The notes under the pieces were generated by a model. That model was not told the origin of the DNA and made no database searches. It worked only from the letters and a program-made list of their open reading frames with translations. The position numbers and the translations under genes are program-made. Below, in pieces: positions 1-64,000 of a stretch of 64,000 nucleotides of DNA (the first letter of the stretch is position 1; each line of letters begins with the position of its first letter). Origin of the DNA: Vicinamibacteraceae bacterium (GTDB lineage Bacteria > Planctomycetota > Phycisphaerae > Phycisphaerales > UBA5793); the NCBI GenBank assembly GCA_011525805.1, contig WYBR01000070.1, positions 1-64,000 of the forward strand, given 5' to 3'.

Positions 1-270
1 CCCCGATTCGCCAAGGGCGAATAGAGCAGGTGAGAAGTGGAGCAGGTGAGCAGGTGAAAGAACCGCTCCGCGCTCAAGCAGCGATTGCGGTCGGCGTCTT
101 CAACACCTGCGGTCACCTGATCAACTGTTCTCCTGCTCATCCTCGCGCAGGAAGCCGTGATGGCGTTCCGGTTTGAGAGCCTGGAGGTCGGCCGGAAGGC
201 CCTGGGCTTTGCGCCCGATGCCGCGGTGGTCACTGGCGACATCCCGCGCGGCTAAGGTTGTCCGACCGCA
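1..270. other. Intergenic, no gene seen
   Basis: This stretch contains short imperfect repeats of an AGCAGGTGA-like word near positions 28-56 but no reading frame with a plausible start and codon pattern. The long minus-strand frame crossing it is the antisense shadow of the following gene. It may hold the promoter of the gene at 271. Confidence 0.5.
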
Positions 271-861
271 ATGAAGAAAGCGACCACCACGAAGTCCGCG
301 TCGACGATCCGTTTCAGTGCGACGCTTTTGCGGCCGAAGGCGACCGCGAAGGTCGTCTCGTGGACTTTTCTGACCCTGCCCAGACAAGCCAGCGAGCGGC
401 TGCCCTCGCGGGGGCAGGTGTCGGTCGAAGGCACGATGAATGGAATGGCGCTTCGAGCCACGCTCGAGCCGGACGGCGAGGGAGGCCACTGGCTTAAGGT
501 GGACCGGAAACTGCGCAAGGCGGCGGGGGTGGAGGCGGGTGATGCCGTCGCGCTTGAGATCGCGCCCGTGGCGGAAGAGCCGGAGCCCAAGGTGCCGGCC
601 GACGTGCGCAAGGCGCTCGCGAGCGCCCCGCCGAAGGTGAAGGACGCGTGGTCGGGCATCACGCCCAGGGCGCGTCGTGACTGGATCCAGTGGATCACCT
701 CCGGCAAGCGGGCCGAAACCCGCGCGCTTCGCATCGGCAAAGCCTGCGACATGCTCGCCAAAGGCAAGCGCCGGCCGTGCTGCTTCGATCGGTCGGGGAT
801 GTACGGCAAGAGTCTCAGCTGTCCCGTGGCCGAAGACGAGCAGAGCGGCGCGGGGCGCTGA
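271..861 (+). CDS. YdeI/OmpD-associated (DUF1905-type) protein
   Basis: The product is 196 residues long. Residues about 10-95 read like the DUF1905 beta-barrel domain (a STIRFSATLLRPK start followed by alternating strands ending in DAVALEIAP). The C-terminal part (about 110-170) carries the helical pattern of the YdeI/OmpD-associated family, with WSGITPRARRDWIQWI and a run of Lys/Arg. The biochemical role of this family is not settled; it is usually a small cytosolic protein. The C-terminus has a CCFDR segment. No good Shine-Dalgarno precedes the ATG at 271, so the start is the weakest part of the call. It stands alone upstream of an unrelated membrane protein. Confidence 0.75.
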   Translation: MKKATTTKSASTIRFSATLLRPKATAKVVSWTFLTLPRQASERLPSRGQVSVEGTMNGMALRATLEPDGEGGHWLKVDRKLRKAAGVEAGDAVALEIAPVAEEPEPKVPADVRKALASAPPKVKDAWSGITPRARRDWIQWITSGKRAETRALRIGKACDMLAKGKRRPCCFDRSGMYGKSLSCPVAEDEQSGAGR

Positions 862-1011
862 TGAACTTCTCCTTGCGGCGCGTTCATCGGTCTGAGGCAT
901 CGGCGGGGGTTGTCGGTTGACCCGACCGCGCCGCCGCAGGACAATCGTTGTGCGCCCGCCGCCGCGCCCGCGAGCAGCGCCACGCGCGGAGGCGACGATC
1001 GGAGGTGGCGG

Positions 1012-1617
1012 ATGCGTCAGTTCGGCGGCCCTTCGGACTCCTTCATCCCGCTTCATCTTCAGGAGTTGGTGTCGGCGGAACTCGATGAAGACGAGCACAT
1101 CGTCTGGCAGGCGCAGCCGAAGCCGGGGCTGTACTCGAGGCGTGCCTGGCCGATCGTGCTTTTCGGCATTCTCTGGACGGGGTTTGCGGTTTTCTGGATC
1201 TTCGGCGCGGCGGGTTTCAAGTGGCCGACGTTCCAGAGCGGAGCCGACCTGTTCCCGCTCTTCGGCGTGCCGTTTGTGCTCATCGGCCTGGGCCTGCTCT
1301 CGACTCCGCTGTGGATGCGCCGGGCGGCCCGGCGCACCATCTACGTCATCACCGACCGGCGGGCAATCGTCATCGGCGGCGCCTGGGCGCTCAACGTCGA
1401 GTCCTTCCCGCCCTCGCGGCTCAGCGAACTGCGGCGCCGGCAGCGCCGCGACGGGAGCGGCGATTTGATCTTCCGCACCGAGGTCTCGCAGAACCGCGAC
1501 GGAAGAACTCGCGAGTCGCCCGTCGGGTTCATGGCCATCGCGGATGTGAAGGGCGTCGAGGACCTGATCCGCGATCTCGTCGCGCGGGCCGAATCGGCTT
1601 CGCCGCCCGCGGACTGA
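1012..1617 (+). CDS. Membrane protein with bacterial PH-like domain
   Basis: The start is set at the ATG at 1012 because GGAGGTGG lies at 1001-1008. The product has about 201 residues. An N-terminal acidic segment (ELDEDEHIVWQAQP) is followed by two predicted membrane helices at about residues 43-65 and 80-103. Next comes a beta-rich segment beginning TIYVITDRRAIVIGG. That order, EHIVW motif then two helices then a YxxTxxRxxxxxG strand, is typical of small bacterial proteins with a PH-like (bPH) domain. The function is unknown. A longer in-frame start at 910 (TTG) lacks support. Confidence 0.7.
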   Translation: MRQFGGPSDSFIPLHLQELVSAELDEDEHIVWQAQPKPGLYSRRAWPIVLFGILWTGFAVFWIFGAAGFKWPTFQSGADLFPLFGVPFVLIGLGLLSTPLWMRRAARRTIYVITDRRAIVIGGAWALNVESFPPSRLSELRRRQRRDGSGDLIFRTEVSQNRDGRTRESPVGFMAIADVKGVEDLIRDLVARAESASPPAD

Positions 1618-1685
1618 GCGGCGCCGCTGCGGGTGAATATCCCGACCAGATTGGCCGATAAGAGTCGATCGGAGCGATTTGCGGG

Positions 1686-2087
1686 ATGAGCCTCAGACCT
1701 GATCTTCGCGCGCTGGTCCAAGCCGCCAAGGCCCTTCAGGGCAAGTTCGCGCTCGCGGACGATTTCACGGCCGGGGCGGTCGCGGCGGCGCTGCGCACGG
1801 AAGCGGGTCGCATTCACACGGGCATCTGCCTCGACCTCGCGTGCGGGATCGGCTTCTGCGCCGAGCACGCCGCGGCGGCGGAAATGCTCAAGCACCGCGA
1901 GCGGCACGTCGTCGCCCTCGCGGCGATCGGCAAGCGCGGCTTGCTTCCGCCCTGCGGCCGTTGCCGCGAACTCCTCCTCCAGATCGACCCGCGCAACGCC
2001 GAGTGCGTCGTCCTGTTGCGAGGCGAGCGAACCATGACGCTGGGCGAGTTGCTGCCCGAGCACTGGCTCGACGCGGACGACGCCTGA
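1686..2087 (+). CDS. Cytidine deaminase-like protein
   Basis: This 133-residue protein has the zinc-dependent cytidine/deoxycytidylate deaminase signature. A CAEHAA segment supplies the first zinc Cys and the catalytic Glu, and PPCGRCRE supplies the other two zinc cysteines. It is expected to deaminate cytidine or a related base nucleoside in pyrimidine salvage, in the cytoplasm. The length fits the homotetrameric cdd family. In most cdd enzymes the first ligand motif reads CAER, so the H in CAEH is slightly unusual and a blasticidin-deaminase-like or other substrate range is possible. GGAG sits 11 nt upstream of the ATG. Confidence 0.85.
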   Translation: MSLRPDLRALVQAAKALQGKFALADDFTAGAVAAALRTEAGRIHTGICLDLACGIGFCAEHAAAAEMLKHRERHVVALAAIGKRGLLPPCGRCRELLLQIDPRNAECVVLLRGERTMTLGELLPEHWLDADDA

Positions 2088-2216
2088 CCCGATCCTGGCC
2101 TCATGATGTGCCTGCTGCGCCAGACCCTTTCTCGCTTTGGGGGCGTCGGAGGTCGCGGACACGTATCATCTCGGGATGCGCCCGCCCCGTGCGGCGCGCC
2201 TTGAGGAGCACCACGC

Positions 2217-3104
2217 ATGAGATTCCGCGATGCGCTCACTTTGCATACGTGCCCGCTGCTGCTTCGCGCGGCGCTGGGCGTGACGTTTCTGTGGTTCGGC
2301 CTGCCGAAGTTCGACACGGTGACATTCGAGGGCGAGAGCGCTGCCACGCTCGTGCAACTCGGCATCGGCCAGGCGACTGTGGCAGGCGGGCGCAAGCCCG
2401 CGGCCGCCGAATCGCCGGAGAACGCCTCCACACCTGATGAGCAGGCAGCGCCGAAGGAGAATGCTCAAGAGCAGGGCGAGCCCGATGGACCAACGGGCGC
2501 GGAGAATCCCGCGGACGAGCCGCAGGAGGCCGGCGGAGCGCCGGCTGCCGAGCCGCAGGAGGGTGGCGGAGCGCCGCAAGGTGAGGAGCAGGCCGCGCCC
2601 CCAGAGCCAGCCGAACAGCCCGCGGAACCGCCGGCGGAGCCGCCGGCCGCGACCGAATCCGGTCGCGAAAACTCGACGGGCGGGGCGGACTTCGCGCAGA
2701 CGGTTCGCGCCCGGCAGGTTGAGCACCTGACGATCATGCTCCACACCGCCGGCCATCCCTACCCGCAGGCGTTTGCATGGATCGCGATGGCCACGGAGAT
2801 CATCGGGGGCGCGCTGCTGCTCATCGGGCTCTTCAGCCGCGTCTGGGGGCTGGGGCTGGCGGTGGCGATGGCCTATGCCTTCGCGCTCACCTCCATGCCG
2901 GTGATCGAGGCGAAGTTCGATCCGGCGATGACCAATCGCGTGCTGGCCTTCTTCTCCGCCTTCCGCGCCATCGAGCCGGAGCAGCAGATGGGCGCTTTCT
3001 GGCAGATGGTGCTTTTTGTCGCCGCGTGGTGCATCTTCATTGGTGGACCCGGCGCGCTGAGCCTCGACCGGCTGATCTTCCGCGGATCGGCCGAAGAGGC
3101 CTGA
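2217..3104 (+). CDS. DoxX-family membrane protein with Pro/Ala/Glu-rich insert
   Basis: The 295-residue product begins with a hydrophobic segment containing LLLRAALGVTFLWFGLPKF, the first helix of the DoxX/DoxD fold. Residues about 62-150 are a low-complexity stretch dominated by Pro, Ala, Glu and Gln. Three more hydrophobic helices follow (around 180-205, 210-235 and 255-280) with MATEIIGGALLLIGLFSR typical of DoxX. The insert lies where DoxX proteins normally have a short loop between helices 1 and 2. GAGGAG is 8 nt before the ATG. It precedes a VWA gene by 22 nt and probably heads an operon with it. DoxX proteins are linked to redox and thiosulfate metabolism in some organisms; no substrate can be inferred here. 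Confidence 0.75.
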   Translation: MRFRDALTLHTCPLLLRAALGVTFLWFGLPKFDTVTFEGESAATLVQLGIGQATVAGGRKPAAAESPENASTPDEQAAPKENAQEQGEPDGPTGAENPADEPQEAGGAPAAEPQEGGGAPQGEEQAAPPEPAEQPAEPPAEPPAATESGRENSTGGADFAQTVRARQVEHLTIMLHTAGHPYPQAFAWIAMATEIIGGALLLIGLFSRVWGLGLAVAMAYAFALTSMPVIEAKFDPAMTNRVLAFFSAFRAIEPEQQMGAFWQMVLFVAAWCIFIGGPGALSLDRLIFRGSAEEA

Positions 3105-3126
3105 CGCGGTTCCAGGATGGACCGTA

Positions 3127-4194
3127 ATGGAGCACTCCCGACCCGAGCCAGTCGACGCGCCCGAGGGCGAACTCGCCTCGCTCAGCGCCGCGCTGCGCGA
3201 GCGTTCGGCGGATGACTCCGCCACGCCGGCGCAGCGCATCGTTCCGTGGGTCGCTTCTGTGGCCGCGCACGCGGGGATGATCCTGCTCGGCCTGCTGATT
3301 CCGTGGACGACGGCTCGGTTGCTGGCGGATCGACAGGCGCCTCCGGCCGTCGTCGCCGAGTTCAACGAACTCACGTTTCAGCCGCTCAGCAGCATCTCGC
3401 CCGATGACGCCCAGCGCGAGGAGACGGCCTTCGAGGAGCGGGCGCGCATCGAGCGAGCCGACCCCTCTGAGTCGCTGGAGGCGAGCCGGGTCGATCCCGC
3501 CTCGCTCATCGGGCCGTCGGGCGGGGAGGAGGTGCTCTCGGGCTTCACGCCGCGCGGCGGAGGGAATGAAGTGACCTTCGGCGGTCTGCGCGGCTCCAAC
3601 GCGCGCCACATCGTCTACGTCGTCGACGCCTCCGGCTCAATGATCGCCTACCTGCCCATCCTCATCGACGAACTCGTCCGCAGCATCGACAAACTCAACG
3701 AGTCGCAGAGTTTCCGCGTCGTCTTCTTTCAGCGCAATGAAGCGGTGCTCGTGCCCGGGCCGGGCGAAGATCCGGAGATCGCGACGAAGCGGCGGCGCGG
3801 CACGATTCGCCTCCTCCCCGCCACCAACGAGAACAAACTCTTCGTCTTCAACTGGATGAACCTCGACAACCGCAACATCCGCGCCGCCCACCAGTCCAAC
3901 CCGATCGCGGCGATCGAACTGGCGCTGCGCGACACCGCCCCGCCGCCCGACGTCGTCTTCATCCTCAGCACCGACATCACCGGCCTGGGCGAGTTCGAAG
4001 TCGATCAGCAGGATCTTCTGCGCATGATCGAGCGACTCAACCGCGGCCGGGGCGGCGAAGTGCGCACCGTCCTCAAGACGATCCAGTTCATCGACGAAGA
4101 CCCGCTGGGCACGCTGCGCCGCATCGCCGAAGAGAACGGGGGGGCGGACGGCTACCGCTTCATGAGCCGCGAGGAACTGGGGCTGGACCGATGA
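3127..4194 (+). CDS. Membrane-anchored von Willebrand factor A domain protein
   Basis: This 355-residue protein has a charged N-terminus, one membrane helix at about residues 42-63 and a linker of about 100 residues. A C-terminal VWA domain starts near residue 158 with HIVYVVDASGSM. The DxSxS core of the metal-ion-dependent adhesion site (DASGS) is intact. VWA domains bind protein partners through a divalent metal. The single anchor suggests that the domain faces the periplasm. The stop codon overlaps the ATG of the next gene (ATGA), so the two are translationally coupled. Partners in planctomycetes are unknown. Confidence 0.8.
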   Translation: MEHSRPEPVDAPEGELASLSAALRERSADDSATPAQRIVPWVASVAAHAGMILLGLLIPWTTARLLADRQAPPAVVAEFNELTFQPLSSISPDDAQREETAFEERARIERADPSESLEASRVDPASLIGPSGGEEVLSGFTPRGGGNEVTFGGLRGSNARHIVYVVDASGSMIAYLPILIDELVRSIDKLNESQSFRVVFFQRNEAVLVPGPGEDPEIATKRRRGTIRLLPATNENKLFVFNWMNLDNRNIRAAHQSNPIAAIELALRDTAPPPDVVFILSTDITGLGEFEVDQQDLLRMIERLNRGRGGEVRTVLKTIQFIDEDPLGTLRRIAEENGGADGYRFMSREELGLDR

Positions 4195-5273
4195 AGCGCC
4201 GGCGACCTTCCAGGTGCATCGTGCCGGCGGCCGCGGCCGCGCTGGCGCTGAGTGGTCCGGCCCGCGCCGATGAGATCATCATCAGCGGCATTCCGCTGCC
4301 CAACGTGACGGTCCGCGGCCTAGACGGGTGCGAGGTGCAGTATGCGATGAACGGCCGGGCGCAGAGCCGCGAGGTCGCGCGCAGCATCCTGCACCTCGAC
4401 GACGTTCCGGCGTTGGCGCAGGCCGAGGCGGAGGCGGCCAGGGGAGACCTGGCCCGGGCGCTGTCGCTCCTCGACGAAGCGGCGACTCAGGCGATCAAGC
4501 CGTGGCAACGCACCTGGCTGCACTACCGCCGCACGCGCCTGCTCGACGCCGCCGGCCGCTACACGCAGGCCTGCCACGCCTGGGCGACGCTCCTGCTCAC
4601 GACGACTGAGCCGTGCTGGCTCGAGGCGTTGCCGACTTGCCCGCCCGATCGGGCCGACAAGGCAGTCGTCGAGCCGGCCTTGGCGCAACTGCGCCAGGCG
4701 CGGACGGAAGCGGGGGAGGACGCCGTCGCCGTCGAAGTGATCAACGCCGCGATCGAGGCGATCGACAAGGCGCAGCGCGGCGAGATCGCGCCCGCGCCCA
4801 TCGAGGCGCCAGCGCCACGCGGGGAGGATGAGTCGGCCGCGGCGCCGGCCGGCGCACCGAAAGCGCGCGAGACGCCGGCCGTCGCGGGGCCGGCGATCGC
4901 CGACGAGATCGATCGTCGGCTCGACGGCCAGCAGTTCGCGGAGGCGAGGCGGGAGATCGAGCGCCTCGTCGCGGCGCCGGGAACCTATCCCCTGGATCGA
5001 CTGCTCTTCCAGTACGGCCGCGTGCTGGCGGCGCAGGGGCAGACGCGGGACGCGGTGGTGCGCTACATGCAGTGCGCGATTCTCTTTGCCCAGGGTCCGC
5101 ACGCGGCGTCGAGCCTCTTCGAGGCGGCGCGGCTGTACGCGGGTCCGCTGGGCGACCGGGCCGCAGCGCGGCGGCTGCTCGACCGCGCTGCGTCGATCGC
5201 GGCCGCAATCGGCGAGAGCGGGCTTGTCGAGAGAATCGACGCCGCGCTCGCCGAACTCAACAGCCGTCGGTGA
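4191..5273 (+). CDS. Exported TPR-type repeat protein
   Basis: The 360-residue product has a signal peptide with a basic n-region and an AAAAALALSGPARA core, probably cleaved near residue 27. The mature part is Ala/Arg-rich helical sequence in which AEAEAARGDLARALSLLDEA and ARREIERLVAAPG segments resemble tetratricopeptide units. An Ala/Pro linker lies at about residues 205-235. It overlaps the VWA gene upstream by 4 nt. VWA plus TPR proteins in one operon often form envelope complexes, so an assembly role is a reasonable inference, but nothing shows the partner. Confidence 0.65.
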   Translation: MKRRRPSRCIVPAAAAALALSGPARADEIIISGIPLPNVTVRGLDGCEVQYAMNGRAQSREVARSILHLDDVPALAQAEAEAARGDLARALSLLDEAATQAIKPWQRTWLHYRRTRLLDAAGRYTQACHAWATLLLTTTEPCWLEALPTCPPDRADKAVVEPALAQLRQARTEAGEDAVAVEVINAAIEAIDKAQRGEIAPAPIEAPAPRGEDESAAAPAGAPKARETPAVAGPAIADEIDRRLDGQQFAEARREIERLVAAPGTYPLDRLLFQYGRVLAAQGQTRDAVVRYMQCAILFAQGPHAASSLFEAARLYAGPLGDRAAARRLLDRAASIAAAIGESGLVERIDAALAELNSRR

Positions 5274-5295
5274 GAGCCTCTTTCACAGCGGTGCT

Positions 5296-5343
5296 ACGGG
5301 CGTCTCGCCCGTACAACGCAGCGGGCCGGAGGCCCATTCCACC
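5296..5343. repeat. Dispersed palindrome, ACGGGCGTCTCGCCCGT type
   Basis: A 17-nt palindrome lies at 5296-5312. It is followed by GGGCCGGAGGCCC at 5322-5334 and ends in TTCCACC. The same hairpin arms (ACGGGCG...CGCCCGT) followed by TTCCACC recur at 56161-56182 inside a coding region. Here it sits between two converging genes, the TPR gene and smpB. Confidence 0.7.
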
Positions 5344-5383
5344 AACCCCCTGTGAAGTTCTGAAACAGCCGCCGGATCGTCGA

Positions 5384-5872
5384 TCAGATCCGCTTGCGCG
5401 TCATGGCGCGCTGCATATCGCGGTTGGCGTCGCGCTTCTTCACGTCCTCGCGCTTGTCGGACTGGCCCTTGCCGACGGCGAGGCCGATGAGAACCTTCGC
5501 GTATCCGTCCTTGAAGTACATCTTCAGCGGAACCATCGTGGTGCCCTTCGTGCGCGTTGCGGCGGCGAGTTTGCGGATCTCGCGCTTGTGGGCGAGGAGT
5601 TTGCGCACCTGGGCCGGGGCGTGGCGGTTCACGCTGCCGCGCGCGGGGGCGTAGTCGGAGATGTGCACGCCGTAGAGAAACATCTCGTCGGTGCGCTCAT
5701 CGACGCGCGCGAAACCCTCGTTGAGGGAGACCTGGCCGGCGCGGACCGCCTTGACCTCGCTGCCCACGAGCACGATGCCGCACTCGAGCGTGTCGAGGAT
5801 GTGGTACTCGTGCCGCGCCTTGCGATTGTTGATCTCGGGCGTCGTCGATGGTTTGCTCTTGCCTTTGGCCAT
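5384..5872 (-). CDS. smpB: SsrA-binding protein SmpB
   Basis: The product has 162 residues, the normal size for SmpB. Hallmark segments are present: NRKARHEYHILDTLECGIVL, GSEVKAVRAGQVSL, and a basic C-terminal tail rich in Lys/Arg (KREDVKKRDANRD). SmpB binds tmRNA and delivers it to stalled ribosomes in trans-translation; the basic tail enters the empty mRNA channel. No tmRNA gene was recognised in this window. It is the last gene of a minus-strand run (BFN, truD, gcvT, smpB), separated from gcvT by about 100 nt holding an inverted repeat. Confidence 0.95.
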   Translation of the reverse strand: MAKGKSKPSTTPEINNRKARHEYHILDTLECGIVLVGSEVKAVRAGQVSLNEGFARVDERTDEMFLYGVHISDYAPARGSVNRHAPAQVRKLLAHKREIRKLAAATRTKGTTMVPLKMYFKDGYAKVLIGLAVGKGQSDKREDVKKRDANRDMQRAMTRKRI

Positions 5873-5888
5873 AGGTCACGATGCAATG

Positions 5889-5979
5889 GCCGCAAAAAGG
5901 CACAGACGGCACAAGTGGATCAGAGCGGGCGTGATTGCAGACACTCTCACCATTTGCGCCTCTTGTGCCTCTTTGCGGC
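5889..5979. repeat. Long inverted repeat between smpB and gcvT
   Basis: Left arm 5889-5914 begins GCCGCAAAAAGGCAC. Right arm 5953-5979 ends GTGCCTCTTTGCGGC, which is its reverse complement with one mismatch over 15 nt and weaker pairing further in. The right arm abuts the gcvT stop codon. It may act as a transcript-end hairpin for gcvT or be a mobile palindromic repeat. Confidence 0.6.
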
Positions 5980-7094
5980 TAACTCTTCTTGGGCCTCTTG
6001 TAGAACGGGATCGTCGTCACGGTTGCTTCGACGAGGGTGCGGCCGAGGTCAACCTGCACGACCGTGCCCGGCTCGCTCAACTCGGCGGGGACGTAACCCA
6101 TCGCGATCGCCTTGCCGAGCGTTGGGCTGAGGCAGCCGCTCGTGACGCGGCCGACGGGCTGGTCGCCGCGCACGATCTTCATGCCCTGGCGCGCCGTGCG
6201 CTTGCCGTCGAGGAAGAGGCCGACGAGTCTGTTCTTCGGCCCTTCGGAGGCGATCCGCTTGAGCGCGGCCTGTCCGATGAAGGTCTCGCCGAGTTCGTGC
6301 TCGTCCTTGTCGAGGTTGATGCCGAAGTTGAGCCCGGCGGAGATGGGATCGGTCTGCTCATCCATCTCGTGGCCGTAGAGGGGCATGCCCGCTTCGAGGC
6401 GGAGCGTGTCGCGCGCGCCCAGGCCGATCGGCCTGACGAGGTCTTTTGCGGAGCCGGCCTTGTCGAGCATCATGCCGATCGCCTTGCTCGCCATGTTGGC
6501 CGGGAGGATGATCTCGATGCCGTCCTCCCCGGTGTAACCGGTGCGGCTGATCGTCACCTTGAAGAGCACGAGGTTCTTGACGCAGAAGCGGTAGTTCTTG
6601 AGCGCCGGAATCTCGTCGCTGAAGTCGGCGACCAGGGGAATGACCTTGGGCCCCTGGAGCGCGAGCATGCCCGTCTTCTCAGTGCGGTCGTCGATCTCGA
6701 GTCGCAGGCTGCCGCGCACGGCGTTGAAGTGCGCGAGAAGTTTGGCGCGGTTGGAGGCGTTGACGACGAGCATGAACTCATCCTCGCCGTAGCGGTAGAT
6801 GAGCACGTCGTCCTTGACGCCGCCCTGTTCGTTGCAGACGAGGCTGTAGCGGCACTGCCCCGGGGCCATGTCATGCACGCGGCGGGTGCAGAGGCGCTCG
6901 AGGAACTTGCGCGCCTCGGGGCCTTTGAAGTGAACGCGCCCCATGTGGGAAACGTCGAACATCCCCGCCGCGTGGCGCACGTGCTGGTGCTCCTCGATGA
7001 TCGAGGTGTACATGATGGGCATTTCCCACCCGGCGAACTCGACCATCTTCGCGCCGCGATCGAGATGGAACTTGTGGAAGGGGGTGTGCAGCAC
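5979..7094 (-). CDS. gcvT: Glycine cleavage system T protein (aminomethyltransferase)
   Basis: The start is placed at a GTG at 7094 because AAGGA (complement of 7101-7105) lies 6 nt upstream. This gives 371 residues, the family length. It begins LHTPFHKFHLDRGAKMVEFA, the classical GcvT N-terminus. MYTSIIEEH and MFDVSHMGR follow, and the C-terminal half carries GYTGEDGIEI. GcvT transfers the methylene group from the aminomethyl-lipoyl H protein to tetrahydrofolate. No gcvH or gcvP is nearby, so the other subunits must be encoded elsewhere. Confidence 0.93.
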   Translation of the reverse strand: MLHTPFHKFHLDRGAKMVEFAGWEMPIMYTSIIEEHQHVRHAAGMFDVSHMGRVHFKGPEARKFLERLCTRRVHDMAPGQCRYSLVCNEQGGVKDDVLIYRYGEDEFMLVVNASNRAKLLAHFNAVRGSLRLEIDDRTEKTGMLALQGPKVIPLVADFSDEIPALKNYRFCVKNLVLFKVTISRTGYTGEDGIEIILPANMASKAIGMMLDKAGSAKDLVRPIGLGARDTLRLEAGMPLYGHEMDEQTDPISAGLNFGINLDKDEHELGETFIGQAALKRIASEGPKNRLVGLFLDGKRTARQGMKIVRGDQPVGRVTSGCLSPTLGKAIAMGYVPAELSEPGTVVQVDLGRTLVEATVTTIPFYKRPKKS

Positions 7095-7165
7095 GGTTGA
7101 TCCTTGCAGACGGGGGCAAAGAGACGATTCTATCACGCGCCAATCGAGCGCGGGCAGCATCCTCC

Positions 7166-7183
7166 CCGGCACGGGAGTGCCGG
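7166..7183. other. GC hairpin between truD and gcvT
   Basis: The arms CCGGCAC and GTGCCGG pair perfectly around a short loop. There is no T tract on either strand, so it is not a convincing intrinsic terminator. It may be a small palindromic repeat or mRNA stabiliser. Confidence 0.35.
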
Positions 7184-7224
7184 AACCTCGGGCTCCTCGA
7201 TGCCTCGATGCCTTCTCTTGCCCT

Positions 7225-8502
7225 TCACGTCCCCCAGGGGTGATCGCGCTGCGGGGCCTTCATGACTTCGTCGAGCACGGTGGTGGCGAACCCGCCGCGC
7301 GGCAACTCGAAATCGAGGCGGATGTAGGGGCCGTGGTCGTCGCGGCCGTCGGAGACCGCCCCGCCGCGCACGGCGAGTCGGAGCGAGCGCCGCGTGCCGC
7401 GCACGTCGGTGGGGGCGGCGCCGAGGTCGTCGATCGTGACGCCGGCCGCCTCCAGCGCGGCGAGTTCTGCGGCGTCGACCTTCCCCTCGGCGCGCATCAT
7501 CTCGCAGCCCCAGAGCGGGCCGGTCGGCGAGATCACCAGGTCGCCGAAGCGCCGAATCACCGACTCGTCGACCAGTTCATCGGGCCCGACGCGGAAGAGG
7601 TTGTGACTGTCGTCGGTGCGGCCGACGACGTCCCCCTCGATGAGCGTCTCGAAGCGCCCCTGATCGAGGCGCTGTGCGAGCACCTGGTTGAAGACGGCGG
7701 ACTGAAAGGCGCTGATGAAGAAGCGCAGCGCCGCCTCGGGCACGTCGTGAAGGGCCTGCTCGGCGCTGCGCCCGGCGGCGAGGGAGGCGAGGACGCGCGT
7801 CTCGGTCGAGCCGCTCGAGGGCCAGGCCTTGATTGCCGCGTCGAGGTCGCCGCGCGCGTACGCCGTCCGCGCCTCGCCCGCGTGATCGTCGCCGACCTCG
7901 GCCGGGCCGAGGAGCAGGTCGCACGCCGCCTGCCACTGCCGGCGAAGGTAGAGCCGGCCGACCTCGTGATTGTTGCGGTGAAAGCCGAAACGCTGCTCGC
8001 CGACGAAGTTCGGCACGCCGCAGCGCTCGAGCCGCGCGAGGATGCGCCGCACCCGCTCGACCTCCCCCACGTCGACGTCGCGGATCAGGATGCAGAAGCG
8101 GTTGCCGCGCAGGTGCCCGATGCGCAACTTGTTGCGGTGGCGCTCCGACCTCAGGATGCGAACGCCGGGCAGGTCGATCTGCTCGGCGAGGCGGTGCGGG
8201 TCGCCTTGCGGAAGGTGAACCGAGAGCAGTTGCCGGGTGACGGCGACCTTGTCCTTCATCCCCGCGTAGCCGATCGCGCCGACGCTCACTCCGAGGCGCG
8301 CGGCGATCTCGCGGATGACGCTGAGCGTCGGCCGCTCGATCTTCTCGATGAAGAGGTAGACGTGTTCGCCGGCGCCGCAGGGCTGGTAGAGGGGCAGTTC
8401 CTCGACGAGAAAATCCTCGGGGCGCACCTTGAGCCGACCGCCGATCCCCGGCTCGTCGGTCGTCAGGAATCGGCGCGGGATCCCGACGAACGATTCGAGC
8501 AT
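7225..8502 (-). CDS. truD: tRNA pseudouridine(13) synthase TruD
   Basis: The product has 425 residues. The TruD catalytic motif GYAGMKDK is present with the catalytic Asp at about residue 84, followed by AVTRQ. NFVGEQRFGF corresponds to the family's NYFGxQRFG motif. TruD makes pseudouridine at position 13 of tRNA-Glu. The ATG overlaps the stop codon of the upstream nuclease-family gene by one base (TGATG), implying coupled translation. The C-terminal region, about residues 190-330, is longer than in E. coli and Arg/Ala-rich, consistent with the TRUD insertion domain. Confidence 0.93.
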   Translation of the reverse strand: MLESFVGIPRRFLTTDEPGIGGRLKVRPEDFLVEELPLYQPCGAGEHVYLFIEKIERPTLSVIREIAARLGVSVGAIGYAGMKDKVAVTRQLLSVHLPQGDPHRLAEQIDLPGVRILRSERHRNKLRIGHLRGNRFCILIRDVDVGEVERVRRILARLERCGVPNFVGEQRFGFHRNNHEVGRLYLRRQWQAACDLLLGPAEVGDDHAGEARTAYARGDLDAAIKAWPSSGSTETRVLASLAAGRSAEQALHDVPEAALRFFISAFQSAVFNQVLAQRLDQGRFETLIEGDVVGRTDDSHNLFRVGPDELVDESVIRRFGDLVISPTGPLWGCEMMRAEGKVDAAELAALEAAGVTIDDLGAAPTDVRGTRRSLRLAVRGGAVSDGRDDHGPYIRLDFELPRGGFATTVLDEVMKAPQRDHPWGT

Positions 8503-8909
8503 CAGGTCGGCTCCTCGCTGGACGCGGCCTCCAGCACCTTCTCCTCGACGAAGATCGGCACGTTGCTCGCCACGCCCAGCGCGATCGCGTCGCTCGGCCG
8601 GCTGTCGATCTCGATCTCCCGGCCGTTGTGCCGGACGACGAGGCGGGCGTAGAAGGTGTTGTCGCTCAGGTCGTGGATGACGATGTGCTCGAGCGAACCG
8701 CCCAGCGCCGCGATCGTCGCCGCCAGCAGGTCGTGCGTCTGGGGGCGCGGCGGCTCGAGGCCCTTGAGTCGGCGCTCGATCGCCTGCGCCTCGGGCAGCC
8801 CGATCGCGATCGGAAAACTCCGCTCGCCGTCGATCTCCTGCAGTTCGATAAACTGGAGGTCCTTGAGTTCCCGGATGAAGATGCGGCTCAGTTCCATCCG
8901 CACGGTCAT
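8502..8909 (-). CDS. Bifunctional nuclease (BFN/DUF151) family protein
   Basis: The start is the ATG at 8909, with GGAGG about 6 nt upstream, giving 135 residues. The sequence shows the DUF151 pattern: GERSFPIAIGLPEAQAI near residue 24, then HDLLAATIAALGG, and near the end SRPSDAIALGV, the SRPSDAI motif being diagnostic. Plant members have reported DNase/RNase activity; bacterial roles are poorly defined. It is coupled to truD. The longer in-frame extension upstream lacks support. Confidence 0.9.
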   Translation of the reverse strand: MTVRMELSRIFIRELKDLQFIELQEIDGERSFPIAIGLPEAQAIERRLKGLEPPRPQTHDLLAATIAALGGSLEHIVIHDLSDNTFYARLVVRHNGREIEIDSRPSDAIALGVASNVPIFVEEKVLEAASSEEPT

Positions 8910-9287
8910 GTTCGCCTCCGCCACCGCGCCCGGCGTTCGGGGCGCTCTGACGGATGATATGCGGTCGTGCGCCCAAGGCCGGTGGAGGATCGCCCGCGGA
9001 ATCAGCCCGCTGCGCCGTCTCGCTGCCCCATAACCGCCCGTCAAGGGCCGCGACCCTCTGAAGCGGCGGATCACAGCGCCCACGCGGAGCAGGCGGCACA
9101 GATCATGAAGGCGAGAAGGGCGCCGCCCAACACGCCCCCCTCTTCTCGTTTTTCATTCCAATGCGGCCGATCCCTTCCACCGGGGTCCTTCGCCGCCGCG
9201 GCCGACACCGGTCGCGGCGGCCGCACCGGCCGACCACTCCGGCGGCCCGCACGGATCCGACCCCGCGGACGGGATGGGAGGCTCATC
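8910..9287. other. Divergent intergenic region
   Basis: This 378-nt stretch lies between the minus-strand BFN gene and the plus-strand MshEN gene. No reading frame with a good start and no recognisable RNA were found. It should contain the two divergent promoters, but no convincing -35/-10 pair stands out in this GC-rich sequence. Confidence 0.4.
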
Positions 9288-9761
9288 ATGCTGCGTCTCG
9301 GCGAACTGCTCGTGCAACAGGGACACCTCACCGAGGAACAGGTCGAGGAGATTCTCGAAGCCCAGCGCGAATGCGGGCGGCCCTTCGGCTACCTCGCCGA
9401 GAAACTCTTCGGCCTGAGCGTGCAGGAAATCGAAGGCGCCTGGGCGAAGCAGTATGAGATGATGACCGGCACGGTCGATCTCGACCGGGAGCGCATCGAC
9501 CGCGAGGTCAACAGCCTCGTGAGCCGGCGCCAGGCGTGGCAGTTCGGCATCATGCCGCTGCGCCGCCACGGCAGCGAGCTGCTCGTGGGCACGACCGTCG
9601 AGCACCTGCCCCGGGCCGTGCGCTTCGTCACCTGGCACATCGACGAACCGACGTCCTTCGTCATCACCAGCAACAAGAGCCTCGAGGCGATGCTGCGAAC
9701 GCACTACAACCTGCCGGGGATGAGTCTGGAGAGTTGCCGCGCCAAGGGCCTGGCGGGGTAG
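9288..9761 (+). CDS. Stand-alone MshEN / GspE N-terminal domain protein
   Basis: GGGAGG at 9276-9281 fixes the ATG at 9288; the product has 157 residues. It opens LRLGELLVQQGHLTEEQVEE, matching the first RLGxxLxxxGxLxxxQ half of MshEN (T2SSE_N) domains. In type II secretion and pilus ATPases this domain precedes the motor. Some MshEN domains bind c-di-GMP through this motif. There is no ATPase domain here; the whole protein is two such units or one plus a short tail. It may be a c-di-GMP sensor or adaptor, which is inference only. Confidence 0.75.
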   Translation: MLRLGELLVQQGHLTEEQVEEILEAQRECGRPFGYLAEKLFGLSVQEIEGAWAKQYEMMTGTVDLDRERIDREVNSLVSRRQAWQFGIMPLRRHGSELLVGTTVEHLPRAVRFVTWHIDEPTSFVITSNKSLEAMLRTHYNLPGMSLESCRAKGLAG

Positions 9762-9772
9762 ATCGGGATCGA

Positions 9773-9822
9773 GGCATCGAGTAATCGGTTCGCAGCGACG
9801 CGATGGCTTCGGAACGGAGCGC
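9773..9822. repeat. Dispersed repeat copy (GCGACGCGATGG family)
   Basis: The segment GCATCGAG-AATCG-GGTT followed by GCGACGCGATGGCTTCGGA and CGGAGCGC is closely matched at 43075-43126, again just downstream of a gene. Both copies lie in short intergenic gaps. Confidence 0.55.
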
Positions 9823-9850
9823 TTCGCCCGCGGCGCGGTGTGCGAAGGTC

Positions 9851-10402
9851 TTACGCCAGCATCGGCAGGCCGACGCGCAGAAACACTTGGAGAATCACGT
9901 TGGCGTAGAGCGCCGCGACGAGGTCGTCGAGGAGGATGCCCCATCCGCCGGGGAACTGCTGCACGAGATTGGCCGGCTGCGCCTTGACGATGTCGAGAAT
10001 GCGAAAGAGCACGAACGCGGCCGAGACCACCATGAACGCGAAGCCGGCCTGCGGCTGGCCGCTGGCAGCGAGGGCGCCGGTCCACTCGCCCGCGGCCGCG
10101 GCGTCCGTTGCGGCGCTCAGCGGCACGAAGAGAAGCGTGAGGCTCATGCCCGCGGTCTCATCCGCGACGACGACGCCGGGATCCTTGCCGAGATACTGCC
10201 GCTCCGCCCACGCCCCCAGCGCCAGGCACGCGGCGGCCGTCGCGACCAGCAGCGCGAGCAGCAGCACGTTGATTGCCTCGGCACTCCATCCGAGGAGCAC
10301 CGCGCCAAAGACGAGCGCGCAGGGCGGCAGGCTGCCCCATGTGCCCGGCGCCGGCCTCATGAGGCCCAGCCCGCCGACCGTGATGATCCACTTGCGCCAC
10401 AC
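9851..10402 (-). CDS. pgpA: Phosphatidylglycerophosphatase A
   Basis: The product has 183 residues with several membrane helices. The PgpA family pattern is clear: GLGLMRPAPGTWGSL near the N-terminus, DPGVVVADETAG in the middle and FRILDIVKAQPAN followed by FPGGWGILLDDLVAA. PgpA removes the phosphate from phosphatidylglycerol phosphate in the inner membrane. The start codon is GTG at 10402. It lies 48 nt downstream of pgsA, which makes the substrate, so the pair forms a phosphatidylglycerol synthesis unit. Confidence 0.93.
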   Translation of the reverse strand: MWRKWIITVGGLGLMRPAPGTWGSLPPCALVFGAVLLGWSAEAINVLLLALLVATAAACLALGAWAERQYLGKDPGVVVADETAGMSLTLLFVPLSAATDAAAAGEWTGALAASGQPQAGFAFMVVSAAFVLFRILDIVKAQPANLVQQFPGGWGILLDDLVAALYANVILQVFLRVGLPMLA

Positions 10403-10450
10403 GATGAGTCCATCGGCCCCGCCGCGCCCGGGCCTTGAGGAGCGATTCGT

Positions 10451-11086
10451 CTACGCCCGCAGCAGCGGCGCAGCGCGGACGACGTAGGGCGCGCCGCTGA
10501 CCACCGTCGCCGCCACCATCGTCCACACAAGACCATCGCGCACCCAGGCCGACCAGTCGTGTTCGAGCGGGTCGAAGTGCCCGACGAGCAGCAGCACGAT
10601 CGGCACAGCCGCGGACTGGAGGATCATCTTCAGTTTCCCCGACCACGAGGCGGAGAACTCGATGCCCCGGCTCTCGGCGAGGCTGCGCAGACCCGTCACG
10701 AGCAACTCGCGCAGCAGGACGAGCAGCACCATCCACGGCTCGATGCCGCTGACCAGCGCCCGCCGCGGGCGCAGGGGGTCGGCGAGGTCGATCCAGACGA
10801 AGCCGGGCCCGGCGAGCATCACCAGCGCGCCGATCACGAGAATCTTGTCGCACAACGGGTCCATCACCCGGCCGAAGACCGACGTCGCGTTCCACTTTCG
10901 CGCGAGGTGGCCGTCGAAGGCGTCGGTCGCCACGGCGAGGAGGAAGCAGACGATCGCGGCGTCGATCGCCCAGGCGTGCGTTTCGGGATAGCGGTAAAGC
11001 GAGAGGACGACGAAGAACGCCAGCGCCAGCGCAAGCCGCGCCAGCGTGAGCAGGTTGGGCACATCGCGCTTCCACTCACTGGCCAT
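10451..11086 (-). CDS. pgsA: CDP-diacylglycerol-glycerol-3-phosphate 3-phosphatidyltransferase
   Basis: The 211-residue membrane protein carries the CDP-alcohol phosphatidyltransferase signature D-G-x2-A-R-x8-G-x3-D-x3-D. It is visible as DGHLARKW followed by FGRVMDPLCD. It begins with VPNLLTLARLALAL, the usual first helix. The enzyme joins CDP-diacylglycerol and glycerol-3-phosphate to form phosphatidylglycerol phosphate. pgpA follows in the same direction and frr precedes it by 37 nt. Confidence 0.92.
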   Translation of the reverse strand: MASEWKRDVPNLLTLARLALALAFFVVLSLYRYPETHAWAIDAAIVCFLLAVATDAFDGHLARKWNATSVFGRVMDPLCDKILVIGALVMLAGPGFVWIDLADPLRPRRALVSGIEPWMVLLVLLRELLVTGLRSLAESRGIEFSASWSGKLKMILQSAAVPIVLLLVGHFDPLEHDWSAWVRDGLVWTMVAATVVSGAPYVVRAAPLLRA

Positions 11087-11123
11087 GTTCGCGGTGATGG
11101 TAGTGGCGAGGCTTGGGCGACGC

Positions 11124-11690
11124 TCAGACCTCGGTGATCTCCTTCGTCTTCTGTTCGACGAGGGAGTCGACGAGGCCTTCGTATTTCTTCGTGAGTTCCT
11201 GGACGTCGTGCTTGAGACCCTTGGCGGCGTCCTCGCCCAGTCCGGTGGACTTGTCTTTCTCGGCCTGGTCGATGTTCTTGTTGGCGTCGCGGCGCGCGTT
11301 GCGGATAGCGACCTTGGCCGCTTCGCCCACCGTCTTGACCTGGCCCGCCAGTTGCTTGCGCCGCTCCCCGCTCAGCGAAGGCACGGGCACGCGGATCTGC
11401 TTGCCCTCCGGCCGCGGGTTGAGGCCGAGGTCCGCGCGCTCGATGCCCTTGATGATGTCGGTCATCGTGGAGGGATCGAAAGGCTTGATGAGAATCTGCG
11501 TCGGCTCAGGGACGGAGAGGGCGGCGATGTTCTTGAGGTCGGTTGGCGAGCCGTAGGCGTCCACCTTCACGAACTCGATCATCGCGGTCGAGGCGCGGCC
11601 GGTGCGGATGCCGCGCAGTTCATGCTTGAGATAGTCCACCGCCTTGGTCATGTGCTCTTCGCATTCGAGCAGAATCATGTCCACGTCCAT
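11124..11690 (-). CDS. frr: Ribosome recycling factor
   Basis: The ATG at 11690 has GGAG 6 nt upstream; this start gives 188 residues, the family length. Characteristic segments are RTGRAS near the N-terminus, the middle IRVPVPSL, and LTKKYEGLVD near the C-terminus. RRF splits post-termination ribosomes with EF-G in the cytoplasm. Its usual partner pyrH is not adjacent; instead pgsA-pgpA follow. Confidence 0.95.
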   Translation of the reverse strand: MDVDMILLECEEHMTKAVDYLKHELRGIRTGRASTAMIEFVKVDAYGSPTDLKNIAALSVPEPTQILIKPFDPSTMTDIIKGIERADLGLNPRPEGKQIRVPVPSLSGERRKQLAGQVKTVGEAAKVAIRNARRDANKNIDQAEKDKSTGLGEDAAKGLKHDVQELTKKYEGLVDSLVEQKTKEITEV

Positions 11691-11796
11691 TCGCGGCTCC
11701 TCCGCAGCGTGCCGTTCGTGTGTCGATTGAACGACAAGCATACGCCGGGGCGGGGCGGCGAGCAGGACGCGGACGGGCGGGTGGGCCGACCGGCGC

Positions 11797-11985
11797 TCAC
11801 CCGACTGCGACGGCCGGCGTGTCGCCGCGCCGGAGCCACACCGACGTGCGGCCGCGCGGCTCGCGCGTCAACTCGAGGTGCTCGAGGTAGCGCCGCAGAT
11901 CGAGAACGTCGAAGGACATGAGAAACTCGACGGCGGCCGAGGGGTTGATGGTCATGATCGCGGCGGCGAGTTGGTCCTTGGTCAT
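11797..11985 (-). CDS. Small conserved-looking hypothetical protein
   Basis: A 62-residue product starts at the ATG at 11985 with GGGAG just upstream. The sequence is amphipathic: two helices (TKDQLAAAIMTINPSAAVEF and FDVLDLRRYLEHLEL) then a basic tail. The good ribosome binding site and coding-like composition support a real gene upstream of frr. The family is not recognised. The helices suggest a protein-binding or regulatory small protein, but nothing specific can be claimed. Confidence 0.55.
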   Translation of the reverse strand: MTKDQLAAAIMTINPSAAVEFLMSFDVLDLRRYLEHLELTREPRGRTSVWLRRGDTPAVAVG

Positions 11986-12153
11986 CGCGTGAGGCTCCCG
12001 TTCTTGGATCGAATCTCGGAAAACCCCGGCCAGCGACCATCCCCGCGCTCGCCGGGCGGTAGGATTGATCGGCGGCGGAGCGCGGGGCACGGGGCGGTGT
12101 AACCGCCGATGACGCACCGCGCCGACGCTTCCACAACGGAAAGGGGCCGTGGA

Positions 12154-12705
12154 ATGAACCGGCACAACGCATGGAAACGCGCGGCCTGCCTTGTCGCTTT
12201 AGCGATTTTCGTTATCGGCTGTGAGTCCAACGAAGTCCGCCGACAGGCCTCGAGGCCCGCTCCGCTCGGCGAGGCGACTCCCGGCCAAGGCCCCGGCCGC
12301 CTCGGCTCCGATCCCGTCTCCGACCTGCCTGGCCGCATCATCGTCGGCATCCTCTCCGCTGTCGGCGAGCCGGAGCGCAACAGCGCCGGCCGGACCGTTA
12401 TCCTCGTGCCGAACCTCGTCAATCGTTCGAGCGCGCCCGACGGCGGCGTGATCGAACTCGGCGACCGGCTGCGCGGCGAACTCGCGGCCGCGGGCGAGCC
12501 GAGCCGAATGTCCTTCGCCGCGCCCGGCCAACTCGGCGCCGATGGGCGCGCCCATTACATTCTTGAAGGAGAGGTCTACGCGGTGCAGCGCCAGGGGCAG
12601 CGCTACTGGGAGGTCTTCTTCACCCTCTTCGACGTCGATCCCGAGTCCGGCGCCAAGGCGGACCGCCGCTGGGAGAACGCACGCGGCTACCTGGTCGCGC
12701 GATGA
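12154..12705 (+). CDS. LpoB-like lipoprotein
   Basis: The product has 183 residues. A lipoprotein signal peptide is visible: a basic start, a hydrophobic CLVALAIFVI core and an IGC lipobox at about residue 23. The mature part has VGILSAVGE, TVILVPNLVNRSSAP and VFFTLFDVDPESGAK, a pattern like PF13036 (penicillin-binding protein activator LpoB) proteins. LpoB activates a bifunctional peptidoglycan synthase from the outer membrane. Whether this acts on a PBP in a planctomycete is inference. AAGGGG lies about 8 nt upstream of the ATG. Confidence 0.7.
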   Translation: MNRHNAWKRAACLVALAIFVIGCESNEVRRQASRPAPLGEATPGQGPGRLGSDPVSDLPGRIIVGILSAVGEPERNSAGRTVILVPNLVNRSSAPDGGVIELGDRLRGELAAAGEPSRMSFAAPGQLGADGRAHYILEGEVYAVQRQGQRYWEVFFTLFDVDPESGAKADRRWENARGYLVAR

Positions 12706-12743
12706 GTGCCGCGGAGAAACTCGCGCACACGCCGGGGCAACGC

Positions 12744-12784
12744 ACGCCGGGGCAGAGCGACGCTCTGGGAGCGCCGCCCCGGAT
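12744..12784 (+). repeat. Left 41-nt inverted repeat flanking RAYT-like gene
   Basis: This 41-nt segment matches the reverse complement of 13359-13399 at 40 of 41 positions. It is itself partly self-complementary (CCGGGGC...GCCCCGG enclosing AGAGCG...CGCTCT). A partial duplicate of its start (ACGCCGGGGCA) lies just to the left at 12729-12739. Confidence 0.85.
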
Positions 12785-12822
12785 TCACCTCGCCGTCGCG
12801 CGCGAAACTTGTACATTCTCCA

Positions 12823-13359
12823 ATGCCCCAGCCGGGACGTCGCTGGCGATTCGTCACGATCGGCACGCACAACTCGTGGCGGCCTGGCGACGAGCGCGGC
12901 TGGCGCAGCCGAGGCCACCGAATCCACTCGTCCGGCGACTACCGAAACTCTCCGCCATCGAGCGAGCACCGCGGGCTGCGCGAATGGGTGAACGCGCGGA
13001 GCGGTCGCGCCGTTGTCGTTCCGAGAGACCTGCGCGAGGTCGTCGGGCAGGCGTTGATCCGCGCCCTTGCCGACATGGGCTATCGAGTGGCCGCGGCCTC
13101 CGTCAGCGGGCAGCACGCACACGTCCTCGTTGAACTTCCCGCCGACCTGAAGGAGGTTCGCGCGATCGGCGGCGAAGCAAAGCGGCATTCCTCGCGGGCA
13201 ATTCGCTCCCGTCTCGCCGGCCACGTGTGGGCGGGCGGAGGAGATTTCAAACCAATCGACTCGCGGGAAGCGCAGACGCGGGCGTATCGCTACGTCGTCT
13301 TTCGCCAGGGCGCGGGGGCTTGGACGTGGGGAATCCGTGAACGAGAGCGCGAACCCTGA
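12823..13359 (+). CDS. IS200/Y1-type transposase-like (RAYT-like) protein
   Basis: The product has 178 residues from the ATG at 12823. A QHAHVLVELP segment supplies the His-hydrophobic-His motif of HUH-type Y1 transposases. A downstream AYRYVVF segment may hold the catalytic Tyr. The length and the short basic character fit REP-associated tyrosine transposases rather than a full insertion sequence with accessory genes. It is tightly bracketed by near-perfect 41-nt inverted repeats; the right one begins at the last base of the stop codon. The gene looks intact. RAYTs cleave single-stranded palindromes of their cognate repeats; here the flanking hairpins are the obvious substrate. Confidence 0.7.
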   Translation: MPQPGRRWRFVTIGTHNSWRPGDERGWRSRGHRIHSSGDYRNSPPSSEHRGLREWVNARSGRAVVVPRDLREVVGQALIRALADMGYRVAAASVSGQHAHVLVELPADLKEVRAIGGEAKRHSSRAIRSRLAGHVWAGGGDFKPIDSREAQTRAYRYVVFRQGAGAWTWGIREREREP

Positions 13360-13399
13360 TCCGGGGCGGCGCTCCCAGAGTGTCGCTCTGCCCCGGCGT
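13359..13399 (-). repeat. Right 41-nt inverted repeat flanking RAYT-like gene
   Basis: This is the reverse complement of 12744-12784 with one mismatch. It starts at the third base of the RAYT stop codon and ends 20 nt before the csaA stop codon on the other strand. Confidence 0.85.
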
Positions 13400-13419
13400 G
13401 TGCGCGCGAATCGGCGCCG

Positions 13420-13758
13420 TCAATACACCCGACCGCCCAGCGGCACGTCGCGCTCCGGCGCGAGGAGCACCACTCGCCCCTGCGCATCCGGCAGGCCGAG
13501 CACAAGCACCTGCGACTCGAAGCCCGCGATGCGCCGCGAGCCGAGGTTCATTGCGGCGATCACCTCGCGCCCCAAGAGGTCGCGCGGCTCGTAGAGGTCG
13601 GTGAGTTGCGCGCTGCTCGTGCGCACGCCAATCTCAGGACCGAAGTCGATCCACAGGCAGTAGGACGGCTTGCGGGCCGCCGCGTTGGGCTCGCAGCGAT
13701 CGACGCGCCCGACGCGCAGATCGAGCAGTCCAAAGGCTTCGAGGGGCGATGTGCTCAT
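13420..13758 (-). CDS. csaA: CsaA-type tRNA-binding domain protein
   Basis: The 112-residue product matches the stand-alone EMAP/tRNA-binding OB fold of the CsaA family. It opens LLDLRVGRVDRCE, has SYCLWIDFGPEIG in the middle, then VIAAMNLGSRRIAGFESQVL and a C-terminal strand. CsaA binds tRNA and has been described as a chaperone in protein export. The ATG directly follows the TAG of the zinc-ribbon gene with no gap (TAGATG), so the two are co-translated. Confidence 0.88.
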   Translation of the reverse strand: MSTSPLEAFGLLDLRVGRVDRCEPNAAARKPSYCLWIDFGPEIGVRTSSAQLTDLYEPRDLLGREVIAAMNLGSRRIAGFESQVLVLGLPDAQGRVVLLAPERDVPLGGRVY

Positions 13759-14241
13759 CTACCGCTCCTCCGCTCCCTCCGGCGGTCCATGCTCATCGTA
13801 CCACGCGCAGCGCGTGCCGCAGACGCCGCAGCGCACCTCGTCGAGCGCGCGATCGAGCGCGAAACCGCAGCAGGGGCAGTAGGGCTCCTCCTCATCGACG
13901 AGTGCGACAGGCAGCGCAAGCCCGACGTCTTCGAGTGCGGCCTCTGCCGACTCAATGTGCCGCCACGTCAGCAGGATCATGGGCGAAATACTCAGGCCGT
14001 ACGCCACGGTCGCCATGCCGAGCATCCCTTTACCTGGGTCAGAATACTCGTGCGGCACGCCGGCGAGGTCGAGTGCGGCGCGGAACGCATCGAACTCTAT
14101 CCGGTCGAGGAAGGTGAGACGCCGGACGCGCTCGCGCCCGCACTCCACGCAGACCGCCGAGCGCACGCCGCGCAGCAGATAGCCGCAGTGCTGACAGACC
14201 GGGCCTGACGCGTTTGGGTCGTGTTGAATCTCTTCGCGCAT
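13759..14241 (-). CDS. Zinc-ribbon protein with DUF2007-like middle
   Basis: The 160-residue product has two paired zinc knuckles. The N-terminal one is CQHCGYLL and CVECGRE. The C-terminal one is CPCCGFAL and CGVCGTRC. Between them lies a segment (FLDRIEFDAFRAALDLAGVP) resembling the DUF2007 putative signal-transducing fold. AGGA lies 8 nt before the chosen ATG; another ATG is 6 nt upstream. No enzymatic motif is visible. It is fused operonically to csaA. Confidence 0.7.
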   Translation of the reverse strand: MREEIQHDPNASGPVCQHCGYLLRGVRSAVCVECGRERVRRLTFLDRIEFDAFRAALDLAGVPHEYSDPGKGMLGMATVAYGLSISPMILLTWRHIESAEAALEDVGLALPVALVDEEEPYCPCCGFALDRALDEVRCGVCGTRCAWYDEHGPPEGAEER

Positions 14242-14401
14242 CTGCATGATCCTACGGCTCGCGGGCGAGTGCGGGCCGAGGAGCGGCAGGCGGTTCGGAC
14301 GGCGGCGCGGCGATCCGATCGAGGCGGCATATGCTCCGCCGGGCGCGAGACGCCGTCTTGCCGGCTCTGGCGCCGCACGTATTCCAATTGGGATTCCGAG
14401 C

Positions 14402-15034
14402 ATGACGCACCACCGGCGGGCGGTCAAGCGGGTCAGATCGCGGTGGAAGCGCTGGCGCATCGAGATGCGGCAGGGCTGGCGGCGACTGATGCGCCTTGAA
14501 GGCTCGCCGCGCGCCATCGCCCTCGGGCTGGCGGTGGGCGTGCTCGTGGCGTTCTCGCCGACGATCGGGCTTCAGATGATCATCGCGGGCTTCCTCGCCG
14601 CGGCGCTGCGCGCCAATCCTGCCCCGGCCGTCGCCGCCGTCTGGATCACCAACCCCGTCACCATTCCGCCGATCTTCGCCGCGACCTACTCCCTCGGCCG
14701 CTTCTTCTGGCCGGGCCGGTCCATTGACATCCACGCCGTCCTCACGCGCTTCGTGCGCGACCTCAGCCGACTCGAGTTCTACGAACTCCTGTCGCAGTTC
14801 CGCGAGTTGCTCGAACTGGGGGTGGATGTGCTCGTCCCCATGTTCATCGGCGGGCTGATCATCGGCCTGGCGGCCGCGAGCCTCACCTACCCCGTCGCCC
14901 TCGTTCTCGTCACCCGCGCCAGGGCGCTGGTCGATCGCGGACGCGAGCGGCTGGCGCGCCGGCTGGCCGAGGCGAAACCGAAGCGGCAGGACGCGGTGGA
15001 CGGCAACGGATCCGCGCCGACGGGCGGCGCCTGA
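14402..15034 (+). CDS. DUF2062 membrane protein
   Basis: The 210-residue product opens with a very basic cytoplasmic segment and then reads SPRAIALGLAVGVLVAFSPT, the DUF2062 signature. LRANPAPAVAAVWITNPVT with the conserved NP follows, then two further hydrophobic segments. The family is membrane-embedded and of unknown function, sometimes fused to glycosyltransferases. The tail is basic and hydrophilic. Confidence 0.88.
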   Translation: MTHHRRAVKRVRSRWKRWRIEMRQGWRRLMRLEGSPRAIALGLAVGVLVAFSPTIGLQMIIAGFLAAALRANPAPAVAAVWITNPVTIPPIFAATYSLGRFFWPGRSIDIHAVLTRFVRDLSRLEFYELLSQFRELLELGVDVLVPMFIGGLIIGLAAASLTYPVALVLVTRARALVDRGRERLARRLAEAKPKRQDAVDGNGSAPTGGA

Positions 15035-15139
15035 GGCGTGAATCTCCCCGGCCCCCCTTGACGCCGCCGCGCCGGTGCGACATACTCCACAAACGGGCCG
15101 GACCTTCCCACTGGCCCCTTCGGCGAGAGGAGCCGCATC

Positions 15140-15667
15140 ATGCTCAGGCCGCACCGGTCCGGGGTCAGCGCGGTGGCGATCATCATTGTCCTCGCGGTCG
15201 TCGTCGTGATTCTCGTCGTGGTTTCGCAGACAGGAATGGGGCCCGACGGCCTGGCGGCGCACCTCGATGACTACGTCGCCATGCTCGACAATCGCGGCTC
15301 CGGTCCCGCGGACGCCCGCTTCACCGGTCGCGCCGTCGTCGTCGATTCCGAGATGAAGCGCCTCGACGACCTGCATGATCGCCTCTCCTCCTCGCTCCGC
15401 GCGCAGAACCACTCCGAGGTCGAGACGGTGATCGTCCTGGTGCGAAGCGGGACGGGCATCGGGGCGGGCATGTCCGTCGGATTGGCGCCGGCGAGCCTCC
15501 AGCAAGGCTCCTACACCATCAGCGCCTTCGCCTTCGACCGCAACGGCAAGCCGCTCGGCTCGCACTCTGTCAATTACACGACCTCGTCGAGCGGCACGGG
15601 CGAAGAAGCGGAGGCGAAGGCCAAGGCCGACCGCGACATGCTCGCGTGGATCGAGCAGCAGTTCTGA
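15140..15667 (+). CDS. Single-pass membrane or secreted protein of unknown function
   Basis: The 175-residue product has an N-terminal hydrophobic helix (VAIIIVLAVVVVILVVVSQ) that is either an uncleaved anchor or a signal. The rest is soluble, with a coiled segment (SEMKRLDDLHDRLSSSL) and a Ser/Thr stretch followed by EEAEAKAKADRD near the C-terminus. GGAG sits ahead of the ATG. No known domain is recognised. The short N-terminus before the helix could place the bulk outside the cytoplasm. Confidence 0.6.
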   Translation: MLRPHRSGVSAVAIIIVLAVVVVILVVVSQTGMGPDGLAAHLDDYVAMLDNRGSGPADARFTGRAVVVDSEMKRLDDLHDRLSSSLRAQNHSEVETVIVLVRSGTGIGAGMSVGLAPASLQQGSYTISAFAFDRNGKPLGSHSVNYTTSSSGTGEEAEAKAKADRDMLAWIEQQF

Positions 15668-15755
15668 CCCCGCCAAAAGGCGCCAAAGCCCAGGCATGGC
15701 CATGCATGGGCTTCGGCGGTGTGAGCAGGCGCTTCGCGGCGCCCGTTCAAGGCGA

Positions 15756-16712
15756 TCACTCGACTCGCGTCGCCACCACGTTGGTCTTGTTCTCGAACTG
15801 CACCGCCTGGAACCAGACGTTGCGGCCGCGGGCGTTGCCGGGAATCGGCAGCGACCAGAGCACTTCACCAAGGGCGTCCGTGCGCTTCGCCTGGCCGGCC
15901 TGTCGCGGCTGGGCGAGGTCGATCGTCACGTTGAGGAAGGGCACGAAGGTGCTGCCAGGCCCGCGCAGGCTGTAGACCAGCCACGTCTGCGCCTCGGGGG
16001 TGGCGCCGGTGACCACGAACCGCCCCGACTGGCCGGCGATGAGCGGCGAGGGGTCCACGACGAGCCGCGCGCCTCCGCCGATGTAATCGAGCGTGAGGTC
16101 GTCGAGGATGATGCGCGGCAGGGAGTATTCGCTGCCGAAGGTGGCGTACATGTGAATCTGATCGAAGGCAGCGCCGCTGACTTCGAGAAAGTTGATGGCG
16201 CCGTTGTCGCGTCCGCCGCCGTTGGCGATCTCGAAACTGTCGCTGCCGACGACCTGTCCGCCGCTGAGCACGTCGAGATGAACGACGATCCCGCCCCACG
16301 GCCCATTCTCGTAGTAGCCGACGTCCACGGCGACGCGATCGGCCGGCGCGGACAGATCGATCTTCACCGTCGAGAGGCGGCCGAGGCTGAGGTTGTCGCC
16401 GGGGACGTAGGCATTGCCGAACGTGAGGAGTTTGTCTTCGCTGCCCCATCCGGGAAAGTCGTTGTACCACAGCGTCGCGTCTTCGCAGATCATCTCGTCG
16501 GTCGGCTCCGGATCGAAGCGCGAGCCGTCGGGAAAGACGCCCGAGACATTGTTGAGTTCGGAGAAGGTCAGCCCGTGGTACGTCCAGGGCTCGCCGAGGG
16601 GCCCTTCGCCGAGGTCCTCGAAGTCATGCACAACCTGCTGTCCCAGCACGGCAGGTGCCAGGAGCGAAACGCTCAGGAACGCGGCAGCGGTGAATCGCTG
16701 GATCATCATCAT
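15756..16712 (-). CDS. Secreted beta-rich protein with C-terminal surface module
   Basis: The 318-residue product begins MMMIQRF with a signal peptide (AAAFLSVSLLAPAVLGQ). Residues about 25-215 form a beta-rich domain starting VVHDFEDLGEGPLGEPWTY, like those in planctomycete exported proteins with jelly-roll folds. The last 100 residues contain GQSGRFVVTGATPE and NVWFQAVQFENKTN, a module shared with the HAF and SBBP proteins of this window. AAAGGAAG precedes the ATG triplet. No enzyme motif is visible and there is no PEP-CTERM tail. Confidence 0.6.
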   Translation of the reverse strand: MMMIQRFTAAAFLSVSLLAPAVLGQQVVHDFEDLGEGPLGEPWTYHGLTFSELNNVSGVFPDGSRFDPEPTDEMICEDATLWYNDFPGWGSEDKLLTFGNAYVPGDNLSLGRLSTVKIDLSAPADRVAVDVGYYENGPWGGIVVHLDVLSGGQVVGSDSFEIANGGGRDNGAINFLEVSGAAFDQIHMYATFGSEYSLPRIILDDLTLDYIGGGARLVVDPSPLIAGQSGRFVVTGATPEAQTWLVYSLRGPGSTFVPFLNVTIDLAQPRQAGQAKRTDALGEVLWSLPIPGNARGRNVWFQAVQFENKTNVVATRVE

Positions 16713-16782
16713 CTTCCTTTCGATCTTCCGTGTCTTCACGGACAAGGCGTGAAACTCAACGCCGCTGGGCGACAACCCACCG

Positions 16783-18021
16783 TCATCGCGGCGGCAGTTC
16801 ATGGCGAATGACCACCGATGCGGGCATCGGCGGGTACTTCATGCGAACTCGATACACCTCAAACTCCTCGGGATCCCACTGCGCCGCGGCAAAGGCGGCG
16901 CGGAGCATCTGCTGGTAGCCCGGCACCTCCGCCGATCGCGCGGCGGTGAGGCCGCGGCCGAGGTGCTCGATGCGTTCGGCTGTCGGGAGGCGGTCGCGCT
17001 CGTCCTGTGTGATCGGCGAGTTGAGTTCGCCGAAGATGCACAGTTCGCGCTCGACGCCCGGAAAGAGGCCGCGATGAACGAACTGGTCGTAGATGAAAAC
17101 CTCGACGGGGGTGCGCACCACGGCGCCGAAGAGCAGCCGTTCGTTGCCGGGCGTGGCGTAAACGGGGCCGAGTTCGCGCAGCATCTCGCCCGTCACGATC
17201 GTCTGCTGTCCCGCGAAGCCGACCGGCGCCGGGAGGAGTTCGTCGTTGAGAAGTCCCGGGTCCGCCGGGCGGCGGCGCACCGCAGGCGCGGGCCGCGAGC
17301 AGAACTCGAGCATGAGCGGCACGCCCTGCGACTGCGCGGCGCCATCCGGATCGAGCGGCGTGCGCTCGAGGCGGCGCTGCGGCGCGGCATCATCGATCAC
17401 CGCAGCCTGACCGATGATCCAGTGCACATTGGGTCGCAGACGTCGAAGTCCGATGAGCCCGCGCACCTGAAACGCGTCGAACCAGTCGCGGCGATTCTTC
17501 GAGAAATTGAGCGCGCTGGCCGACAGCAGCGTGCGCGCCTGGGCGCCCCAGATGAAACTGTTGCCCTGGAACGCCCTCTCGCGCCACTTCTCCTCGGCCG
17601 GGCGCGGCGCATCTTCGGTGAGCGAATCCACCAGCATTTCGAGCGAGGCGCGATCGCCCGCATGAGCCTTGAGGAGAGACTCGAACGCCTCGGCGGCGGC
17701 GGCGAGACGCTCCCGCTGCGCGGGCGGCGCTCCCAGTTGGGTCAGGGAAGCGAGCAGCGTTTCAATGCCCGCCGGGGTCGGAATAAACCGGGCGGCGACG
17801 AAGGGATCGGGGCTGTACGCCACGTTGCGTATCTGCCAGGCGAGTTTGCGATGCACGCCTAGGCGCTCGGAGATGGCGGTGATTCCCGCTCCGCCCCCGC
17901 CGCAGTACTCCTCCAGCAGACCCGCAAACACGTCCTGGACGGCTGGCACATGCTCCGCAATGTCTTCTTCGAACGTGGTTTGCGTCATGGGTGCGGCTTC
18001 GCCGTTCGGGGAATGAGCCAT
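16783..18021 (-). CDS. Hypothetical protein with possible N-terminal HTH
   Basis: The 412-residue product is not recognised. Residues about 35-60 (AGITAISERLGVHRKLAWQI) read like a helix-turn-helix, so it may be a regulator. The rest is a mixture of helices with an Ala-rich stretch at about 90-120 and a PIDQxxHRG-like segment (YDQFVHRGLFPG) near residue 320. ATGs at 18021 and 17988 are both possible; neither has a strong ribosome binding site. It is large and hydrophilic, so probably cytoplasmic. Confidence 0.55.
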   Translation of the reverse strand: MAHSPNGEAAPMTQTTFEEDIAEHVPAVQDVFAGLLEEYCGGGGAGITAISERLGVHRKLAWQIRNVAYSPDPFVAARFIPTPAGIETLLASLTQLGAPPAQRERLAAAAEAFESLLKAHAGDRASLEMLVDSLTEDAPRPAEEKWRERAFQGNSFIWGAQARTLLSASALNFSKNRRDWFDAFQVRGLIGLRRLRPNVHWIIGQAAVIDDAAPQRRLERTPLDPDGAAQSQGVPLMLEFCSRPAPAVRRRPADPGLLNDELLPAPVGFAGQQTIVTGEMLRELGPVYATPGNERLLFGAVVRTPVEVFIYDQFVHRGLFPGVERELCIFGELNSPITQDERDRLPTAERIEHLGRGLTAARSAEVPGYQQMLRAAFAAAQWDPEEFEVYRVRMKYPPMPASVVIRHELPPR

Positions 18022-18033
18022 CGACGGAATCAA

Positions 18034-18731
18034 GCATACACCATTTCTGCTACCGTGTCAAGAACTGTTTCAGAAACGCTGGCAGGGGGGAGCGAAAGAT
18101 GCGGGCGCTTCCGGCCGACCGGCGCGGGTGAGCCTGCCGGGGGGCTCCGCCACCGTCCGCGTCAACGTGCCGTGGCAGCCTCCGTTGTTCAACTCCAAAG
18201 AGCGCCCGCGCGCGGTGCCATGCTTCGCCGCTCCGGGCGGAGATCGATGGCGAACGTCCAGGGGCCGACGTCCCGCGTCTCAATACCAGCCCCACGCGCC
18301 GGCGTGGACGATCACCCTTGCGCTTCGCACTGCACTCTTGCTCAGGGCCGCGAGCGCGCCGTGGCAACCTCATTGAACTCTTCCGCGCGGAACGTGAATC
18401 GTGGTGCTGGGTCCGGCTGAAATGCATCGCCAGGATTTCCATAAGAAGGGTGGCGGCAGCGCGCGGAAGCGGTGCGCGCCCGGGTCGCCGATGCGACAGA
18501 CTGGCCTCCGCCGGTGCTCACACTGACCTTCCGGATGGGTCGGTTGCGAGTGGCTGGCGCGCTAGGATTCGCGGAATGCGCCCGGGCCGGCGGGCGTCCT
18601 TTGGCCGGCCGCGCGGCCGACCCCGGAGGATGATCAACGGGGTGAGCCCTGGTTGCCGCGGCGCGCGCGGTGCGATTGAATCGGCCACGAACCACGAACA
18701 CCCATCGACCCCGAACAAACTGGAGCCCCTC
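18034..18731. other. About 700-nt intergenic region with dispersed repeats
   Basis: No protein gene is supported here; the in-frame extension into the next gene has no signal or start. It contains two blocks (18226-18257 and 18326-18356) that recur, in the same order, downstream of ftsH at 24560-24591 and 24620-24650. Inverted words GTTCAA and TTGAAC lie at its two sides (about 18187 and 18374). Confidence 0.6.
18226..18356 (+). repeat. Composite dispersed repeat, copy 1
   Basis: Block 1 (18226-18257, 32 nt, includes CTCCGGGCGGAGATCGATGG) is identical to 24560-24591. Block 2 (18326-18356) matches 24620-24650 at 28 of 31 positions. The spacing between blocks differs, 68 nt here against 28 nt in copy 2. 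Confidence 0.85.
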
Positions 18732-20516
18732 ATGAATGCTGTACGAGTCTCTTCACTCACCGCGGCGAGCGCCTTCTTCTTCGCCGGCCTCACGATCACC
18801 GCGCCGATCACCCTGGCGCAGGGGACGGAGGTTCTCTCCGTCGCGCCGAAGGACGCCAAGATCTTCGTCGGCACCGCGAGCCTGGGCGAGCTGGACAAGA
18901 ACTGGAAAGCGCTGATGACGGCCATCGAGATGGACGCCATGATGCCCTTCGCCCCCACCGACCTGCTCGGCCAGGCGGGTCTCGACGCCGCTTCCCTCGA
19001 CAAGACCCGCTCCGTCGGCCTGGCCGTCATGAGCCTCGACGACGAGGTGATCGAGCCTCCGATCCTCGTCCTGCTTCCCGTGACGGACTACGGCCAGTGG
19101 TTGAGTTCTTTCGGACCTGACGTGCAGGCCGAGGGCGTGGCGGAGATCGAAACGCCGATGGGCATGCCGGCCTACGTCCGCGGCGCGGGAAAGTATGCCG
19201 TGATGAGCCCGACCAAGGCGCTCGTCGAGGCGTACTCGCCGCAGGAGAACGCCGCGGCGCACTACAAGAAGCGAGTCGGCGCCGTCGGGGCGGGCGTCAT
19301 TGAGCGCGCCCAGGTCTTCGCCGTCGTCGATTTCGAATCCCTCGCGCCCCTCAAGCAGCAGATCATCGAAGGGATGACGGAGGCGATCTCCGAGCAGATG
19401 GCCATGGCCGGCGCCATGGGCATGGGCCTGCCGATGGCCGACCAGGTCAGTGAGATGAACGCAGCGCTCGTCTCGATGCTCCTGGACGAGTGCAGCGCCG
19501 TCGTCGCCGGCATGCGCTTCAGCGAGCGCGGCATGGCGATGGACTTCGCGATCCAGACGAACGAAGGCAGCGAGATCGGCGCGCTGCTCCCCGGCGCCGC
19601 CGAGTCGCGCAACCTCCTCACCGGCCTCCAGGACGCTCCCTTCATGTTCGCCATGTCGCTGGATTACGGCGGCGTGAAGATCGGCCCGCTCATGGATGCC
19701 CTCCGCGGCCGCCTCGGCCTCGACGAAGACGCGGCCGGCGACGACGCCGCACAGCCCGGCATGATGCCCATGTCCAACATCTGGCGCAACACCGACGGCG
19801 TCGCCATGGCCGTCTATCCGTCGCCCGGAGGCCTCGTGGGCGGACTGCTCAGCCGCTCCATCTTCATGATGAGCGGCGACAGCGCCCGGATCATGACCAT
19901 GTTCCGCGAACTTATGAGCCAGACCACCACCGCGGAAGGCATGGGCGGCGTGCAGGTCAGCGCTGAGTACACCCCCGACGCCGCCGAGATCGCGGGCGTC
20001 AAGGCCGACGCCTACGCCGTGCGCATGTCCGGCCCGCCCGAGATGACCGCGCAGATCCAGCAGATGCAGCAGATGGTCTACGGCCCCGCCGGCCTTCAGG
20101 GCTACGTCCTCCCCGTCAAGGGCGGCATCATCCAGACGACCAGCCGCAACTCCGAACTCGTCGAGAAGACCCTCGCCTCGATGCGCGGCGAAGCGCCGGG
20201 CTTGGGCGCCAACCGCGTGCTCGCCGCCGTCGACGCCATGCTCCCGCCCAACCCTTCGATGCGCTTCTACCTCGGCCTGGGCGCGATCTCGAACACGGTC
20301 GGCCCGCTGCTGGCGATGGGTGTGCCCGGCCTGGACATCGCGGAACTCAAGGCCCTGCCGCCCATCGGCATGGGCGCCTCCATCGCCGGAGGCGGCCTCG
20401 TCGGCTCCATGGTTGTTCCCGCCCCCGTCCTCAAGGCGATCGCGGAGATGGCCCAGCAGTTCGGCCCCGACCTCATGGGCGGAGAGGAAGGCGAGGAAGA
20501 GCCGCCGCTCTTCTGA
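18732..20516 (+). CDS. Secreted Met/Ala-rich protein of unknown function
   Basis: The 594-residue product has a signal peptide (SLTAASAFFFAGLTITAPI then LAQG). The mature protein has a DUF3352-like rhythm of strands and helices: SVAPKDAKIFVGTASL at the start, APKDAKIF then repeated long helices rich in Met. Examples are EQMAMAGAMGMGLP and QIQQMQQM. The acidic C-terminus ends EEGEEEPP. Methionine content is unusually high. The function is unknown; large secreted proteins of this kind are frequent in planctomycetes. Confidence 0.55.
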   Translation: MNAVRVSSLTAASAFFFAGLTITAPITLAQGTEVLSVAPKDAKIFVGTASLGELDKNWKALMTAIEMDAMMPFAPTDLLGQAGLDAASLDKTRSVGLAVMSLDDEVIEPPILVLLPVTDYGQWLSSFGPDVQAEGVAEIETPMGMPAYVRGAGKYAVMSPTKALVEAYSPQENAAAHYKKRVGAVGAGVIERAQVFAVVDFESLAPLKQQIIEGMTEAISEQMAMAGAMGMGLPMADQVSEMNAALVSMLLDECSAVVAGMRFSERGMAMDFAIQTNEGSEIGALLPGAAESRNLLTGLQDAPFMFAMSLDYGGVKIGPLMDALRGRLGLDEDAAGDDAAQPGMMPMSNIWRNTDGVAMAVYPSPGGLVGGLLSRSIFMMSGDSARIMTMFRELMSQTTTAEGMGGVQVSAEYTPDAAEIAGVKADAYAVRMSGPPEMTAQIQQMQQMVYGPAGLQGYVLPVKGGIIQTTSRNSELVEKTLASMRGEAPGLGANRVLAAVDAMLPPNPSMRFYLGLGAISNTVGPLLAMGVPGLDIAELKALPPIGMGASIAGGGLVGSMVVPAPVLKAIAEMAQQFGPDLMGGEEGEEEPPLF

Positions 20517-20636
20517 GCGCGCGAACCGCACTCCGGAATCAGGATTGAAACGCGCGGGATGGGCTGCAAAGCCCGTCCCGTTTCGCATTGGCCGGGCTTC
20601 GCATCCGCCTCTATCATGGCCCTGAGGATGGACGGC

Positions 20637-21728
20637 ATGATTGATCGAAGCGGTGGCGTGGGGCGCGGCTTGGTGGCGGCGGCGATGGTCATCGCGCTGG
20701 CGCCCGCTCCGCTCGCGCTCGCGCAGCAGGTCGAGCGCGACCTGTCCGAGGCGGGCGCGTGGTCGATCGTCTCCGAGCCGGAACTCAACACCCCCGCCGG
20801 CGAACTCCACCTCGCCCGCCAGGCCCTGGCGCAGCAGCGCTACGGCGACGCCCGGCGGCGGATGGACACCTGGCTCAAGAAGCACAAGGGCGATCCCCTC
20901 GAGCCCGAGGCGTACCTCGTGCGCGGCGACTCGCTGCTGCTCCAGAAGGAGTACTACAAGTCCCTTTACGACTACGAGTACGTCTGCCGCATGTTCCCCG
21001 GCAGCGAAGCGTTCATGATTGCGCTGGAGCGCGAGTTTGAGGTGGCGCAACTGTTTTCGAGCGGCGTGCGGCGCAAGTTGTGGGGCGTGCGCTGGATGCG
21101 CGCCTACGAGGAGGCGGAGGAACTGTTCATCCGCATCCAGGAGCGCGCGCCGGGGAGCAAACTCGCCGAGCGGGCGGCGCGGGCCCTGGCGGACCACTAC
21201 TACGCGCGGCGGAAGATGGAACTCGCCGCGACGATGTACGACATCTACCTCAAGAACCATCCAAGCGCCGGAGACAGCGCCGAGGCGATGCAGCGCCTGG
21301 TCTTCTCCCACCTCGCCACCTTCAAGGGGCCCGCGTTCGACGTCTCGGGCCTCGAAGAGGCCAACGGCTGGCTCAACATCCTCCGCACGCGATTCCCCGC
21401 CCAGGCGCAGCAGATGCGCGCCGAGGCCCTTCAGCGGCGGATCGAGGAAGCGCGGGCCGAGAAGATGCTTGTCGACGCCGACTTCTACCTTCGCCGCAAG
21501 GACGAGGTCTCAGCGAAGTTCATGCTCGATCGCCTCATCCGCCGGCACTCTTCCACCCTCGCCGCCCAGCGGGCCTACGAGGCGATGAAGGAGCGCGGAT
21601 GGGTCGGCGAAGAAGTGCCCGAAGAACTGCGCGACCAGCCGGCGCCGGAGATCCTCGGCCCGGCGCCCGACGGCAGCGCCGAACCGGCAGCGCCCGATCC
21701 GGGGCCGGCGAAGGAGAATCGGCCATGA
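20637..21728 (+). CDS. BamD-like outer-membrane assembly TPR protein
   Basis: The start at 20637 has GAGG about 9 nt upstream; an alternative ATG is at 20628. The 363-residue product has a signal peptide (AAMVIALAPAPLALAQ). TPR helices follow: ARQALAQQRYGDARRRMD and RGDSLLLQKEYYKSLYDYEY, then FPGSEAFMIALEREFEVAQL, a pattern seen in BamD/ComL proteins. There is no lipobox Cys, unlike canonical BamD. It overlaps lptE by 4 nt (ATGA). An outer-membrane protein assembly role is inferred from family and context. Confidence 0.7.
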   Translation: MIDRSGGVGRGLVAAAMVIALAPAPLALAQQVERDLSEAGAWSIVSEPELNTPAGELHLARQALAQQRYGDARRRMDTWLKKHKGDPLEPEAYLVRGDSLLLQKEYYKSLYDYEYVCRMFPGSEAFMIALEREFEVAQLFSSGVRRKLWGVRWMRAYEEAEELFIRIQERAPGSKLAERAARALADHYYARRKMELAATMYDIYLKNHPSAGDSAEAMQRLVFSHLATFKGPAFDVSGLEEANGWLNILRTRFPAQAQQMRAEALQRRIEEARAEKMLVDADFYLRRKDEVSAKFMLDRLIRRHSSTLAAQRAYEAMKERGWVGEEVPEELRDQPAPEILGPAPDGSAEPAAPDPGPAKENRP

Positions 21729-22270
21729 AAGCCCCCGGCGCCATCGCCGCAGCCGCTCTCCTGGCCCTCGTCGCGCTCGCGGCGGGTGGATGCGCCGGGC
21801 GCGACGCCTCCTTGGGAGCGGCGTCGGGCTACTCGGCCCGGTCGCTCTATCCGGACAAGTACCGCTCCGTCGCCGTGCCGATCTTTGAGAACAAGACGTT
21901 CGTCACCGGCCTCGAGCGCGACATCACCGATGCACTGATCAAAGAGATCCAGGCGCGCACGCCCTACCGCGTGCTGAACAATGAGTCGGCGGAGACGCAG
22001 TTATCCGGCACCATCACGGCGGTGGAGAAGACGCGGCTGAACCGCACCCGCGGCAGCGGCCTGGTGCGCGAGATGCTCCTGAGCGTGACGGTGGACTTTC
22101 AGTGGCGCGACCTGCGGACGGGGAAGGTGATCGCGGAGCGTCACGAGTTCTCGGTCGGGGACGAATACATGCCTTCGCGCGCGTTCGGCGAGCGGCCGGA
22201 GGTGGCGGAGTACGGCCTGGCGTCGAATCTGGCGGCAGAAATCGTCGCGGCGATGCGCGATCAATGGTGA
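21725..22270 (+). CDS. lptE: LptE-family lipoprotein
   Basis: The 181-residue product carries a lipoprotein signal with an AAGGC lipobox at about residue 23. SVAVPIFENKTFVTGLERDI and LTDALIKEIQARTPYRV-like segments are characteristic of the LptE fold, as is VEKTRLNRTRGSGLVREML. LptE plugs the LptD barrel in the outer membrane for lipopolysaccharide insertion. It is coupled to the BamD-like gene, so both belong to outer-membrane biogenesis. No lptD is in the window. Confidence 0.78.
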   Translation: MKAPGAIAAAALLALVALAAGGCAGRDASLGAASGYSARSLYPDKYRSVAVPIFENKTFVTGLERDITDALIKEIQARTPYRVLNNESAETQLSGTITAVEKTRLNRTRGSGLVREMLLSVTVDFQWRDLRTGKVIAERHEFSVGDEYMPSRAFGERPEVAEYGLASNLAAEIVAAMRDQW

Positions 22271-22379
22271 GGTTCGGGGCGTAGCATTAACCGAGCCCCC
22301 GGTGGAGCCGATAAGCAGCCGCGGGGCGGGCCGTGCGGCACAGGTTGCGCGGCGTCAGCCTCGGCGCGGGAATCGATTG

Positions 22380-24428
<2,049 letters not shown>

Positions 24429-24559
24429 CGCGCCTCATGATCGCACGGCGATAAGGCGCCTCCCAGCGGCGCGAGTTCGCGCTCCCATCCGCGGAGCCTC
24501 CAAGGGGCGGCTGGAGCGATTCAACTCCAAGCGTATTGCTGCAGGGTGGCATCGATCGC

Positions 24560-24650
24560 CGCCGCTCCGGGCGGAGATCGATGGCGAACGTGCAAGCGCG
24601 CTCGTCCTCCCCTGCCCGCCGCACTGCACTCTCGCTCAGAGCAGCGAGCG
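24560..24650 (+). repeat. Composite dispersed repeat, copy 2
   Basis: This copy lies between ftsH and nth. It contains the 32-nt block at 24560-24591 and the second block at 24620-24650 matching the region 18226-18356. TTCAACTCC lies upstream (about 24520) and CTTGAAGTG downstream (about 24670), as rough inverted ends. Confidence 0.85.
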
Positions 24651-24686
24651 TGCAGTGGCACCCGCCATGCTTGAAGTGAAACTTCA

Positions 24687-25415
24687 CTATCCTCGGGGCC
24701 GGCGTCGGCGTGGAGCCGGCGCGTTTGCGTTGGCGCAGAACTTCCGACAGATGGCGTCGTCGGCGCAGAGCGCCTGGCGGGCCTTGCAGACGCGCCGCCC
24801 GTGAAAGATGAGCAGGTGGGCCAGCAGGCACCACTTCTCGCGCGGGAACAGGGCCATGAGATCGCGTTCAATCTTCCCCGGATCGGTGTGCTTCGTGAGG
24901 CCGAGGCGGTGCGCGACGCGGCTGACGTGCGTGTCCACCACGACGCCCTCGTTGATGTGAAAGGCGTTGCCGAGGACGACGTTGGCGGTCTTGCGCGCCA
25001 CGCCGCGCAGCGTGAGGAGGTCTTCCATGGTCCGCGGCACCTCGCCGCCGAAGCGTTCGACGATCGTCGCGCACGCCGCGTGGATCGCCTTGGCCTTGTT
25101 GCGAAACAGGCCGATCGAGGCGATGTAGGGCTCGATCTCCTTCGGCGAAGACGCGGCGAAATCGGCCGCGGTGCGGAACCGCGCAAAGAGCGCCGGCGTC
25201 GCCTTGTTCACCCCCGCATCCGTCGCCTGCGCGCTGAGGATCGTCGCGATGAGCAGTTGCAGCGGATCGGCGTAGTCGAGTTCGCAATGCGCGTCGGGAT
25301 AGCGCGCCTCGAGCGCGGCGAGGATCTGCATCGCGCGCTTGCGCTGGGCCGGCGTCTTTCGCGGCGGTGCGGCCGCGGCTCGCTTCGCCCTGCGTTTGCT
25401 GCGAGTTGCGGGCAT
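24687..25415 (-). CDS. nth: Endonuclease III
   Basis: The 242-residue product has the helix-hairpin-helix LRGVARKTANVV with the catalytic Lys at about 142, followed by VVVDTHVSR with the catalytic Asp at about 161. Nth removes oxidised pyrimidines and cleaves the DNA strand in base-excision repair. The C-terminal iron-sulfur cysteines are at about residues 210, 217, 223 and 227, spacing C-x6-C-x5-C-x3-C, rather than the common C-x6-C-x2-C-x5-C. The N-terminus is extended and basic. It is coupled to the gene upstream (TGATG). Confidence 0.93.
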   Translation of the reverse strand: MPATRSKRRAKRAAAAPPRKTPAQRKRAMQILAALEARYPDAHCELDYADPLQLLIATILSAQATDAGVNKATPALFARFRTAADFAASSPKEIEPYIASIGLFRNKAKAIHAACATIVERFGGEVPRTMEDLLTLRGVARKTANVVLGNAFHINEGVVVDTHVSRVAHRLGLTKHTDPGKIERDLMALFPREKWCLLAHLLIFHGRRVCKARQALCADDAICRKFCANANAPAPRRRRPRG

Positions 25416-26056
25416 CAGCGGTTCATCCGGCGCAGGAGTTCCGGCTCTTCGAGTTGCGGGCCGCGGGGCGCGGGAGAGGCCGAGGCCGGCGTCGGCGCCG
25501 CGCCTCCGCTCAGCGCCGCGGCGGAGGAGAAAACAAGAACGACAAGCATGAAGGCCATGAAGCCCATGAGGCGCGACGCGGCGGGGTGATCCGCGTCGAA
25601 GGCGTCCCGGGCCCGCTGCGCCTCCGCCGCCTCACCGGCCTGCGCCGCGCGCCAGAACTCGCCGAGGTTGTCGTTCATTCGCGGCGCGAGGACGAAGGTG
25701 TCGTAGGAGACCAGCAGCATGAGCACCGCGGCGGCGAGGACGCGCACCACGTTCGCCGGCCGCCGCAGCGGCATCCGAAACGTCGAGAACTGCAGGATGA
25801 GGAGGACGGCGAGCACGGCGACGGCCGCCAGTTCGACGACGTCCTGCATGAAGAAGATCGCGGCCATGATGCGGCCGGCGAGGAGGATGGAATGCGAGCC
25901 GCCGTACGCCGCGTACTGCGGCAGCGACAGGTCGATGTCGCGCATCATGGGAAAGAGCATCGCCGCGATCGCGCCGGTGAAGACCAGCGAGCCGAGCCAC
26001 AGCGCCAGCATCAGCCAGTAGAGGCCGTTCGCGAATGGGAGAGCCGCCGCGCGCAT
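25415..26056 (-). CDS. Multi-pass membrane protein (DUF4149-like)
   Basis: The 213-residue product has four hydrophobic helices. It opens LYWLMLALWLGSLVFTGAIAA, then SILLAGRIMAAIFFMQDV, then two more helices before a hydrophilic tail. The helix pattern and the conserved FAPRMN-like segment (FVLAPRMND) resemble DUF4149/TMEM205-type proteins. Function is unknown. It is coupled to moaE upstream and nth downstream, both by 1-base stop-start overlaps. Confidence 0.65.
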   Translation of the reverse strand: MRAAALPFANGLYWLMLALWLGSLVFTGAIAAMLFPMMRDIDLSLPQYAAYGGSHSILLAGRIMAAIFFMQDVVELAAVAVLAVLLILQFSTFRMPLRRPANVVRVLAAAVLMLLVSYDTFVLAPRMNDNLGEFWRAAQAGEAAEAQRARDAFDADHPAASRLMGFMAFMLVVLVFSSAAALSGGAAPTPASASPAPRGPQLEEPELLRRMNR

Positions 26057-26592
26057 CAGAGCGGCTCCTCGTTCTCGTCGTCTTCATCCTCGCCGCCCAC
26101 AAGGTCGATGTCCATTCGCTCCGGAGGCGGGTGCTGCTGCTCGTAGTCGGCGAAGGCGTCGGGGTCGATCGGCTGGCCGCGCGACCACGTCGTCCCGTCC
26201 GCCCAGACCTCGTTCTTCCAGATCGGGGCCTCGGCCTTGAGGCGGTCGATGAGCATGCGGCAGGCGGCGAAGGCGTCGGCACGGTGGGCGCTGACGACCT
26301 GCACGAGGACGCTCGCGGCTCCGATGGGCACCTCACCCGTCGCGTGCAGGACGCGCACGAAGAGGGCGTGGTGGCGCTCGATCGCCTCCTGCGCGAGGGC
26401 GGTGAGGACTCGGACGGCCATGGTCTCATAGGCGGTGTAGCGAAGGAGGATGAGCGGGCCGTGCCGCGGATCGCGTTCGCCGCGCGTTCGCCCGAGAAAG
26501 GCGCACTCGCCCCCGCCCTCGACCAGGTGCGGCGGGGGCAGGTAGGAAACCGGCTCGGGCGTAAGCGCGATGTGCAGGCGTGGGTCGGTCAA
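26056..26592 (-). CDS. moaE: Molybdopterin synthase catalytic subunit MoaE
   Basis: A TTG start at 26592 with GGAG about 8 nt upstream gives 178 residues. The MoaE core is clear: GGECAFLGRTRG near the N-terminus, the central LRYTAYETMAVRVLT, and LKAEAPIWKNE, in which both active-site Lys positions are retained. MoaE makes molybdopterin with the thiocarboxylated MoaD subunit; no moaD is nearby. The C-terminal tail is acidic (GGEDEDDENEE). Upstream in-frame sequence runs antisense to the hutH leader and is rejected. Confidence 0.88.
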   Translation of the reverse strand: MTDPRLHIALTPEPVSYLPPPHLVEGGGECAFLGRTRGERDPRHGPLILLRYTAYETMAVRVLTALAQEAIERHHALFVRVLHATGEVPIGAASVLVQVVSAHRADAFAACRMLIDRLKAEAPIWKNEVWADGTTWSRGQPIDPDAFADYEQQHPPPERMDIDLVGGEDEDDENEEPL

Positions 26593-26879
26593 GCAGTCGC
26601 TCCGAGGCAATCGTAGAGCGCCTCGCGCTCGGGGAGGGAGGAGGGTCGAGTGCGCCGCAGGGCGATGGTGGTCTCCAAGCGTGCCGGCCTGCATTCCTCT
26701 CCGCCGACGTTGCGGAGAGCCAGGCGTTGGAGCGACCGCACGGGGTGCGTACCGGGCACATCGGTGACACGCCAATGCCAGCGGCAGCGGGGCGATCTGA
26801 CATTGCCCAAGAGTGGCGGACACCGGGCGGTCGGCGCCGGCCGTGTCGCGGCCGCGCGCGGCCGGCTATGCTGAACCCC

Positions 26880-28403
26880 ATGACGCAGCCGCTGGTGCTC
26901 GACGGGCAGGGCCTTTCGATCGATGACGTCGCGTCGGTGGCGCGAGGCGATCGGCCGGTGCGCCTCGGCGGCCGAGGCCGCGAGGCGCTGGAGCGCAGTC
27001 GCGCCGTCGTCGAGCGCGCCCTCCAGACCGGCGAGGCCATCTACGGCGTGAACACGGGCTTCGGCAGCCTCGCGCGGCAGCGCATCGCGCCCGAGCAGGT
27101 TCGCGAGGTGCAGCGCAATCTCATCCGCTCCCACTCCGCGGGCGTCGGCGAGGCCCTCAGCGAGAGCGTGGTTCGCTCGATGCTCCTGCTGCTGACGGCG
27201 AGCCTGTGCCGGGGATGCTCGGGGGTGCGGCCGGTCGTCGTCGAGCGCCTGCTCGACCTGCTCAACCACCGCGTGGCGCCCGTGGTGCCGTCGCGCGGCT
27301 CGGTGGGGGCGTCGGGAGATCTCGCGCCGCTGGCGCATTGCGCGCTTGTGCTCACCGGCGAAGGGCACGTGATGCACGAGGGGGCCTACAAGCCCGCGGG
27401 CAAGGCGCTTGCCGACGCCGGACTCCAACCCGTTGCCCTCGAAGCCAAGGAGGGGCTGGCGCTCATCAACGGCACGCACCTGATGACCTCGCTCGCTTCG
27501 CTGGCGCTTCACGATCTCGGCCTGCTCATCGACGCGGCGGTGCTCGCCAACGCGATGATGATCGACGCCTGCCTCGCCACCGACGCGTTTCTCGACGACC
27601 GGCTGCACGCGGCCCGCGGGCAGGCGGGGCAGCGCGCCGTCGCGGCCAGGCTGCGCGAGTGCCTCGCCGGCAGCGAGATCATCCCTTCGCACAAGGTGGA
27701 TGATCCGCGGGTGCAGGATCCCTACTCGCTGCGCTGCTCACCACAGATTCTCGGGGCGGCGGAGGACATGCTCGCCCACGCGCGGGCGGTGGTCGAGCGC
27801 GAACTCGGCGGCGTGTCGGACAACCCGCTCGTCTTCGCCGGCGAAGGCGGCGGGCGCGACGCGATCATCAGCGGGGGGAACTTTCACGGCCTGCCGCTGG
27901 CGCTGGCGATGGACGCGGCGACGATCGCCGTCGCCCACGTCGCCGGCGTCAGCGAGCGGCGCATCTACTACCTCCTTGCCGCCAGCGACAGCGAGAATCC
28001 GCTCAACGCCTATCTCTCGCCCCAGCCGGGGCTGCACTCGGGCATGATGATCGCGCAGTACACCGCCGCGGCGTGCTGCAACGAGATCCAGACGCTCAGC
28101 GCTCCGGCGAGCGTGGCGAACATCCCGACCTCGGCGGGGCAGGAAGATTACAACTCCTTCGGCCCCAACGCCGGCTTCAAACTCCGCCGCGCCGTCGAAC
28201 TGGCGACGCACGTGATCGCGATCGAACTGCTCTGCGCCGCCGAGGCGCTCGAGTATCACCGTCCGCGGCGCAGCGGCGCCGCGGTCGAGGAGGCGCACGA
28301 GACGGTGCGCCGGCACGTGCCGCGCCTTGTCGCCGACCGCCCCATGACGACGGACATCGAGTCGATCGTGAAACTGATCCGCGCGGGTCGGCTGGGGCGC
28401 TGA
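26880..28403 (+). CDS. hutH: Histidine ammonia-lyase
   Basis: The 507-residue product has GSVGASGDLAPLAH with the ASG triad at about residues 144-146 that forms the MIO cofactor. YGVNTGFGSL is the substrate-binding segment near residue 59. NPLNAYLSP-like segments and the C-terminal helices follow as in HutH. It deaminates histidine to urocanate. No hutU, hutI or hutG is seen here, so either they are elsewhere or the MIO lyase has another amino acid substrate. An ATG 12 nt upstream (26868) is an alternative start. Confidence 0.92.
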   Translation: MTQPLVLDGQGLSIDDVASVARGDRPVRLGGRGREALERSRAVVERALQTGEAIYGVNTGFGSLARQRIAPEQVREVQRNLIRSHSAGVGEALSESVVRSMLLLLTASLCRGCSGVRPVVVERLLDLLNHRVAPVVPSRGSVGASGDLAPLAHCALVLTGEGHVMHEGAYKPAGKALADAGLQPVALEAKEGLALINGTHLMTSLASLALHDLGLLIDAAVLANAMMIDACLATDAFLDDRLHAARGQAGQRAVAARLRECLAGSEIIPSHKVDDPRVQDPYSLRCSPQILGAAEDMLAHARAVVERELGGVSDNPLVFAGEGGGRDAIISGGNFHGLPLALAMDAATIAVAHVAGVSERRIYYLLAASDSENPLNAYLSPQPGLHSGMMIAQYTAAACCNEIQTLSAPASVANIPTSAGQEDYNSFGPNAGFKLRRAVELATHVIAIELLCAAEALEYHRPRRSGAAVEEAHETVRRHVPRLVADRPMTTDIESIVKLIRAGRLGR

Positions 28404-28443
28404 GCGATCGCGTTGGATGCGAAGACGCAAGCGACCCCAAGCC

Positions 28444-29010
28444 CTACAGAATGGGCATTCCGGTGACGCGCGACTCGAAAGCGACGTTGCCGTTGATCAG
28501 CCCCATCGTGTCGCAGATGAAGCGGCGGATGTGGAACTTGACCTGCTGGCTGAGGATGACGAGCGTGTCGCCGGGCTCGACCTTGTTGCGGAACTTCGTG
28601 TCCTCGATGCGCGTGAAGCCGACGAAGTTGTAGGAGACGATGCCGCGCGCGAGGAACATCCAGCAGGAGAGTTGTGCGGCGGCTTCGACCATCATGACGG
28701 CGGGCATGATGGGGCGGCCGGGGATGTGCCCGGCGCACCACCACTCATCGTCGCGCACCTTGCGGATAGCGATTCCCTGCTCGTAGTTCTCGCCGAGCCA
28801 GGCGATGCGGTCGATCTGCTGCGCCTCGCCGCGGTGCTTGTTGTACTTCTGAATGCCTTCGTAGTCGACGACGGTGGCGTCGAGGTCGATTCCGGAGATG
28901 TCAAAGAGCAGCGGGGGAGCGGGCGGGCGTAGGGCGCCGAGCGTGATGTTGTTTTCCAGGCCCACGAGGACACCTACCGGTTTTCTGATCGTTGCCGTGT
29001 CGTTCACCAT
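28444..29010 (-). CDS. FabZ-like hotdog dehydratase
   Basis: The 188-residue product has a hotdog core beginning IDRIAWLGENY, then CAGHIPGRPIMP with the catalytic His and MVEAAAQL with the catalytic Glu. These are the FabZ GHFPxxPVMPG and EAxAQ motifs. It should dehydrate 3-hydroxyacyl-ACP. An N-terminal extension of about 45 residues with no known fold precedes the core, longer than FabZ. The start is the ATG at 29010, with GAGG just upstream. Adjacent genes are not fatty-acid genes. Confidence 0.8.
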   Translation of the reverse strand: MVNDTATIRKPVGVLVGLENNITLGALRPPAPPLLFDISGIDLDATVVDYEGIQKYNKHRGEAQQIDRIAWLGENYEQGIAIRKVRDDEWWCAGHIPGRPIMPAVMMVEAAAQLSCWMFLARGIVSYNFVGFTRIEDTKFRNKVEPGDTLVILSQQVKFHIRRFICDTMGLINGNVAFESRVTGMPIL

Positions 29011-29152
29011 CGCCTCGCTTTTCAATGAGCCGCCCGGGCCGCCGGCCGCGTCGCGGAGAGCCGTCGTGCCCGTTGAGGCGCCTGTGCCGGATCGACCGAC
29101 CGGATTGATGCGGCGCGCCGTCGCGGCCGGTCGGCCCGTGGCCCGTTGCCGT

Positions 29153-29341
29153 TCAACTGCCGGAAGAATCGCCCTGGTCGCGGAGATTGAGAATCGAGTT
29201 GCGAACCTCCTGGCAGGCCGCCTTGATTTCCTGCATGGTTTTGCGCGCCCGGGTGCCCGCCGCCTTGTTGCCGCCCTCCGCCTTGCGGATGTCCTCTTCA
29301 GCCGCCGCGACCAGTCGCTTGAGATTCTCGTACGCTTCCAT
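29153..29341 (-). CDS. Histone H1-like (Hc1-type) small protein
   Basis: A 62-residue product starts at the ATG at 29341 with AAGGAG 4 nt upstream. The sequence YENLKRLVAAAEEDI, then AEGGNKAAGTRARK, resembles the N-terminal part of chlamydial Hc1 (AEKGNKAAAQRVR). Hc1 proteins condense DNA. The Lys-rich tail of chlamydial Hc1 is missing, leaving only the helical part. Similar small proteins are common in the PVC group. It may be a nucleoid protein or a partner of one. Confidence 0.65.
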   Translation of the reverse strand: MEAYENLKRLVAAAEEDIRKAEGGNKAAGTRARKTMQEIKAACQEVRNSILNLRDQGDSSGS

Positions 29342-29435
29342 GGTGCTCCTTACCCATCTTGTGCGGATATCGGCCGTTCGGGCCGTTCCCCCCGCGAGAG
29401 AATATAGCCCCCTTCCGAGGCTCGCGGGCAAGGCG

Positions 29436-30023
29436 TCAGGGCGACTTTTTGCCCATTCCGGCGGATCGCAGGCCCTTGACGAGGGGCAAACACGCGCGAA
29501 ACGCAGGGTCGGACGCATCACGGATCAGTTCGTAAGTTGCTGAAACACAGCCGGTTATGCTCGATCCCGCCGCCGCCAGCCGCGAGAGGGCCGGGCCGAT
29601 CTGCTCCGGCTCGCCCCCGGAAATCGCGTCCAGAACCGCAAAAACGTTCTTCCCCCCATCCAGCAGGTCCAGCCCGGTTTGCAGAATGCAAACGTGCGCC
29701 TCGATTCCCCCGATGAGGACGTTCGGCCGGCCGTGTTCCTCCAGCCACGCCGCAACCGGTTCAACGCAGGCGCTGAATCGCGTTTTTTCGAAGACCGGCG
29801 TGCCCGGCGGCAGGGCCCCGCGGATCGGCTCCACCGTGCGGCCCAGACCCTTGACGTACTGCTCCGTTACCGCCAAGGGCAGACCGAGCACTCCGGCCAT
29901 CTGCGCCAGATAGCGGCAGCACGCCACGAGGCGGTCCGCCTCGACCATCTCACCGATGAGCCGCTCCTGCACGTCGATGAGCAGCACGCAGGCGCTCGAT
30001 GTGCTCAGGCGAGGCGCAGGCAT
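29436..30023 (-). CDS. Isochorismatase-family cysteine hydrolase
   Basis: The 195-residue product has the family triad: Asp in LLIDVQERL, Lys in VFEKTRFSA and Cys in GIEAHVCIL. A cis-peptide-like GG precedes the IEAHVC strand as usual. Such enzymes hydrolyse amides or ethers (nicotinamidase-, isochorismatase- or YcaC-like). The HVC motif is nearer to YcaC/hydrolase than to nicotinamidase, so the substrate stays open. GGGAG lies 8 nt upstream of the ATG. Confidence 0.88.
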   Translation of the reverse strand: MPAPRLSTSSACVLLIDVQERLIGEMVEADRLVACCRYLAQMAGVLGLPLAVTEQYVKGLGRTVEPIRGALPPGTPVFEKTRFSACVEPVAAWLEEHGRPNVLIGGIEAHVCILQTGLDLLDGGKNVFAVLDAISGGEPEQIGPALSRLAAAGSSITGCVSATYELIRDASDPAFRACLPLVKGLRSAGMGKKSP

Positions 30024-30143
30024 GAGAACGATCTCCCGACTTCGTGCGGCGCGAGTCGCCCGGCGATCGCCGCCGCCGATACAATCTCGCCCGGTCGTTG
30101 CAGGTTCCGATCCACCATGTTACCCTGAAAGCGAACGCACACG

Positions 30144-30689
30144 ATGGCCAGCCGCAAGAAGTCCACCCGCCGCGCGTCCCGATCCCGTCCCGCCGTGAAG
30201 AAGAAGACGAACAAGAAAAGCGCTCGCAAAGCGGCGCCGAAGCGCAAGGCCGCCGCCAAGAAGCGCCGCGCCGCCTCAAAGCCCAGGCGCGATCCGCTCG
30301 CGCCGCGCGACGTCGCCACCGGCGCCGGAGCGTCGGCGCGCGAGATCGGTGCTTCGCTCGTCGAGATGTTCAATCGCGGGCAGTTGCGCGAGATCGAGGA
30401 GATGTGGTGGTCGCCCAGGATCACTTCGATCGAGGGCATGGGCCAGGCGTGGGACGGGCGCGCGGCCGTTGAAGGCAAGAACGCCTGGTGGGCGCAGACC
30501 AATCGCATGGCAAGCGGCTCGGCCGAAGGCCCCTACGTCGGCGCGACGGGCTTCTCCGTCAAGTTCCACCTCGAGGTCGAGGACAAGAACACCGGCCAGC
30601 GCACCATCATGGACGAGATCGGCGTCTACACCGTCAAGGACGGGAAGATCGTGCAGGAAGAGTTCATGTATGGCCCGTCGGCGACCTGA
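30144..30689 (+). CDS. Lys-rich histone-like tail fused to SnoaL-like domain
   Basis: The 181-residue product has an N-terminal tail (about residues 1-50) almost entirely Lys, Arg, Ala and Ser (KKKTNKKSARKAAPKRK), like the tails of histone H1/Hc proteins. Residues 62-181 form an NTF2/SnoaL-like alpha-beta barrel: IGASLVEMFNRGQLREIEEM, then AAVEGKNAWW and VKFHLEVED. The combination suggests a nucleic-acid-binding tail delivering a small-molecule or dimerisation domain. No catalytic residue can be assigned. It lies 121 nt from the divergent isochorismatase gene. Confidence 0.65.
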   Translation: MASRKKSTRRASRSRPAVKKKTNKKSARKAAPKRKAAAKKRRAASKPRRDPLAPRDVATGAGASAREIGASLVEMFNRGQLREIEEMWWSPRITSIEGMGQAWDGRAAVEGKNAWWAQTNRMASGSAEGPYVGATGFSVKFHLEVEDKNTGQRTIMDEIGVYTVKDGKIVQEEFMYGPSAT

Positions 30690-30844
30690 CCGGGGACACC
30701 CGCGTTTCGCGCGCGGCTCCAGTCGAGATGGCGCCAACAACGCGCAGGCCGAACACGTTGCGCCTTCGGGAGCGTCGGGAGATGATCTCGCGCTTCACGC
30801 CCACGCGCGCGACGCCGCCATGGCGGCGCTCGAAGCGCGTTGAC

Positions 30845-32224
30845 TCAGTTCTCCGGCTGAATGATCGCCCAGGCGGGCGGACTGACTTCGCACGAGCCGT
30901 GATCGACGACCTGGAACATGTACGTTCCATCGATGTGCGCGGGGACGTTGAGGCGAATGACTGCCCGGCCGTCGGGGCCGGCCACGGTCGTGGCGGCGAG
31001 GCGCGGGTCGATGATGTCGATCATCGCGCCGGGGCACTGCTCCAGCGGCTGCGGCTCGCCGCGCGTTGTGCCCCAGAGAAGCGAGACGCGCCCGCCGGGC
31101 GTGGCGTGGTTGATCTGAATCTCGTTGCGCACGCCGGGGCGCGAAGGCTCGATGCTCCAGAGCGTCAGGCCGGTGTCCACGGGATCGAGGCGCACGGGAA
31201 ATGCTCGCCTGCTCGGTTGATGGTAACCCCGACCCCCGATCTGTCCCGCATCGTTGAGGCGCATAGGCGCGACCGTCCCCCACTCATCCCGAATCGACTC
31301 GAGGAGAAGGTCGTCGAGCACCATCGTGAGATTGTTGCGATAGAAGACGGTGTCGAGCACCGGGTCGAAGGAACTGCCCATCATCTCCCCGCGATTGTTG
31401 ATGGCGTACACCGAGGCCATGGTGTCGGGGTTGATTCTCGCCAACTCGCGAACTCTGCCGTTCTTCCACCAGACGGGGTAGTAGAAGCCGGTTTCAGCGC
31501 TCGTGGTCGACCAGCCGGAGATGACGCCCAGGTCGTTGATGTCGGACGGCTTGGCCCGGGCGCCGACTCCAAGGTGTTCGAGAACAGAGTATTTGTTGGC
31601 GTCGCGGTCGTACAGGAGCGCTTTGCCCCCGCTGCCCTGGCCGACGACCTGGCCAAGGTTGTTGATTCCGTCGATGCCGACCATGAGAGACAGGGTCTGC
31701 GCCACTCCGTCGCGCCAAAGGAAGGTACCGTCTCCATACCCGACGACGGAGGGGTCATTGTTGAGGTTGTATGCGACGCCGTCGCGCCCGAGGAGGTCGA
31801 TGACGGTCCACTGATCCACCCACAGGACAGCATGAGCGCCGAGATACGAGCCTTCCGACCGACCGGCGATGAAGCCGTGGTCGTTGATGTCATGGGCCTG
31901 CGCGGATCGTCGATCGCGCCAGTAGCGCATGGCGGTGTGAGGCAGCAGGTGGGGGAGTTCGACGACGCGTCCGTCTGCCTGCCAGAGCAGCGCGGTCGTT
32001 CCCCCCGTCTCCCTGTACCCGGTCCCGACCATCTCCGCGCGATTGTTGATCGCGTTGACTTCGATGATGTAGTACTCTTGCGGGTACTCGTACTCCACGA
32101 CGTTGAACCGCTGGGCGAGGGCGGAACCGGAGTGCGAAACGAAGGGAAAGAGGGCTGCCCAGGCCGCGGTGATGCCCGTGCGCAGCCGGTTCGAACCGTT
32201 CAGGGACTCTGCGTGGTGCTTCAT
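30845..32224 (-). CDS. Secreted HAF-repeat protein
   Basis: GGAGG lies 7 nt before the ATG at 32224; the product has 459 residues. A signal peptide (AAWAALFPFVSHSGSALAQ) is followed by several HAF-type repeats, recognisable as INNRAEMVGT, INDHGFIAGR and INNLGQVVGQ. These are INxxGxxVG propeller-like units. The C-terminal about 110 residues (TGLTLWSIEPSRPGVRNEIQ onward) form a separate beta module with a PCPG-like Cys pair. This module resembles those ending two other secreted proteins of this window. Extracellular; function unknown. Confidence 0.78.
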   Translation of the reverse strand: MKHHAESLNGSNRLRTGITAAWAALFPFVSHSGSALAQRFNVVEYEYPQEYYIIEVNAINNRAEMVGTGYRETGGTTALLWQADGRVVELPHLLPHTAMRYWRDRRSAQAHDINDHGFIAGRSEGSYLGAHAVLWVDQWTVIDLLGRDGVAYNLNNDPSVVGYGDGTFLWRDGVAQTLSLMVGIDGINNLGQVVGQGSGGKALLYDRDANKYSVLEHLGVGARAKPSDINDLGVISGWSTTSAETGFYYPVWWKNGRVRELARINPDTMASVYAINNRGEMMGSSFDPVLDTVFYRNNLTMVLDDLLLESIRDEWGTVAPMRLNDAGQIGGRGYHQPSRRAFPVRLDPVDTGLTLWSIEPSRPGVRNEIQINHATPGGRVSLLWGTTRGEPQPLEQCPGAMIDIIDPRLAATTVAGPDGRAVIRLNVPAHIDGTYMFQVVDHGSCEVSPPAWAIIQPEN

Positions 32225-32382
32225 GGGATGCCTCCGACCCCAGCATACGTCAGAAACGCGGGACCGGCTGCATGAATCCGGCAGGATTGCCCAAATGGGA
32301 GACACTTTCATCCGCGGACCTATCGCGGGCCTTTTCTGGCGCGGCCGGCAGGGCACGCTCCTGATCGCCCTCCGCCACCGGA

Positions 32383-33096
32383 TCATGAGTGGTCGAACCA
32401 GATGAGGTGGTGGGCCGGGTCGCGGCGCGGCGGGCGCAGGCCCGACGCCCCGGCGAGGGCCGCGAGTTCCTCCATCGTCCACAGGCGGTGCAGGCGCTCG
32501 CCCGGCCGGAACGTTTCGCACGACTCGTCGATCTCCTCGCCATAGCGCAGCGCGACCAGGCGGCGCGCCGCGTCGAGGATCATCTGGCACGAGCCGTCTT
32601 CGCTCAGTCCCGTCTGCCACGCGCCGCAGGCGACCAGCGCCTGGAGTTCATCGGGGAAATCGTCCATGGCGAAGGCGCCGCCCGCGCGAAGGCGCGCGGC
32701 GAGGCGCTCGAACAGCCCGCGCGCCTCGTCGTCGTCGATCACGAGCATGAGCGTGTGGCCGAGGCAGAGGGCGAGGTCGAAGGGGCCGGGCCAGCGTGCG
32801 GCGTGCTCGGGGTCGAGGAAGTCGGCGTCGATGATCTCGACGTGGCGCCGGCCGCGCAGCCGCCGGCGGGCGGCCCGGCGGGCGCGGGCGTCGCCGTCGA
32901 GGCCGAGGAAGGCGCGGCCGCGCGCGAGCAGCGATTCGATCACGCTCCCGTCGCCACAGCCGAGATCAAGCACGCGCGGGACGAGGCCGTCGCAGCGCTC
33001 GCGCTGCATGAGCCACTCGCGCAGGCCGAGAACCTGCGCCGCCCGCTGCGTAGGGTCAAGCGGCGACCAGTCGTCGAGGAGGGCGTGCGAGGCCAT
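32383..33096 (-). CDS. SAM-dependent class I methyltransferase
   Basis: The 237-residue product has motif [13 protein letters not shown], an acidic ADFLDPE after strand 2 and [13 protein letters not shown] in the strand 4 position. This is the class I Rossmann methyltransferase order. The substrate is unknown. The ATG at 33096 is chosen over a GTG 6 nt upstream; neither has a clear ribosome binding site. It lies divergent to the YyaL-like gene with a gap of 24 nt. Confidence 0.8.
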
Positions 33097-33120
33097 GCCC
33101 ACGAATGTACGGGGGTTGAG

Positions 33121-35598
33121 ATGAGCAGGCCAGCGAGGTCAGTGATCGCGATGGTGCTGGCGTTTCGCGTCGCCCTTCCCGCCGGGTCCGCTTCGCCGCC
33201 CCCGCCGCCCGGCCGCACCACCGATTCACCGGAAGGCTCCGCCGCCATGCCCGACGCTTCCCAGCCGCACCAGCACACCAACCGCCTCGCGCGCGAGACG
33301 AGCCCCTACCTCCTCCAACACGCGCACAACCCGGTCGACTGGTATCCCTGGGGCGAGGAGGCGTTCGCCGAGGCCAGGCGGCGGCAGGTTCCCATCCTCG
33401 TCTCGATCGGCTACTCGACGTGCTACTGGTGCCACGTGATGGAGCGCGAGTCGTTCGAGGATGAGCAGGTGGCGGCGGCGATGAACGAGCGCCTCGTGTG
33501 CATCAAGGTCGATCGCGAGGAGCGCCCGGACGTGGATGACCTGTACATGTCGGCGGTGATGGCGCTGACGGGCCAGGGGGGCTGGCCGCTGAACGTCTTT
33601 CTCGTTCCGCCTCCGCCGGACGATCAGCCGCAGGCGTGGACGGGGCTGGCGCCGTTCTGGGGCGGGACGTACTTTCCGCCGCAGGAGGCGCATGGCCGGC
33701 CGAGTTGGACGCGCGTCGTCGAAGCGTTGAGCGAAGCGTGGAAGACGCAGCGCGAAGAAGTGATCGCGCAGTCGGCGCGACTGAGCGACGCGGTGCGGCA
33801 GCGCCTCTCGCTCGCGGGGGGCGCGGCGCCGATCGGGCAGGGCGAGATCGCCGCCGCCGCCATCACGCTCCTGCGCATCGCCGACCGCGCGCACGGCGGC
33901 TTCGGCCAGGCGCCCAAGTTCCCCCAACCGGCGTTCCTCACCTTCCTGATGGACTGCCGCGACGCCCTCGGCGGCGAAGACAACCGGCAGCGCGCCGACG
34001 AGGCGCTGAGCCTCACGCTCGACCGCATGGCGATGGGGGGCGTGTACGACCAGGTGGGCGGGGGCTTTCACCGCTACAGCACCGATGCGCAGTGGATCGT
34101 GCCGCACTTCGAGAAGATGCTCTACGACAACGGGCAACTCGCGGAGGTCTACGCCATCGCCGCTCAGCGCACCGGCAGCGAGTACTACCGCCGCGTCGCC
34201 GATGAGATCTGCGCCTACGTCCTGCGCGAGATGACCGATCCGTCTGGCGGGGCGTTCTATTCGGCTCAGGATGCGGAAGTGGACGGCCGCGAGGGGCTGA
34301 ATTATCTCTGGACGCCCGAGGAAGTCCAAGCGGCGCTGAAGGCCGCGGGCGAGGAAGCGCTGACCGACTTCGCCTTCAAGGTCTTCGGCCTCGACCGCGC
34401 GGCGAACTTCCGCGATCCGCACCATTCCGACGAGCCGGCGCGGCACGTGCTGCTGCTTACCGCCCACCCCGGGCCGCTCGCCGAGTCGCTCGGCCTCGTA
34501 CCGCGCGAGTTCAACGAACGGCTGGATCGCGTGAGGCGAGCGCTCCTGGCGACCCGTGCGCAGCGCCGCCAGCCGCGGCTGGACGACAAGGTCATCGCCG
34601 GGTGGAACGGGCTGATGATCGCCGGCCTGGCGCGCAGCGCCGAAGCGATGCAGCGGCCGGAATACCGCGATGCGGCGATCCGCGCCTGGCGGTTCATCGA
34701 CGCCAACATGCGCGACGAGTCCGGCGGCCTGCTCCGCACCAGCCGGGAAGGCCGCGCCGCCATCCCCGCGTTCTGCGAGGATTATGCCTTTCTGGCGCAC
34801 GGCCTGCTGGCGCTGCACCAGAGCGGCGCGGGCGAGGAGTTCCGCGACGCCGCCGTGGCTCTGGTCGATCAGGCGCGCGATCGATTCTGGGATGAAGCGC
34901 GCGGCGGGTGGTTCGACACCCAGGCCGGGCGCGACGATCTCATCTTCCGCGCCCGCTCGATCCACGACGGCGCCGTGCCCGCCGCGGCGAGCGTCATGCT
35001 CCACAACCTCATCGACCTGCACGAGCGGACGGGCGAGGAGAAGTGGCTCGACGACGCGCTCGCCGCGCTTGCCGCGGTCTCGGGCGACGTGGCCGAGAAT
35101 CCCGTCGCCGCCGCCAACTCGACGCGAGCCGTCCTTCGCCTGCTCGATCTGGCGCCGCAGCGCGTGCATCGCATCGGCCGGCCGGGCGCGGAAGATCCGA
35201 ACCGCCTCGTCGATCTCGCGCCGTCCGTGGCCGAGGTCGATCTCATCGCCAGCGCCTCGTTCGAACTCGCCGTGACGCTCATCGCGCGGCAAGGCTGGCA
35301 CATCAATGCGCACGAACCAGGCAGCGACCAGGTCGTCCCTCTCTCGTTCGAACTTGTCGACGGCGACGGACTGGCGCTTTCGCCCGCGTATCCGGCGGGG
35401 ACGGAGTTCGGCGTGGCGGGCGAGGTCATCCGCGTTCACGAGCAGTCGGTGACGGTGCCGCTGCTCATCCGCCGCGTCGGTCCTATCACGGGAAGGCCGC
35501 GGCTGATGGTGACGTGGCAGGCGTGCAACGACCGCGAGTGCGCCCTGCCGGTGACGGAAGAGGTGCCGGTGAAGTTGCGGGTGCGGCACGAGGAGTAG
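33121..35598 (+). CDS. YyaL/SPATA20-like thioredoxin-domain protein with DsbD-like end
   Basis: The 825-residue product has an N-terminal DUF255 thioredoxin-like domain: [20 protein letters not shown], then STCYWCHVM with a CxxC pair. An alpha/alpha-toroid like N-acylglucosamine 2-epimerase follows (about 240-690), with [10 protein letters not shown] and [16 protein letters not shown]. The last 115 residues resemble the DsbD N-terminal alpha domain, with [12 protein letters not shown] supplying its Cys pair. A weak signal-like start precedes the core; an internal ATG at 33247 is an alternative. The redox end domain suggests export, but the location is uncertain. Confidence 0.8.
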
Positions 35599-35631
35599 CG
35601 CGGGCGGCGGGCGACGCCGAGGCGGATTCGA

Positions 35632-37335
35632 TCACTCGATGTAGCCGAGGCTGCGCAGGCGGTCTTCGAGCACCTTCTGCTCGGCCTCGCTGTATTCGGT
35701 CTGCCCGTTGGCGGAGGCGGTGTCGACGGGGGCGGCGCCGGATGCGGTGCGCACGGGATGATCGCTCAGCCAAGCGGGGTTCATCGCCGCCTTCATGACG
35801 CGGCCGTCCATGTGCCCGGGGATCGCCACGTCCTGAAGGTGGAGGATCGTCGGCGTCAGGTCGAGCAGGCGCAGCCCGGCGCCGATGCGCTCGCCCTTGC
35901 GGAAGGCGGGGCCGATGCCGAGGAAGATGCCGTGAATCTGATGATCGCCGGAGATGACGCGCGGATCCTCGCCGGGCATGACGGCGAGTTCCTCCTCGGG
36001 GCTTGCCCAGCCTTCGGGCATCTGCACGCCGTGGATCACGATGTCCTCGCGCCATCGCACCAGAATGTCTTCGCCCGGGCCGGTGTGGGTGCCCTTGTAG
36101 ATTTCGCTCGAGAAGAAGACGTCGCGGACGATGGGCTCGCCGCTGACGGTGTCGCGCATCTCGCGGAGTTTGCTGCGCAGTTCCTCCATCAGGGCCGGCG
36201 CCTCGGCCTGATCGACGATGCCATGCCCCTCGCGGCCGGCGATGTTGAGCCGCAGGCGCGGAAACTGCGCGTCGCTGTAGACGCGGGTCTTTGACCAGTC
36301 CACGCCGGAGAAGAGCGCCTTGCTCTGCGCCCAGTTGCGCACGCCGGGCAAGAGGCGGGCGAGTTTCTCCTTCGTTCCGCGGCTGGTGTGCGAGGCGACG
36401 AACTTGAGGGCCTTGCTGACGACGTTGGGCCTGGCGCCGCCTTGCTCGTAGACAAGATACCCGTGCGCCGCCAGCCAGCGATTGAGTTGGCTGGAGACGG
36501 GGCACTTGTGTCCGAAGCCGTGGTCGCTGATGACCATGAGATGATCATCCGGCCCAAGTCGCTTGAGCATGTCGCCCAGCGCAGCATCGAGTTTCTCGTA
36601 GACGCCGTCGATCACGCCGCCAAACCGCCTGACTTCTGCGGCGCTGCACTGCGCGTGTTTCGGATGCGTCGGGTCCGTCCACTTCCAGAAGCAGTGCTGG
36701 GCGGCGTCGAGGCTGCGGAAGACGAAGAGCAGGCAATCCACCGGCATCGAGTCGAGCATCGTGACCAGCGCGCGGTGCTTGGAGTCGAGTTCCTCGCGCA
36801 GGAGTTCGACCGCTTCCTCCGGCCGGCCGCGCGCGATCGCGCCGGTCAGCCCCGGCTCGATCACGTACTCGCAGCCCATCTTCGCCTCGAGTTTCTCAAT
36901 GAAGTCAACGGGGAAGCAGAAGCGCGGCGAGGCCTTGCCCGGTCCGTCGAGGCCGGCGATGACGTAGCCGCCCCGTATCGCCTCGGCCGGGTAGGTCATG
37001 GGCGTGTTGATCACGCCGACGGTCTGACCGGCGCTTTCGAGGTAAGTCCAGAATCCGGGGACGTGCTTGTACCCGCCGTGGATGTAGCGCAGCGAGTAGG
37101 TCTGGGGCAGGAACTCGTAGAACTCGTAGATGCCGTGCTTGCCGGGGTTGCAGCCGGTGAACATGCTCGTCCACGCGGAGGCGGAGCGCATGTTCTCGAC
37201 GCTTTCGAGCGGGCCGTGCACGCCTTCATCGACGAGGCGCTGAAAGTTGGGCGCGCGGCCTTCGCGGAGGAGGCGCGAGAGAACGCTCCACGTGGCGCCG
37301 TCGGCTCCAAGAATGTACGTGCGGCCCTGGGGCAT
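35632..37335 (-). CDS. Type I phosphodiesterase / alkaline-phosphatase superfamily protein
   Basis: The 567-residue product starts with LGADGATWSVL, the first metal Asp of the superfamily, and carries SASAWTSMFTG, the nucleophile region. HLMVISDHGFGHK supplies the Asp-His metal pair, and GDHQIHGIF the last His. It belongs to the nucleotide pyrophosphatase / phosphodiesterase family (PF01663). No signal peptide is visible, unusual for those hydrolases, so it is probably cytoplasmic and may act on a nucleotide or a glycan phosphodiester. Confidence 0.82.
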   Translation of the reverse strand: MPQGRTYILGADGATWSVLSRLLREGRAPNFQRLVDEGVHGPLESVENMRSASAWTSMFTGCNPGKHGIYEFYEFLPQTYSLRYIHGGYKHVPGFWTYLESAGQTVGVINTPMTYPAEAIRGGYVIAGLDGPGKASPRFCFPVDFIEKLEAKMGCEYVIEPGLTGAIARGRPEEAVELLREELDSKHRALVTMLDSMPVDCLLFVFRSLDAAQHCFWKWTDPTHPKHAQCSAAEVRRFGGVIDGVYEKLDAALGDMLKRLGPDDHLMVISDHGFGHKCPVSSQLNRWLAAHGYLVYEQGGARPNVVSKALKFVASHTSRGTKEKLARLLPGVRNWAQSKALFSGVDWSKTRVYSDAQFPRLRLNIAGREGHGIVDQAEAPALMEELRSKLREMRDTVSGEPIVRDVFFSSEIYKGTHTGPGEDILVRWREDIVIHGVQMPEGWASPEEELAVMPGEDPRVISGDHQIHGIFLGIGPAFRKGERIGAGLRLLDLTPTILHLQDVAIPGHMDGRVMKAAMNPAWLSDHPVRTASGAAPVDTASANGQTEYSEAEQKVLEDRLRSLGYIE

Positions 37336-37559
37336 GGGTCAATCGTAGACGCGGCAGTCTCCCTCCCGCCTGCGGCCGGGCGATGGACCAATGGGGCGCG
37401 CAGCGCGCGCACGGTGGCGCCGGCCGTGCCGGCAATGAAGCGGCTCCGGGAAGGAGAAGGTACGAGGGGCTCTCTCCGGGCGGGACGGTTGCCGGCGATT
37501 TGCGCATCGCCGCGCCCGTGGCCGTAGACTTGCCGCGCCCCAGCGGGCCGGAGGTGGGC

Positions 37560-37946
37560 ATGACGGACGAGACGCGACGCTACACCTTCGGCCGGGCGAT
37601 GCGGCTGGGTCAGGCGCGGGAGTTTGCCGCGGTCTACAACGCGCGCTGCCGCAAGACGGCCGGACCGCTCGTGGTCCACGGCCGGCCCAACGCCTTGCCC
37701 CATCCGCGCCTCGGGCTGAGTGTCGGCCGCAGGGTCGGCACGGCCGTGGCCCGCAACCGCATCAAGCGCCTCGTGCGTGAGGCCTTCCGCCGCATGCAGC
37801 ACGACTTGCCGCGCGGCTACGATCTCGTCGTCGTCGTGCGGCCGCACGAGGCCCTGGCGCTTGCGGCGTACCAGCACCTGCTTCACAAGGCCGTCCGGCA
37901 GATCCACCAGGAATGGGACAGGCGAGAGACATCACCTGCGAACTGA
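37560..37946 (+). CDS. rnpA: Ribonuclease P protein component
   Basis: GGAGG sits 5 nt before the ATG at 37560. The 128-residue product opens with RLGQAREF-like sequence and carries [20 protein letters not shown] then RLVREAFR, the RnpA RNA-binding signature. RnpA helps the P RNA process tRNA 5' ends. It overlaps yidD by 34 nt. The expected upstream rpmH was sought and not found in 37336-37559. Confidence 0.93.
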
Positions 37947-38212
37947 GCGCCCTCGACGGGCCGGAGGGATGGCGCCGCCGCTTCGCCGCGGCAAGCCTGC
38001 CGGCACGCCCGATCATCCTGCTCGTTCGGCTCTATCAGGTCACGCTCGGCCCGCTGGTCGGCGGGCAATGCCGCTTCCGCCCGACCTGCTCGCACTACGC
38101 GATCGAAGCGCTGGCTCGCCGCGGCGCGTGGCGCGGCACGTGGCTGACCGTGCGGCGGCTGATTCGCTGTCATCCGTGGGGAGGCAGCGGGCACGATCCG
38201 GTTCCCGATTGA
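37913..38212 (+). CDS. yidD: Membrane protein insertion efficiency factor YidD
   Basis: The 99-residue product has [20 protein letters not shown], then [11 protein letters not shown] and [13 protein letters not shown], the YidD signature. It helps YidC insert inner membrane proteins. The start overlaps the end of rnpA by 34 nt, so its translation is tied to rnpA. yidC does not follow; a DUF418 gene does. Confidence 0.9.
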
Positions 38213-38303
38213 AGGGCCGCGGGGAGACTGCTTTCCGCCGATTCCCAATACCAGGTGAGCCAACATCGAGACGATTGACGATCACCCTGTCTGGAGCGAT
38301 TCG

Positions 38304-39779
38304 ATGACGACTTTCCCGGCCGCCGCGTCGCCCTCCGAGCCCGAACGGCCCGCCCCGGTCGCCGCCGCCCGCCGCATTGACTCGCTCGACGCGATGCGCG
38401 GTTTCGCGGTGCTGGGCATTCTGATCATGAACATCCACTCGTTCGGCCTGCCGATGGCGGCGTACTTCAACCCGACGGTGGCGGGGGGGTTCGAGGGGGC
38501 GAACTACTGGATCTGGGTGATTGAACACCTCTTCGCCGACCTCAAGTTCATGAGCATCTTCTCGATGCTGTTCGGCGCGGGCGTGGTGCTCTTCACAAGC
38601 CGCATCGAGGCGAAGGGCGGCAGCGCGCTGAGCCTGCACGCCCGGCGCATGGGCTGGCTGCTGTTCATCGGACTCCTTCACGGCTACCTGCTCTGGCTGG
38701 GCGACATCCTCGTGCTCTACGCGCTGTGCGGCCTGGTGATCTACTGGGTCCGCAGGCTGCCCGCGACGCTGCTGGCGCTGCTCGGCGTTGCGTCCCTGAT
38801 GGTGACGACCGTCTTCGTGATCTTCTTCGGATTCTTCTTCGGAACGCTCCAGACGGCGCTCGAGGAGCACGACCGAACCGCGGCGATCGTCGCCCCGGCC
38901 GCGCCGACCGAAGCGGACGAAGCGGCAAGATCGGACGCCGCCTCCGAGACGCCGGTCGAAGGCGAGAGCAACGCCGCAGTCCAAACGCCACCGATCGAAG
39001 GCGGCGCGGAGGCGCCAGGCGCCGACGAGCGGCGCGAACTGACGATGGGAATGACCGTCGCGGAGATCCGGGAGACGCTGCGGGAGATGCGCGACGGCTG
39101 GAGCCCGCCGCCCGAAAAGGTCGAGGGCGAGATTGCGGCCATGACCGGCTCATACTTGGACGAGGTCGTCTACCGGGCGCCGGTCCTCGTGGGGATGCAG
39201 ATTTTCCTCATCGTGCTCTATTGCTGGCGGGCGATCGGCATGATGCTGCTGGGCATGGCGCTGTTCAAGTGGCGCGTGCTCAGCGCGGCCCGGTCGGCGA
39301 GGTTCTATGCGGGAATGACCGTTGTCGGTTTTGCCGTGGGGCTGCCGATCATCTGGCTCGGCCTGCAGCGTAACGTGCACGCGGAGTTCGACTTCATTGC
39401 CGCCCAGTTCACCAACTCGCACTTCAACTACTTCGGCAGCGTCTTCGTGGCGCTGGGCTGGATCGGCGCGATCATGCTCCTGTGCCGCACCGGCGCGATC
39501 GCGTGGCTGACGGCCAGCCTCGCCGCCGTCGGGCGCATGGCCTTCACGAACTACCTCATGCACACGATCATCTGCACCACGATCTTCAACGGCCGCAGTG
39601 GGCTGGGGCTGGCGAAGTTCGGCGAACTGGACCGCGCGCAACTGCTCGTCATTGTTGCGGGCATCTTCCTGGTGCAGATGATCGCCTCGCCGCTGTGGCT
39701 CAGCGCGTTCCGGTTCGGCCCCTTCGAGTGGCTCTGGCGCAGCCTGACCTACTGGCGGCTCCAGCCGATGCGGCGTTGA
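38304..39779 (+). CDS. DUF418 multi-pass membrane protein with acidic insert
   Basis: The 491-residue product opens with RIDSLDAMRGFAVLGILIMN, the DUF418 first helix. It then has about eight hydrophobic helices, with SIFSMLFGAGVVLF typical. A low-complexity acidic stretch (about 190-245) sits between helices. The C-terminal DUF418 part is RMAFTNYLMHTIICT. Acyltransferase-like membrane roles have been suggested for the family. GGAG lies just before the ATG. Confidence 0.85.
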   Translation: MTTFPAAASPSEPERPAPVAAARRIDSLDAMRGFAVLGILIMNIHSFGLPMAAYFNPTVAGGFEGANYWIWVIEHLFADLKFMSIFSMLFGAGVVLFTSRIEAKGGSALSLHARRMGWLLFIGLLHGYLLWLGDILVLYALCGLVIYWVRRLPATLLALLGVASLMVTTVFVIFFGFFFGTLQTALEEHDRTAAIVAPAAPTEADEAARSDAASETPVEGESNAAVQTPPIEGGAEAPGADERRELTMGMTVAEIRETLREMRDGWSPPPEKVEGEIAAMTGSYLDEVVYRAPVLVGMQIFLIVLYCWRAIGMMLLGMALFKWRVLSAARSARFYAGMTVVGFAVGLPIIWLGLQRNVHAEFDFIAAQFTNSHFNYFGSVFVALGWIGAIMLLCRTGAIAWLTASLAAVGRMAFTNYLMHTIICTTIFNGRSGLGLAKFGELDRAQLLVIVAGIFLVQMIASPLWLSAFRFGPFEWLWRSLTYWRLQPMRR

Positions 39780-39810
39780 ACGCGCGCCCCCGGCGCCGCG
39801 CGGGCGCGGC

Positions 39811-40572
39811 TCAGACGACGTTCCCGCCGCCGCGCAACACGTCGGCCATGGTGTAGAAGCCCGGCCCCTGGGCGACGAGCCACCGCCCGGCCCGCAGCGC
39901 GCCGCGCGCAAAGAGCGTGCGCGAGGTGGCGCGGTGGAGAATCTCGACGTACTCGCCCTCGCCCGCGAAGCGGACGGTGTGCTCGCCGACGACGTCGCCG
40001 CCGCGCAGGGCGTGAATCTGCCCCGCCTCGACCGGAGCGCCGCCCCGCCGCGCCGCCTCCGCGAGCATGAGCGCCGTGCCCGAGGGGGCATCCTTCTTGC
40101 GGCTGTGGTGCGCCTCGACGATCTCGACGCGGTACGCCGGGCCGAGGAGTCGCGCCGCCTGCTCGACGATCGAAGCGCACGCCGCCACGCCGACGCTCGT
40201 GTTCGGCGCCAGCAGGATGGGAATCCGCCGCGCGGCGGCTTCGAGGACCTGGCGCGTCGCCTCCGGCAGGCCCGTCGTCCCCACGAGCAGCGCCGCCCCC
40301 TCGCGCAGCGCGATCTGGATCGCCGTTTCCGCCCCCGCGGGCGTCGAGAAGTCGATGACGAGATCGCACGGCCCGCCGAAGTTCGGCGTGATGACCGGCG
40401 CGTGGTCTGCGGGGGCAAAGGAGGGCTGGCCGAGCCGGCTGCTCCGCGGGTGCGCCACCGCCGCCACCAGTTCCCAACGCGCCTCATCCGACGCGGCCAG
40501 TTCGCAGATCAGCCGCCCGACGCGCCCGCTGGCGCCCGTCACCACGAGATTGATGTACTTTCCGGCGTTCAC
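39811..40572 (-). CDS. dapB: 4-hydroxy-tetrahydrodipicolinate reductase
   Basis: The 253-residue product (GTG start) has GASGRVGRLI for nucleotide binding, DFSTP, and the EAHHSRKKDAPSGTA active-site signature. DapB makes tetrahydrodipicolinate in the lysine/diaminopimelate pathway. It lies 30 nt downstream of cdaR, suggesting a shared transcript with the c-di-AMP genes. Confidence 0.95.
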   Translation of the reverse strand: MNAGKYINLVVTGASGRVGRLICELAASDEARWELVAAVAHPRSSRLGQPSFAPADHAPVITPNFGGPCDLVIDFSTPAGAETAIQIALREGAALLVGTTGLPEATRQVLEAAARRIPILLAPNTSVGVAACASIVEQAARLLGPAYRVEIVEAHHSRKKDAPSGTALMLAEAARRGGAPVEAGQIHALRGGDVVGEHTVRFAGEGEYVEILHRATSRTLFARGALRAGRWLVAQGPGFYTMADVLRGGGNVV

Positions 40573-40602
40573 GACGTTCCGTTCGCGGCTGGGCGGCGGC
40601 GG

Positions 40603-41607
40603 TCACTCAATGTCCGGCCGGCGCGTGATGGTGAAGGTCGCCAGGTGCGGGCCCGACAGCACCGTCAGCCCCGCGAGGTGGTCGAACGAGACCGCCTTGC
40701 TCGTGATCCCGCTGCTCAGTTCCACGCTGTCCAGATCGAGGTAGGCGAAAACCTTGATCTCCCTCGCCTTGACGCGGTTGATGAGATCGCTCGGCCCGCT
40801 GAGGCGAATCTCCGCGATGACCGGTTCGGCGAGCGTCACCTCGTAGTTCTGGTCCCGCGGCAGGATCACCAGTTTGATCGGCACCGGGCCGAAGGTCGTC
40901 TGCGCTTGGCGCGACTGGAGGCGGAAGGTGAGGTTGACGCGGCTGCCCTCGGGCAGGCGCACCTGCTCGGGCCGGAGCACCGTGCTCAACGACACCCGCG
41001 CCCCGATCGTGTGCGACTGCCCCTCGGCCAGTTGAGCGAGGTCCTCGGGCGCGGGCGTGGCGATGAGGCGGAGCTGATCGGGCGGGATCGGCCTCGCCAC
41101 CGACTCCCACACCTCGACGCCCAGCGACGCCGGCTCGACGACCACCGGCCCGTCGATCGCCAGGTCGCCGAAGTCGCCCGGCGCGACGTCCACGTCCACC
41201 TTCGTCCAGCGGTCGATGTTCACCCGCAGCGTCTGCGCCTGCGATTCGCTGATGATGATCTTCGCGCCGGCAAACCACTCGTGTCCTGCGAGCAGTTCGC
41301 GCAGGGGGAAGTCGTGCTGGCCAGTCGTCGGCTCAATGTCGGTGCCGATCGCAAGGCTGATGCGGCTGTCGGTGCGCTGGAGGCGGGCGCGGAGCTGCTC
41401 GAGTTCCGCCATCGGGCCGGAGAACTCGAAGCGATAGGCGCGCCCCGGCTCGCCGAGGCGGGCGATCAGGTCGCCGCCCGGCGGGACCACGAGTTGGAAC
41501 GTCACCGACCGCTCCATCGGCTTGGCCGGGTTCGCCTGCTCGGCGTAGAGCCAGATGAGCAGCGCCACGACGGTGACGATCAGGATGGTCTTGAAGCGGT
41601 CGCTCAC
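40603..41607 (-). CDS. cdaR: CdaR-like (YbbR) regulator
   Basis: The 334-residue product begins with one membrane helix (TILIVTVVALLIWLY) and then beta-rich repeats like YbbR domains (VDVAPGDFGDLAIDG, VNLTFRLQSRQ). YbbR proteins modulate the diadenylate cyclase encoded upstream. The GTG start overlaps the cdaA stop by 4 nt (GTGA). The soluble repeats are predicted outside the cytoplasm, as in CdaR. Confidence 0.8.
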   Translation of the reverse strand: MSDRFKTILIVTVVALLIWLYAEQANPAKPMERSVTFQLVVPPGGDLIARLGEPGRAYRFEFSGPMAELEQLRARLQRTDSRISLAIGTDIEPTTGQHDFPLRELLAGHEWFAGAKIIISESQAQTLRVNIDRWTKVDVDVAPGDFGDLAIDGPVVVEPASLGVEVWESVARPIPPDQLRLIATPAPEDLAQLAEGQSHTIGARVSLSTVLRPEQVRLPEGSRVNLTFRLQSRQAQTTFGPVPIKLVILPRDQNYEVTLAEPVIAEIRLSGPSDLINRVKAREIKVFAYLDLDSVELSSGITSKAVSFDHLAGLTVLSGPHLATFTITRRPDIE

Positions 41608-42518
41608 CGGTCGACCGCCTTGGCTTCGCCGCCGGCGGCCGAGGCCGCTTCCAGCCGCGTCTCTTCCTGCTTGGGCGCTTCGTCGGAGAAGCCCGAGACC
41701 TCCGCCAGCCGCCCGTCGGCGCCGGCTTCGGTGAGGAGGCGCTCGGCGAGGAATCGGCGCAGGTGGTCGACGCTCTCCATGCGGTTCAACTGGCCGCGCT
41801 CCGCCACGGAGATGCCTCCCGTCTCTTCGCTGACGACCACGGCGAGGCAGTCGGACTCTTCAGTGACGCCCAGCGCGGCGCGGTGCCGCGACCCGAGGCG
41901 CGCATCGACGTCGGTGCGCTTCGTCAGGGGGAACTGGGCGGAGGCGGCGAGAACTTTGCGGCCCTCGATCACGACGCCCAGGTCGTGCAGCGCGCTGTTG
42001 GGCCAGAAAATCGTCTGCAGGAGCGGCGCGGAGACGTCGGCGTTCAGCGCCGTGCCCCCTTCGACGATCCCGCTCAACCCGACGCGCCGCACGATCGCCA
42101 CCAGCAGCCCGATGCGGTTCTTGCTGTTGAACTCGCACGCCTGCACCAGCGCCTCGATCATCGGCGCCAGTTCGGAGCGCGAAGTGCGGAAGAAAGTCGC
42201 TTCGCCGAGGCGGATGAGCGCGCGGCGCAGTTCGGGCTGAAAGATGACGAGCACGCCGATGGCGGCAAAGCCCAGCGCCTTGTCGTAGAGGAAGTTGAGC
42301 CGCTGGAAACTCTCGCCGTTCTGCGCGAGGATGCGCACGAAGATCGTCCCGACGATCAGCAGCAGCGCCAGCCCCTTGATAATCCCCGCCCCGCCGGTGT
42401 CGCGCAGGAATCGGACCACGATCCACACGACCAGCCAGATGAGGGTCAGTTCGATCGCCACCTCGAGTTTCGAGTAGTTGTTGAGGCGGGTGAGAAGTTG
42501 GGTGAGGTTGTCGAACAC
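41604..42518 (-). CDS. cdaA: Diadenylate cyclase CdaA-like
   Basis: The 304-residue product (GTG at 42518) has an N-terminal membrane region (about 20-65) and a DAC domain. The RHR motif is SRHRAALG at about 211-213 and VVVSEETGG follows. Instead of the DGA motif, the LHDGA position reads LHDLG at about residues 177-181, so the Asp is kept but Gly-Ala is replaced. c-di-AMP controls osmotic and cell-wall balance; the motif change could alter catalysis. The start has no clear ribosome binding site. Confidence 0.85.
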   Translation of the reverse strand: MFDNLTQLLTRLNNYSKLEVAIELTLIWLVVWIVVRFLRDTGGAGIIKGLALLLIVGTIFVRILAQNGESFQRLNFLYDKALGFAAIGVLVIFQPELRRALIRLGEATFFRTSRSELAPMIEALVQACEFNSKNRIGLLVAIVRRVGLSGIVEGGTALNADVSAPLLQTIFWPNSALHDLGVVIEGRKVLAASAQFPLTKRTDVDARLGSRHRAALGVTEESDCLAVVVSEETGGISVAERGQLNRMESVDHLRRFLAERLLTEAGADGRLAEVSGFSDEAPKQEETRLEAASAAGGEAKAVDR

Positions 42519-42752
42519 GATGCGGCGACAGCGATGAGAGGTCCGGGCGTCGGCGTCCGTCCCGGGCGAATCCCCGAGTTGCGGCCGGGGCGGCGTCCGG
42601 CCCGCCCCGCGCCAGGATCGAGCCGCCCGCAGCGCCTCGACCCAGTCTCCGCTCCGGGACAAATATAGCCGCCCGCCTTGGCTTGACCGACCTTCCGCCT
42701 ATACTTGCCGCCTCAAAAACCACGTTCGGCACGACTTTCGCGGAGCCTTCCC

Positions 42753-43067
42753 GTGTACGCCATCATCGAAGACAGCGGCAGCCAGATCAGGGTCGCCAAA
42801 GGCGACGTCCTCCAACTCGACCACCGGCCCGTCGACGACGGTGCCGAGATCGCCTTCGACCGCGTCCTCCTGACCAGCGACGGCGAGGGGCAGGCGACGC
42901 TCGGCCGCCCCTACATCGAGGGCGCCTCCGTCAAGGGCAAAGTCCTCCGCCACGAACTCGGCGAGAAACTCGACGTCTACAAGTTCACCCGCCGCACCGG
43001 CTACCGGCGCAAGACCGGCCACCGCCAGCCCTACATCGCCGTCGAGATCACCGACATCAAGGCGTAA
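42753..43067 (+). CDS. rplU: 50S ribosomal protein L21
   Basis: A GTG start with GGAG 7 nt upstream gives 104 residues, the L21 length. The sequence has VYAIIEDSGSQIRVAKGD, then ATLGRPYIEGASV and KFTRRTGYRRKTGHRQ, the L21 signature. L21 is a late-assembling part of the 50S subunit. rpmA (L27), its common partner, does not follow. Confidence 0.95.
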   Translation: MYAIIEDSGSQIRVAKGDVLQLDHRPVDDGAEIAFDRVLLTSDGEGQATLGRPYIEGASVKGKVLRHELGEKLDVYKFTRRTGYRRKTGHRQPYIAVEITDIKA

Positions 43068-43074
43068 GGCCCCC

Positions 43075-43126
43075 GGCATCGAGGAATCGAGGTTAGCCGC
43101 GACGCGATGGTTTCGGAGCGGAGCGC
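43075..43126. repeat. Dispersed repeat copy (GCGACGCGATGG family)
   Basis: GGCATCGAGGAATCGAGGTT followed by GCGACGCGATGG, a TTCGGA and CGGAGCGC match 9773-9822. It sits immediately after rplU. Confidence 0.55.
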
Positions 43127-43221
43127 GCCGAACGGCAACCGCGCTCGCCACGAAGCGCACATGGCCCGAATCTCCCCGATCGGGACACCCACGCCCGGCT
43201 CCGGCGCGGTAGGCTTGTATC

Positions 43222-44691
43222 GTGCCCGCCCCCGCGCCCCGATCCCGCCTGACGAAGCGCCGCATCCTCTGGTCCGCGGCCGCGGTCATCGGCCTTCTCC
43301 TCGCCTGGCAGGTCTACGACATCCTCACTGGCAAGCCGGAGCCGAAAGTCGATTACGCGACGCCGTTCTATGAGTTGTGCGCCAGCGCTCAGCCGGAGGG
43401 CGAGAACGCCTGGCCGCTGCTGGTGGAGGTGCTGGAGCGCGTGGCCGTCGCGACAAGCCAATTGGCTCAGAATCCGGAAGCGACGCAGGATTATTGGTAT
43501 GGCCATACCACTCCGGGCGACTTCGATGACATCCTCTACCTGCCTCGGAGTTCCCCGAGATTGCGCGCTCACAAGCGGACGATTGAAGCGCTTTCCACGG
43601 ACGGCACGTTTGACCTGATCACACAGGCGGCGGCCATGCCGCGCTGCGTGCGGCCGCGCGTCGGCGGCACGCCATTTCACGAGATGCACTTCAAGGAGGT
43701 TCTGCCGCGGTTCTCGCAGATGCGGACTCTCACGCGATTGCAGGTGGCGCGCCTCCACCTTGCCGCCGACGGTCGGAAGTGGCAGGAGTGTCGTGACATC
43801 GTCGATGAGTCGCTGTCGATCTTCCGACAGTGGTCCTTTCATCCGACGTTGCTCGATCAACTCGTTGCCGCGTCCTGCATGGAGGCGGTGCTCGCCGAGT
43901 TGCGCACCATAGTCAACGAGCGTTCGCTCGATGAGCGATCTTCGCGGGCCTTGCTTGACGCCATCGATCGACATTCGGACCTGCCCTCTGTCGAGTTCAC
44001 AATGGAAGGTGAACAACTGTTGTTCCTCGACAAGATTCAGCACGAGTACACCGCCTCGGGCCGCCTGCCGTTGAGTTCCTTCAATCGGTACACCACTCCG
44101 GCAACGATGCCCGGAACGCCGCCGCCGCCACGTTCAGCCAAAGCGACTCTTGCCGGTGTCGCCGCCCTTGTCATTCCGGGGCGAGGCGCCGCAGAGCGCC
44201 TCAGCGCCGAGTTCACCGAAGACCTGGCGCGCATCGCGGGTGAGACCGACCAGGCGCGGCGTGATGAGATTGACGATTACTGGGATGACCGGCTGCCCAT
44301 GCATCAAGTCGTGCTGCGTGACTCCATCTTCCGGCCATCGCTGATGGTCGGCTCGCTCTCCTCCATCCACCACTCCATCGCCGCGACGCGGCTGATGCTC
44401 GGCCTTGAGATCTTCATCAAGCGGCACGGGCGGGCGCCCGAGAGCCTCGACGATCTCGTGCCCGACTGCCTGCCCGAGATTCCCGTCGATCCGCTCAACG
44501 GCAAGGGATGGGGGTATCGACTCCGAGGGCCAAGCGCGAGCATTGCCGATTACGACCTCTGGTCCTTCGGCCGCGACGGTGAGGACAACAACTGTTATGA
44601 GGGCGACGGCACCGTCAGCCTCCGGCACGCCCCCGGCACCGACATCTGGATCAACAAGCCGCGCCACATTCCCGAGGGATTGGTGTGGTAA
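43222..44691 (+). CDS. Membrane-anchored protein with pseudopilin-like C-terminus (paralogue 1)
   Basis: The GTG start at 43222 lacks a clear ribosome binding site. The 489-residue product has a basic start and one membrane helix (ILWSAAAVIGLLLAWQVYDI). PKVDYATPFYEL follows, then a long mostly helical middle. About residues 385-460 the segment RLMLGLEIFIKRHGRAPESL, then VDPLNGKGWGYRL and LWSFGRDGEDNN, resembles the C-terminal half of type II secretion pseudopilin G. Such tails are found in planctomycete envelope proteins. It is followed by a paralogue. Confidence 0.65.
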   Translation: MPAPAPRSRLTKRRILWSAAAVIGLLLAWQVYDILTGKPEPKVDYATPFYELCASAQPEGENAWPLLVEVLERVAVATSQLAQNPEATQDYWYGHTTPGDFDDILYLPRSSPRLRAHKRTIEALSTDGTFDLITQAAAMPRCVRPRVGGTPFHEMHFKEVLPRFSQMRTLTRLQVARLHLAADGRKWQECRDIVDESLSIFRQWSFHPTLLDQLVAASCMEAVLAELRTIVNERSLDERSSRALLDAIDRHSDLPSVEFTMEGEQLLFLDKIQHEYTASGRLPLSSFNRYTTPATMPGTPPPPRSAKATLAGVAALVIPGRGAAERLSAEFTEDLARIAGETDQARRDEIDDYWDDRLPMHQVVLRDSIFRPSLMVGSLSSIHHSIAATRLMLGLEIFIKRHGRAPESLDDLVPDCLPEIPVDPLNGKGWGYRLRGPSASIADYDLWSFGRDGEDNNCYEGDGTVSLRHAPGTDIWINKPRHIPEGLVW

Positions 44692-44731
44692 GCGGGGAGC
44701 GGGGAGCGTTGAAGAGCAAGCGGAGAGCAGC

Positions 44732-46243
44732 GTGAGCGCCTTGAATAGCGACATGCCGAGCACGACCTGGCGCCATCGCTGGCTGCGCAAGAGGCGGATC
44801 ATTGCCGTGCTGTGTTGCGTCGTCGGCCTGTGGCTCGCCTGGCAGGTCTACGACATCTTCACCGGCAAGCCGAGTCCGAAGGTTGATTACGCGACGCCGT
44901 TCTATGAGTTGAGTTTGCGCGATCAACCGGACGGCGAGGACGGCTGGCCACGCTTTGCACGGACCGTGGACCATGTCGGCACGGTCAATGATGCTGTGTT
45001 CGCCGAGGCGCGACGCGCCTATGCGGAGCGCCTTGCGGCGGAGAGGGTGGCAAGTGATCCGGATGGATCGGGGCGGGAGGATTCCGATGATGCTCTGTAC
45101 TACCCATCTTTTGATGATGTTGTGCGTGGTCCCTTCATCCCGAGCGGCTGGGCGCCCCATCTGGAGATCGTGGAAGCGTTCAAGGCGGATGGCACATTCG
45201 ATGCGCTGACGCGATTGAGTCGAATGTCCCGATGCGTCCGTCCCAGGCGGCAACCCGACCAGTTTGGCCGAGCACCGATCGTTGAAGGAAAATTGTTGAA
45301 CGTTCGAACACTCTCAAGATTGCTCGTGGCGCGACTGCGCCTGGCAGGGCATGAGTCGCGTTGGGACGACTTTGTGCGAGAGACGGATGAAGCGCTCGTG
45401 ATGATGCGCTTCGTGTCCGGCCAGCCGACCATCATCGAGCATCTGATCGCCTTGGCGGGGGTCGCAGCGGTGTTGCGCGAAGTTCGAGATTCGTGCATCG
45501 AGTTCGGAGCGCCGGAGCCAGCGTGCCTTGAACTCGTTCGCATCATCGATGATCGCCTGCCGCTGCCAAATGCGTCGCTGCACATTGAAGGGCATTGTCT
45601 GATCGCACTTGACGAACTCCAGCACATCTACACGCCTTCCGGACGTTTGCCGGTTTCCGCGTGGGGCGAGTTCACACCGCCGGATCGGATCAAGGGTCCC
45701 CTTGCGGACGGGCTGGCGATCGCTATTCCCGGTCACGAGACCGCCAAGCGATTCACGAAACAGGCATGTGAGGAAGCGAGGGAATACGCGAGGCGTCCGT
45801 TGGGTGAGCGGTTCTCTCAGCGGTTCGCCCCGACAATCGACGTCGATCAATTGCCGGTTTCGCAGGTCGTGTTGAAAGACGGCGGGTTTGTTGAGTTCTC
45901 ACGATTCATTCTCAACGATGCCATGTGCGAGCTTGACGGCTACGCCACGCGCCTCATGCTCCTCATCGAAGCCCACCGCGCCCGGCACGGCGCGGCGCCG
46001 GGTTCGCTCGATGATCTCGTGCCGGAGTATCTCGATGCGGTCCCGATCGATCCCGCCTCCGGGGAGGGCTATGGCTATCGACTGCTCACCGACGATCCGC
46101 ACGGGCGGACGTACCTGCTCTACTCCTTCGGCGTCGACGGTGAGGACAACGGCGGGCACGAGGAGTCCATGAAGTCGTGGAACCATCCGGCGGATGTGGG
46201 GGTCGATTACGTGATCAACCGGCCGCGTTCCGCGGCGCCGTAG
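44732..46243 (+). CDS. Membrane-anchored protein with pseudopilin-like C-terminus (paralogue 2)
   Basis: GGAG lies 6 nt before the GTG at 44732; the product has 503 residues. It shares with its upstream neighbour the helix ending GLWLAWQVYDIFTGKP, PKVDYATPFYEL, a SRCVRPR segment, RLPVSAWGEF and the C-terminal HGAAPGSLDDLVPEYL, then LYSFGVDGEDN. The middle is more diverged. The pair arose by tandem duplication and lies 40 nt apart, so it is probably one operon. A role in secretion or pilus-like structures is only suggested by the tail. Confidence 0.65.
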   Translation: MSALNSDMPSTTWRHRWLRKRRIIAVLCCVVGLWLAWQVYDIFTGKPSPKVDYATPFYELSLRDQPDGEDGWPRFARTVDHVGTVNDAVFAEARRAYAERLAAERVASDPDGSGREDSDDALYYPSFDDVVRGPFIPSGWAPHLEIVEAFKADGTFDALTRLSRMSRCVRPRRQPDQFGRAPIVEGKLLNVRTLSRLLVARLRLAGHESRWDDFVRETDEALVMMRFVSGQPTIIEHLIALAGVAAVLREVRDSCIEFGAPEPACLELVRIIDDRLPLPNASLHIEGHCLIALDELQHIYTPSGRLPVSAWGEFTPPDRIKGPLADGLAIAIPGHETAKRFTKQACEEAREYARRPLGERFSQRFAPTIDVDQLPVSQVVLKDGGFVEFSRFILNDAMCELDGYATRLMLLIEAHRARHGAAPGSLDDLVPEYLDAVPIDPASGEGYGYRLLTDDPHGRTYLLYSFGVDGEDNGGHEESMKSWNHPADVGVDYVINRPRSAAP

Positions 46244-46527
46244 GATGCGTCGAGGTCCGCGAGACGCGCCGGGTTGTGTGGCCGCATGGAGATCGCTCAT
46301 CCGCTGCGCGACGGCGGCCGAAGTGGTGCGTTTCGCAAGGCCTCAACGCACGCTACCCAACGCAAGCGGCGCGCCATGCGAACGAAGGGCGACCTTCCCG
46401 AGGCGCTGCCGCCCGAAGCAAGTAGCGTCGCACCGGGCTGCATGAGCAGAAGCAGGAATGGCTCAAGGCAGTTCCGGCCGGGCCCCGAAAAACGACGCAA
46501 CCCCCTGCGAGGGCAAGGGGTTGCGGC
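46244..46527. other. Intergenic, flank of the integrated element
   Basis: No reading frame with a good start was found between the end of the tandem paralogue pair and the left copy of the tRNA repeat. A GC-rich inverted word (CCCCTTGCCCTCGC region near 46500-46520) has no T tract. Nothing else is seen. Confidence 0.4.
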
Positions 46528-46572
46528 CAATGGGCGTAACTGGACTTGAACCAGTGACCTCCTGCGTGTCGA
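46528..46572. other. Left attachment site, tRNA-Val 3' fragment
   Basis: These 45 nt are identical to 54029-54073, which covers the T arm, variable loop, anticodon stem 3' side and anticodon of tRNA-Val plus three bases beyond its 3' end. Beyond 46572 the sequence diverges, so this is not a functional tRNA. It marks the far junction of the element. Confidence 0.9.
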
Positions 46573-46649
46573 TCGCTTGCAGGCCCGGTGAACCGGCCTT
46601 TTCGCTCGGAATCCTATCACGCTCTTTGCACTCGTCAAGTGTATTACAT

Positions 46650-47132
46650 TCATTCCGTATCCGGGATACTCCCGGAGTGGTCGCCTGCACTCGCGCCGGG
46701 CGGTCGATCGTTCCGCGCCAGCATGATGCCGGCGGCGAGGCTGAGCGCGCCGAGCGTGATGAGCGCCGCCGCGTGATGGATCATGCCGAGGCCCACGCCG
46801 AGGCTGCCCACGCCGGCGAGGCCGAGCAGATCCGCCGCCAGGTCGCGCCGCCAGCGCGGATCGCATCGCCTGGGTTGCGCCTGCCGCGTCCGCGCGGCCT
46901 CAGCCGACTGCCGAGCCGTCGATGATGCCTCGGGCTGCTCCTGGGCCACGCTCGCCACCGCCTTCCGGGAATCCGCGGGCGCCGAGGCCGGTCTGGGTCG
47001 GCCCCGGGCCCGCGGCGGCGTTTGCCGGCGCCACAAGCGCCGGCCATCATCGGAACACTCGTTGAGGGCCGCATTTCTACAGCGCCCCTTGCCGGCCGTC
47101 GGCGCATTCCGCCCCGAGAATTGCAGACTCAA
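46650..47132 (-). CDS. Small protein with two predicted membrane helices
   Basis: The frame has up to 160 residues. The N-terminal 85 are Arg/Ala-rich and probably not translated. The C-terminal part (DLLGLAGVGSLGVGLGMIHH, then AALITLGALSLAAGIML) gives two membrane helices and a short acidic tail. A more likely start is one of the GTG codons near 46950. Two-helix proteins of this kind are frequent at phage or element ends and can act as holins or anchors; no assignment can be made. Confidence 0.4.
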   Translation of the reverse strand: MSLQFSGRNAPTAGKGRCRNAALNECSDDGRRLWRRQTPPRARGRPRPASAPADSRKAVASVAQEQPEASSTARQSAEAARTRQAQPRRCDPRWRRDLAADLLGLAGVGSLGVGLGMIHHAAALITLGALSLAAGIMLARNDRPPGASAGDHSGSIPDTE

Positions 47133-47221
47133 CCCGCGTTGGACGGCCTCAGATTTTCATTTCGCCAATTTCGCGGAAAAGTGTGCACGTAGCCAAGTCC
47201 GGTCCCCTCGATGGCACCCCT

Positions 47222-47247
47222 AAAAAATCGACCCCCCCCGGGGGGGC
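47222..47247 (-). terminator. Probable intrinsic terminator of the element operon
   Basis: Reading on the minus strand, a palindromic C7G8 run is followed by TCG and then ATTTTTTA. The G/C palindrome plus T tract lies 30 nt past the stop of the 102-residue gene, the last of the run of small genes. A C8G7 block in the other direction makes it unusually strong. Confidence 0.6.
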
Positions 47248-47278
47248 TGAAAACGGCCCTCGAGCGCCCGGGGGCCGC

Positions 47279-47587
47279 TCACTCGTCCCGCCCGATCGGC
47301 CGGACGCCGTACTCCACGAGTTGCACGTTCAGTTTGGAGATCATCCGTTCGACGATCGGGGCTTGCTCGCGCACGCATTCGCGCTCCACGCGGGCGAGTT
47401 TCGTGAGCACGTCGCGGCGGATCGACCCGGCGGGCAGACTAGCCGCCTCGCGCTCGTACTCCCCGCACTGGTAGAGTCGCGCCTTGAGTTTGCCGCGTGC
47501 CTCCAGGCCAGTGCGGCGCGCGGTGTTGGGAGTCATGCGCCCCTCGGCGAAGCGGACGGGTTCGGTCGTCATCGTGTCGTGCTGCAT
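47279..47587 (-). CDS. Small element protein, paralogue of its neighbour
   Basis: The 102-residue product shares a core with the next gene: GKLKARLYQCGEYEREAASL, then LPAGSIRRDVLTKLARVE. The neighbour has RLRAALQRTYEDEQTANAL, then LPAGSTRRAALLRSVE. The common pattern ends with an IxxMIxxLNV-like segment. AAGGAG is about 9 nt before the ATG. The family is unknown, mostly helical. Confidence 0.6.
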   Translation of the reverse strand: MQHDTMTTEPVRFAEGRMTPNTARRTGLEARGKLKARLYQCGEYEREAASLPAGSIRRDVLTKLARVERECVREQAPIVERMISKLNVQLVEYGVRPIGRDE

Positions 47588-47632
47588 TGCATGGTGCTCC
47601 TTCGGGGATGGACTCTCACGAGTCGGGCTGAA

Positions 47633-47914
47633 TCAGGCCGGGCGCCGGCGTCTCTGGCTGACATATCCGAGCGGCATCGCGCGAGGCGTCGAGTCCACCC
47701 GCCGCCGGGGGATCGGCGCTCCGGTCATCATCACGTGAATGACGCGGGCGATACCGGGGATCTCTTCACGCGCCTGCCGCCGGACCACTTCGACCGATCG
47801 GAGCAGGGCCGCGCGGCGCGTCGATCCCGCCGGCAGTGCGTTCGCGGTCTGCTCGTCTTCGTAGGTGCGCTGAAGGGCCGCTCTGAGCCGGCCGCGTTCG
47901 AGTTCACTGAGCAT
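47633..47914 (-). CDS. Small element protein, paralogue of its neighbour
   Basis: The 93-residue product is a helical protein with LPAGSTRR and an IPGIARVIHVMM segment, aligned with the previous gene. A GTG 3 nt upstream is possible. GGAAGG lies a few bases before. The basic tail ends RRRRPA. Function unknown; two copies side by side suggest that both bind the same kind of partner. Confidence 0.6.
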   Translation of the reverse strand: MLSELERGRLRAALQRTYEDEQTANALPAGSTRRAALLRSVEVVRRQAREEIPGIARVIHVMMTGAPIPRRRVDSTPRAMPLGYVSQRRRRPA

Positions 47915-47956
47915 CACGTCGCCCTTCCGCTGCGAGTGTGCAGCGCTTCAGCCCCA

Positions 47957-48532
47957 TCACTGCAACGGATGGTTCGCCCTGAGTGTACCCGCCTCCACTC
48001 GCAGGTTGTCGATCGACTCTTTGCCGACGCGCCCATTCATGCACAGCGTGCCAGGCTGCATCGGTGCGCCGTACTCGATGCCGTGGCGGTAGAGTTCGTC
48101 GCAGAAGGCGAGTTCTGCGGCGAGTGCATCGGCGAGGCGGTCCAGCGCGGCAGCGACGCCGTGAGCCAGGCGGGCGTGATGGGGCATGAGAGCCAGCCGG
48201 GCCTCGCGGCGCACGAGCACGCGGGCGTCCTCGGTACGCTTCTCCTGCATCTTCGCCGCGCGCTGGTGGTCGGCGATGTCCTGGGCGATCCGCCGGCGGT
48301 CGCGCACTTTGATCGCATCCTCGGCGTTGGGGTCGCGCCCTTCGAGGATCATTTCGGCGCGCTGCTGGGTGTTGGTCGCGCTGGCCGGGATCGCTTCGAG
48401 TTCATCCTCGAGCGCATGCAGGCGCCGCATGATGGTGTTGTGCTTCTCCACTTCTTCCAGGACGCGGGGATCGGCCTCAACGTCGGGGAAGTGGACTGCT
48501 TCGGTGTCGGGCGTCGGGATGCTGCGCGTCAT
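47957..48532 (-). CDS. Hypothetical helical element protein
   Basis: The 191-residue product starts MTRSIPTPDTEAVHFPD. A coiled-coil-like middle (DPRVLEEVEKHNTIMRRLHA, then RRIAQDIADHQRAAKMQEK) is followed by another Ala-rich helical stretch. AAAGG lies upstream. No domain is recognised. Its position just after the tape-measure-like gene is compatible with a structural or chaperone role. Confidence 0.55.
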   Translation of the reverse strand: MTRSIPTPDTEAVHFPDVEADPRVLEEVEKHNTIMRRLHALEDELEAIPASATNTQQRAEMILEGRDPNAEDAIKVRDRRRIAQDIADHQRAAKMQEKRTEDARVLVRREARLALMPHHARLAHGVAAALDRLADALAAELAFCDELYRHGIEYGAPMQPGTLCMNGRVGKESIDNLRVEAGTLRANHPLQ

Positions 48533-48609
48533 CGTGCGGGCCTTTCTGCGGAAGGGAAGGGTGGGGCGTCGGGGCATGGTCAGATCGTGTCTCAGTTCTG
48601 GTGTTGTGG

Positions 48610-49533
48610 TCAGTTCAGGCGCACCGCCGCGCCGTCGCGGGCGAGGCGATCGCGGATCTCGATCAGGACTTGTGTGGCGACATCCTTGAATCCGCTGCCG
48701 CCCCCGCCAGTGCCTCCCGTGCGGACGCCGGCGGTGCGCACCGCGGTGAGCGTGTTCACTTCGACGGCGCGGCCGCTGGCGCGCCGCAGGCGCGAAAGCG
48801 CATCGGTGTACTGCTCCAGTGAAATCACGCCCTGGTCGAGCGCTTCTTTGAGCAGTTGCATGGACTCTCGGAAGTGGTCGGTGTGGTCTTTCAGGCCTTC
48901 CATCAGCGCCTTGAACCGATTGGCGACGTTGAGTTGCTCGTTGAGGTCAAACACCTCTTTGTCCGAGGCCCACCGCCGCGCGAGGCCGAGCGCCGAGTTC
49001 CCGCCCGTCGTCGCGTCGCTGATCTGCGCGCGCATCATTTCGAGTCGGCGCCGCCGCTCTTGCTGATCGCGGAAGGCCGCGTCATGCTGACTCTGGAAGG
49101 CCGTGGTGCGAATCTCAGACAGGCCCGAGAATTCGTTCCACTGCTCCTGCATCCAATCGACCACCCTGGCGCCGCGCCTGCCGCCGAGCAGGCTGGGCAT
49201 CGGCCACTTCTGCAAGCCCTCGCCGACCGCCCAGGTGAATCGCTCCGTGCGCGATTCCTGGAGCACTGAGAGGTCGCCGAGTTTGATGGTGGCCAGGCGC
49301 TCGAGTTCGCTGGCCAGCGTGCGCACCGCCATCGTCGCGGTGCCGATCGCGGCACCCGCGGAGAGGAAGCGGCCGGTGAGGATGCTGCCGAGTTTCTCAG
49401 CCGAGAATCCCGCCTTGCTGACACCCTTCTCGAAGCCCTGCACTTTGCGCTTCGCCTCGCCGACGTCGGCTTCAAGCCGGCTCGTGTCCATGCGGACGAT
49501 CGCGTTGAGTGTGGCGATTGCTTCACCAGCCAT
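48610..49533 (-). CDS. Tape-measure-like phage protein (short)
   Basis: The 307-residue product starts MAGEAIATLNAIVRMDTSRL, then VGEAKRKVQGFEKGVSKAGF and FLSAGAAIGTATMAVRTLA. This D-x-S-x-L start, then a coiled coil, then a Gly/Ala hydrophobic segment is the usual opening of phage tail tape-measure proteins. It is much shorter than a normal tape measure and lacks the long central repeat. The C-terminus is Gly-rich (GGTGGGGSG). It could determine a short tail, or be a relic. AAAGG precedes the ATG. Confidence 0.55.
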   Translation of the reverse strand: MAGEAIATLNAIVRMDTSRLEADVGEAKRKVQGFEKGVSKAGFSAEKLGSILTGRFLSAGAAIGTATMAVRTLASELERLATIKLGDLSVLQESRTERFTWAVGEGLQKWPMPSLLGGRRGARVVDWMQEQWNEFSGLSEIRTTAFQSQHDAAFRDQQERRRRLEMMRAQISDATTGGNSALGLARRWASDKEVFDLNEQLNVANRFKALMEGLKDHTDHFRESMQLLKEALDQGVISLEQYTDALSRLRRASGRAVEVNTLTAVRTAGVRTGGTGGGGSGFKDVATQVLIEIRDRLARDGAAVRLN

Positions 49534-49569
49534 GATCGTTCGACCTTTCCCGGCGCGTCGCGCCGCTGC

Positions 49570-50472
49570 TCAGCCCACGCCCGCGGCGATGCCCTGCGCC
49601 GCGCGCCGCTCGGCGATGCGCTGCGCCGCACTCGCTTCGCGCTCGGCGGCCTTTCCCGCCTGGCCTTCGATCCAGGCGAAGATCGTCTCTGGCGCCGCGT
49701 CCGCGCGGAGTAGGGCGCGCCAATCGCGCACCCGCTTCGCCGTCATGCCGTCCAGATCGGCGAGGTACTCACGCTTCGCTGGATCGGCGATGCCGGCCTG
49801 CTCGAGCGCGGTGAGCGTCATCGCTCGGGCCTCGGCGGCCGGGTCGCGCTTTGGCGGGTGTGCGCCGTCGGGAAGTGGAATCGGCTCGCCTGGCCGATGC
49901 AGCCGAAGCGTGCCGTTCGCCGAGGCGGTCCGGTTGCTCACCACCGCTTTCGCCGGCTCGGTCTTCCGCTCCACCGGCGCAGTCGAGCCACCACCACCGC
50001 CGCGCTTCGCGGCTGCATCGCTGTTGGATGGTGGTGGTGGGTTCTTTAACCGGGTATCTGATGGGTCGGTATGCGCTGCGCAGGGGGTGGGCGTGCGCTG
50101 CGCAGGGGCTGCGCGCGCGCTGCGCAGGGGGTCATCATGCGCGTGCGCAGGGGGTGCGCAGCGCACCCCCTGCGCAGCGCACTCCCCTTGCAGCCGTTCG
50201 AGGCAGATCCGGTACTCCGTCACAGCCGACTTTGATCCGCCCTTCGATCGCTCGCCGACAACCTCAATCCACCCCTCGGCCAGGAGTCGGCGAATGGTCC
50301 GGTTCGCGTGCCCGGCGTTCAGGCCACTCTTCGTCACCAGCGTCTTCATCGACGGCCGTATCCGGTCACCAGTCTTGTCGTCGGCGTAGGTGCTCATCGC
50401 CACGAGCATGAGGCGCATCGCGTTCGCGCGAGGCCCGTGCAGTAGCACTCTCTCTGTGGTGGCGTACCCCAT
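49570..50472 (-). CDS. Replication-initiator-like HTH protein
   Basis: The 300-residue product starts at the ATG at 50472, with GGAG 7 nt upstream. Residues 1-95 carry an HTH_36-type winged helix: AMRLMLVAMSTYADDKTGDR, then IRPSMKTLVTKSG and TIRRLLAEGWIEVV, typical of phage replication organisers. A low-complexity linker follows, rich in Ala, Pro, Arg and His, and this is where the iteron-like repeats lie. The C-terminal helices (MTLTALEQAGIADPAKREYL, then WRALLRADAA) may bind a helicase loader. Initiators often lie next to or over their own origin. Confidence 0.65.
   Translation of the reverse strand: MGYATTERVLLHGPRANAMRLMLVAMSTYADDKTGDRIRPSMKTLVTKSGLNAGHANRTIRRLLAEGWIEVVGERSKGGSKSAVTEYRICLERLQGECAAQGVRCAPPAHAHDDPLRSARAAPAQRTPTPCAAHTDPSDTRLKNPPPPSNSDAAAKRGGGGGSTAPVERKTEPAKAVVSNRTASANGTLRLHRPGEPIPLPDGAHPPKRDPAAEARAMTLTALEQAGIADPAKREYLADLDGMTAKRVRDWRALLRADAAPETIFAWIEGQAGKAAEREASAAQRIAERRAAQGIAAGVG
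50077..50176. repeat. Iteron-like direct repeats ending in a palindrome
   Basis: TGCGCAGGGG occurs at 50077, 50099, 50121 and 50144 (plus strand), at spacings of 22, 22 and 23 nt. An inverted copy lies at 50166-50176. The last direct copy and the inverted copy form a perfect 33-nt palindrome at 50144-50176, with a single central base. The array lies inside the initiator-like gene. Regular 22-nt spacing puts every copy on the same face of the helix, as in iteron origins. Confidence 0.85.
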
Positions 50473-50504
50473 ACCGCGACTCCGTGCGGATCTTGCTGGC
50501 GCCG

Positions 50505-50822
50505 TCACGCGCTGGCCTTCATGCCCCGGCGCCGGTTCAGTTTGCGCGCCGCCTCGGCCCGGGCCTCGGCCCGCTTCGATCGCCGAGGCTCCGCCTTCGC
50601 GGCGAAGTGCTCTTCGGCGCTCGCGTCGAGTTGGGCGGCGAAGGCATCCAAGGCGGCGCGTTCGACGTAGAGCCGGGCCCCGATGCGCTTGTGGGGGAGT
50701 TTGATCCGCTCGCCGTTGCGCGCGAGGATGCCGTAGCGCGTCCATCGCCAAATTGACGCCGGACACACTGGACGGGCGAGGCTGCGGGCGGCCTGGGCGG
50801 GCGTGAGCAGTTCCGATTCCAT
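50505..50822 (-). CDS. HTH regulator or excisionase-like protein
   Basis: The ATG at 50822 has GGAGG 7 nt upstream; the product has 105 residues. LLTPAQAARSLARPVCPASI, then WRWTRYGIL and IKLPHKRIGARLYV, reads like a DUF1580/MerR-type winged HTH used by excisionases and plasmid regulators. The C-terminus is a basic Arg/Ala helix. It lies between the 196-residue gene and the initiator gene, and a 15-bp inverted repeat stands upstream. Confidence 0.65.
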   Translation of the reverse strand: MESELLTPAQAARSLARPVCPASIWRWTRYGILARNGERIKLPHKRIGARLYVERAALDAFAAQLDASAEEHFAAKAEPRRSKRAEARAEAARKLNRRRGMKASA

Positions 50823-50907
50823 GAGACAACCTCCATGCAGTCGCGGAGGTTGTAACACGTTCAACAATCGTCGGCGCTTGCAGGGCGGCGATTCCCTCAG
50901 AGATCGC

Positions 50908-50949
50908 GCGCGTTACCTAGGTGTCGCGCGCTTTACCTAGGTAACGCGC
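50908..50949. repeat. Perfect 15-bp inverted repeat, possible operator
   Basis: GCGCGTTACCTAGGT at 50908-50922 and ACCTAGGTAACGCGC at 50935-50949 are exact reverse complements with a 12-nt spacer. Each arm includes the palindrome ACCTAGGT, so there are two half-sites in tandem. It overlaps the stop of the 196-residue gene and lies about 85 nt upstream of the HTH gene, suggesting an operator or attenuating hairpin. Confidence 0.8.
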
Positions 50950-51507
50950 AATCTGCTCACGGCTCGTCGGGTAGTTCTGTGCCTTCCAATCTGGATGCTC
51001 GGCGATCGCGGCCGCGGCGGCGCGGTTGCTTCGCAGGCGGCCGGGACTCTCGGCGCGGAGCGTTTCGGCGAGGCGCCGGGCGAGTGTGCGGCGCTGCTCG
51101 AGCGCTTCGGGGCCGCCGAGTCGGCGCGCTCCCCCCTGAATCGACTTCATGCGTTCGGCCCACAGCGCTTCCCGCTCCCGATCAGTCGTCATCCCCAGCG
51201 TGAGGCACGCCCCCCATGCCGCCACTGCGGCCGCTCTGGCGTTGCCCGCGGCGGTGGCGTCGAGCATCAGGAATAGCCACTTCCCTGCGAGTTCACCATC
51301 CTCACCCGCTGCCCATCCGTAGGCGTCAACCTCACCACGCGCCAGCCCGGCCTCGCCCGCTTCAACTGCCGTGCGCATTCGCGCGATTGCACTTTGCATG
51401 ATGTCGGCGACGATACCGCCGTAGTGGTCTGCGGCGATGTCGAGCCGATCCCGCTTGCGCCGCCGTCCCGTTGGCGCGCCGCTCCGCTTGCGCTTCTTCT
51501 TCGCCAT
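50917..51507 (-). CDS. Hypothetical basic element protein
   Basis: The 196-residue product starts MAKKKRKRSGAPTGRRRKRD, very basic, then a helical region (GGIVADIMQSAIARMRTAVE) and a C-terminal HPDWKAQNYPTSREQIARYL segment that could be a helix-turn-helix. The nucleic-acid-binding look is clear, but the family is not known. The stop codon lies within a 15-bp inverted repeat. A small-terminase-subunit-like role is possible but not supported. Confidence 0.5.
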   Translation of the reverse strand: MAKKKRKRSGAPTGRRRKRDRLDIAADHYGGIVADIMQSAIARMRTAVEAGEAGLARGEVDAYGWAAGEDGELAGKWLFLMLDATAAGNARAAAVAAWGACLTLGMTTDREREALWAERMKSIQGGARRLGGPEALEQRRTLARRLAETLRAESPGRLRSNRAAAAAIAEHPDWKAQNYPTSREQIARYLGKARDT

Positions 51508-51618
51508 GCCCCACCTACTTCCGAGAGTGCGATCCGGGCCGACGCGGCGTAGGTGGAAACCGCGCCGGCGCCGGATCGCCCGGCCGCCCGTCGGCGGCCG
51601 GTTGGCCACGAGATCGTA

Positions 51619-52185
51619 TCAGCGCTCGAGGCCCGCCCAGTCGCGCTCGGCGAAGGCGCCCACGTGGCGGTGCTGCATCGTGCCGTCGGCCTGGGGAATG
51701 AGCATCCCCTCGATCACGCCGACTTCACTGCAATCGCGGCTGAGGTCTTCCAGGTCGCCCAGGTCGAAGAGGTCGCCAGGCTCGGGCGGATCTCCGCCGG
51801 TGAAGGCGAGGCCGGGCGGGATCAGGATCGCGCGGGAGCAGTCGGCGTCGATCCAGATATGCCGGAGTCGAAGGGCAGACCCGCCGCCCGGGCGCGGCAG
51901 GCGCACGAGCACGAGATTCCCGTCCTGCCAGCGCTCGTGAACGTAGAAGAGCCACGATCCGCGCGGCACATGCGGCTCGTAGGCGTCCGTCTCGACGCCC
52001 ACGATGCAGGGATTCCAACCGCCCAGGATCAGGTCATCCAGGAGCGGCGCGTTGTACCGGCCGCCCTTCTCGCGCCACAAATCCATCGCCGGCGATGCCG
52101 CCGCGATGAGGCGCACGTCGTCCCCCTCGGCCGTCCGAAGCGGGTTGTAGTTCATCCAGTCGGGCTTGATGATCGTCGGTTGCAT
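51619..52185 (-). CDS. Hypothetical protein, weakly S24/LexA-like
   Basis: The 188-residue product has VETDAYEPHVPRGSWLFYVH, then DGNLVLVRLPRPGG and LRLRHIWIDADCSRAILIPP, which parallels the beta-rich S24 peptidase fold of LexA/CI repressors (GDSMxPxIxxGDxVLV). The catalytic Ser of the GDSM motif is not present and no HTH precedes it. AAAGGTAGGTG lies upstream of the ATG. It may be a non-catalytic anti-repressor or something else. Confidence 0.45.
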   Translation of the reverse strand: MQPTIIKPDWMNYNPLRTAEGDDVRLIAAASPAMDLWREKGGRYNAPLLDDLILGGWNPCIVGVETDAYEPHVPRGSWLFYVHERWQDGNLVLVRLPRPGGGSALRLRHIWIDADCSRAILIPPGLAFTGGDPPEPGDLFDLGDLEDLSRDCSEVGVIEGMLIPQADGTMQHRHVGAFAERDWAGLER

Positions 52186-52211
52186 TCGTCACCTACCTTT
52201 CCCGTTGGGGT

Positions 52212-52421
52212 TCACCTACCACCGGCGTTGGGAGCGGCCGCCGGCGTTGGCCGCGTTGTCGATTCGGTCATCACGGGCCGCGGCGGGATCGCCAGGCCGC
52301 ACTCGGCGCAGACCGCGAAGGGCGCCCGCCACTCCATGCGGCCCCCGCAGATGCAGGCCGTCGGGATCACGTCGAGGCGCACGCGCGAGGCTGCCTGCTC
52401 TCGTTCGATCGTCGCGCTCAT
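52212..52421 (-). CDS. Small zinc-knuckle protein
   Basis: The 69-residue product has CICGGRMEW and CAECGLAIPP, giving a four-Cys zinc site, and a Pro/Ala-rich tail. The ATG overlaps the stop of the upstream gene (ATGA). The role is unknown; small zinc-ribbon proteins are frequent in phage early regions. Confidence 0.6.
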   Translation of the reverse strand: MSATIEREQAASRVRLDVIPTACICGGRMEWRAPFAVCAECGLAIPPRPVMTESTTRPTPAAAPNAGGR

Positions 52422-52645
52422 GGTTCGCCCATCCACACAGGGCGGTCCACGTCAGAATGAACGTCGTACCACCACCACGGCTTATCCATCCCGGGCGTCG
52501 TGAGCACAAGCAGGTGAGCGTGACAATCGGGGCACGACAGCATGGGACCGCCGTCCCTATTGGTCTTGACAATCAGGGCGCGACCGCAGCCGCACCGCGC
52601 TCGAGGATGGTTGAACGGCTCAGGTTGAGGGTTCGACTTCGGCAT
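52418..52645 (-). CDS. Small zinc-ribbon protein
   Basis: The 75-residue product has CGCGRALIV and CPDCHAHLLV, a four-Cys zinc ribbon, and ends with a Trp-rich strand (PWWWYDVHSDV). It lies 3 nt from the end of the integrase and is coupled to the next gene by a 4-nt overlap. Function unknown. Confidence 0.65.
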   Translation of the reverse strand: MPKSNPQPEPFNHPRARCGCGRALIVKTNRDGGPMLSCPDCHAHLLVLTTPGMDKPWWWYDVHSDVDRPVWMGEP

Positions 52646-52648
52646 GGA

Positions 52649-53911
52649 TCATCCCACCTCTCTCGCCACGGCCAGGGCGCGGCGGTTGTCGGCCTCGGCG
52701 TAGTGCTGCGCCATCGTGATTGTCGAGTGCCCGAGCAGCGTCCGCGCGACCTCGAGGCCGTGCGTCCGCCGCAGTTCGGTTGCAACAGTGTGCCGGATCT
52801 GGTGCGGGTGCCAGTGCGGGATGGGCGCCCACTCAACGCCGTCGGCCACGCTCTGCGCTTTGCGCTCGGCGTTGGCCTTGCGGACGGCGCGGGCGATCGC
52901 CCGGGCGTAGCCGGTGACGTCGTAGCGGTCCCGCGGCGGTCGGCGGCGCTTCGCCACTCGATTCGTCCCCGGTCGGTTGCCGGCGTTGAGCGGAGTCGTG
53001 CGGGCCGCGTGCCGCTCGGCGAGGCGGTCCGCTTCCGAGGCTGCCGGGCTGAACAGGTACGCTCCAGGCGGGCGGCGGAGCATCAGGGGCCGGAGAATCG
53101 CCTGGGCGCCCGGGCCGAAGTAGAGCGTCCGCTCGTGGCCGTGGTGCCGCGTCTTGTGATGCTCGAGCGCCGCCGTCCAGACGTCCCCGCTCGTGTCGAT
53201 GTCGCCCGGGCGCAGGCTCAGGAGTTCGCCGCTGCGGGCGCCGGTGAGTCGATGCAGGCGCACGAGGTCCGCCAGGTCGCGGGGCAGGTGGGGGAGCGTC
53301 GCCTCGATCGCGTCATCAGGGACGGGCCGCACCGGCTCAGGCTCAGGTGCTTCGGAGCGGCCGCGGGCGAGGCCTCGGACGGCCCGCAGCCCTTCGTAGA
53401 CGCTCGGCGGGATCTGCTCTTCCTCCACCGCCCACCGGAACATCGCCTTGATGCGCCCCACGTCACGATTGATCGACGGCCGCACGCGCCCCGCGGCGAT
53501 CATGTCGGCCCGGACGGCCTTGAGCGCGCGAGGCCCGAAGTGCGCCGCCGGCGTCGAGCCGTAGAGGCGGCGCAGGACCGCCAGGGCGCGGGTGATGGTC
53601 GCCACTTCCGAGGTCGGCCGGCCCTCGGCGTCGCGGTAGTGGACGTCGCACCGCTCCAGGTAAGCGGCGATGATCTCTTCGACGGTGAGCAGTTCATCAT
53701 CGCAGGCCCGGCGCCGGCCATCGGGGAAGTCGATGCCCTGGCCGGCCCGCCATTGGGCGATCAGGCGGGCGTAGCGTTCGCGCGACGCGGCGGCGCCGTA
53801 GTCGCCGAGGTAGATGCGGGGGCGGCCGGGGAACAGGACGAATGCGCGGTCGGGCCGCGTGCCCGCCCCGCCCTGGCGTCGATACGCTGGAATCCGCTGC
53901 TTCGAGGGCAT
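52649..53911 (-). CDS. Tyrosine recombinase / integrase
   Basis: The ATG at 53911 has GGAGG 5-6 nt upstream; the product has 420 residues. The catalytic residues are in place: Arg in LTGARSGELLSL, HQIRHT with His at about 370 and Arg at about 373, LLGHSTI with His at about 395, and HYAEAD with Tyr at about 404. The N-terminus reads like a core-binding domain (LTVEEIIAAYLERC). The gene ends near the tRNA-Val attachment site, as is usual for tRNA integrases. It catalyses insertion and excision of the element. Confidence 0.95.
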   Translation of the reverse strand: MPSKQRIPAYRRQGGAGTRPDRAFVLFPGRPRIYLGDYGAAASRERYARLIAQWRAGQGIDFPDGRRRACDDELLTVEEIIAAYLERCDVHYRDAEGRPTSEVATITRALAVLRRLYGSTPAAHFGPRALKAVRADMIAAGRVRPSINRDVGRIKAMFRWAVEEEQIPPSVYEGLRAVRGLARGRSEAPEPEPVRPVPDDAIEATLPHLPRDLADLVRLHRLTGARSGELLSLRPGDIDTSGDVWTAALEHHKTRHHGHERTLYFGPGAQAILRPLMLRRPPGAYLFSPAASEADRLAERHAARTTPLNAGNRPGTNRVAKRRRPPRDRYDVTGYARAIARAVRKANAERKAQSVADGVEWAPIPHWHPHQIRHTVATELRRTHGLEVARTLLGHSTITMAQHYAEADNRRALAVAREVG

Positions 53912-54028
53912 GCGCGCCTCCACCCGAGGATGCCGGATATCCCGTCGGATACCGGTTTCTCGCGTCGAAAGGCCGCGCCGCCCCGTTGGCGGGTGGCCGC
54001 ATCATGCGGCCCCGGCTGTGCTTGCGAT

Positions 54029-54073
54029 CAATGGGCGTAACTGGACTTGAACCAGTGACCTCCTGCGTGTCGA
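54029..54073. other. Right attachment site within tRNA-Val
   Basis: These 45 nt are identical to 46528-46572. They cover the 3' part of the tRNA-Val gene from just past base 73 to about the anticodon. The integrase gene is 118 nt away. Confidence 0.9.
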
Positions 54074-54105
54074 GCAGGCGCTCTAGCCAACTGAGCTATA
54101 CGCCC
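54032..54105 (-). tRNA. tRNA-Val(GAC)
   Basis: The 74-nt gene folds as a normal cloverleaf: acceptor GGGCGTA pairs with TACGCCC, D stem GCTC/GAGC, anticodon stem CCTGC/GCAGG, T stem ACTGG/CCAGT with TTCAAGT in the loop. The anticodon loop reads TCGACAC, so the anticodon is GAC (Val) and position 33 is C instead of the almost universal T. No CCA is encoded. It hosts the attachment site of the element. Confidence 0.9.
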
Positions 54106-54317
54106 GGCCAGACCAGAGTATTGGCCCTTCACCAGGCGCGGTCAACTGGAGGAGCGCGGTGGCAGCGCGACTCGACCCGGCCGATCGGATCGCGCGGCGG
54201 CGGCTTTGAGGGGTCGCAGGGGGCGATTCCCTGATTCTCGCAATTCCGGCCGGCATCGGCGTCCGGCGCCGGTTCCCGCGGTATTTTGAAGTGGCGCGAG
54301 CGAGAAGGGGGCGCAAC
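54106..54317. other. Intergenic, no gene seen
   Basis: No gene is supported between the tRNA and the aldo/keto reductase. A promoter for the tRNA should lie here on the minus strand, but no clear -35/-10 pair was seen. Confidence 0.35.
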
Positions 54318-55175
54318 ATGGGATCCATGACTCGGCGTGACTTCTGCGCGGTGGCGGCGGGCGCGGTCTGCTCCGGCAACGTCCTCGGTCTGAAGGGCGA
54401 TCACAGTCCTCCGCCGGAGTCGCCGCAGCGCGCGGCCGTGCTGCCGAGCATCGAGTTCGGCCGCACCGGCCTGAGCCTGCCGCGCCTCGGCTTCGGTTGC
54501 GGTCCGATCGGCAATCTCGCGGATGATCGGGAGGCGATCGACATTCTTCTCAAGGCCATCTCATTCGGCGTGAGGTTCTTCGACACGTCATACACATACG
54601 GCGACGGCCTCTCCGAGAGGCGCGTCGGCGCCGCGATCGCTGAGAGCGGGATCGCCCGCAGCGAGTTCTTCGTTGCCACGAAGACCGGCAAGAAGGACAA
54701 GGCCAGCGCGCTGCAGCAGTTGGCGGTGTCGCTCCGCCGCCTGCAGATGGAGTATGTGGACGCCTGGCAGGTCCACTCCCTCACCTACGACCCCGAGCCG
54801 CTGTTCCAGCTCGGAACGGTCATCGAGGCCATGGAAGTCGCGCGGGCGGAAGGCCGCATCCGATTCATCGGCATCACCAGCCACGAGGCGCCCGCGAACA
54901 TGATCCGGGCGATCGAACTCTACCCCTTTGACCTCGTCCTGATTCCGCTCAGTCCGATCCGCCGGGAGTACCTCGGCGAGTTCATTCCGCTGGCGAAGGA
55001 GCAGCGACTCGGCGTGGTGATCATGAAGCCTTTCGGGCATGGAAGCCTCTTCAGGGAGTTCACCACCCGGCAACTGCTCCAGTTCGCGCTCAGTCCTCCC
55101 GGCGTTCACATCGTGACCCCGGGGCTGGATGCGAAATGGCAGGTGGATGAGGCCTTCCGAGCCGTCGCGGGATAG
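54318..55175 (+). CDS. Aldo/keto reductase with Tat-type signal
   Basis: The 285-residue product starts MGSMTRRDFCAVAAGAVCSG, a twin-arginine-like signal. The (beta/alpha)8 reductase shows the catalytic tetrad positions: FDTSYTYGDG with Asp and Tyr, FVATKTGK with Lys and QVHSL with His. Such enzymes reduce carbonyls with NADPH, which is not expected outside the cytoplasm unless cofactor is bound before Tat export. The substrate is unknown. AGAAGGGG is 8 nt upstream. Confidence 0.85.
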   Translation: MGSMTRRDFCAVAAGAVCSGNVLGLKGDHSPPPESPQRAAVLPSIEFGRTGLSLPRLGFGCGPIGNLADDREAIDILLKAISFGVRFFDTSYTYGDGLSERRVGAAIAESGIARSEFFVATKTGKKDKASALQQLAVSLRRLQMEYVDAWQVHSLTYDPEPLFQLGTVIEAMEVARAEGRIRFIGITSHEAPANMIRAIELYPFDLVLIPLSPIRREYLGEFIPLAKEQRLGVVIMKPFGHGSLFREFTTRQLLQFALSPPGVHIVTPGLDAKWQVDEAFRAVAG

Positions 55176-55349
55176 CGCGATTCCCCGTTCAGCGCGTTTC
55201 TGAGGGGCGGCCGGTTCCATTCCGGCGGCGGCCGTGGGAGGGGAGGAGACGGAATTCAACGCAATTGTGGCTTTTGCATGACGCATTTGGCGGATTGCAG
55301 GTTAGACTTTCCTTCACCGCCCGATCGGGCGTTTCCAGAGGAGAGCAGG

Positions 55350-57881
55350 ATGAACCGCAGCACGCCGCGCGCCACTGTCATTGTGTCCCTGTTCACGGGC
55401 ACTGTGTTTTTTATCGGGCTTGCCAAGGCGGGCACGGTCGGTGGCGAGCGGGACGGGGCCGAGGTGCTCCGCATGGGCCTGCGCGGCGTCCACTTCGTCG
55501 AGAACCAGGGTCAGTGGAGCGACGAGTCGGTCCATTACGGCCTGACGTCGCGCGGCGTCGATGTCGCCTTCCGCGAATCCTCCTTCACGATGCACCTGAC
55601 ACGGTCGACCGGTGGCGCAACGAGCGCGAGCCGGACCAGAGGCTCTGCGCTGCCCCGGTTTGCCTCCGTTGACGACCACCACCTTTCCTTCGACGAAATC
55701 CGGGACGACGAAGACTCTGCCCCGGCGTGGGAGCATCTGACGCTCACCCTGTCCTTCCCCGGCAGCAACCCCGTCGCGCCGCGCGGCGCGCGGCCGCAGG
55801 CGGCGAAGTTCAACTACTTCGTCGGCGGCGAGGGCCGCGGCACCGCGAGCAACGTGCCTTCCTTCGGCGCCGTGATCTATGAGAACCTCTATGAGGGCAT
55901 CGACCTGCACATCGCCGGCAATGACGACGGCGTGTTGAAGTACGAGTTCCACTGCGCCCCCGGCGCCGACTACACGCAGATTCAGATCCAATACGACGGC
56001 ATCGACTCACTGTGCGTGAACGCGGACGGCGATCTCGAAATCGCCACGAGTTTCGGCACACTGCGCGACGGCGCCCCGATCGCGTGGCAGGAGGAGAGTG
56101 AGGGAAGAGCGAGTGGTGGAGCGGCCGCCCCGGCCCTCGAGCGAACATCCACGGTGGCAAACGGGCGAGACGCCCGTTCCACCGGCAGCCCGACCCTTCC
56201 CGCGCGCTTCGAACTCATCGACGACCACACCTACCGCATCGCGCTCGACGGGGCGGTTGATCCGACGCGAACGCTGGTGCTCGATCCGGAGGTGGAGTGG
56301 ATGACGTATCTCGGCGGGAGCGCTGTCGATGTCGGCTACCGCGTGGCGCTGGACGGTTCTGGCCACGTCTATGTGTCGGGTCACACGACGTCGACTGACT
56401 TTGAGGGCCGCCTCAACAGCCATCACGGTGGGCACAGTCTCGACCTGTTCGTCGTCAAGGTGGATGCGGAGGGTTCGCTCGCGTGGATGACGTACCTCGG
56501 CGGCAGCGCGTACGACGAGGACTTCGGCATCGCCGTTGACGGGTCGGGCAACGCGCTGCTCACGGGAAACACGGTTTCGACGGACTTCGAGGGTCGCCTC
56601 AACAGCCATCACGGCGGAACGGACGATGCGTTCGTTCTCAAGTTGGACCCAGCGGGTGGAGTGCAGTGGATGCTCTACCTGGGCGGAAGTGCGACCGACT
56701 ATGGCTTCGGGCTCACGGTTGACGGGAGCGGCAACGCCTACATGGCGGGGCGGAGCCGTTCGACGGACTTCGAGGGGCGGACCAATGCGCATCACGGCGG
56801 CGTTCACGACGGCCTCATCGCCAAGGTGAACGCGGCGGGTGCGCTTCAATGGGCGACCTACGTCGGAGGAGGCGGCGTCGAGTCCGCCATCGGCATCGAC
56901 CTTGACTCGGCCGGGCGCATCCTCGCCACCGGCTACACCAACTCAACGAACTTCGAAGGCAGCGGCAATGCCTACAAGGGCGGGATGAGCGACGCCTTCG
57001 TCGTCCGCCTCGACTCCGCGGGCGCGCTTCAGTGGGCGACCTACCTCGGCGGAAGCGCGCGCGAAGAGGGCTACGACCTCGCCGTGAACGGCGCGGACGA
57101 GTCGTTCGTGGCCGCGTACACCGATTCCGCCGACTTTGAGGGGCGCAACAACGCGTACCAGTTTGAGGATGGCGCGGTCGTGAAGGTCAGCGCCGCCGGC
57201 GCGGTGCAGTGGATGACGTACGTCGGTGGAAGCGAAGATGACGGTTGCATCGCCGTGGCGCTCGATGACGCCGGCGACGCCATCATCGCGGGGTATGCGC
57301 AGTCGGCGGACTTCACCGGGCGGCTCAACGACCACCGCGGCGTGCAGGATGCGTTCATCGGAAAAGTGAACGCGTCGGGGTCGCTCCAGTGGGCGATGTT
57401 CGCCGGCGGGGCGGACTCCGAAGACGCCGCGGGTGTTGCGCTCGACGGCGCCGGCCACGCCTTCCTCTCCGGATCGACCTCTTCGCTCGACTTTGACGGC
57501 CGGACCAACGAGAGCCACGGCGGACGCGAAGCGTACCTGGCTCGCGTGCGGATCGTCGATGGTCCGCGGCTGAGCGTGGACGCGACGTGCCCCTCCGGCG
57601 GGACGATCCGCATCGAATGGTCCGGGGCGACGCCTGGCGGGCAGATCGCGCTCCTCTACGCCCGCAACACGGGTTCGTTCCGCGTGCCGCAGGGAAATCC
57701 TTGCGCCGGGACGGAACTCGGCCTCGGGTCGAACCAGATCCAACTCGCCTGGCAGGGAGGCGCGGGGGCGAACGGCTCGCGCGTGCTCAGCGCCAGCACC
57801 GGTCCGGGCGCCTGCGGGGGCTACATGCAACTGCTCGACCTCCCGACCTGCGCGACGAGCAACGTCGCGCCGGTGCAGTGA
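55350..57881 (+). CDS. Secreted SBBP beta-propeller protein
   Basis: GAGGAG lies upstream of the ATG at 55350; the product has 843 residues. A signal peptide is followed by a beta domain. From about residue 300, about eight SBBP-type repeats follow, each with WMTYLGGS, GIAVDGSGN and TDFEGRLNSHHGG elements. The last about 110 residues (PRLSVDATCPSGGTIRIEWS onward) form a separate module with four Cys. A dispersed palindrome lies in the coding sequence at 56161-56177 and adds ANGRDARST to the protein. It is probably extracellular or surface-bound. Confidence 0.85.
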   Translation: MNRSTPRATVIVSLFTGTVFFIGLAKAGTVGGERDGAEVLRMGLRGVHFVENQGQWSDESVHYGLTSRGVDVAFRESSFTMHLTRSTGGATSASRTRGSALPRFASVDDHHLSFDEIRDDEDSAPAWEHLTLTLSFPGSNPVAPRGARPQAAKFNYFVGGEGRGTASNVPSFGAVIYENLYEGIDLHIAGNDDGVLKYEFHCAPGADYTQIQIQYDGIDSLCVNADGDLEIATSFGTLRDGAPIAWQEESEGRASGGAAAPALERTSTVANGRDARSTGSPTLPARFELIDDHTYRIALDGAVDPTRTLVLDPEVEWMTYLGGSAVDVGYRVALDGSGHVYVSGHTTSTDFEGRLNSHHGGHSLDLFVVKVDAEGSLAWMTYLGGSAYDEDFGIAVDGSGNALLTGNTVSTDFEGRLNSHHGGTDDAFVLKLDPAGGVQWMLYLGGSATDYGFGLTVDGSGNAYMAGRSRSTDFEGRTNAHHGGVHDGLIAKVNAAGALQWATYVGGGGVESAIGIDLDSAGRILATGYTNSTNFEGSGNAYKGGMSDAFVVRLDSAGALQWATYLGGSAREEGYDLAVNGADESFVAAYTDSADFEGRNNAYQFEDGAVVKVSAAGAVQWMTYVGGSEDDGCIAVALDDAGDAIIAGYAQSADFTGRLNDHRGVQDAFIGKVNASGSLQWAMFAGGADSEDAAGVALDGAGHAFLSGSTSSLDFDGRTNESHGGREAYLARVRIVDGPRLSVDATCPSGGTIRIEWSGATPGGQIALLYARNTGSFRVPQGNPCAGTELGLGSNQIQLAWQGGAGANGSRVLSASTGPGACGGYMQLLDLPTCATSNVAPVQ
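56152..56183. repeat. Dispersed palindrome inside the SBBP gene
   Basis: ACGGGCGAGACGCCCGT at 56161-56177 is the same hairpin as at 5296-5312, and is followed by TCCACC as there. It keeps the reading frame, adding a linker between the N-terminal domain and the propeller. Confidence 0.8.
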
Positions 57882-57966
57882 AGGAAGCCGGCCCCGCGGC
57901 AGTAGCCTCGCGCGGGGAGCAGAGCGATGGCTGGTAGAGCCTCGAAGGCCTGTACCAAGGTGCGCC

Positions 57967-58914
57967 CTACTGCACCAGCCCCTGCGTGAGGCGCATGAAG
58001 GCCGTCTCCAGGTTCACCTGCTCCTCCTGGAACATGCTGATGCGGAAGCCCTGGGCGATGAGTCGGCTGGGGATGTCGCTCACGGGCAGCAGGCCGCCGG
58101 GGGCGAGGGAGACGTCGAGGATGACGTTGCCATCCGCCTGCCTTGGGTTGACCTTCTCGACTCCCTTGACCTTTGAGAGGTACTCCGCGGCCTCGGCGAA
58201 GCGCTCTTCGACGGCCACGTGGACGACGTGGCCCATGCGCGCCTTGAGCATGATCTCGCGCACCGTTCCCTGGTAGAGCAGTTCGCCGCGCTCGATGATG
58301 CCGACGGTGTTGCACAACTCGGCGAGTTCGTGGAGGATGTGCGAGGAGATGAGAATGGTCTTTCCCATCTTGCGCAGTTCCTTGAGCAGTTCGCGGATTT
58401 CGATGCGGGCGCGGGGGTCGAGGCCGGAGGCCGGCTCATCCATGAGCAGCACCTTGGGATCGTGAAGCAGGACGCGCGCGATGGAGAGGCGCTGCTGCAT
58501 GCCGCGCGACAGGCCGTTTACCTCGGCGTCGGCCTTGTAGGCGAGGTCGGTGAGGTCGAGGACGTCGCGGACGACGTCCTTGCGCTGCTGGCCGTGGATG
58601 TTGTAGGCGGCGGCGAAGAACTCGAGATACTCCTCGACGACCATGTCGTCGTAAGCCCCCATGAAGTCGGGGACGTATCCCATGACGGGTCTGATCTCGC
58701 GGTTCTGGTAGCCGATCACCTTCCCGTCGATGCGCGCCTCGCCCCACGTGGGCTTGAGGAGCGTCGCGAGGATCTTGATGGTGGTCGTCTTGCCGGCGCC
58801 GTTGGGGCCGATGAAGCCGAAGCAGTCCCCTTCCTCGATGGTGAGGTTGAGGTTGTTGAGCGCGGTCAGTTCGCCGTACTTCTTCGTCAGGTTGACGGTC
58901 TCGATCATCGGCAT
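57967..58914 (-). CDS. ABC transporter ATP-binding protein
   Basis: The 315-residue product has Walker A GPNGAGKTTT, the signature LSRGMQQRL, Walker B KVLLMDEPASGLDP and the H-loop SSHILHEL. It belongs to the ABC-2/CcmA-like drug and polysaccharide export ATPases. The C-terminal third (GHVVHVAVEERFAEAA onward) is a regulatory domain. It follows the 823-residue membrane protein by 33 nt on the same strand; no permease is adjacent in that direction. Confidence 0.92.
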   Translation of the reverse strand: MPMIETVNLTKKYGELTALNNLNLTIEEGDCFGFIGPNGAGKTTTIKILATLLKPTWGEARIDGKVIGYQNREIRPVMGYVPDFMGAYDDMVVEEYLEFFAAAYNIHGQQRKDVVRDVLDLTDLAYKADAEVNGLSRGMQQRLSIARVLLHDPKVLLMDEPASGLDPRARIEIRELLKELRKMGKTILISSHILHELAELCNTVGIIERGELLYQGTVREIMLKARMGHVVHVAVEERFAEAAEYLSKVKGVEKVNPRQADGNVILDVSLAPGGLLPVSDIPSRLIAQGFRISMFQEEQVNLETAFMRLTQGLVQ

Positions 58915-58947
58915 GGAGTCGCGGCTCCGGTGAAGGGCGTGGGTGCG

Positions 58948-61419
58948 TCAGGGACCGTCAGGGGTTTCCGCCGGGGCGGTGCGAACCGGCTGGGAGTCGA
59001 CGGCGAGCGGACAGACCCACCGGACCATCGTCACGCTGCGCGGATCGGCCTTGGCCTGCACGGCGCCGTCGATGCGCAACGGGTAGGGAATGGGACTGGC
59101 GTCGAGGAAGCCGGTGATGATCACGCACGGGCGAACGAGCCACGGCGTGAGATCCGCCTCGCGGCCGAGCCGGCGGGCGAACTGCGGCTGGGTGTTCTGC
59201 GGCGGCGGCGCCCACTGCGGCGGGTTGAGGGCGTTGAAGAACGTGAGCGCTTCGAGCGATCGCGTCACTTCGCGCGGGTTGAAAAACTGGCGGAGGTCGG
59301 CGAGCGACCGGGCCGCGTCGCCGCCGATGGCGGTGAAGTAGCCGGTGTTGGGATGAGTGGCGAGGCTGCGGACTTCGAGTCCGCCGCCGGCGAGGGCGGC
59401 GAAGTCCAGCGGCTTGCCGGGCGGCCAGGCCGCGCCCCCGGAGTCCTTCCAGGCATAGACCTTCAGCCGCGTCGAGCCGCCCTCCCGACCGGTCGGGCGG
59501 GGCAAGAAATTGGAGTAGAAATTGGAGACGTAGAACACCGTCACGTCCCGCAGCGTGCCCGGCAACTGGTGCGTCACCACGCCCCGCAACATCCCCTTCT
59601 CGTCGATGCGCGGCCGGTCCTGGTCTTGCGTGAAGTTCGGCATGCGCCAGCCGTCGCCGGGACCGTGCAGGGAGGAGACCAGCAGCGTCTTGCTCGTGCT
59701 CCGGGCCGGAGCGCGGAAGTGGCTCTGGTCGGAGGCGTCGACGAAGTAGCGCCGCACGTCGGGGAACTGCTGCGACCGCTCGCCCGGCGCCAGCAGCGAG
59801 CCGACGAGGTTGTAGCGGCGGTCGGTCCCCGCTTCGTCGGCGGAGGGGCGCACGTCGATGAGCCGGTCGCCGTAGCCGTTGAGCGCCACGGTGAGGTAAC
59901 TCGTCGATCGCTGGACGGCTCCGTCGGCGACGTGGTCGAGAAACGTGAGATGCACGGGGAGGATCTCGTTGGAGCGAAGCGCCGAGGCGCCGAGCCAACT
60001 CACCACCGTGAACATCGTCGCGATCCCCACGAACGCCGGCCAGTTGTAGCGCGCGAGGTGGCGGTAGCGCAGCAGGGTGAAGATGAGCGGCCCCGAGACG
60101 GCCCAGTAGACCACGAAGAGCACCAGCGCCAGCAGCAGGCCCCGGCCCGCCGCCGCCGAGAGGCGAATCTGCTGCGGAATGACGTCGCTGAGATTCGCCG
60201 AACTCCGCGAACTGCCCCGGGCGCTCTGCGAAGACGCGAGGACGTTGGTGTACTCGGTCTGGCCGGGCGTGTCCTGCCGCAGGCCGAGGATGTGGTTCCA
60301 GAAGACCTCGGCGTCGGGCAGGTTCAGCCCCGGGCGATTCAGCGCCGCGTCGGCGACGGGCACCCCGACGAGCGTTACGCGGCCGTGCCCGAGCGACTTC
60401 TGCACGACCACGGCGCGCCGCTGCGGCCGGGCCGAGGTCAGGTCCGGCAACTCGATCTCCATGAGCGGGATCGTCGTGCTCAGCGACCACGACGTGCCCA
60501 CCGGCTCGAAGGTGTGCAGGTTAATGACCGGGTAGCGAGGCTCGCGGGTGTCGGGAGGGACGGACTCAAGCCGTCCGAGGTGGCGCAGGAGTCCGCCGCT
60601 GCTCGTGTTGTCGCGCACCTCCAGCCCTTCGAGTCGCTGCACGATCACATCGGGCAGAACGCGGTCGAGGCGCGACGACTTCCACTCCTCGCCCACCTGC
60701 GGGAGCACGATGACAAAGTGGCCGCCGCGCTCGATCCAGTCTTCGATCGCGTCGGCCTGGTCGATGGAGAGGCGGGCCGGCTCGCCCTGCGTCCAGACGA
60801 GCGCGTCGAGCATTGCATAGCCCATCCACCGGTCGGGAAGATGCTCGACCTGGAGGTTGCTGAGAATCTCGACGGGCTCGTGCGCGGTCGGGGGCTGCTC
60901 GCGGCTGCTGGTGAAGATGTAGTCCGTGAGGTTGGCCGAACGCGACCCCACGACTCCGAAGATCGCGCGATCAGGCTCGCGCGGCTGGGAGGGGGGTGTG
61001 ACGCGCGCGGCGGCGAGTTGCACGCCTCGCCGGTCGTCGGTGTAGTCGTAGACGATCACGTCCCAGATCGTCGAGACGTTGGCGTCGAAACGCGTCGGGA
61101 GGTAGATCGTAACGGTGTTGCGGCCGGGATTGAGCGCGACGACCTGGCTGAACTCGGCGACGTCGCCGTCCGCGTCGCGCTGCTCCCAGACGATGAGGGC
61201 GGGCTGCACGGGCTTGGCGCCGCTGTAGGCGATGAAGAGGCGCACCGGCGCCAGGCTTCCCGCCCGCCACGTGCCGCCGAGGCCGAACAACTCGACCGTG
61301 ACGCCGACGGACATGTCGCTGTCCTGCCCGGCCGCCCCGGCCGGCGCCACAAGGGCCGCGGCCGCGAGGGTCGCCGCAACGAAACGTCGCCAACGGAATG
61401 GCAGGCTCGAAGTCCTCAT
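58948..61419 (-). CDS. Membrane protein with GldG/DUF4350-like features
   Basis: The 823-residue product has a signal peptide (AAAALVAPAGAAGQ) and a beta-rich N-terminal part (SVGVTVELFGLGGTWRAGSL). A region like a glutamine-amidotransferase fold follows (DALVWTQGEPARLSID, then WIERGGHFVIVLP). Near residue 435-490 lie two or three membrane helices (GRGLLLALVLFVVYWAVSGP), and another soluble part follows. It is downstream of and probably paired with the ABC ATPase at 57967. Accessory proteins of ABC-2 gliding-type systems look similar. Confidence 0.6.
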   Translation of the reverse strand: MRTSSLPFRWRRFVAATLAAAALVAPAGAAGQDSDMSVGVTVELFGLGGTWRAGSLAPVRLFIAYSGAKPVQPALIVWEQRDADGDVAEFSQVVALNPGRNTVTIYLPTRFDANVSTIWDVIVYDYTDDRRGVQLAAARVTPPSQPREPDRAIFGVVGSRSANLTDYIFTSSREQPPTAHEPVEILSNLQVEHLPDRWMGYAMLDALVWTQGEPARLSIDQADAIEDWIERGGHFVIVLPQVGEEWKSSRLDRVLPDVIVQRLEGLEVRDNTSSGGLLRHLGRLESVPPDTREPRYPVINLHTFEPVGTSWSLSTTIPLMEIELPDLTSARPQRRAVVVQKSLGHGRVTLVGVPVADAALNRPGLNLPDAEVFWNHILGLRQDTPGQTEYTNVLASSQSARGSSRSSANLSDVIPQQIRLSAAAGRGLLLALVLFVVYWAVSGPLIFTLLRYRHLARYNWPAFVGIATMFTVVSWLGASALRSNEILPVHLTFLDHVADGAVQRSTSYLTVALNGYGDRLIDVRPSADEAGTDRRYNLVGSLLAPGERSQQFPDVRRYFVDASDQSHFRAPARSTSKTLLVSSLHGPGDGWRMPNFTQDQDRPRIDEKGMLRGVVTHQLPGTLRDVTVFYVSNFYSNFLPRPTGREGGSTRLKVYAWKDSGGAAWPPGKPLDFAALAGGGLEVRSLATHPNTGYFTAIGGDAARSLADLRQFFNPREVTRSLEALTFFNALNPPQWAPPPQNTQPQFARRLGREADLTPWLVRPCVIITGFLDASPIPYPLRIDGAVQAKADPRSVTMVRWVCPLAVDSQPVRTAPAETPDGP

Positions 61420-61764
61420 GTCACGTCGCCGGGCCGCCGTGGGGCGCGGCGACCTATTCTACGGCTCGCGGCGGGGCGATTACCGGGCTCGAGGGGACGA
61501 GTCGCAAGGTCTGCGCGCCTTCCCGCAGCCAAGACGCGGCCCGCCTCTCAGACGCACCCAGGCTGATTCACCCTGAGTTTCGATCCTGGTCTCGGCGAGC
61601 AAGTCCGCAGTGCGGGGGAGTGCGCCCGTGTCCGCCCTTCCTCTCTCTGCGGATCCGGGTTCGCGGCGTGCGGCCGGGCGAGGGGAACGGCCCGGACTTC
61701 ATTCCCAACAATCAGGCGTGATTGATCCGCCCGGCGCGGGCGCAATCATCACCCGGTTCACGGC

Positions 61765-62799
61765 ATGACCGCTAGCGGCGAATCAACCTCGGCCTCCAAT
61801 GGCTGGTGCATCGACCTGCACCACGTGTCCAAGACCTACAAAGGCCGCATCCGCGCCCTCGACGGCGTGACGATGCAGGTGGCGCCGGGCGAAGTGTTCG
61901 GTCTGCTTGGGCCCAACGGCGCGGGCAAGAGCACCCTCGTCAAAATCATGATGACCGTTATCCGCGCCAGCCGCGCCGAGGGGCGCATCCTCGGCCGGCC
62001 GGTGGGCGACAAGGACACGCTCCGCCGCGTCGGCTATCTCCCCGAGCATCACCGCTTCCCGACCTATCTCACCGGCGAGCAGGCGCTGCACTTCTACGCG
62101 GCGCTGTGCGGCGTGTCGCGCGCCGACCGTCGCCGCCGGGCCGGCGCCCTCCTCGAACGCGTCGGAATGTCAAAGTGGGGCGCCACGAAGATCGGCAGTT
62201 ACTCCAAGGGCATGATGCAGCGCATCGGCCTCGCGCAGGCGCTCATGAACGATCCCACCCTCGTGGTGCTCGACGAGCCGACCGATGGCGTCGATCCCGT
62301 CGGCCGCAAGGAGATCCGCGACGTGCTGGCGCAACTCCGCCGCGAGGGGCGCACCGTGTTTCTCAACTCCCATCTGCTCAGCGAAGTCGAGATGGTCTGC
62401 AACCGCGTGGCCATCCTGGTGCAGGGCAGGGTGGCGACGCAGGGCACGCTCGAGGAACTGACGCGCGAGTCGAAGCGCTACGAGATCGAGTACGCCGGGC
62501 CGGAGTACGCCTGGCTGGGCGAGTTCCGCGGCGCGACGAGCCGGCCCGTCGCGGAAGGTCAGCGGAGGATCATCGCGCTGCCGGGGACGGATGCCGCCGC
62601 GGCGCAACCGATCATCGATCGGCTGCGCGCCGACAAGGCGGTGATCCACCGCTGCCAGGCGTGCGGCGAGTCGCTCGAGGACCTCTTCATCCGTTCGGTG
62701 GTCGATCCCGCGACGGGCAAGGCGCGGCCGCCGGGCGCGGCGGACGGGCGATCAGCGCTGCCCGCCGCCTCCGCGATCGCAGGAGGGAGCGCCGCATGA
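61765..62799 (+). CDS. ABC transporter ATP-binding protein
   Basis: The 344-residue product has Walker A GPNGAGKST, the signature YSKGMMQRIG, Walker B LVVLDEPTDGVDP and the H-loop NSHLLSEV. The C-terminal part (GTDAAAAQPIIDRLRADKAV) resembles the extension of ABC-2 export ATPases and ends in a CQAC pair. The stop overlaps the ATG of the permease (ATGA). It is divergent from the 823-residue gene. Confidence 0.93.
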   Translation: MTASGESTSASNGWCIDLHHVSKTYKGRIRALDGVTMQVAPGEVFGLLGPNGAGKSTLVKIMMTVIRASRAEGRILGRPVGDKDTLRRVGYLPEHHRFPTYLTGEQALHFYAALCGVSRADRRRRAGALLERVGMSKWGATKIGSYSKGMMQRIGLAQALMNDPTLVVLDEPTDGVDPVGRKEIRDVLAQLRREGRTVFLNSHLLSEVEMVCNRVAILVQGRVATQGTLEELTRESKRYEIEYAGPEYAWLGEFRGATSRPVAEGQRRIIALPGTDAAAAQPIIDRLRADKAVIHRCQACGESLEDLFIRSVVDPATGKARPPGAADGRSALPAASAIAGGSAA

Positions 62800-63956
62800 G
62801 CGCCGTCCTCGCCATCCTCGTCGATTCCTACCGCGAACTCATCGCCAAGAAACTCTTCTGGTTCGTGCTGGCGATCTCGCTGCTCATTGTCGTCTCGTTC
62901 GGCTCGATCGGATTCAACGACCGCGGGATCAGCATCGGCTACGGGCTGCACACGTTCGAGGTCGAGTTGCTGCGCGAGGGCAGCCCCTACGTCGTGCCTT
63001 TCATGGACATGATCTTCGCCAGCGGAATCGTCGGCCTGTGGCTCGGATGGGGGGCGATCATCCTCGCGCTGGTCTCGACGGCGGAGATCTTCCCGAACTT
63101 CCTCGCCGGCGGGGCGATCGACCTCGTGCTCAGCAAGCCGGTGCGGCGGACGACGGTCTTCTTCACGAAGTACCTCGGCGGCCTGCTCTTCGTGCTCCTC
63201 CAGGTGGCGATCTTCTGCGTCGGCACGCTGCTGGTGATGCGCTGGCGCGTCGGCGAGTGGCGCTGGGGCGTGCTCCTGGCCGTTCCCGTCATCGTGCTCA
63301 TCTTCAGTTACCTCTATTCGGTGATGGTGCTCTTCAACGTGCTGACTCGCTCGACGCTGCCCTCGCTCGTGCTGACGATCCTGGCCTGGCTTGGATTGTT
63401 CACGCTGGCCACCACGGAGGGCATCCTTCTTGGACAGTTGCGCATTCCGGCGGAAGTCGACCGCGACGCGTATGCGAAACGAGTCGAGTGGTACGAAGAT
63501 CGGATTGAAGAAGCGGTCGCGGCCGACGACGGCGACCTCGCGGCGCGGTACCGGGCGCGCATGCGCGGCGACGCGGCGAGCCTCGACGAGACGCAGCGGC
63601 GGGTGGACAAGTGGACGCCGATCCACGAAGCGGCGCGCCTGACGATGCTCCTGCTTCCCAAGACCTCGGCGACCGGCGGGCTCGTGCAGCGGCGTCTGCA
63701 GTCCGACTCGGGCATGACGATGACGCAGTTCATGGCCGCGATGCAGGGACAGGAACTGCCGCCCCCGCCTCCGCCGGACGCGGTGGAGGAGGAGTCGCGC
63801 CACGATCAGCGCCGCCGACGCGAGCAGGAAATCCTGCGCCGCACGGAAGAATACCAGAATCGCCAGCCGTGGTGGATGATCATCGGCTCGTCGCTGCTCT
63901 TCGAGGCGGCCGTCCTGCTCATCGCGTGCTTCATCTTCGTGCGCCGCGACAGTTGA
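62796..63956 (+). CDS. ABC-2 type permease
   Basis: AGGAGGGAG lies upstream of the ATG at 62796; the product has 386 residues. Six hydrophobic helices are seen, from LFWFVLAISLLIVVSFG to AAVLLIACFIFV. LVLSKPVRRTTVFFTKYLGG is the ABC-2 signature, where the SKP segment meets the ATPase. A large loop (about 225-330) contains a charged coiled part and a Pro-rich run PPPPPP. It works with the ATPase just upstream; substrate unknown. It ends 44 nt before the window end. Confidence 0.9.
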   Translation: MSAVLAILVDSYRELIAKKLFWFVLAISLLIVVSFGSIGFNDRGISIGYGLHTFEVELLREGSPYVVPFMDMIFASGIVGLWLGWGAIILALVSTAEIFPNFLAGGAIDLVLSKPVRRTTVFFTKYLGGLLFVLLQVAIFCVGTLLVMRWRVGEWRWGVLLAVPVIVLIFSYLYSVMVLFNVLTRSTLPSLVLTILAWLGLFTLATTEGILLGQLRIPAEVDRDAYAKRVEWYEDRIEEAVAADDGDLAARYRARMRGDAASLDETQRRVDKWTPIHEAARLTMLLLPKTSATGGLVQRRLQSDSGMTMTQFMAAMQGQELPPPPPPDAVEEESRHDQRRRREQEILRRTEEYQNRQPWWMIIGSSLLFEAAVLLIACFIFVRRDS

Positions 63957-64000
63957 GCAGGCGCCGGAGCATCAGACATCGAACCCGCCTCCGCCGTCCC
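63957..64000. other. Window end, no gene seen
   Basis: The last 44 nt after the permease stop contain no start for a further gene. Confidence 0.4.

Follow-up and report, generated by a model that had tools for sequence, protein, structure and literature searches.

An intragenic iteron array in an O-like initiator gene as the candidate replication origin of a planctomycete tRNA-Val island

Why would a regularly phased repeat array lie within the coding sequence of a planctomycete gene, and could it be the replication origin of a mobile element? The window, i.e., the whole stretch of 64,000 nucleotides that we analyzed, carries the gene in question on its minus strand, where an ATG at 50472 opens a reading frame of 300 amino acids. 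The original prediction read the repeats as an iteron origin located inside the gene for an HTH replication-type protein; it mentioned neither a tRNA-integrated element around the gene nor the lambda-O likeness of the layout. We conclude that, with high probability, this array is the candidate replication origin of a 7.5-kb element integrated at a tRNA-Val gene, and that, like the origin of phage lambda, it resides inside the gene for the element's own initiator. The features of the array are as follows (window coordinates, strand).

50072 to 50181, minus strand: iteron array, with four direct copies (22/22/23 nt), an inverted copy and TGCGCWGCGCA dyads
50077 to 50086, plus strand: iteron core 1, TGCGCAGGGG
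50099 to 50108, plus strand: iteron core 2
50121 to 50130, plus strand: iteron core 3
50144 to 50153, plus strand: iteron core 4
50167 to 50176, minus strand: inverted iteron core 5
50144 to 50176, no strand: 33-nt palindrome, cores 4 and 5 flanking the dyad at 50155-50165; 0 of 1000 codon shuffles reach it
50028 to 50072, minus strand: candidate unwinding element, the 45-nt GC minimum; in homologues the mean GC falls at this position too

The claimed four direct copies, at spacings of 22, 22 and 23 nt, are indeed present: TGCGCAGGGG starts at 50077, 50099, 50121 and 50144, spanning 50077-50153. So is the perfect 33-nt palindrome that was said to follow the array, at 50144-50176, with 16-nt arms and a 1-nt center. 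It overlaps copy 4, and since a fifth, inverted copy of TGCGCAGGGG at 50167-50176 closes it, the palindrome is copy 4 facing copy 5. Dyads of the form TGCGCWGCGCA overlap the iteron copies at 50072, 50094, 50116 (with one mismatch), 50155 and 50171. A perfect 16-bp stem could form in the transcript, and the palindrome might be thought to control expression as an mRNA hairpin; we consider this highly unlikely, as the palindrome consists of a forward iteron and a reverse one, the direct 22-nt copies in all frames would be left unexplained, and the homologues described below share the spacing, not such a stem.

Read on the minus (coding) strand, each direct copy is CCCCTGCGCA; the four fall in frames 1, 0, 1 and 2 and are translated as PAH, PLR, PAQ and PCA, respectively. 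An in-frame peptide repeat was therefore rejected as the source of the array, given that the copies rotate through all three frames. A genome-wide palindromic repeat family was also considered and rejected: the 14-mer GCGCWGCGCAGGGG occurs only 6 times in the 4.54-Mb genome, and 4 of these occurrences are in this array. To obtain a null distribution, synonymous codons were permuted such that protein and codon usage were kept. The lag-22 self-alignment score of the gene is 28, compared with a shuffle maximum of 17 (none of 3000 shuffles reaches the array), and the palindrome arm of 16 nt compares with a shuffle maximum of 10 nt (0 of 1000). High GC content and short tandem-like units would also suit replication slippage, that is, a functionless tandem duplication in GC-rich sequence. 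What argues against slippage within the array itself is that copies 1-3 have the same 14-nt core (GCGCTGCGCAGGGG) but differ in their 8-nt spacers, and that one copy is inverted; together with the homologue data below, this makes slippage a very improbable explanation. The GC minimum of the gene in a 45-nt window (50028-50072; 51% vs. 70%) abuts the array, and the 30- and 45-nt minimum windows both start exactly where the array ends. This AT-rich dip, modest at 51% GC, is a candidate unwinding element.

The gene that contains the array has the following features.

49570 to 50472, minus strand: O-like initiator CDS, 300 aa, with a winged-HTH, a low-confidence linker and a C-terminal helical part (ATG at 50472, stop at 49570-49572)
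50275 to 50316, minus strand: codons for the predicted recognition helix within the winged-HTH (model helix 55-68, numbering from 50478), a role assigned by analogy

The 300-aa protein matches two PHROG families of 'replication initiation O-like' proteins, phrog_391 (E=1.1e-7) and phrog_270 (1.6e-7), and both matches extend over the winged-HTH and the linker. The array lies inside this gene, just past the winged-HTH. Pfam returned weak MarR/winged-HTH matches at best and no Rep_3 domain, and sequence and fold searches of the PDB gave generic winged-HTH matches at most. A direct search of phages, plasmids, viral contigs and genome contigs found no relatives of the full-length protein. An AlphaFold model from a three-sequence input is poor overall (pLDDT 54); it consists of a winged-HTH, then approximately 100 residues at pLDDT 31-43, then C-terminal helices. 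With this poor model as the query, BFVD matches were mostly phage HTH proteins, gpO-like ones among them. According to the model, the array encodes approximately residues 100-136, i.e., the start of the pLDDT 31-43 linker, directly after the winged-HTH. By analogy, helix 55-68 is predicted to be the recognition helix.

Phased dyads would also be expected of a regulator's binding site, and the Pfam matches of the domain are to MarR-type regulators. The array might then be an operator, bound by the winged-HTH protein, the HTH_17 protein encoded nearby or a repressor to control transcription through the gene, with replication starting elsewhere. We regard an operator as improbable: the array lies about 300 nt inside the gene, the PHROG matches are to replication initiators, and homologues have their repeats at the same intragenic position beside a GC-poor stretch, as does lambda.

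If the array is an origin, what does it replicate? The initiator gene lies within a 7.5-kb element bounded by a 45-nt exact duplication of the 3' end of a tRNA-Val gene. An empty attB was found in the same-genus genomes G003 and G004 (loci L120 and L121), where both flanks overlap at one intact site. The features of the element are listed below.

46528 to 46572, plus strand: att duplication, left end of the element (45-nt exact repeat)
54029 to 54073, plus strand: att duplication, right end, over the 3' end of tRNA-Val (45-nt exact repeat; empty site in L120 and L121)
54032 to 54105, minus strand: tRNA-Val (gac), the integration target
52649 to 53923, minus strand: tyrosine integrase (Pfam PF00589 1.6e-14, phrog_1 1e-32)
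50505 to 50822, minus strand: HTH_17/excisionase-like (AlpA-like) gene (Pfam HTH_17 2e-5, just under its cut-off; phrog_66 1.9e-5)
50917 to 51609, minus strand: 230-aa gene with no assigned function; first 37 residues 86% identical in a sister element
51619 to 52185, minus strand: 188-aa gene that fits no family convincingly; the sister element (L119) has a weak relative
48610 to 49533, minus strand: tail-tape-measure-like coil protein (weak phrog_2854 0.009; 58% identical relative in a same-genus genome)

Pfam and PHROG searches recognized no helicase loader (P-like) among the nine proteins of the element, which include small ones with no annotated function. A possible operator lies between the 230-aa and HTH_17 genes (50904-50949), where two repeats of 20 nt are built around TTACCTAGGT and accompanied by a TTACCTAGGTAA dyad. 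The sister element is in the same genome, beside a tRNA-Thr gene (L119:9598-19445, contig C59). It and the window element have related integrases and related HTH_17 genes, a shared start of the 230-aa gene and weakly related genes of the 188-aa type. At the position of the O-like gene, the sister element has a primase/helicase gene (phrog_239); it also carries a head-protease fusion (phrog_4523). Four small genes of the window element have relatives, in a changed order, at another same-genus locus (L118, on contig C16 of G004), whose contig stops before any replication gene.

To find homologues of the initiator, a three-protein (three-row) profile from within the order was needed; it gave matches in 48 of 400 same-order genomes. 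The order set comprised 50 homologue ORFs long enough to test, and 927 other ORFs of the same loci served as controls. The mean lag-22 score was 12.1 in the homologues and 5.1 in the controls, and a score of at least 12 was reached by 36% of the former vs. 0% (0/927) of the latter. Lag 22 was the best lag in 22 of the 50. The control ORFs repeat chiefly at multiples of three, as expected of in-frame peptide repeats, and 22 is not such a multiple. This pattern, and the lack of 22-nt arrays in the other genes of the loci, again speak against slippage.

Because the order set had served to find the signal, a second set was drawn from outside the order, at the level of class and phylum. The best lag was 21-24 in 33 of these 86 held-out ORFs, with minor peaks at 17 and 34, and lag 23 scored at least 12 in 28% of them vs. 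0 of 130 controls. Against synonymous shuffles, the out-of-frame lags 20/22/23 were significant (p<=0.01) in 28 of 49 order genes and in 37 of 86 held-out genes, compared with 0-5 and 5-16, respectively, for other sets of lags. Hence about 43-57% of the tested homologues have no significant array by this out-of-frame test; some of these are unrelated HTH regulators, and others may have degenerate or differently placed origins. Tight spacing at 22 nt thus characterizes the order, and the phylum ranges over 21-24 nt. Just past the arrays, mean GC is 0.55 vs. a gene mean of 0.64 (30 homologues).

The repeat and linker sequences usually differ between homologues while the spacing recurs. The check proposed with the original prediction, namely whether spacing is kept in homologues while linkers vary, thus came out in its favor, in the 50 homologues of the order as well as in the 86 held-out ones. 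Slippage does not account for divergent homologues that share spacing but not sequence. The frame rotation and the homologue comparison together also bear out, for the linker, the claim that DNA constraint overrides protein constraint. The reading as an iteron origin is likewise strengthened, on the grounds of the O-like family, an array beyond what codon shuffles produce, the adjoining GC minimum and the layout in homologues; we therefore retain the array as a candidate origin.

The homologues may lie in islands as well. A tRNA gene lies within 4.5 kb in 28 of 49 homologue loci of the order, mostly 1.3-2.2 kb downstream of the initiator and on the opposite strand. Exact att-like repeats alone give candidate boundaries, from which candidate element sizes are 4.9 kb (L041), 5.9 kb (L064), 8.3 kb (L080 and L066) and 9.7 kb (L040); a 4.1-kb candidate in L054 terminates close to the end of its contig and could be an effect of the assembly. 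The gap in L064 contains an ORF judged by eye to be integrase-like. In L040 (6472-16263), the 9.7 kb between att-like repeats at a tRNA-Cys gene hold an O-like gene and a long ORF that by eye is methyltransferase-like, possibly defence cargo. One locus, L137, comes from a record titled Leptolyngbya sp. PLA1 (cyanobacterium); its contig matches G189, of the same order as the window, and the title is probably a misnomer. A search of the window's assembly for 16S rRNA came up empty.

Does the iteron sequence change together with the domain presumed to read it? L155 and L226 are two copies in one genome (G694). Their DNA is approximately 99% identical over the first 50 codons, approximately 60-65% identical from the recognition helix through the array, and then approximately 93% identical over the next 40 codons, so that a contiguous block looks to have been exchanged. 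G694 has five related initiator genes (L155, L207, L216, L226 and L259) with two iteron types, L216 and L259 being shortened or rearranged. The L187/L190 pair, from a single genus, shows more widespread differences than L155/L226, with a DNA identity of 77-90% over codons 4-64; their recognition helices read GKNTVLRAV vs. SRDTVLRAI, and the proteins also differ in the wing and elsewhere. Most copies of their dyads read GTCCC-AAAAT-GGGAC vs. GTAGC-AAAAT-GCTAC, with AAAAT centers and spacing unchanged. In L165/L250, the recognition helices differ by few residues, the iterons are similar and the linker peptides are unlike. All three contrasts were picked after viewing the closest pairs and are therefore suggestive only. 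A search for further pairs in the G694 and G793 families yielded none that were new, and one fifth, partial copy in G694. When domain and iteron similarity were compared all-against-all in 80 array-bearing genes, little relation was seen below about 50% domain similarity, and little beyond a few close pairs.

These comparisons suggest, for two close pairs and thus very few, that the iterons changed together with the DNA-reading domain. Tentatively, and with the odds at present against it, we propose that the iterons inside the gene and the recognition helix may, in elements of planctomycetes, form one linked specificity cassette, exchanged or re-tuned as a unit. Such exchange would leave sister elements with origins blind to one another, the selective force being the compatibility of elements that share a cell; the proposal draws so far on L155/L226 and L187/L190.

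By analogy with lambda, the array very likely works as lambda's origin does, the gene being a distant member of the lambda-O kind. We infer binding, dimerization, wrapping, melting, helicase recruitment, excision and replication. The integrase would first excise the element. The initiator would then bind the dyad-containing iterons as dimers through its N-terminal winged-HTH, and the 22-bp spacing, about two helical turns, would place the dimers on one face of the DNA. The initiators would assemble a wrapped complex and open the adjoining AT-richer stretch, whereupon the C-terminal part would bring in the host helicase. The iterons are encoded within the linker, a segment that joins the two parts of the protein and may tolerate nearly any peptide.

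The lambda-O layout is now seen in an island of 7.5 kb from a planctomycete. A test that preserves the protein also finds it in dozens of divergent initiators across the phylum, which keep the spacing but change the sequence. Because both the reading domain and the site it presumably targets are found in every gene, the set amounts to a natural library of initiator-origin pairs; such a library could be used to deduce the recognition code and how it evolved. The pairing is testable, since relatives across the phylum have the same layout and different repeats. For elements not yet characterized, the approach points to a simple means of finding the origin.

How does this candidate origin compare with known systems? 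In iteron plasmids with Rep_3 initiators, the iterons usually lie outside the gene. The window element resembles these plasmids in its phased direct repeats of a replicon-specific site, but it has no Rep_3 and its iterons are inside the gene. Like Gram-negative PICIs, it is a small integrated island with an integrase, an AlpA-like HTH_17 gene and a replication module; of PICI gene content, which excludes phage structural genes, the integrase, HTH_17 and O-like genes are present, along with one weak tape-measure-like match (phrog_2854 0.009). However, the PICIs measure 12-15 kb, vs. 7.5 kb here, and the window element has no known helper. In PICIs the origin is found 3' of the replication gene, where two sets of iterons flank an AT-rich region (PMC6092414), whereas the window candidate is intragenic, and on this count the likeness to PICIs fails.

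Closer parallels are found among phages. In Pseudomonas phage MD8 and in Vibrio phages, genes annotated as O-like (PHROG 391/270 kind) are related to a homologue of the window protein, and they too have intragenic repeats, already noted within the MD8 gene (PMC8508860). They differ from the window in iteron sequence and period (17 nt in MD8) and are carried by proteobacterial phages. Significant intragenic repeats were detected in 8 of 9 phage O-like genes, mostly at about 20-24 nt, with 1.036 falling below significance; the exceptions in period are MD8 (17 nt), SJM3 (best 13, then 23) and Pam5 (43, then 23). MD8 alone among the phage O-like genes viewed has an annotated P neighbor. An IMG/VR relative gave just a short ORF that has no array.

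In lambda, O dimers bind inverted-repeat iterons and wrap the DNA, the adjoining 40-bp A+T-rich region opens, and P delivers the helicase (PMC5043065, PMC3985674). As a positive control, our method detects the annotated intragenic iterons of lambda O at 39034, 39054, 39078 and 39101. The window differs from lambda in its tighter spacing (22 nt vs. 20/24/23) and its terminal inverted copy, in having no recognized P gene, and in belonging to a 7.5-kb planctomycete tRNA island, not a phage; its kinship is to O-like families at the profile level, with none found to lambda O itself. What the two have in common is the layout: a winged-HTH N-terminus, intragenic dyad iterons directly after it, an adjoining AT-rich region and a separate C-terminal part. 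Intragenic origins of the lambda-O type were already known in phages (lambda and MD8). New here are the phylum of the host, the setting in an island, the wide range of homologues compared and a possible exchange of reader and target as a linked pair.
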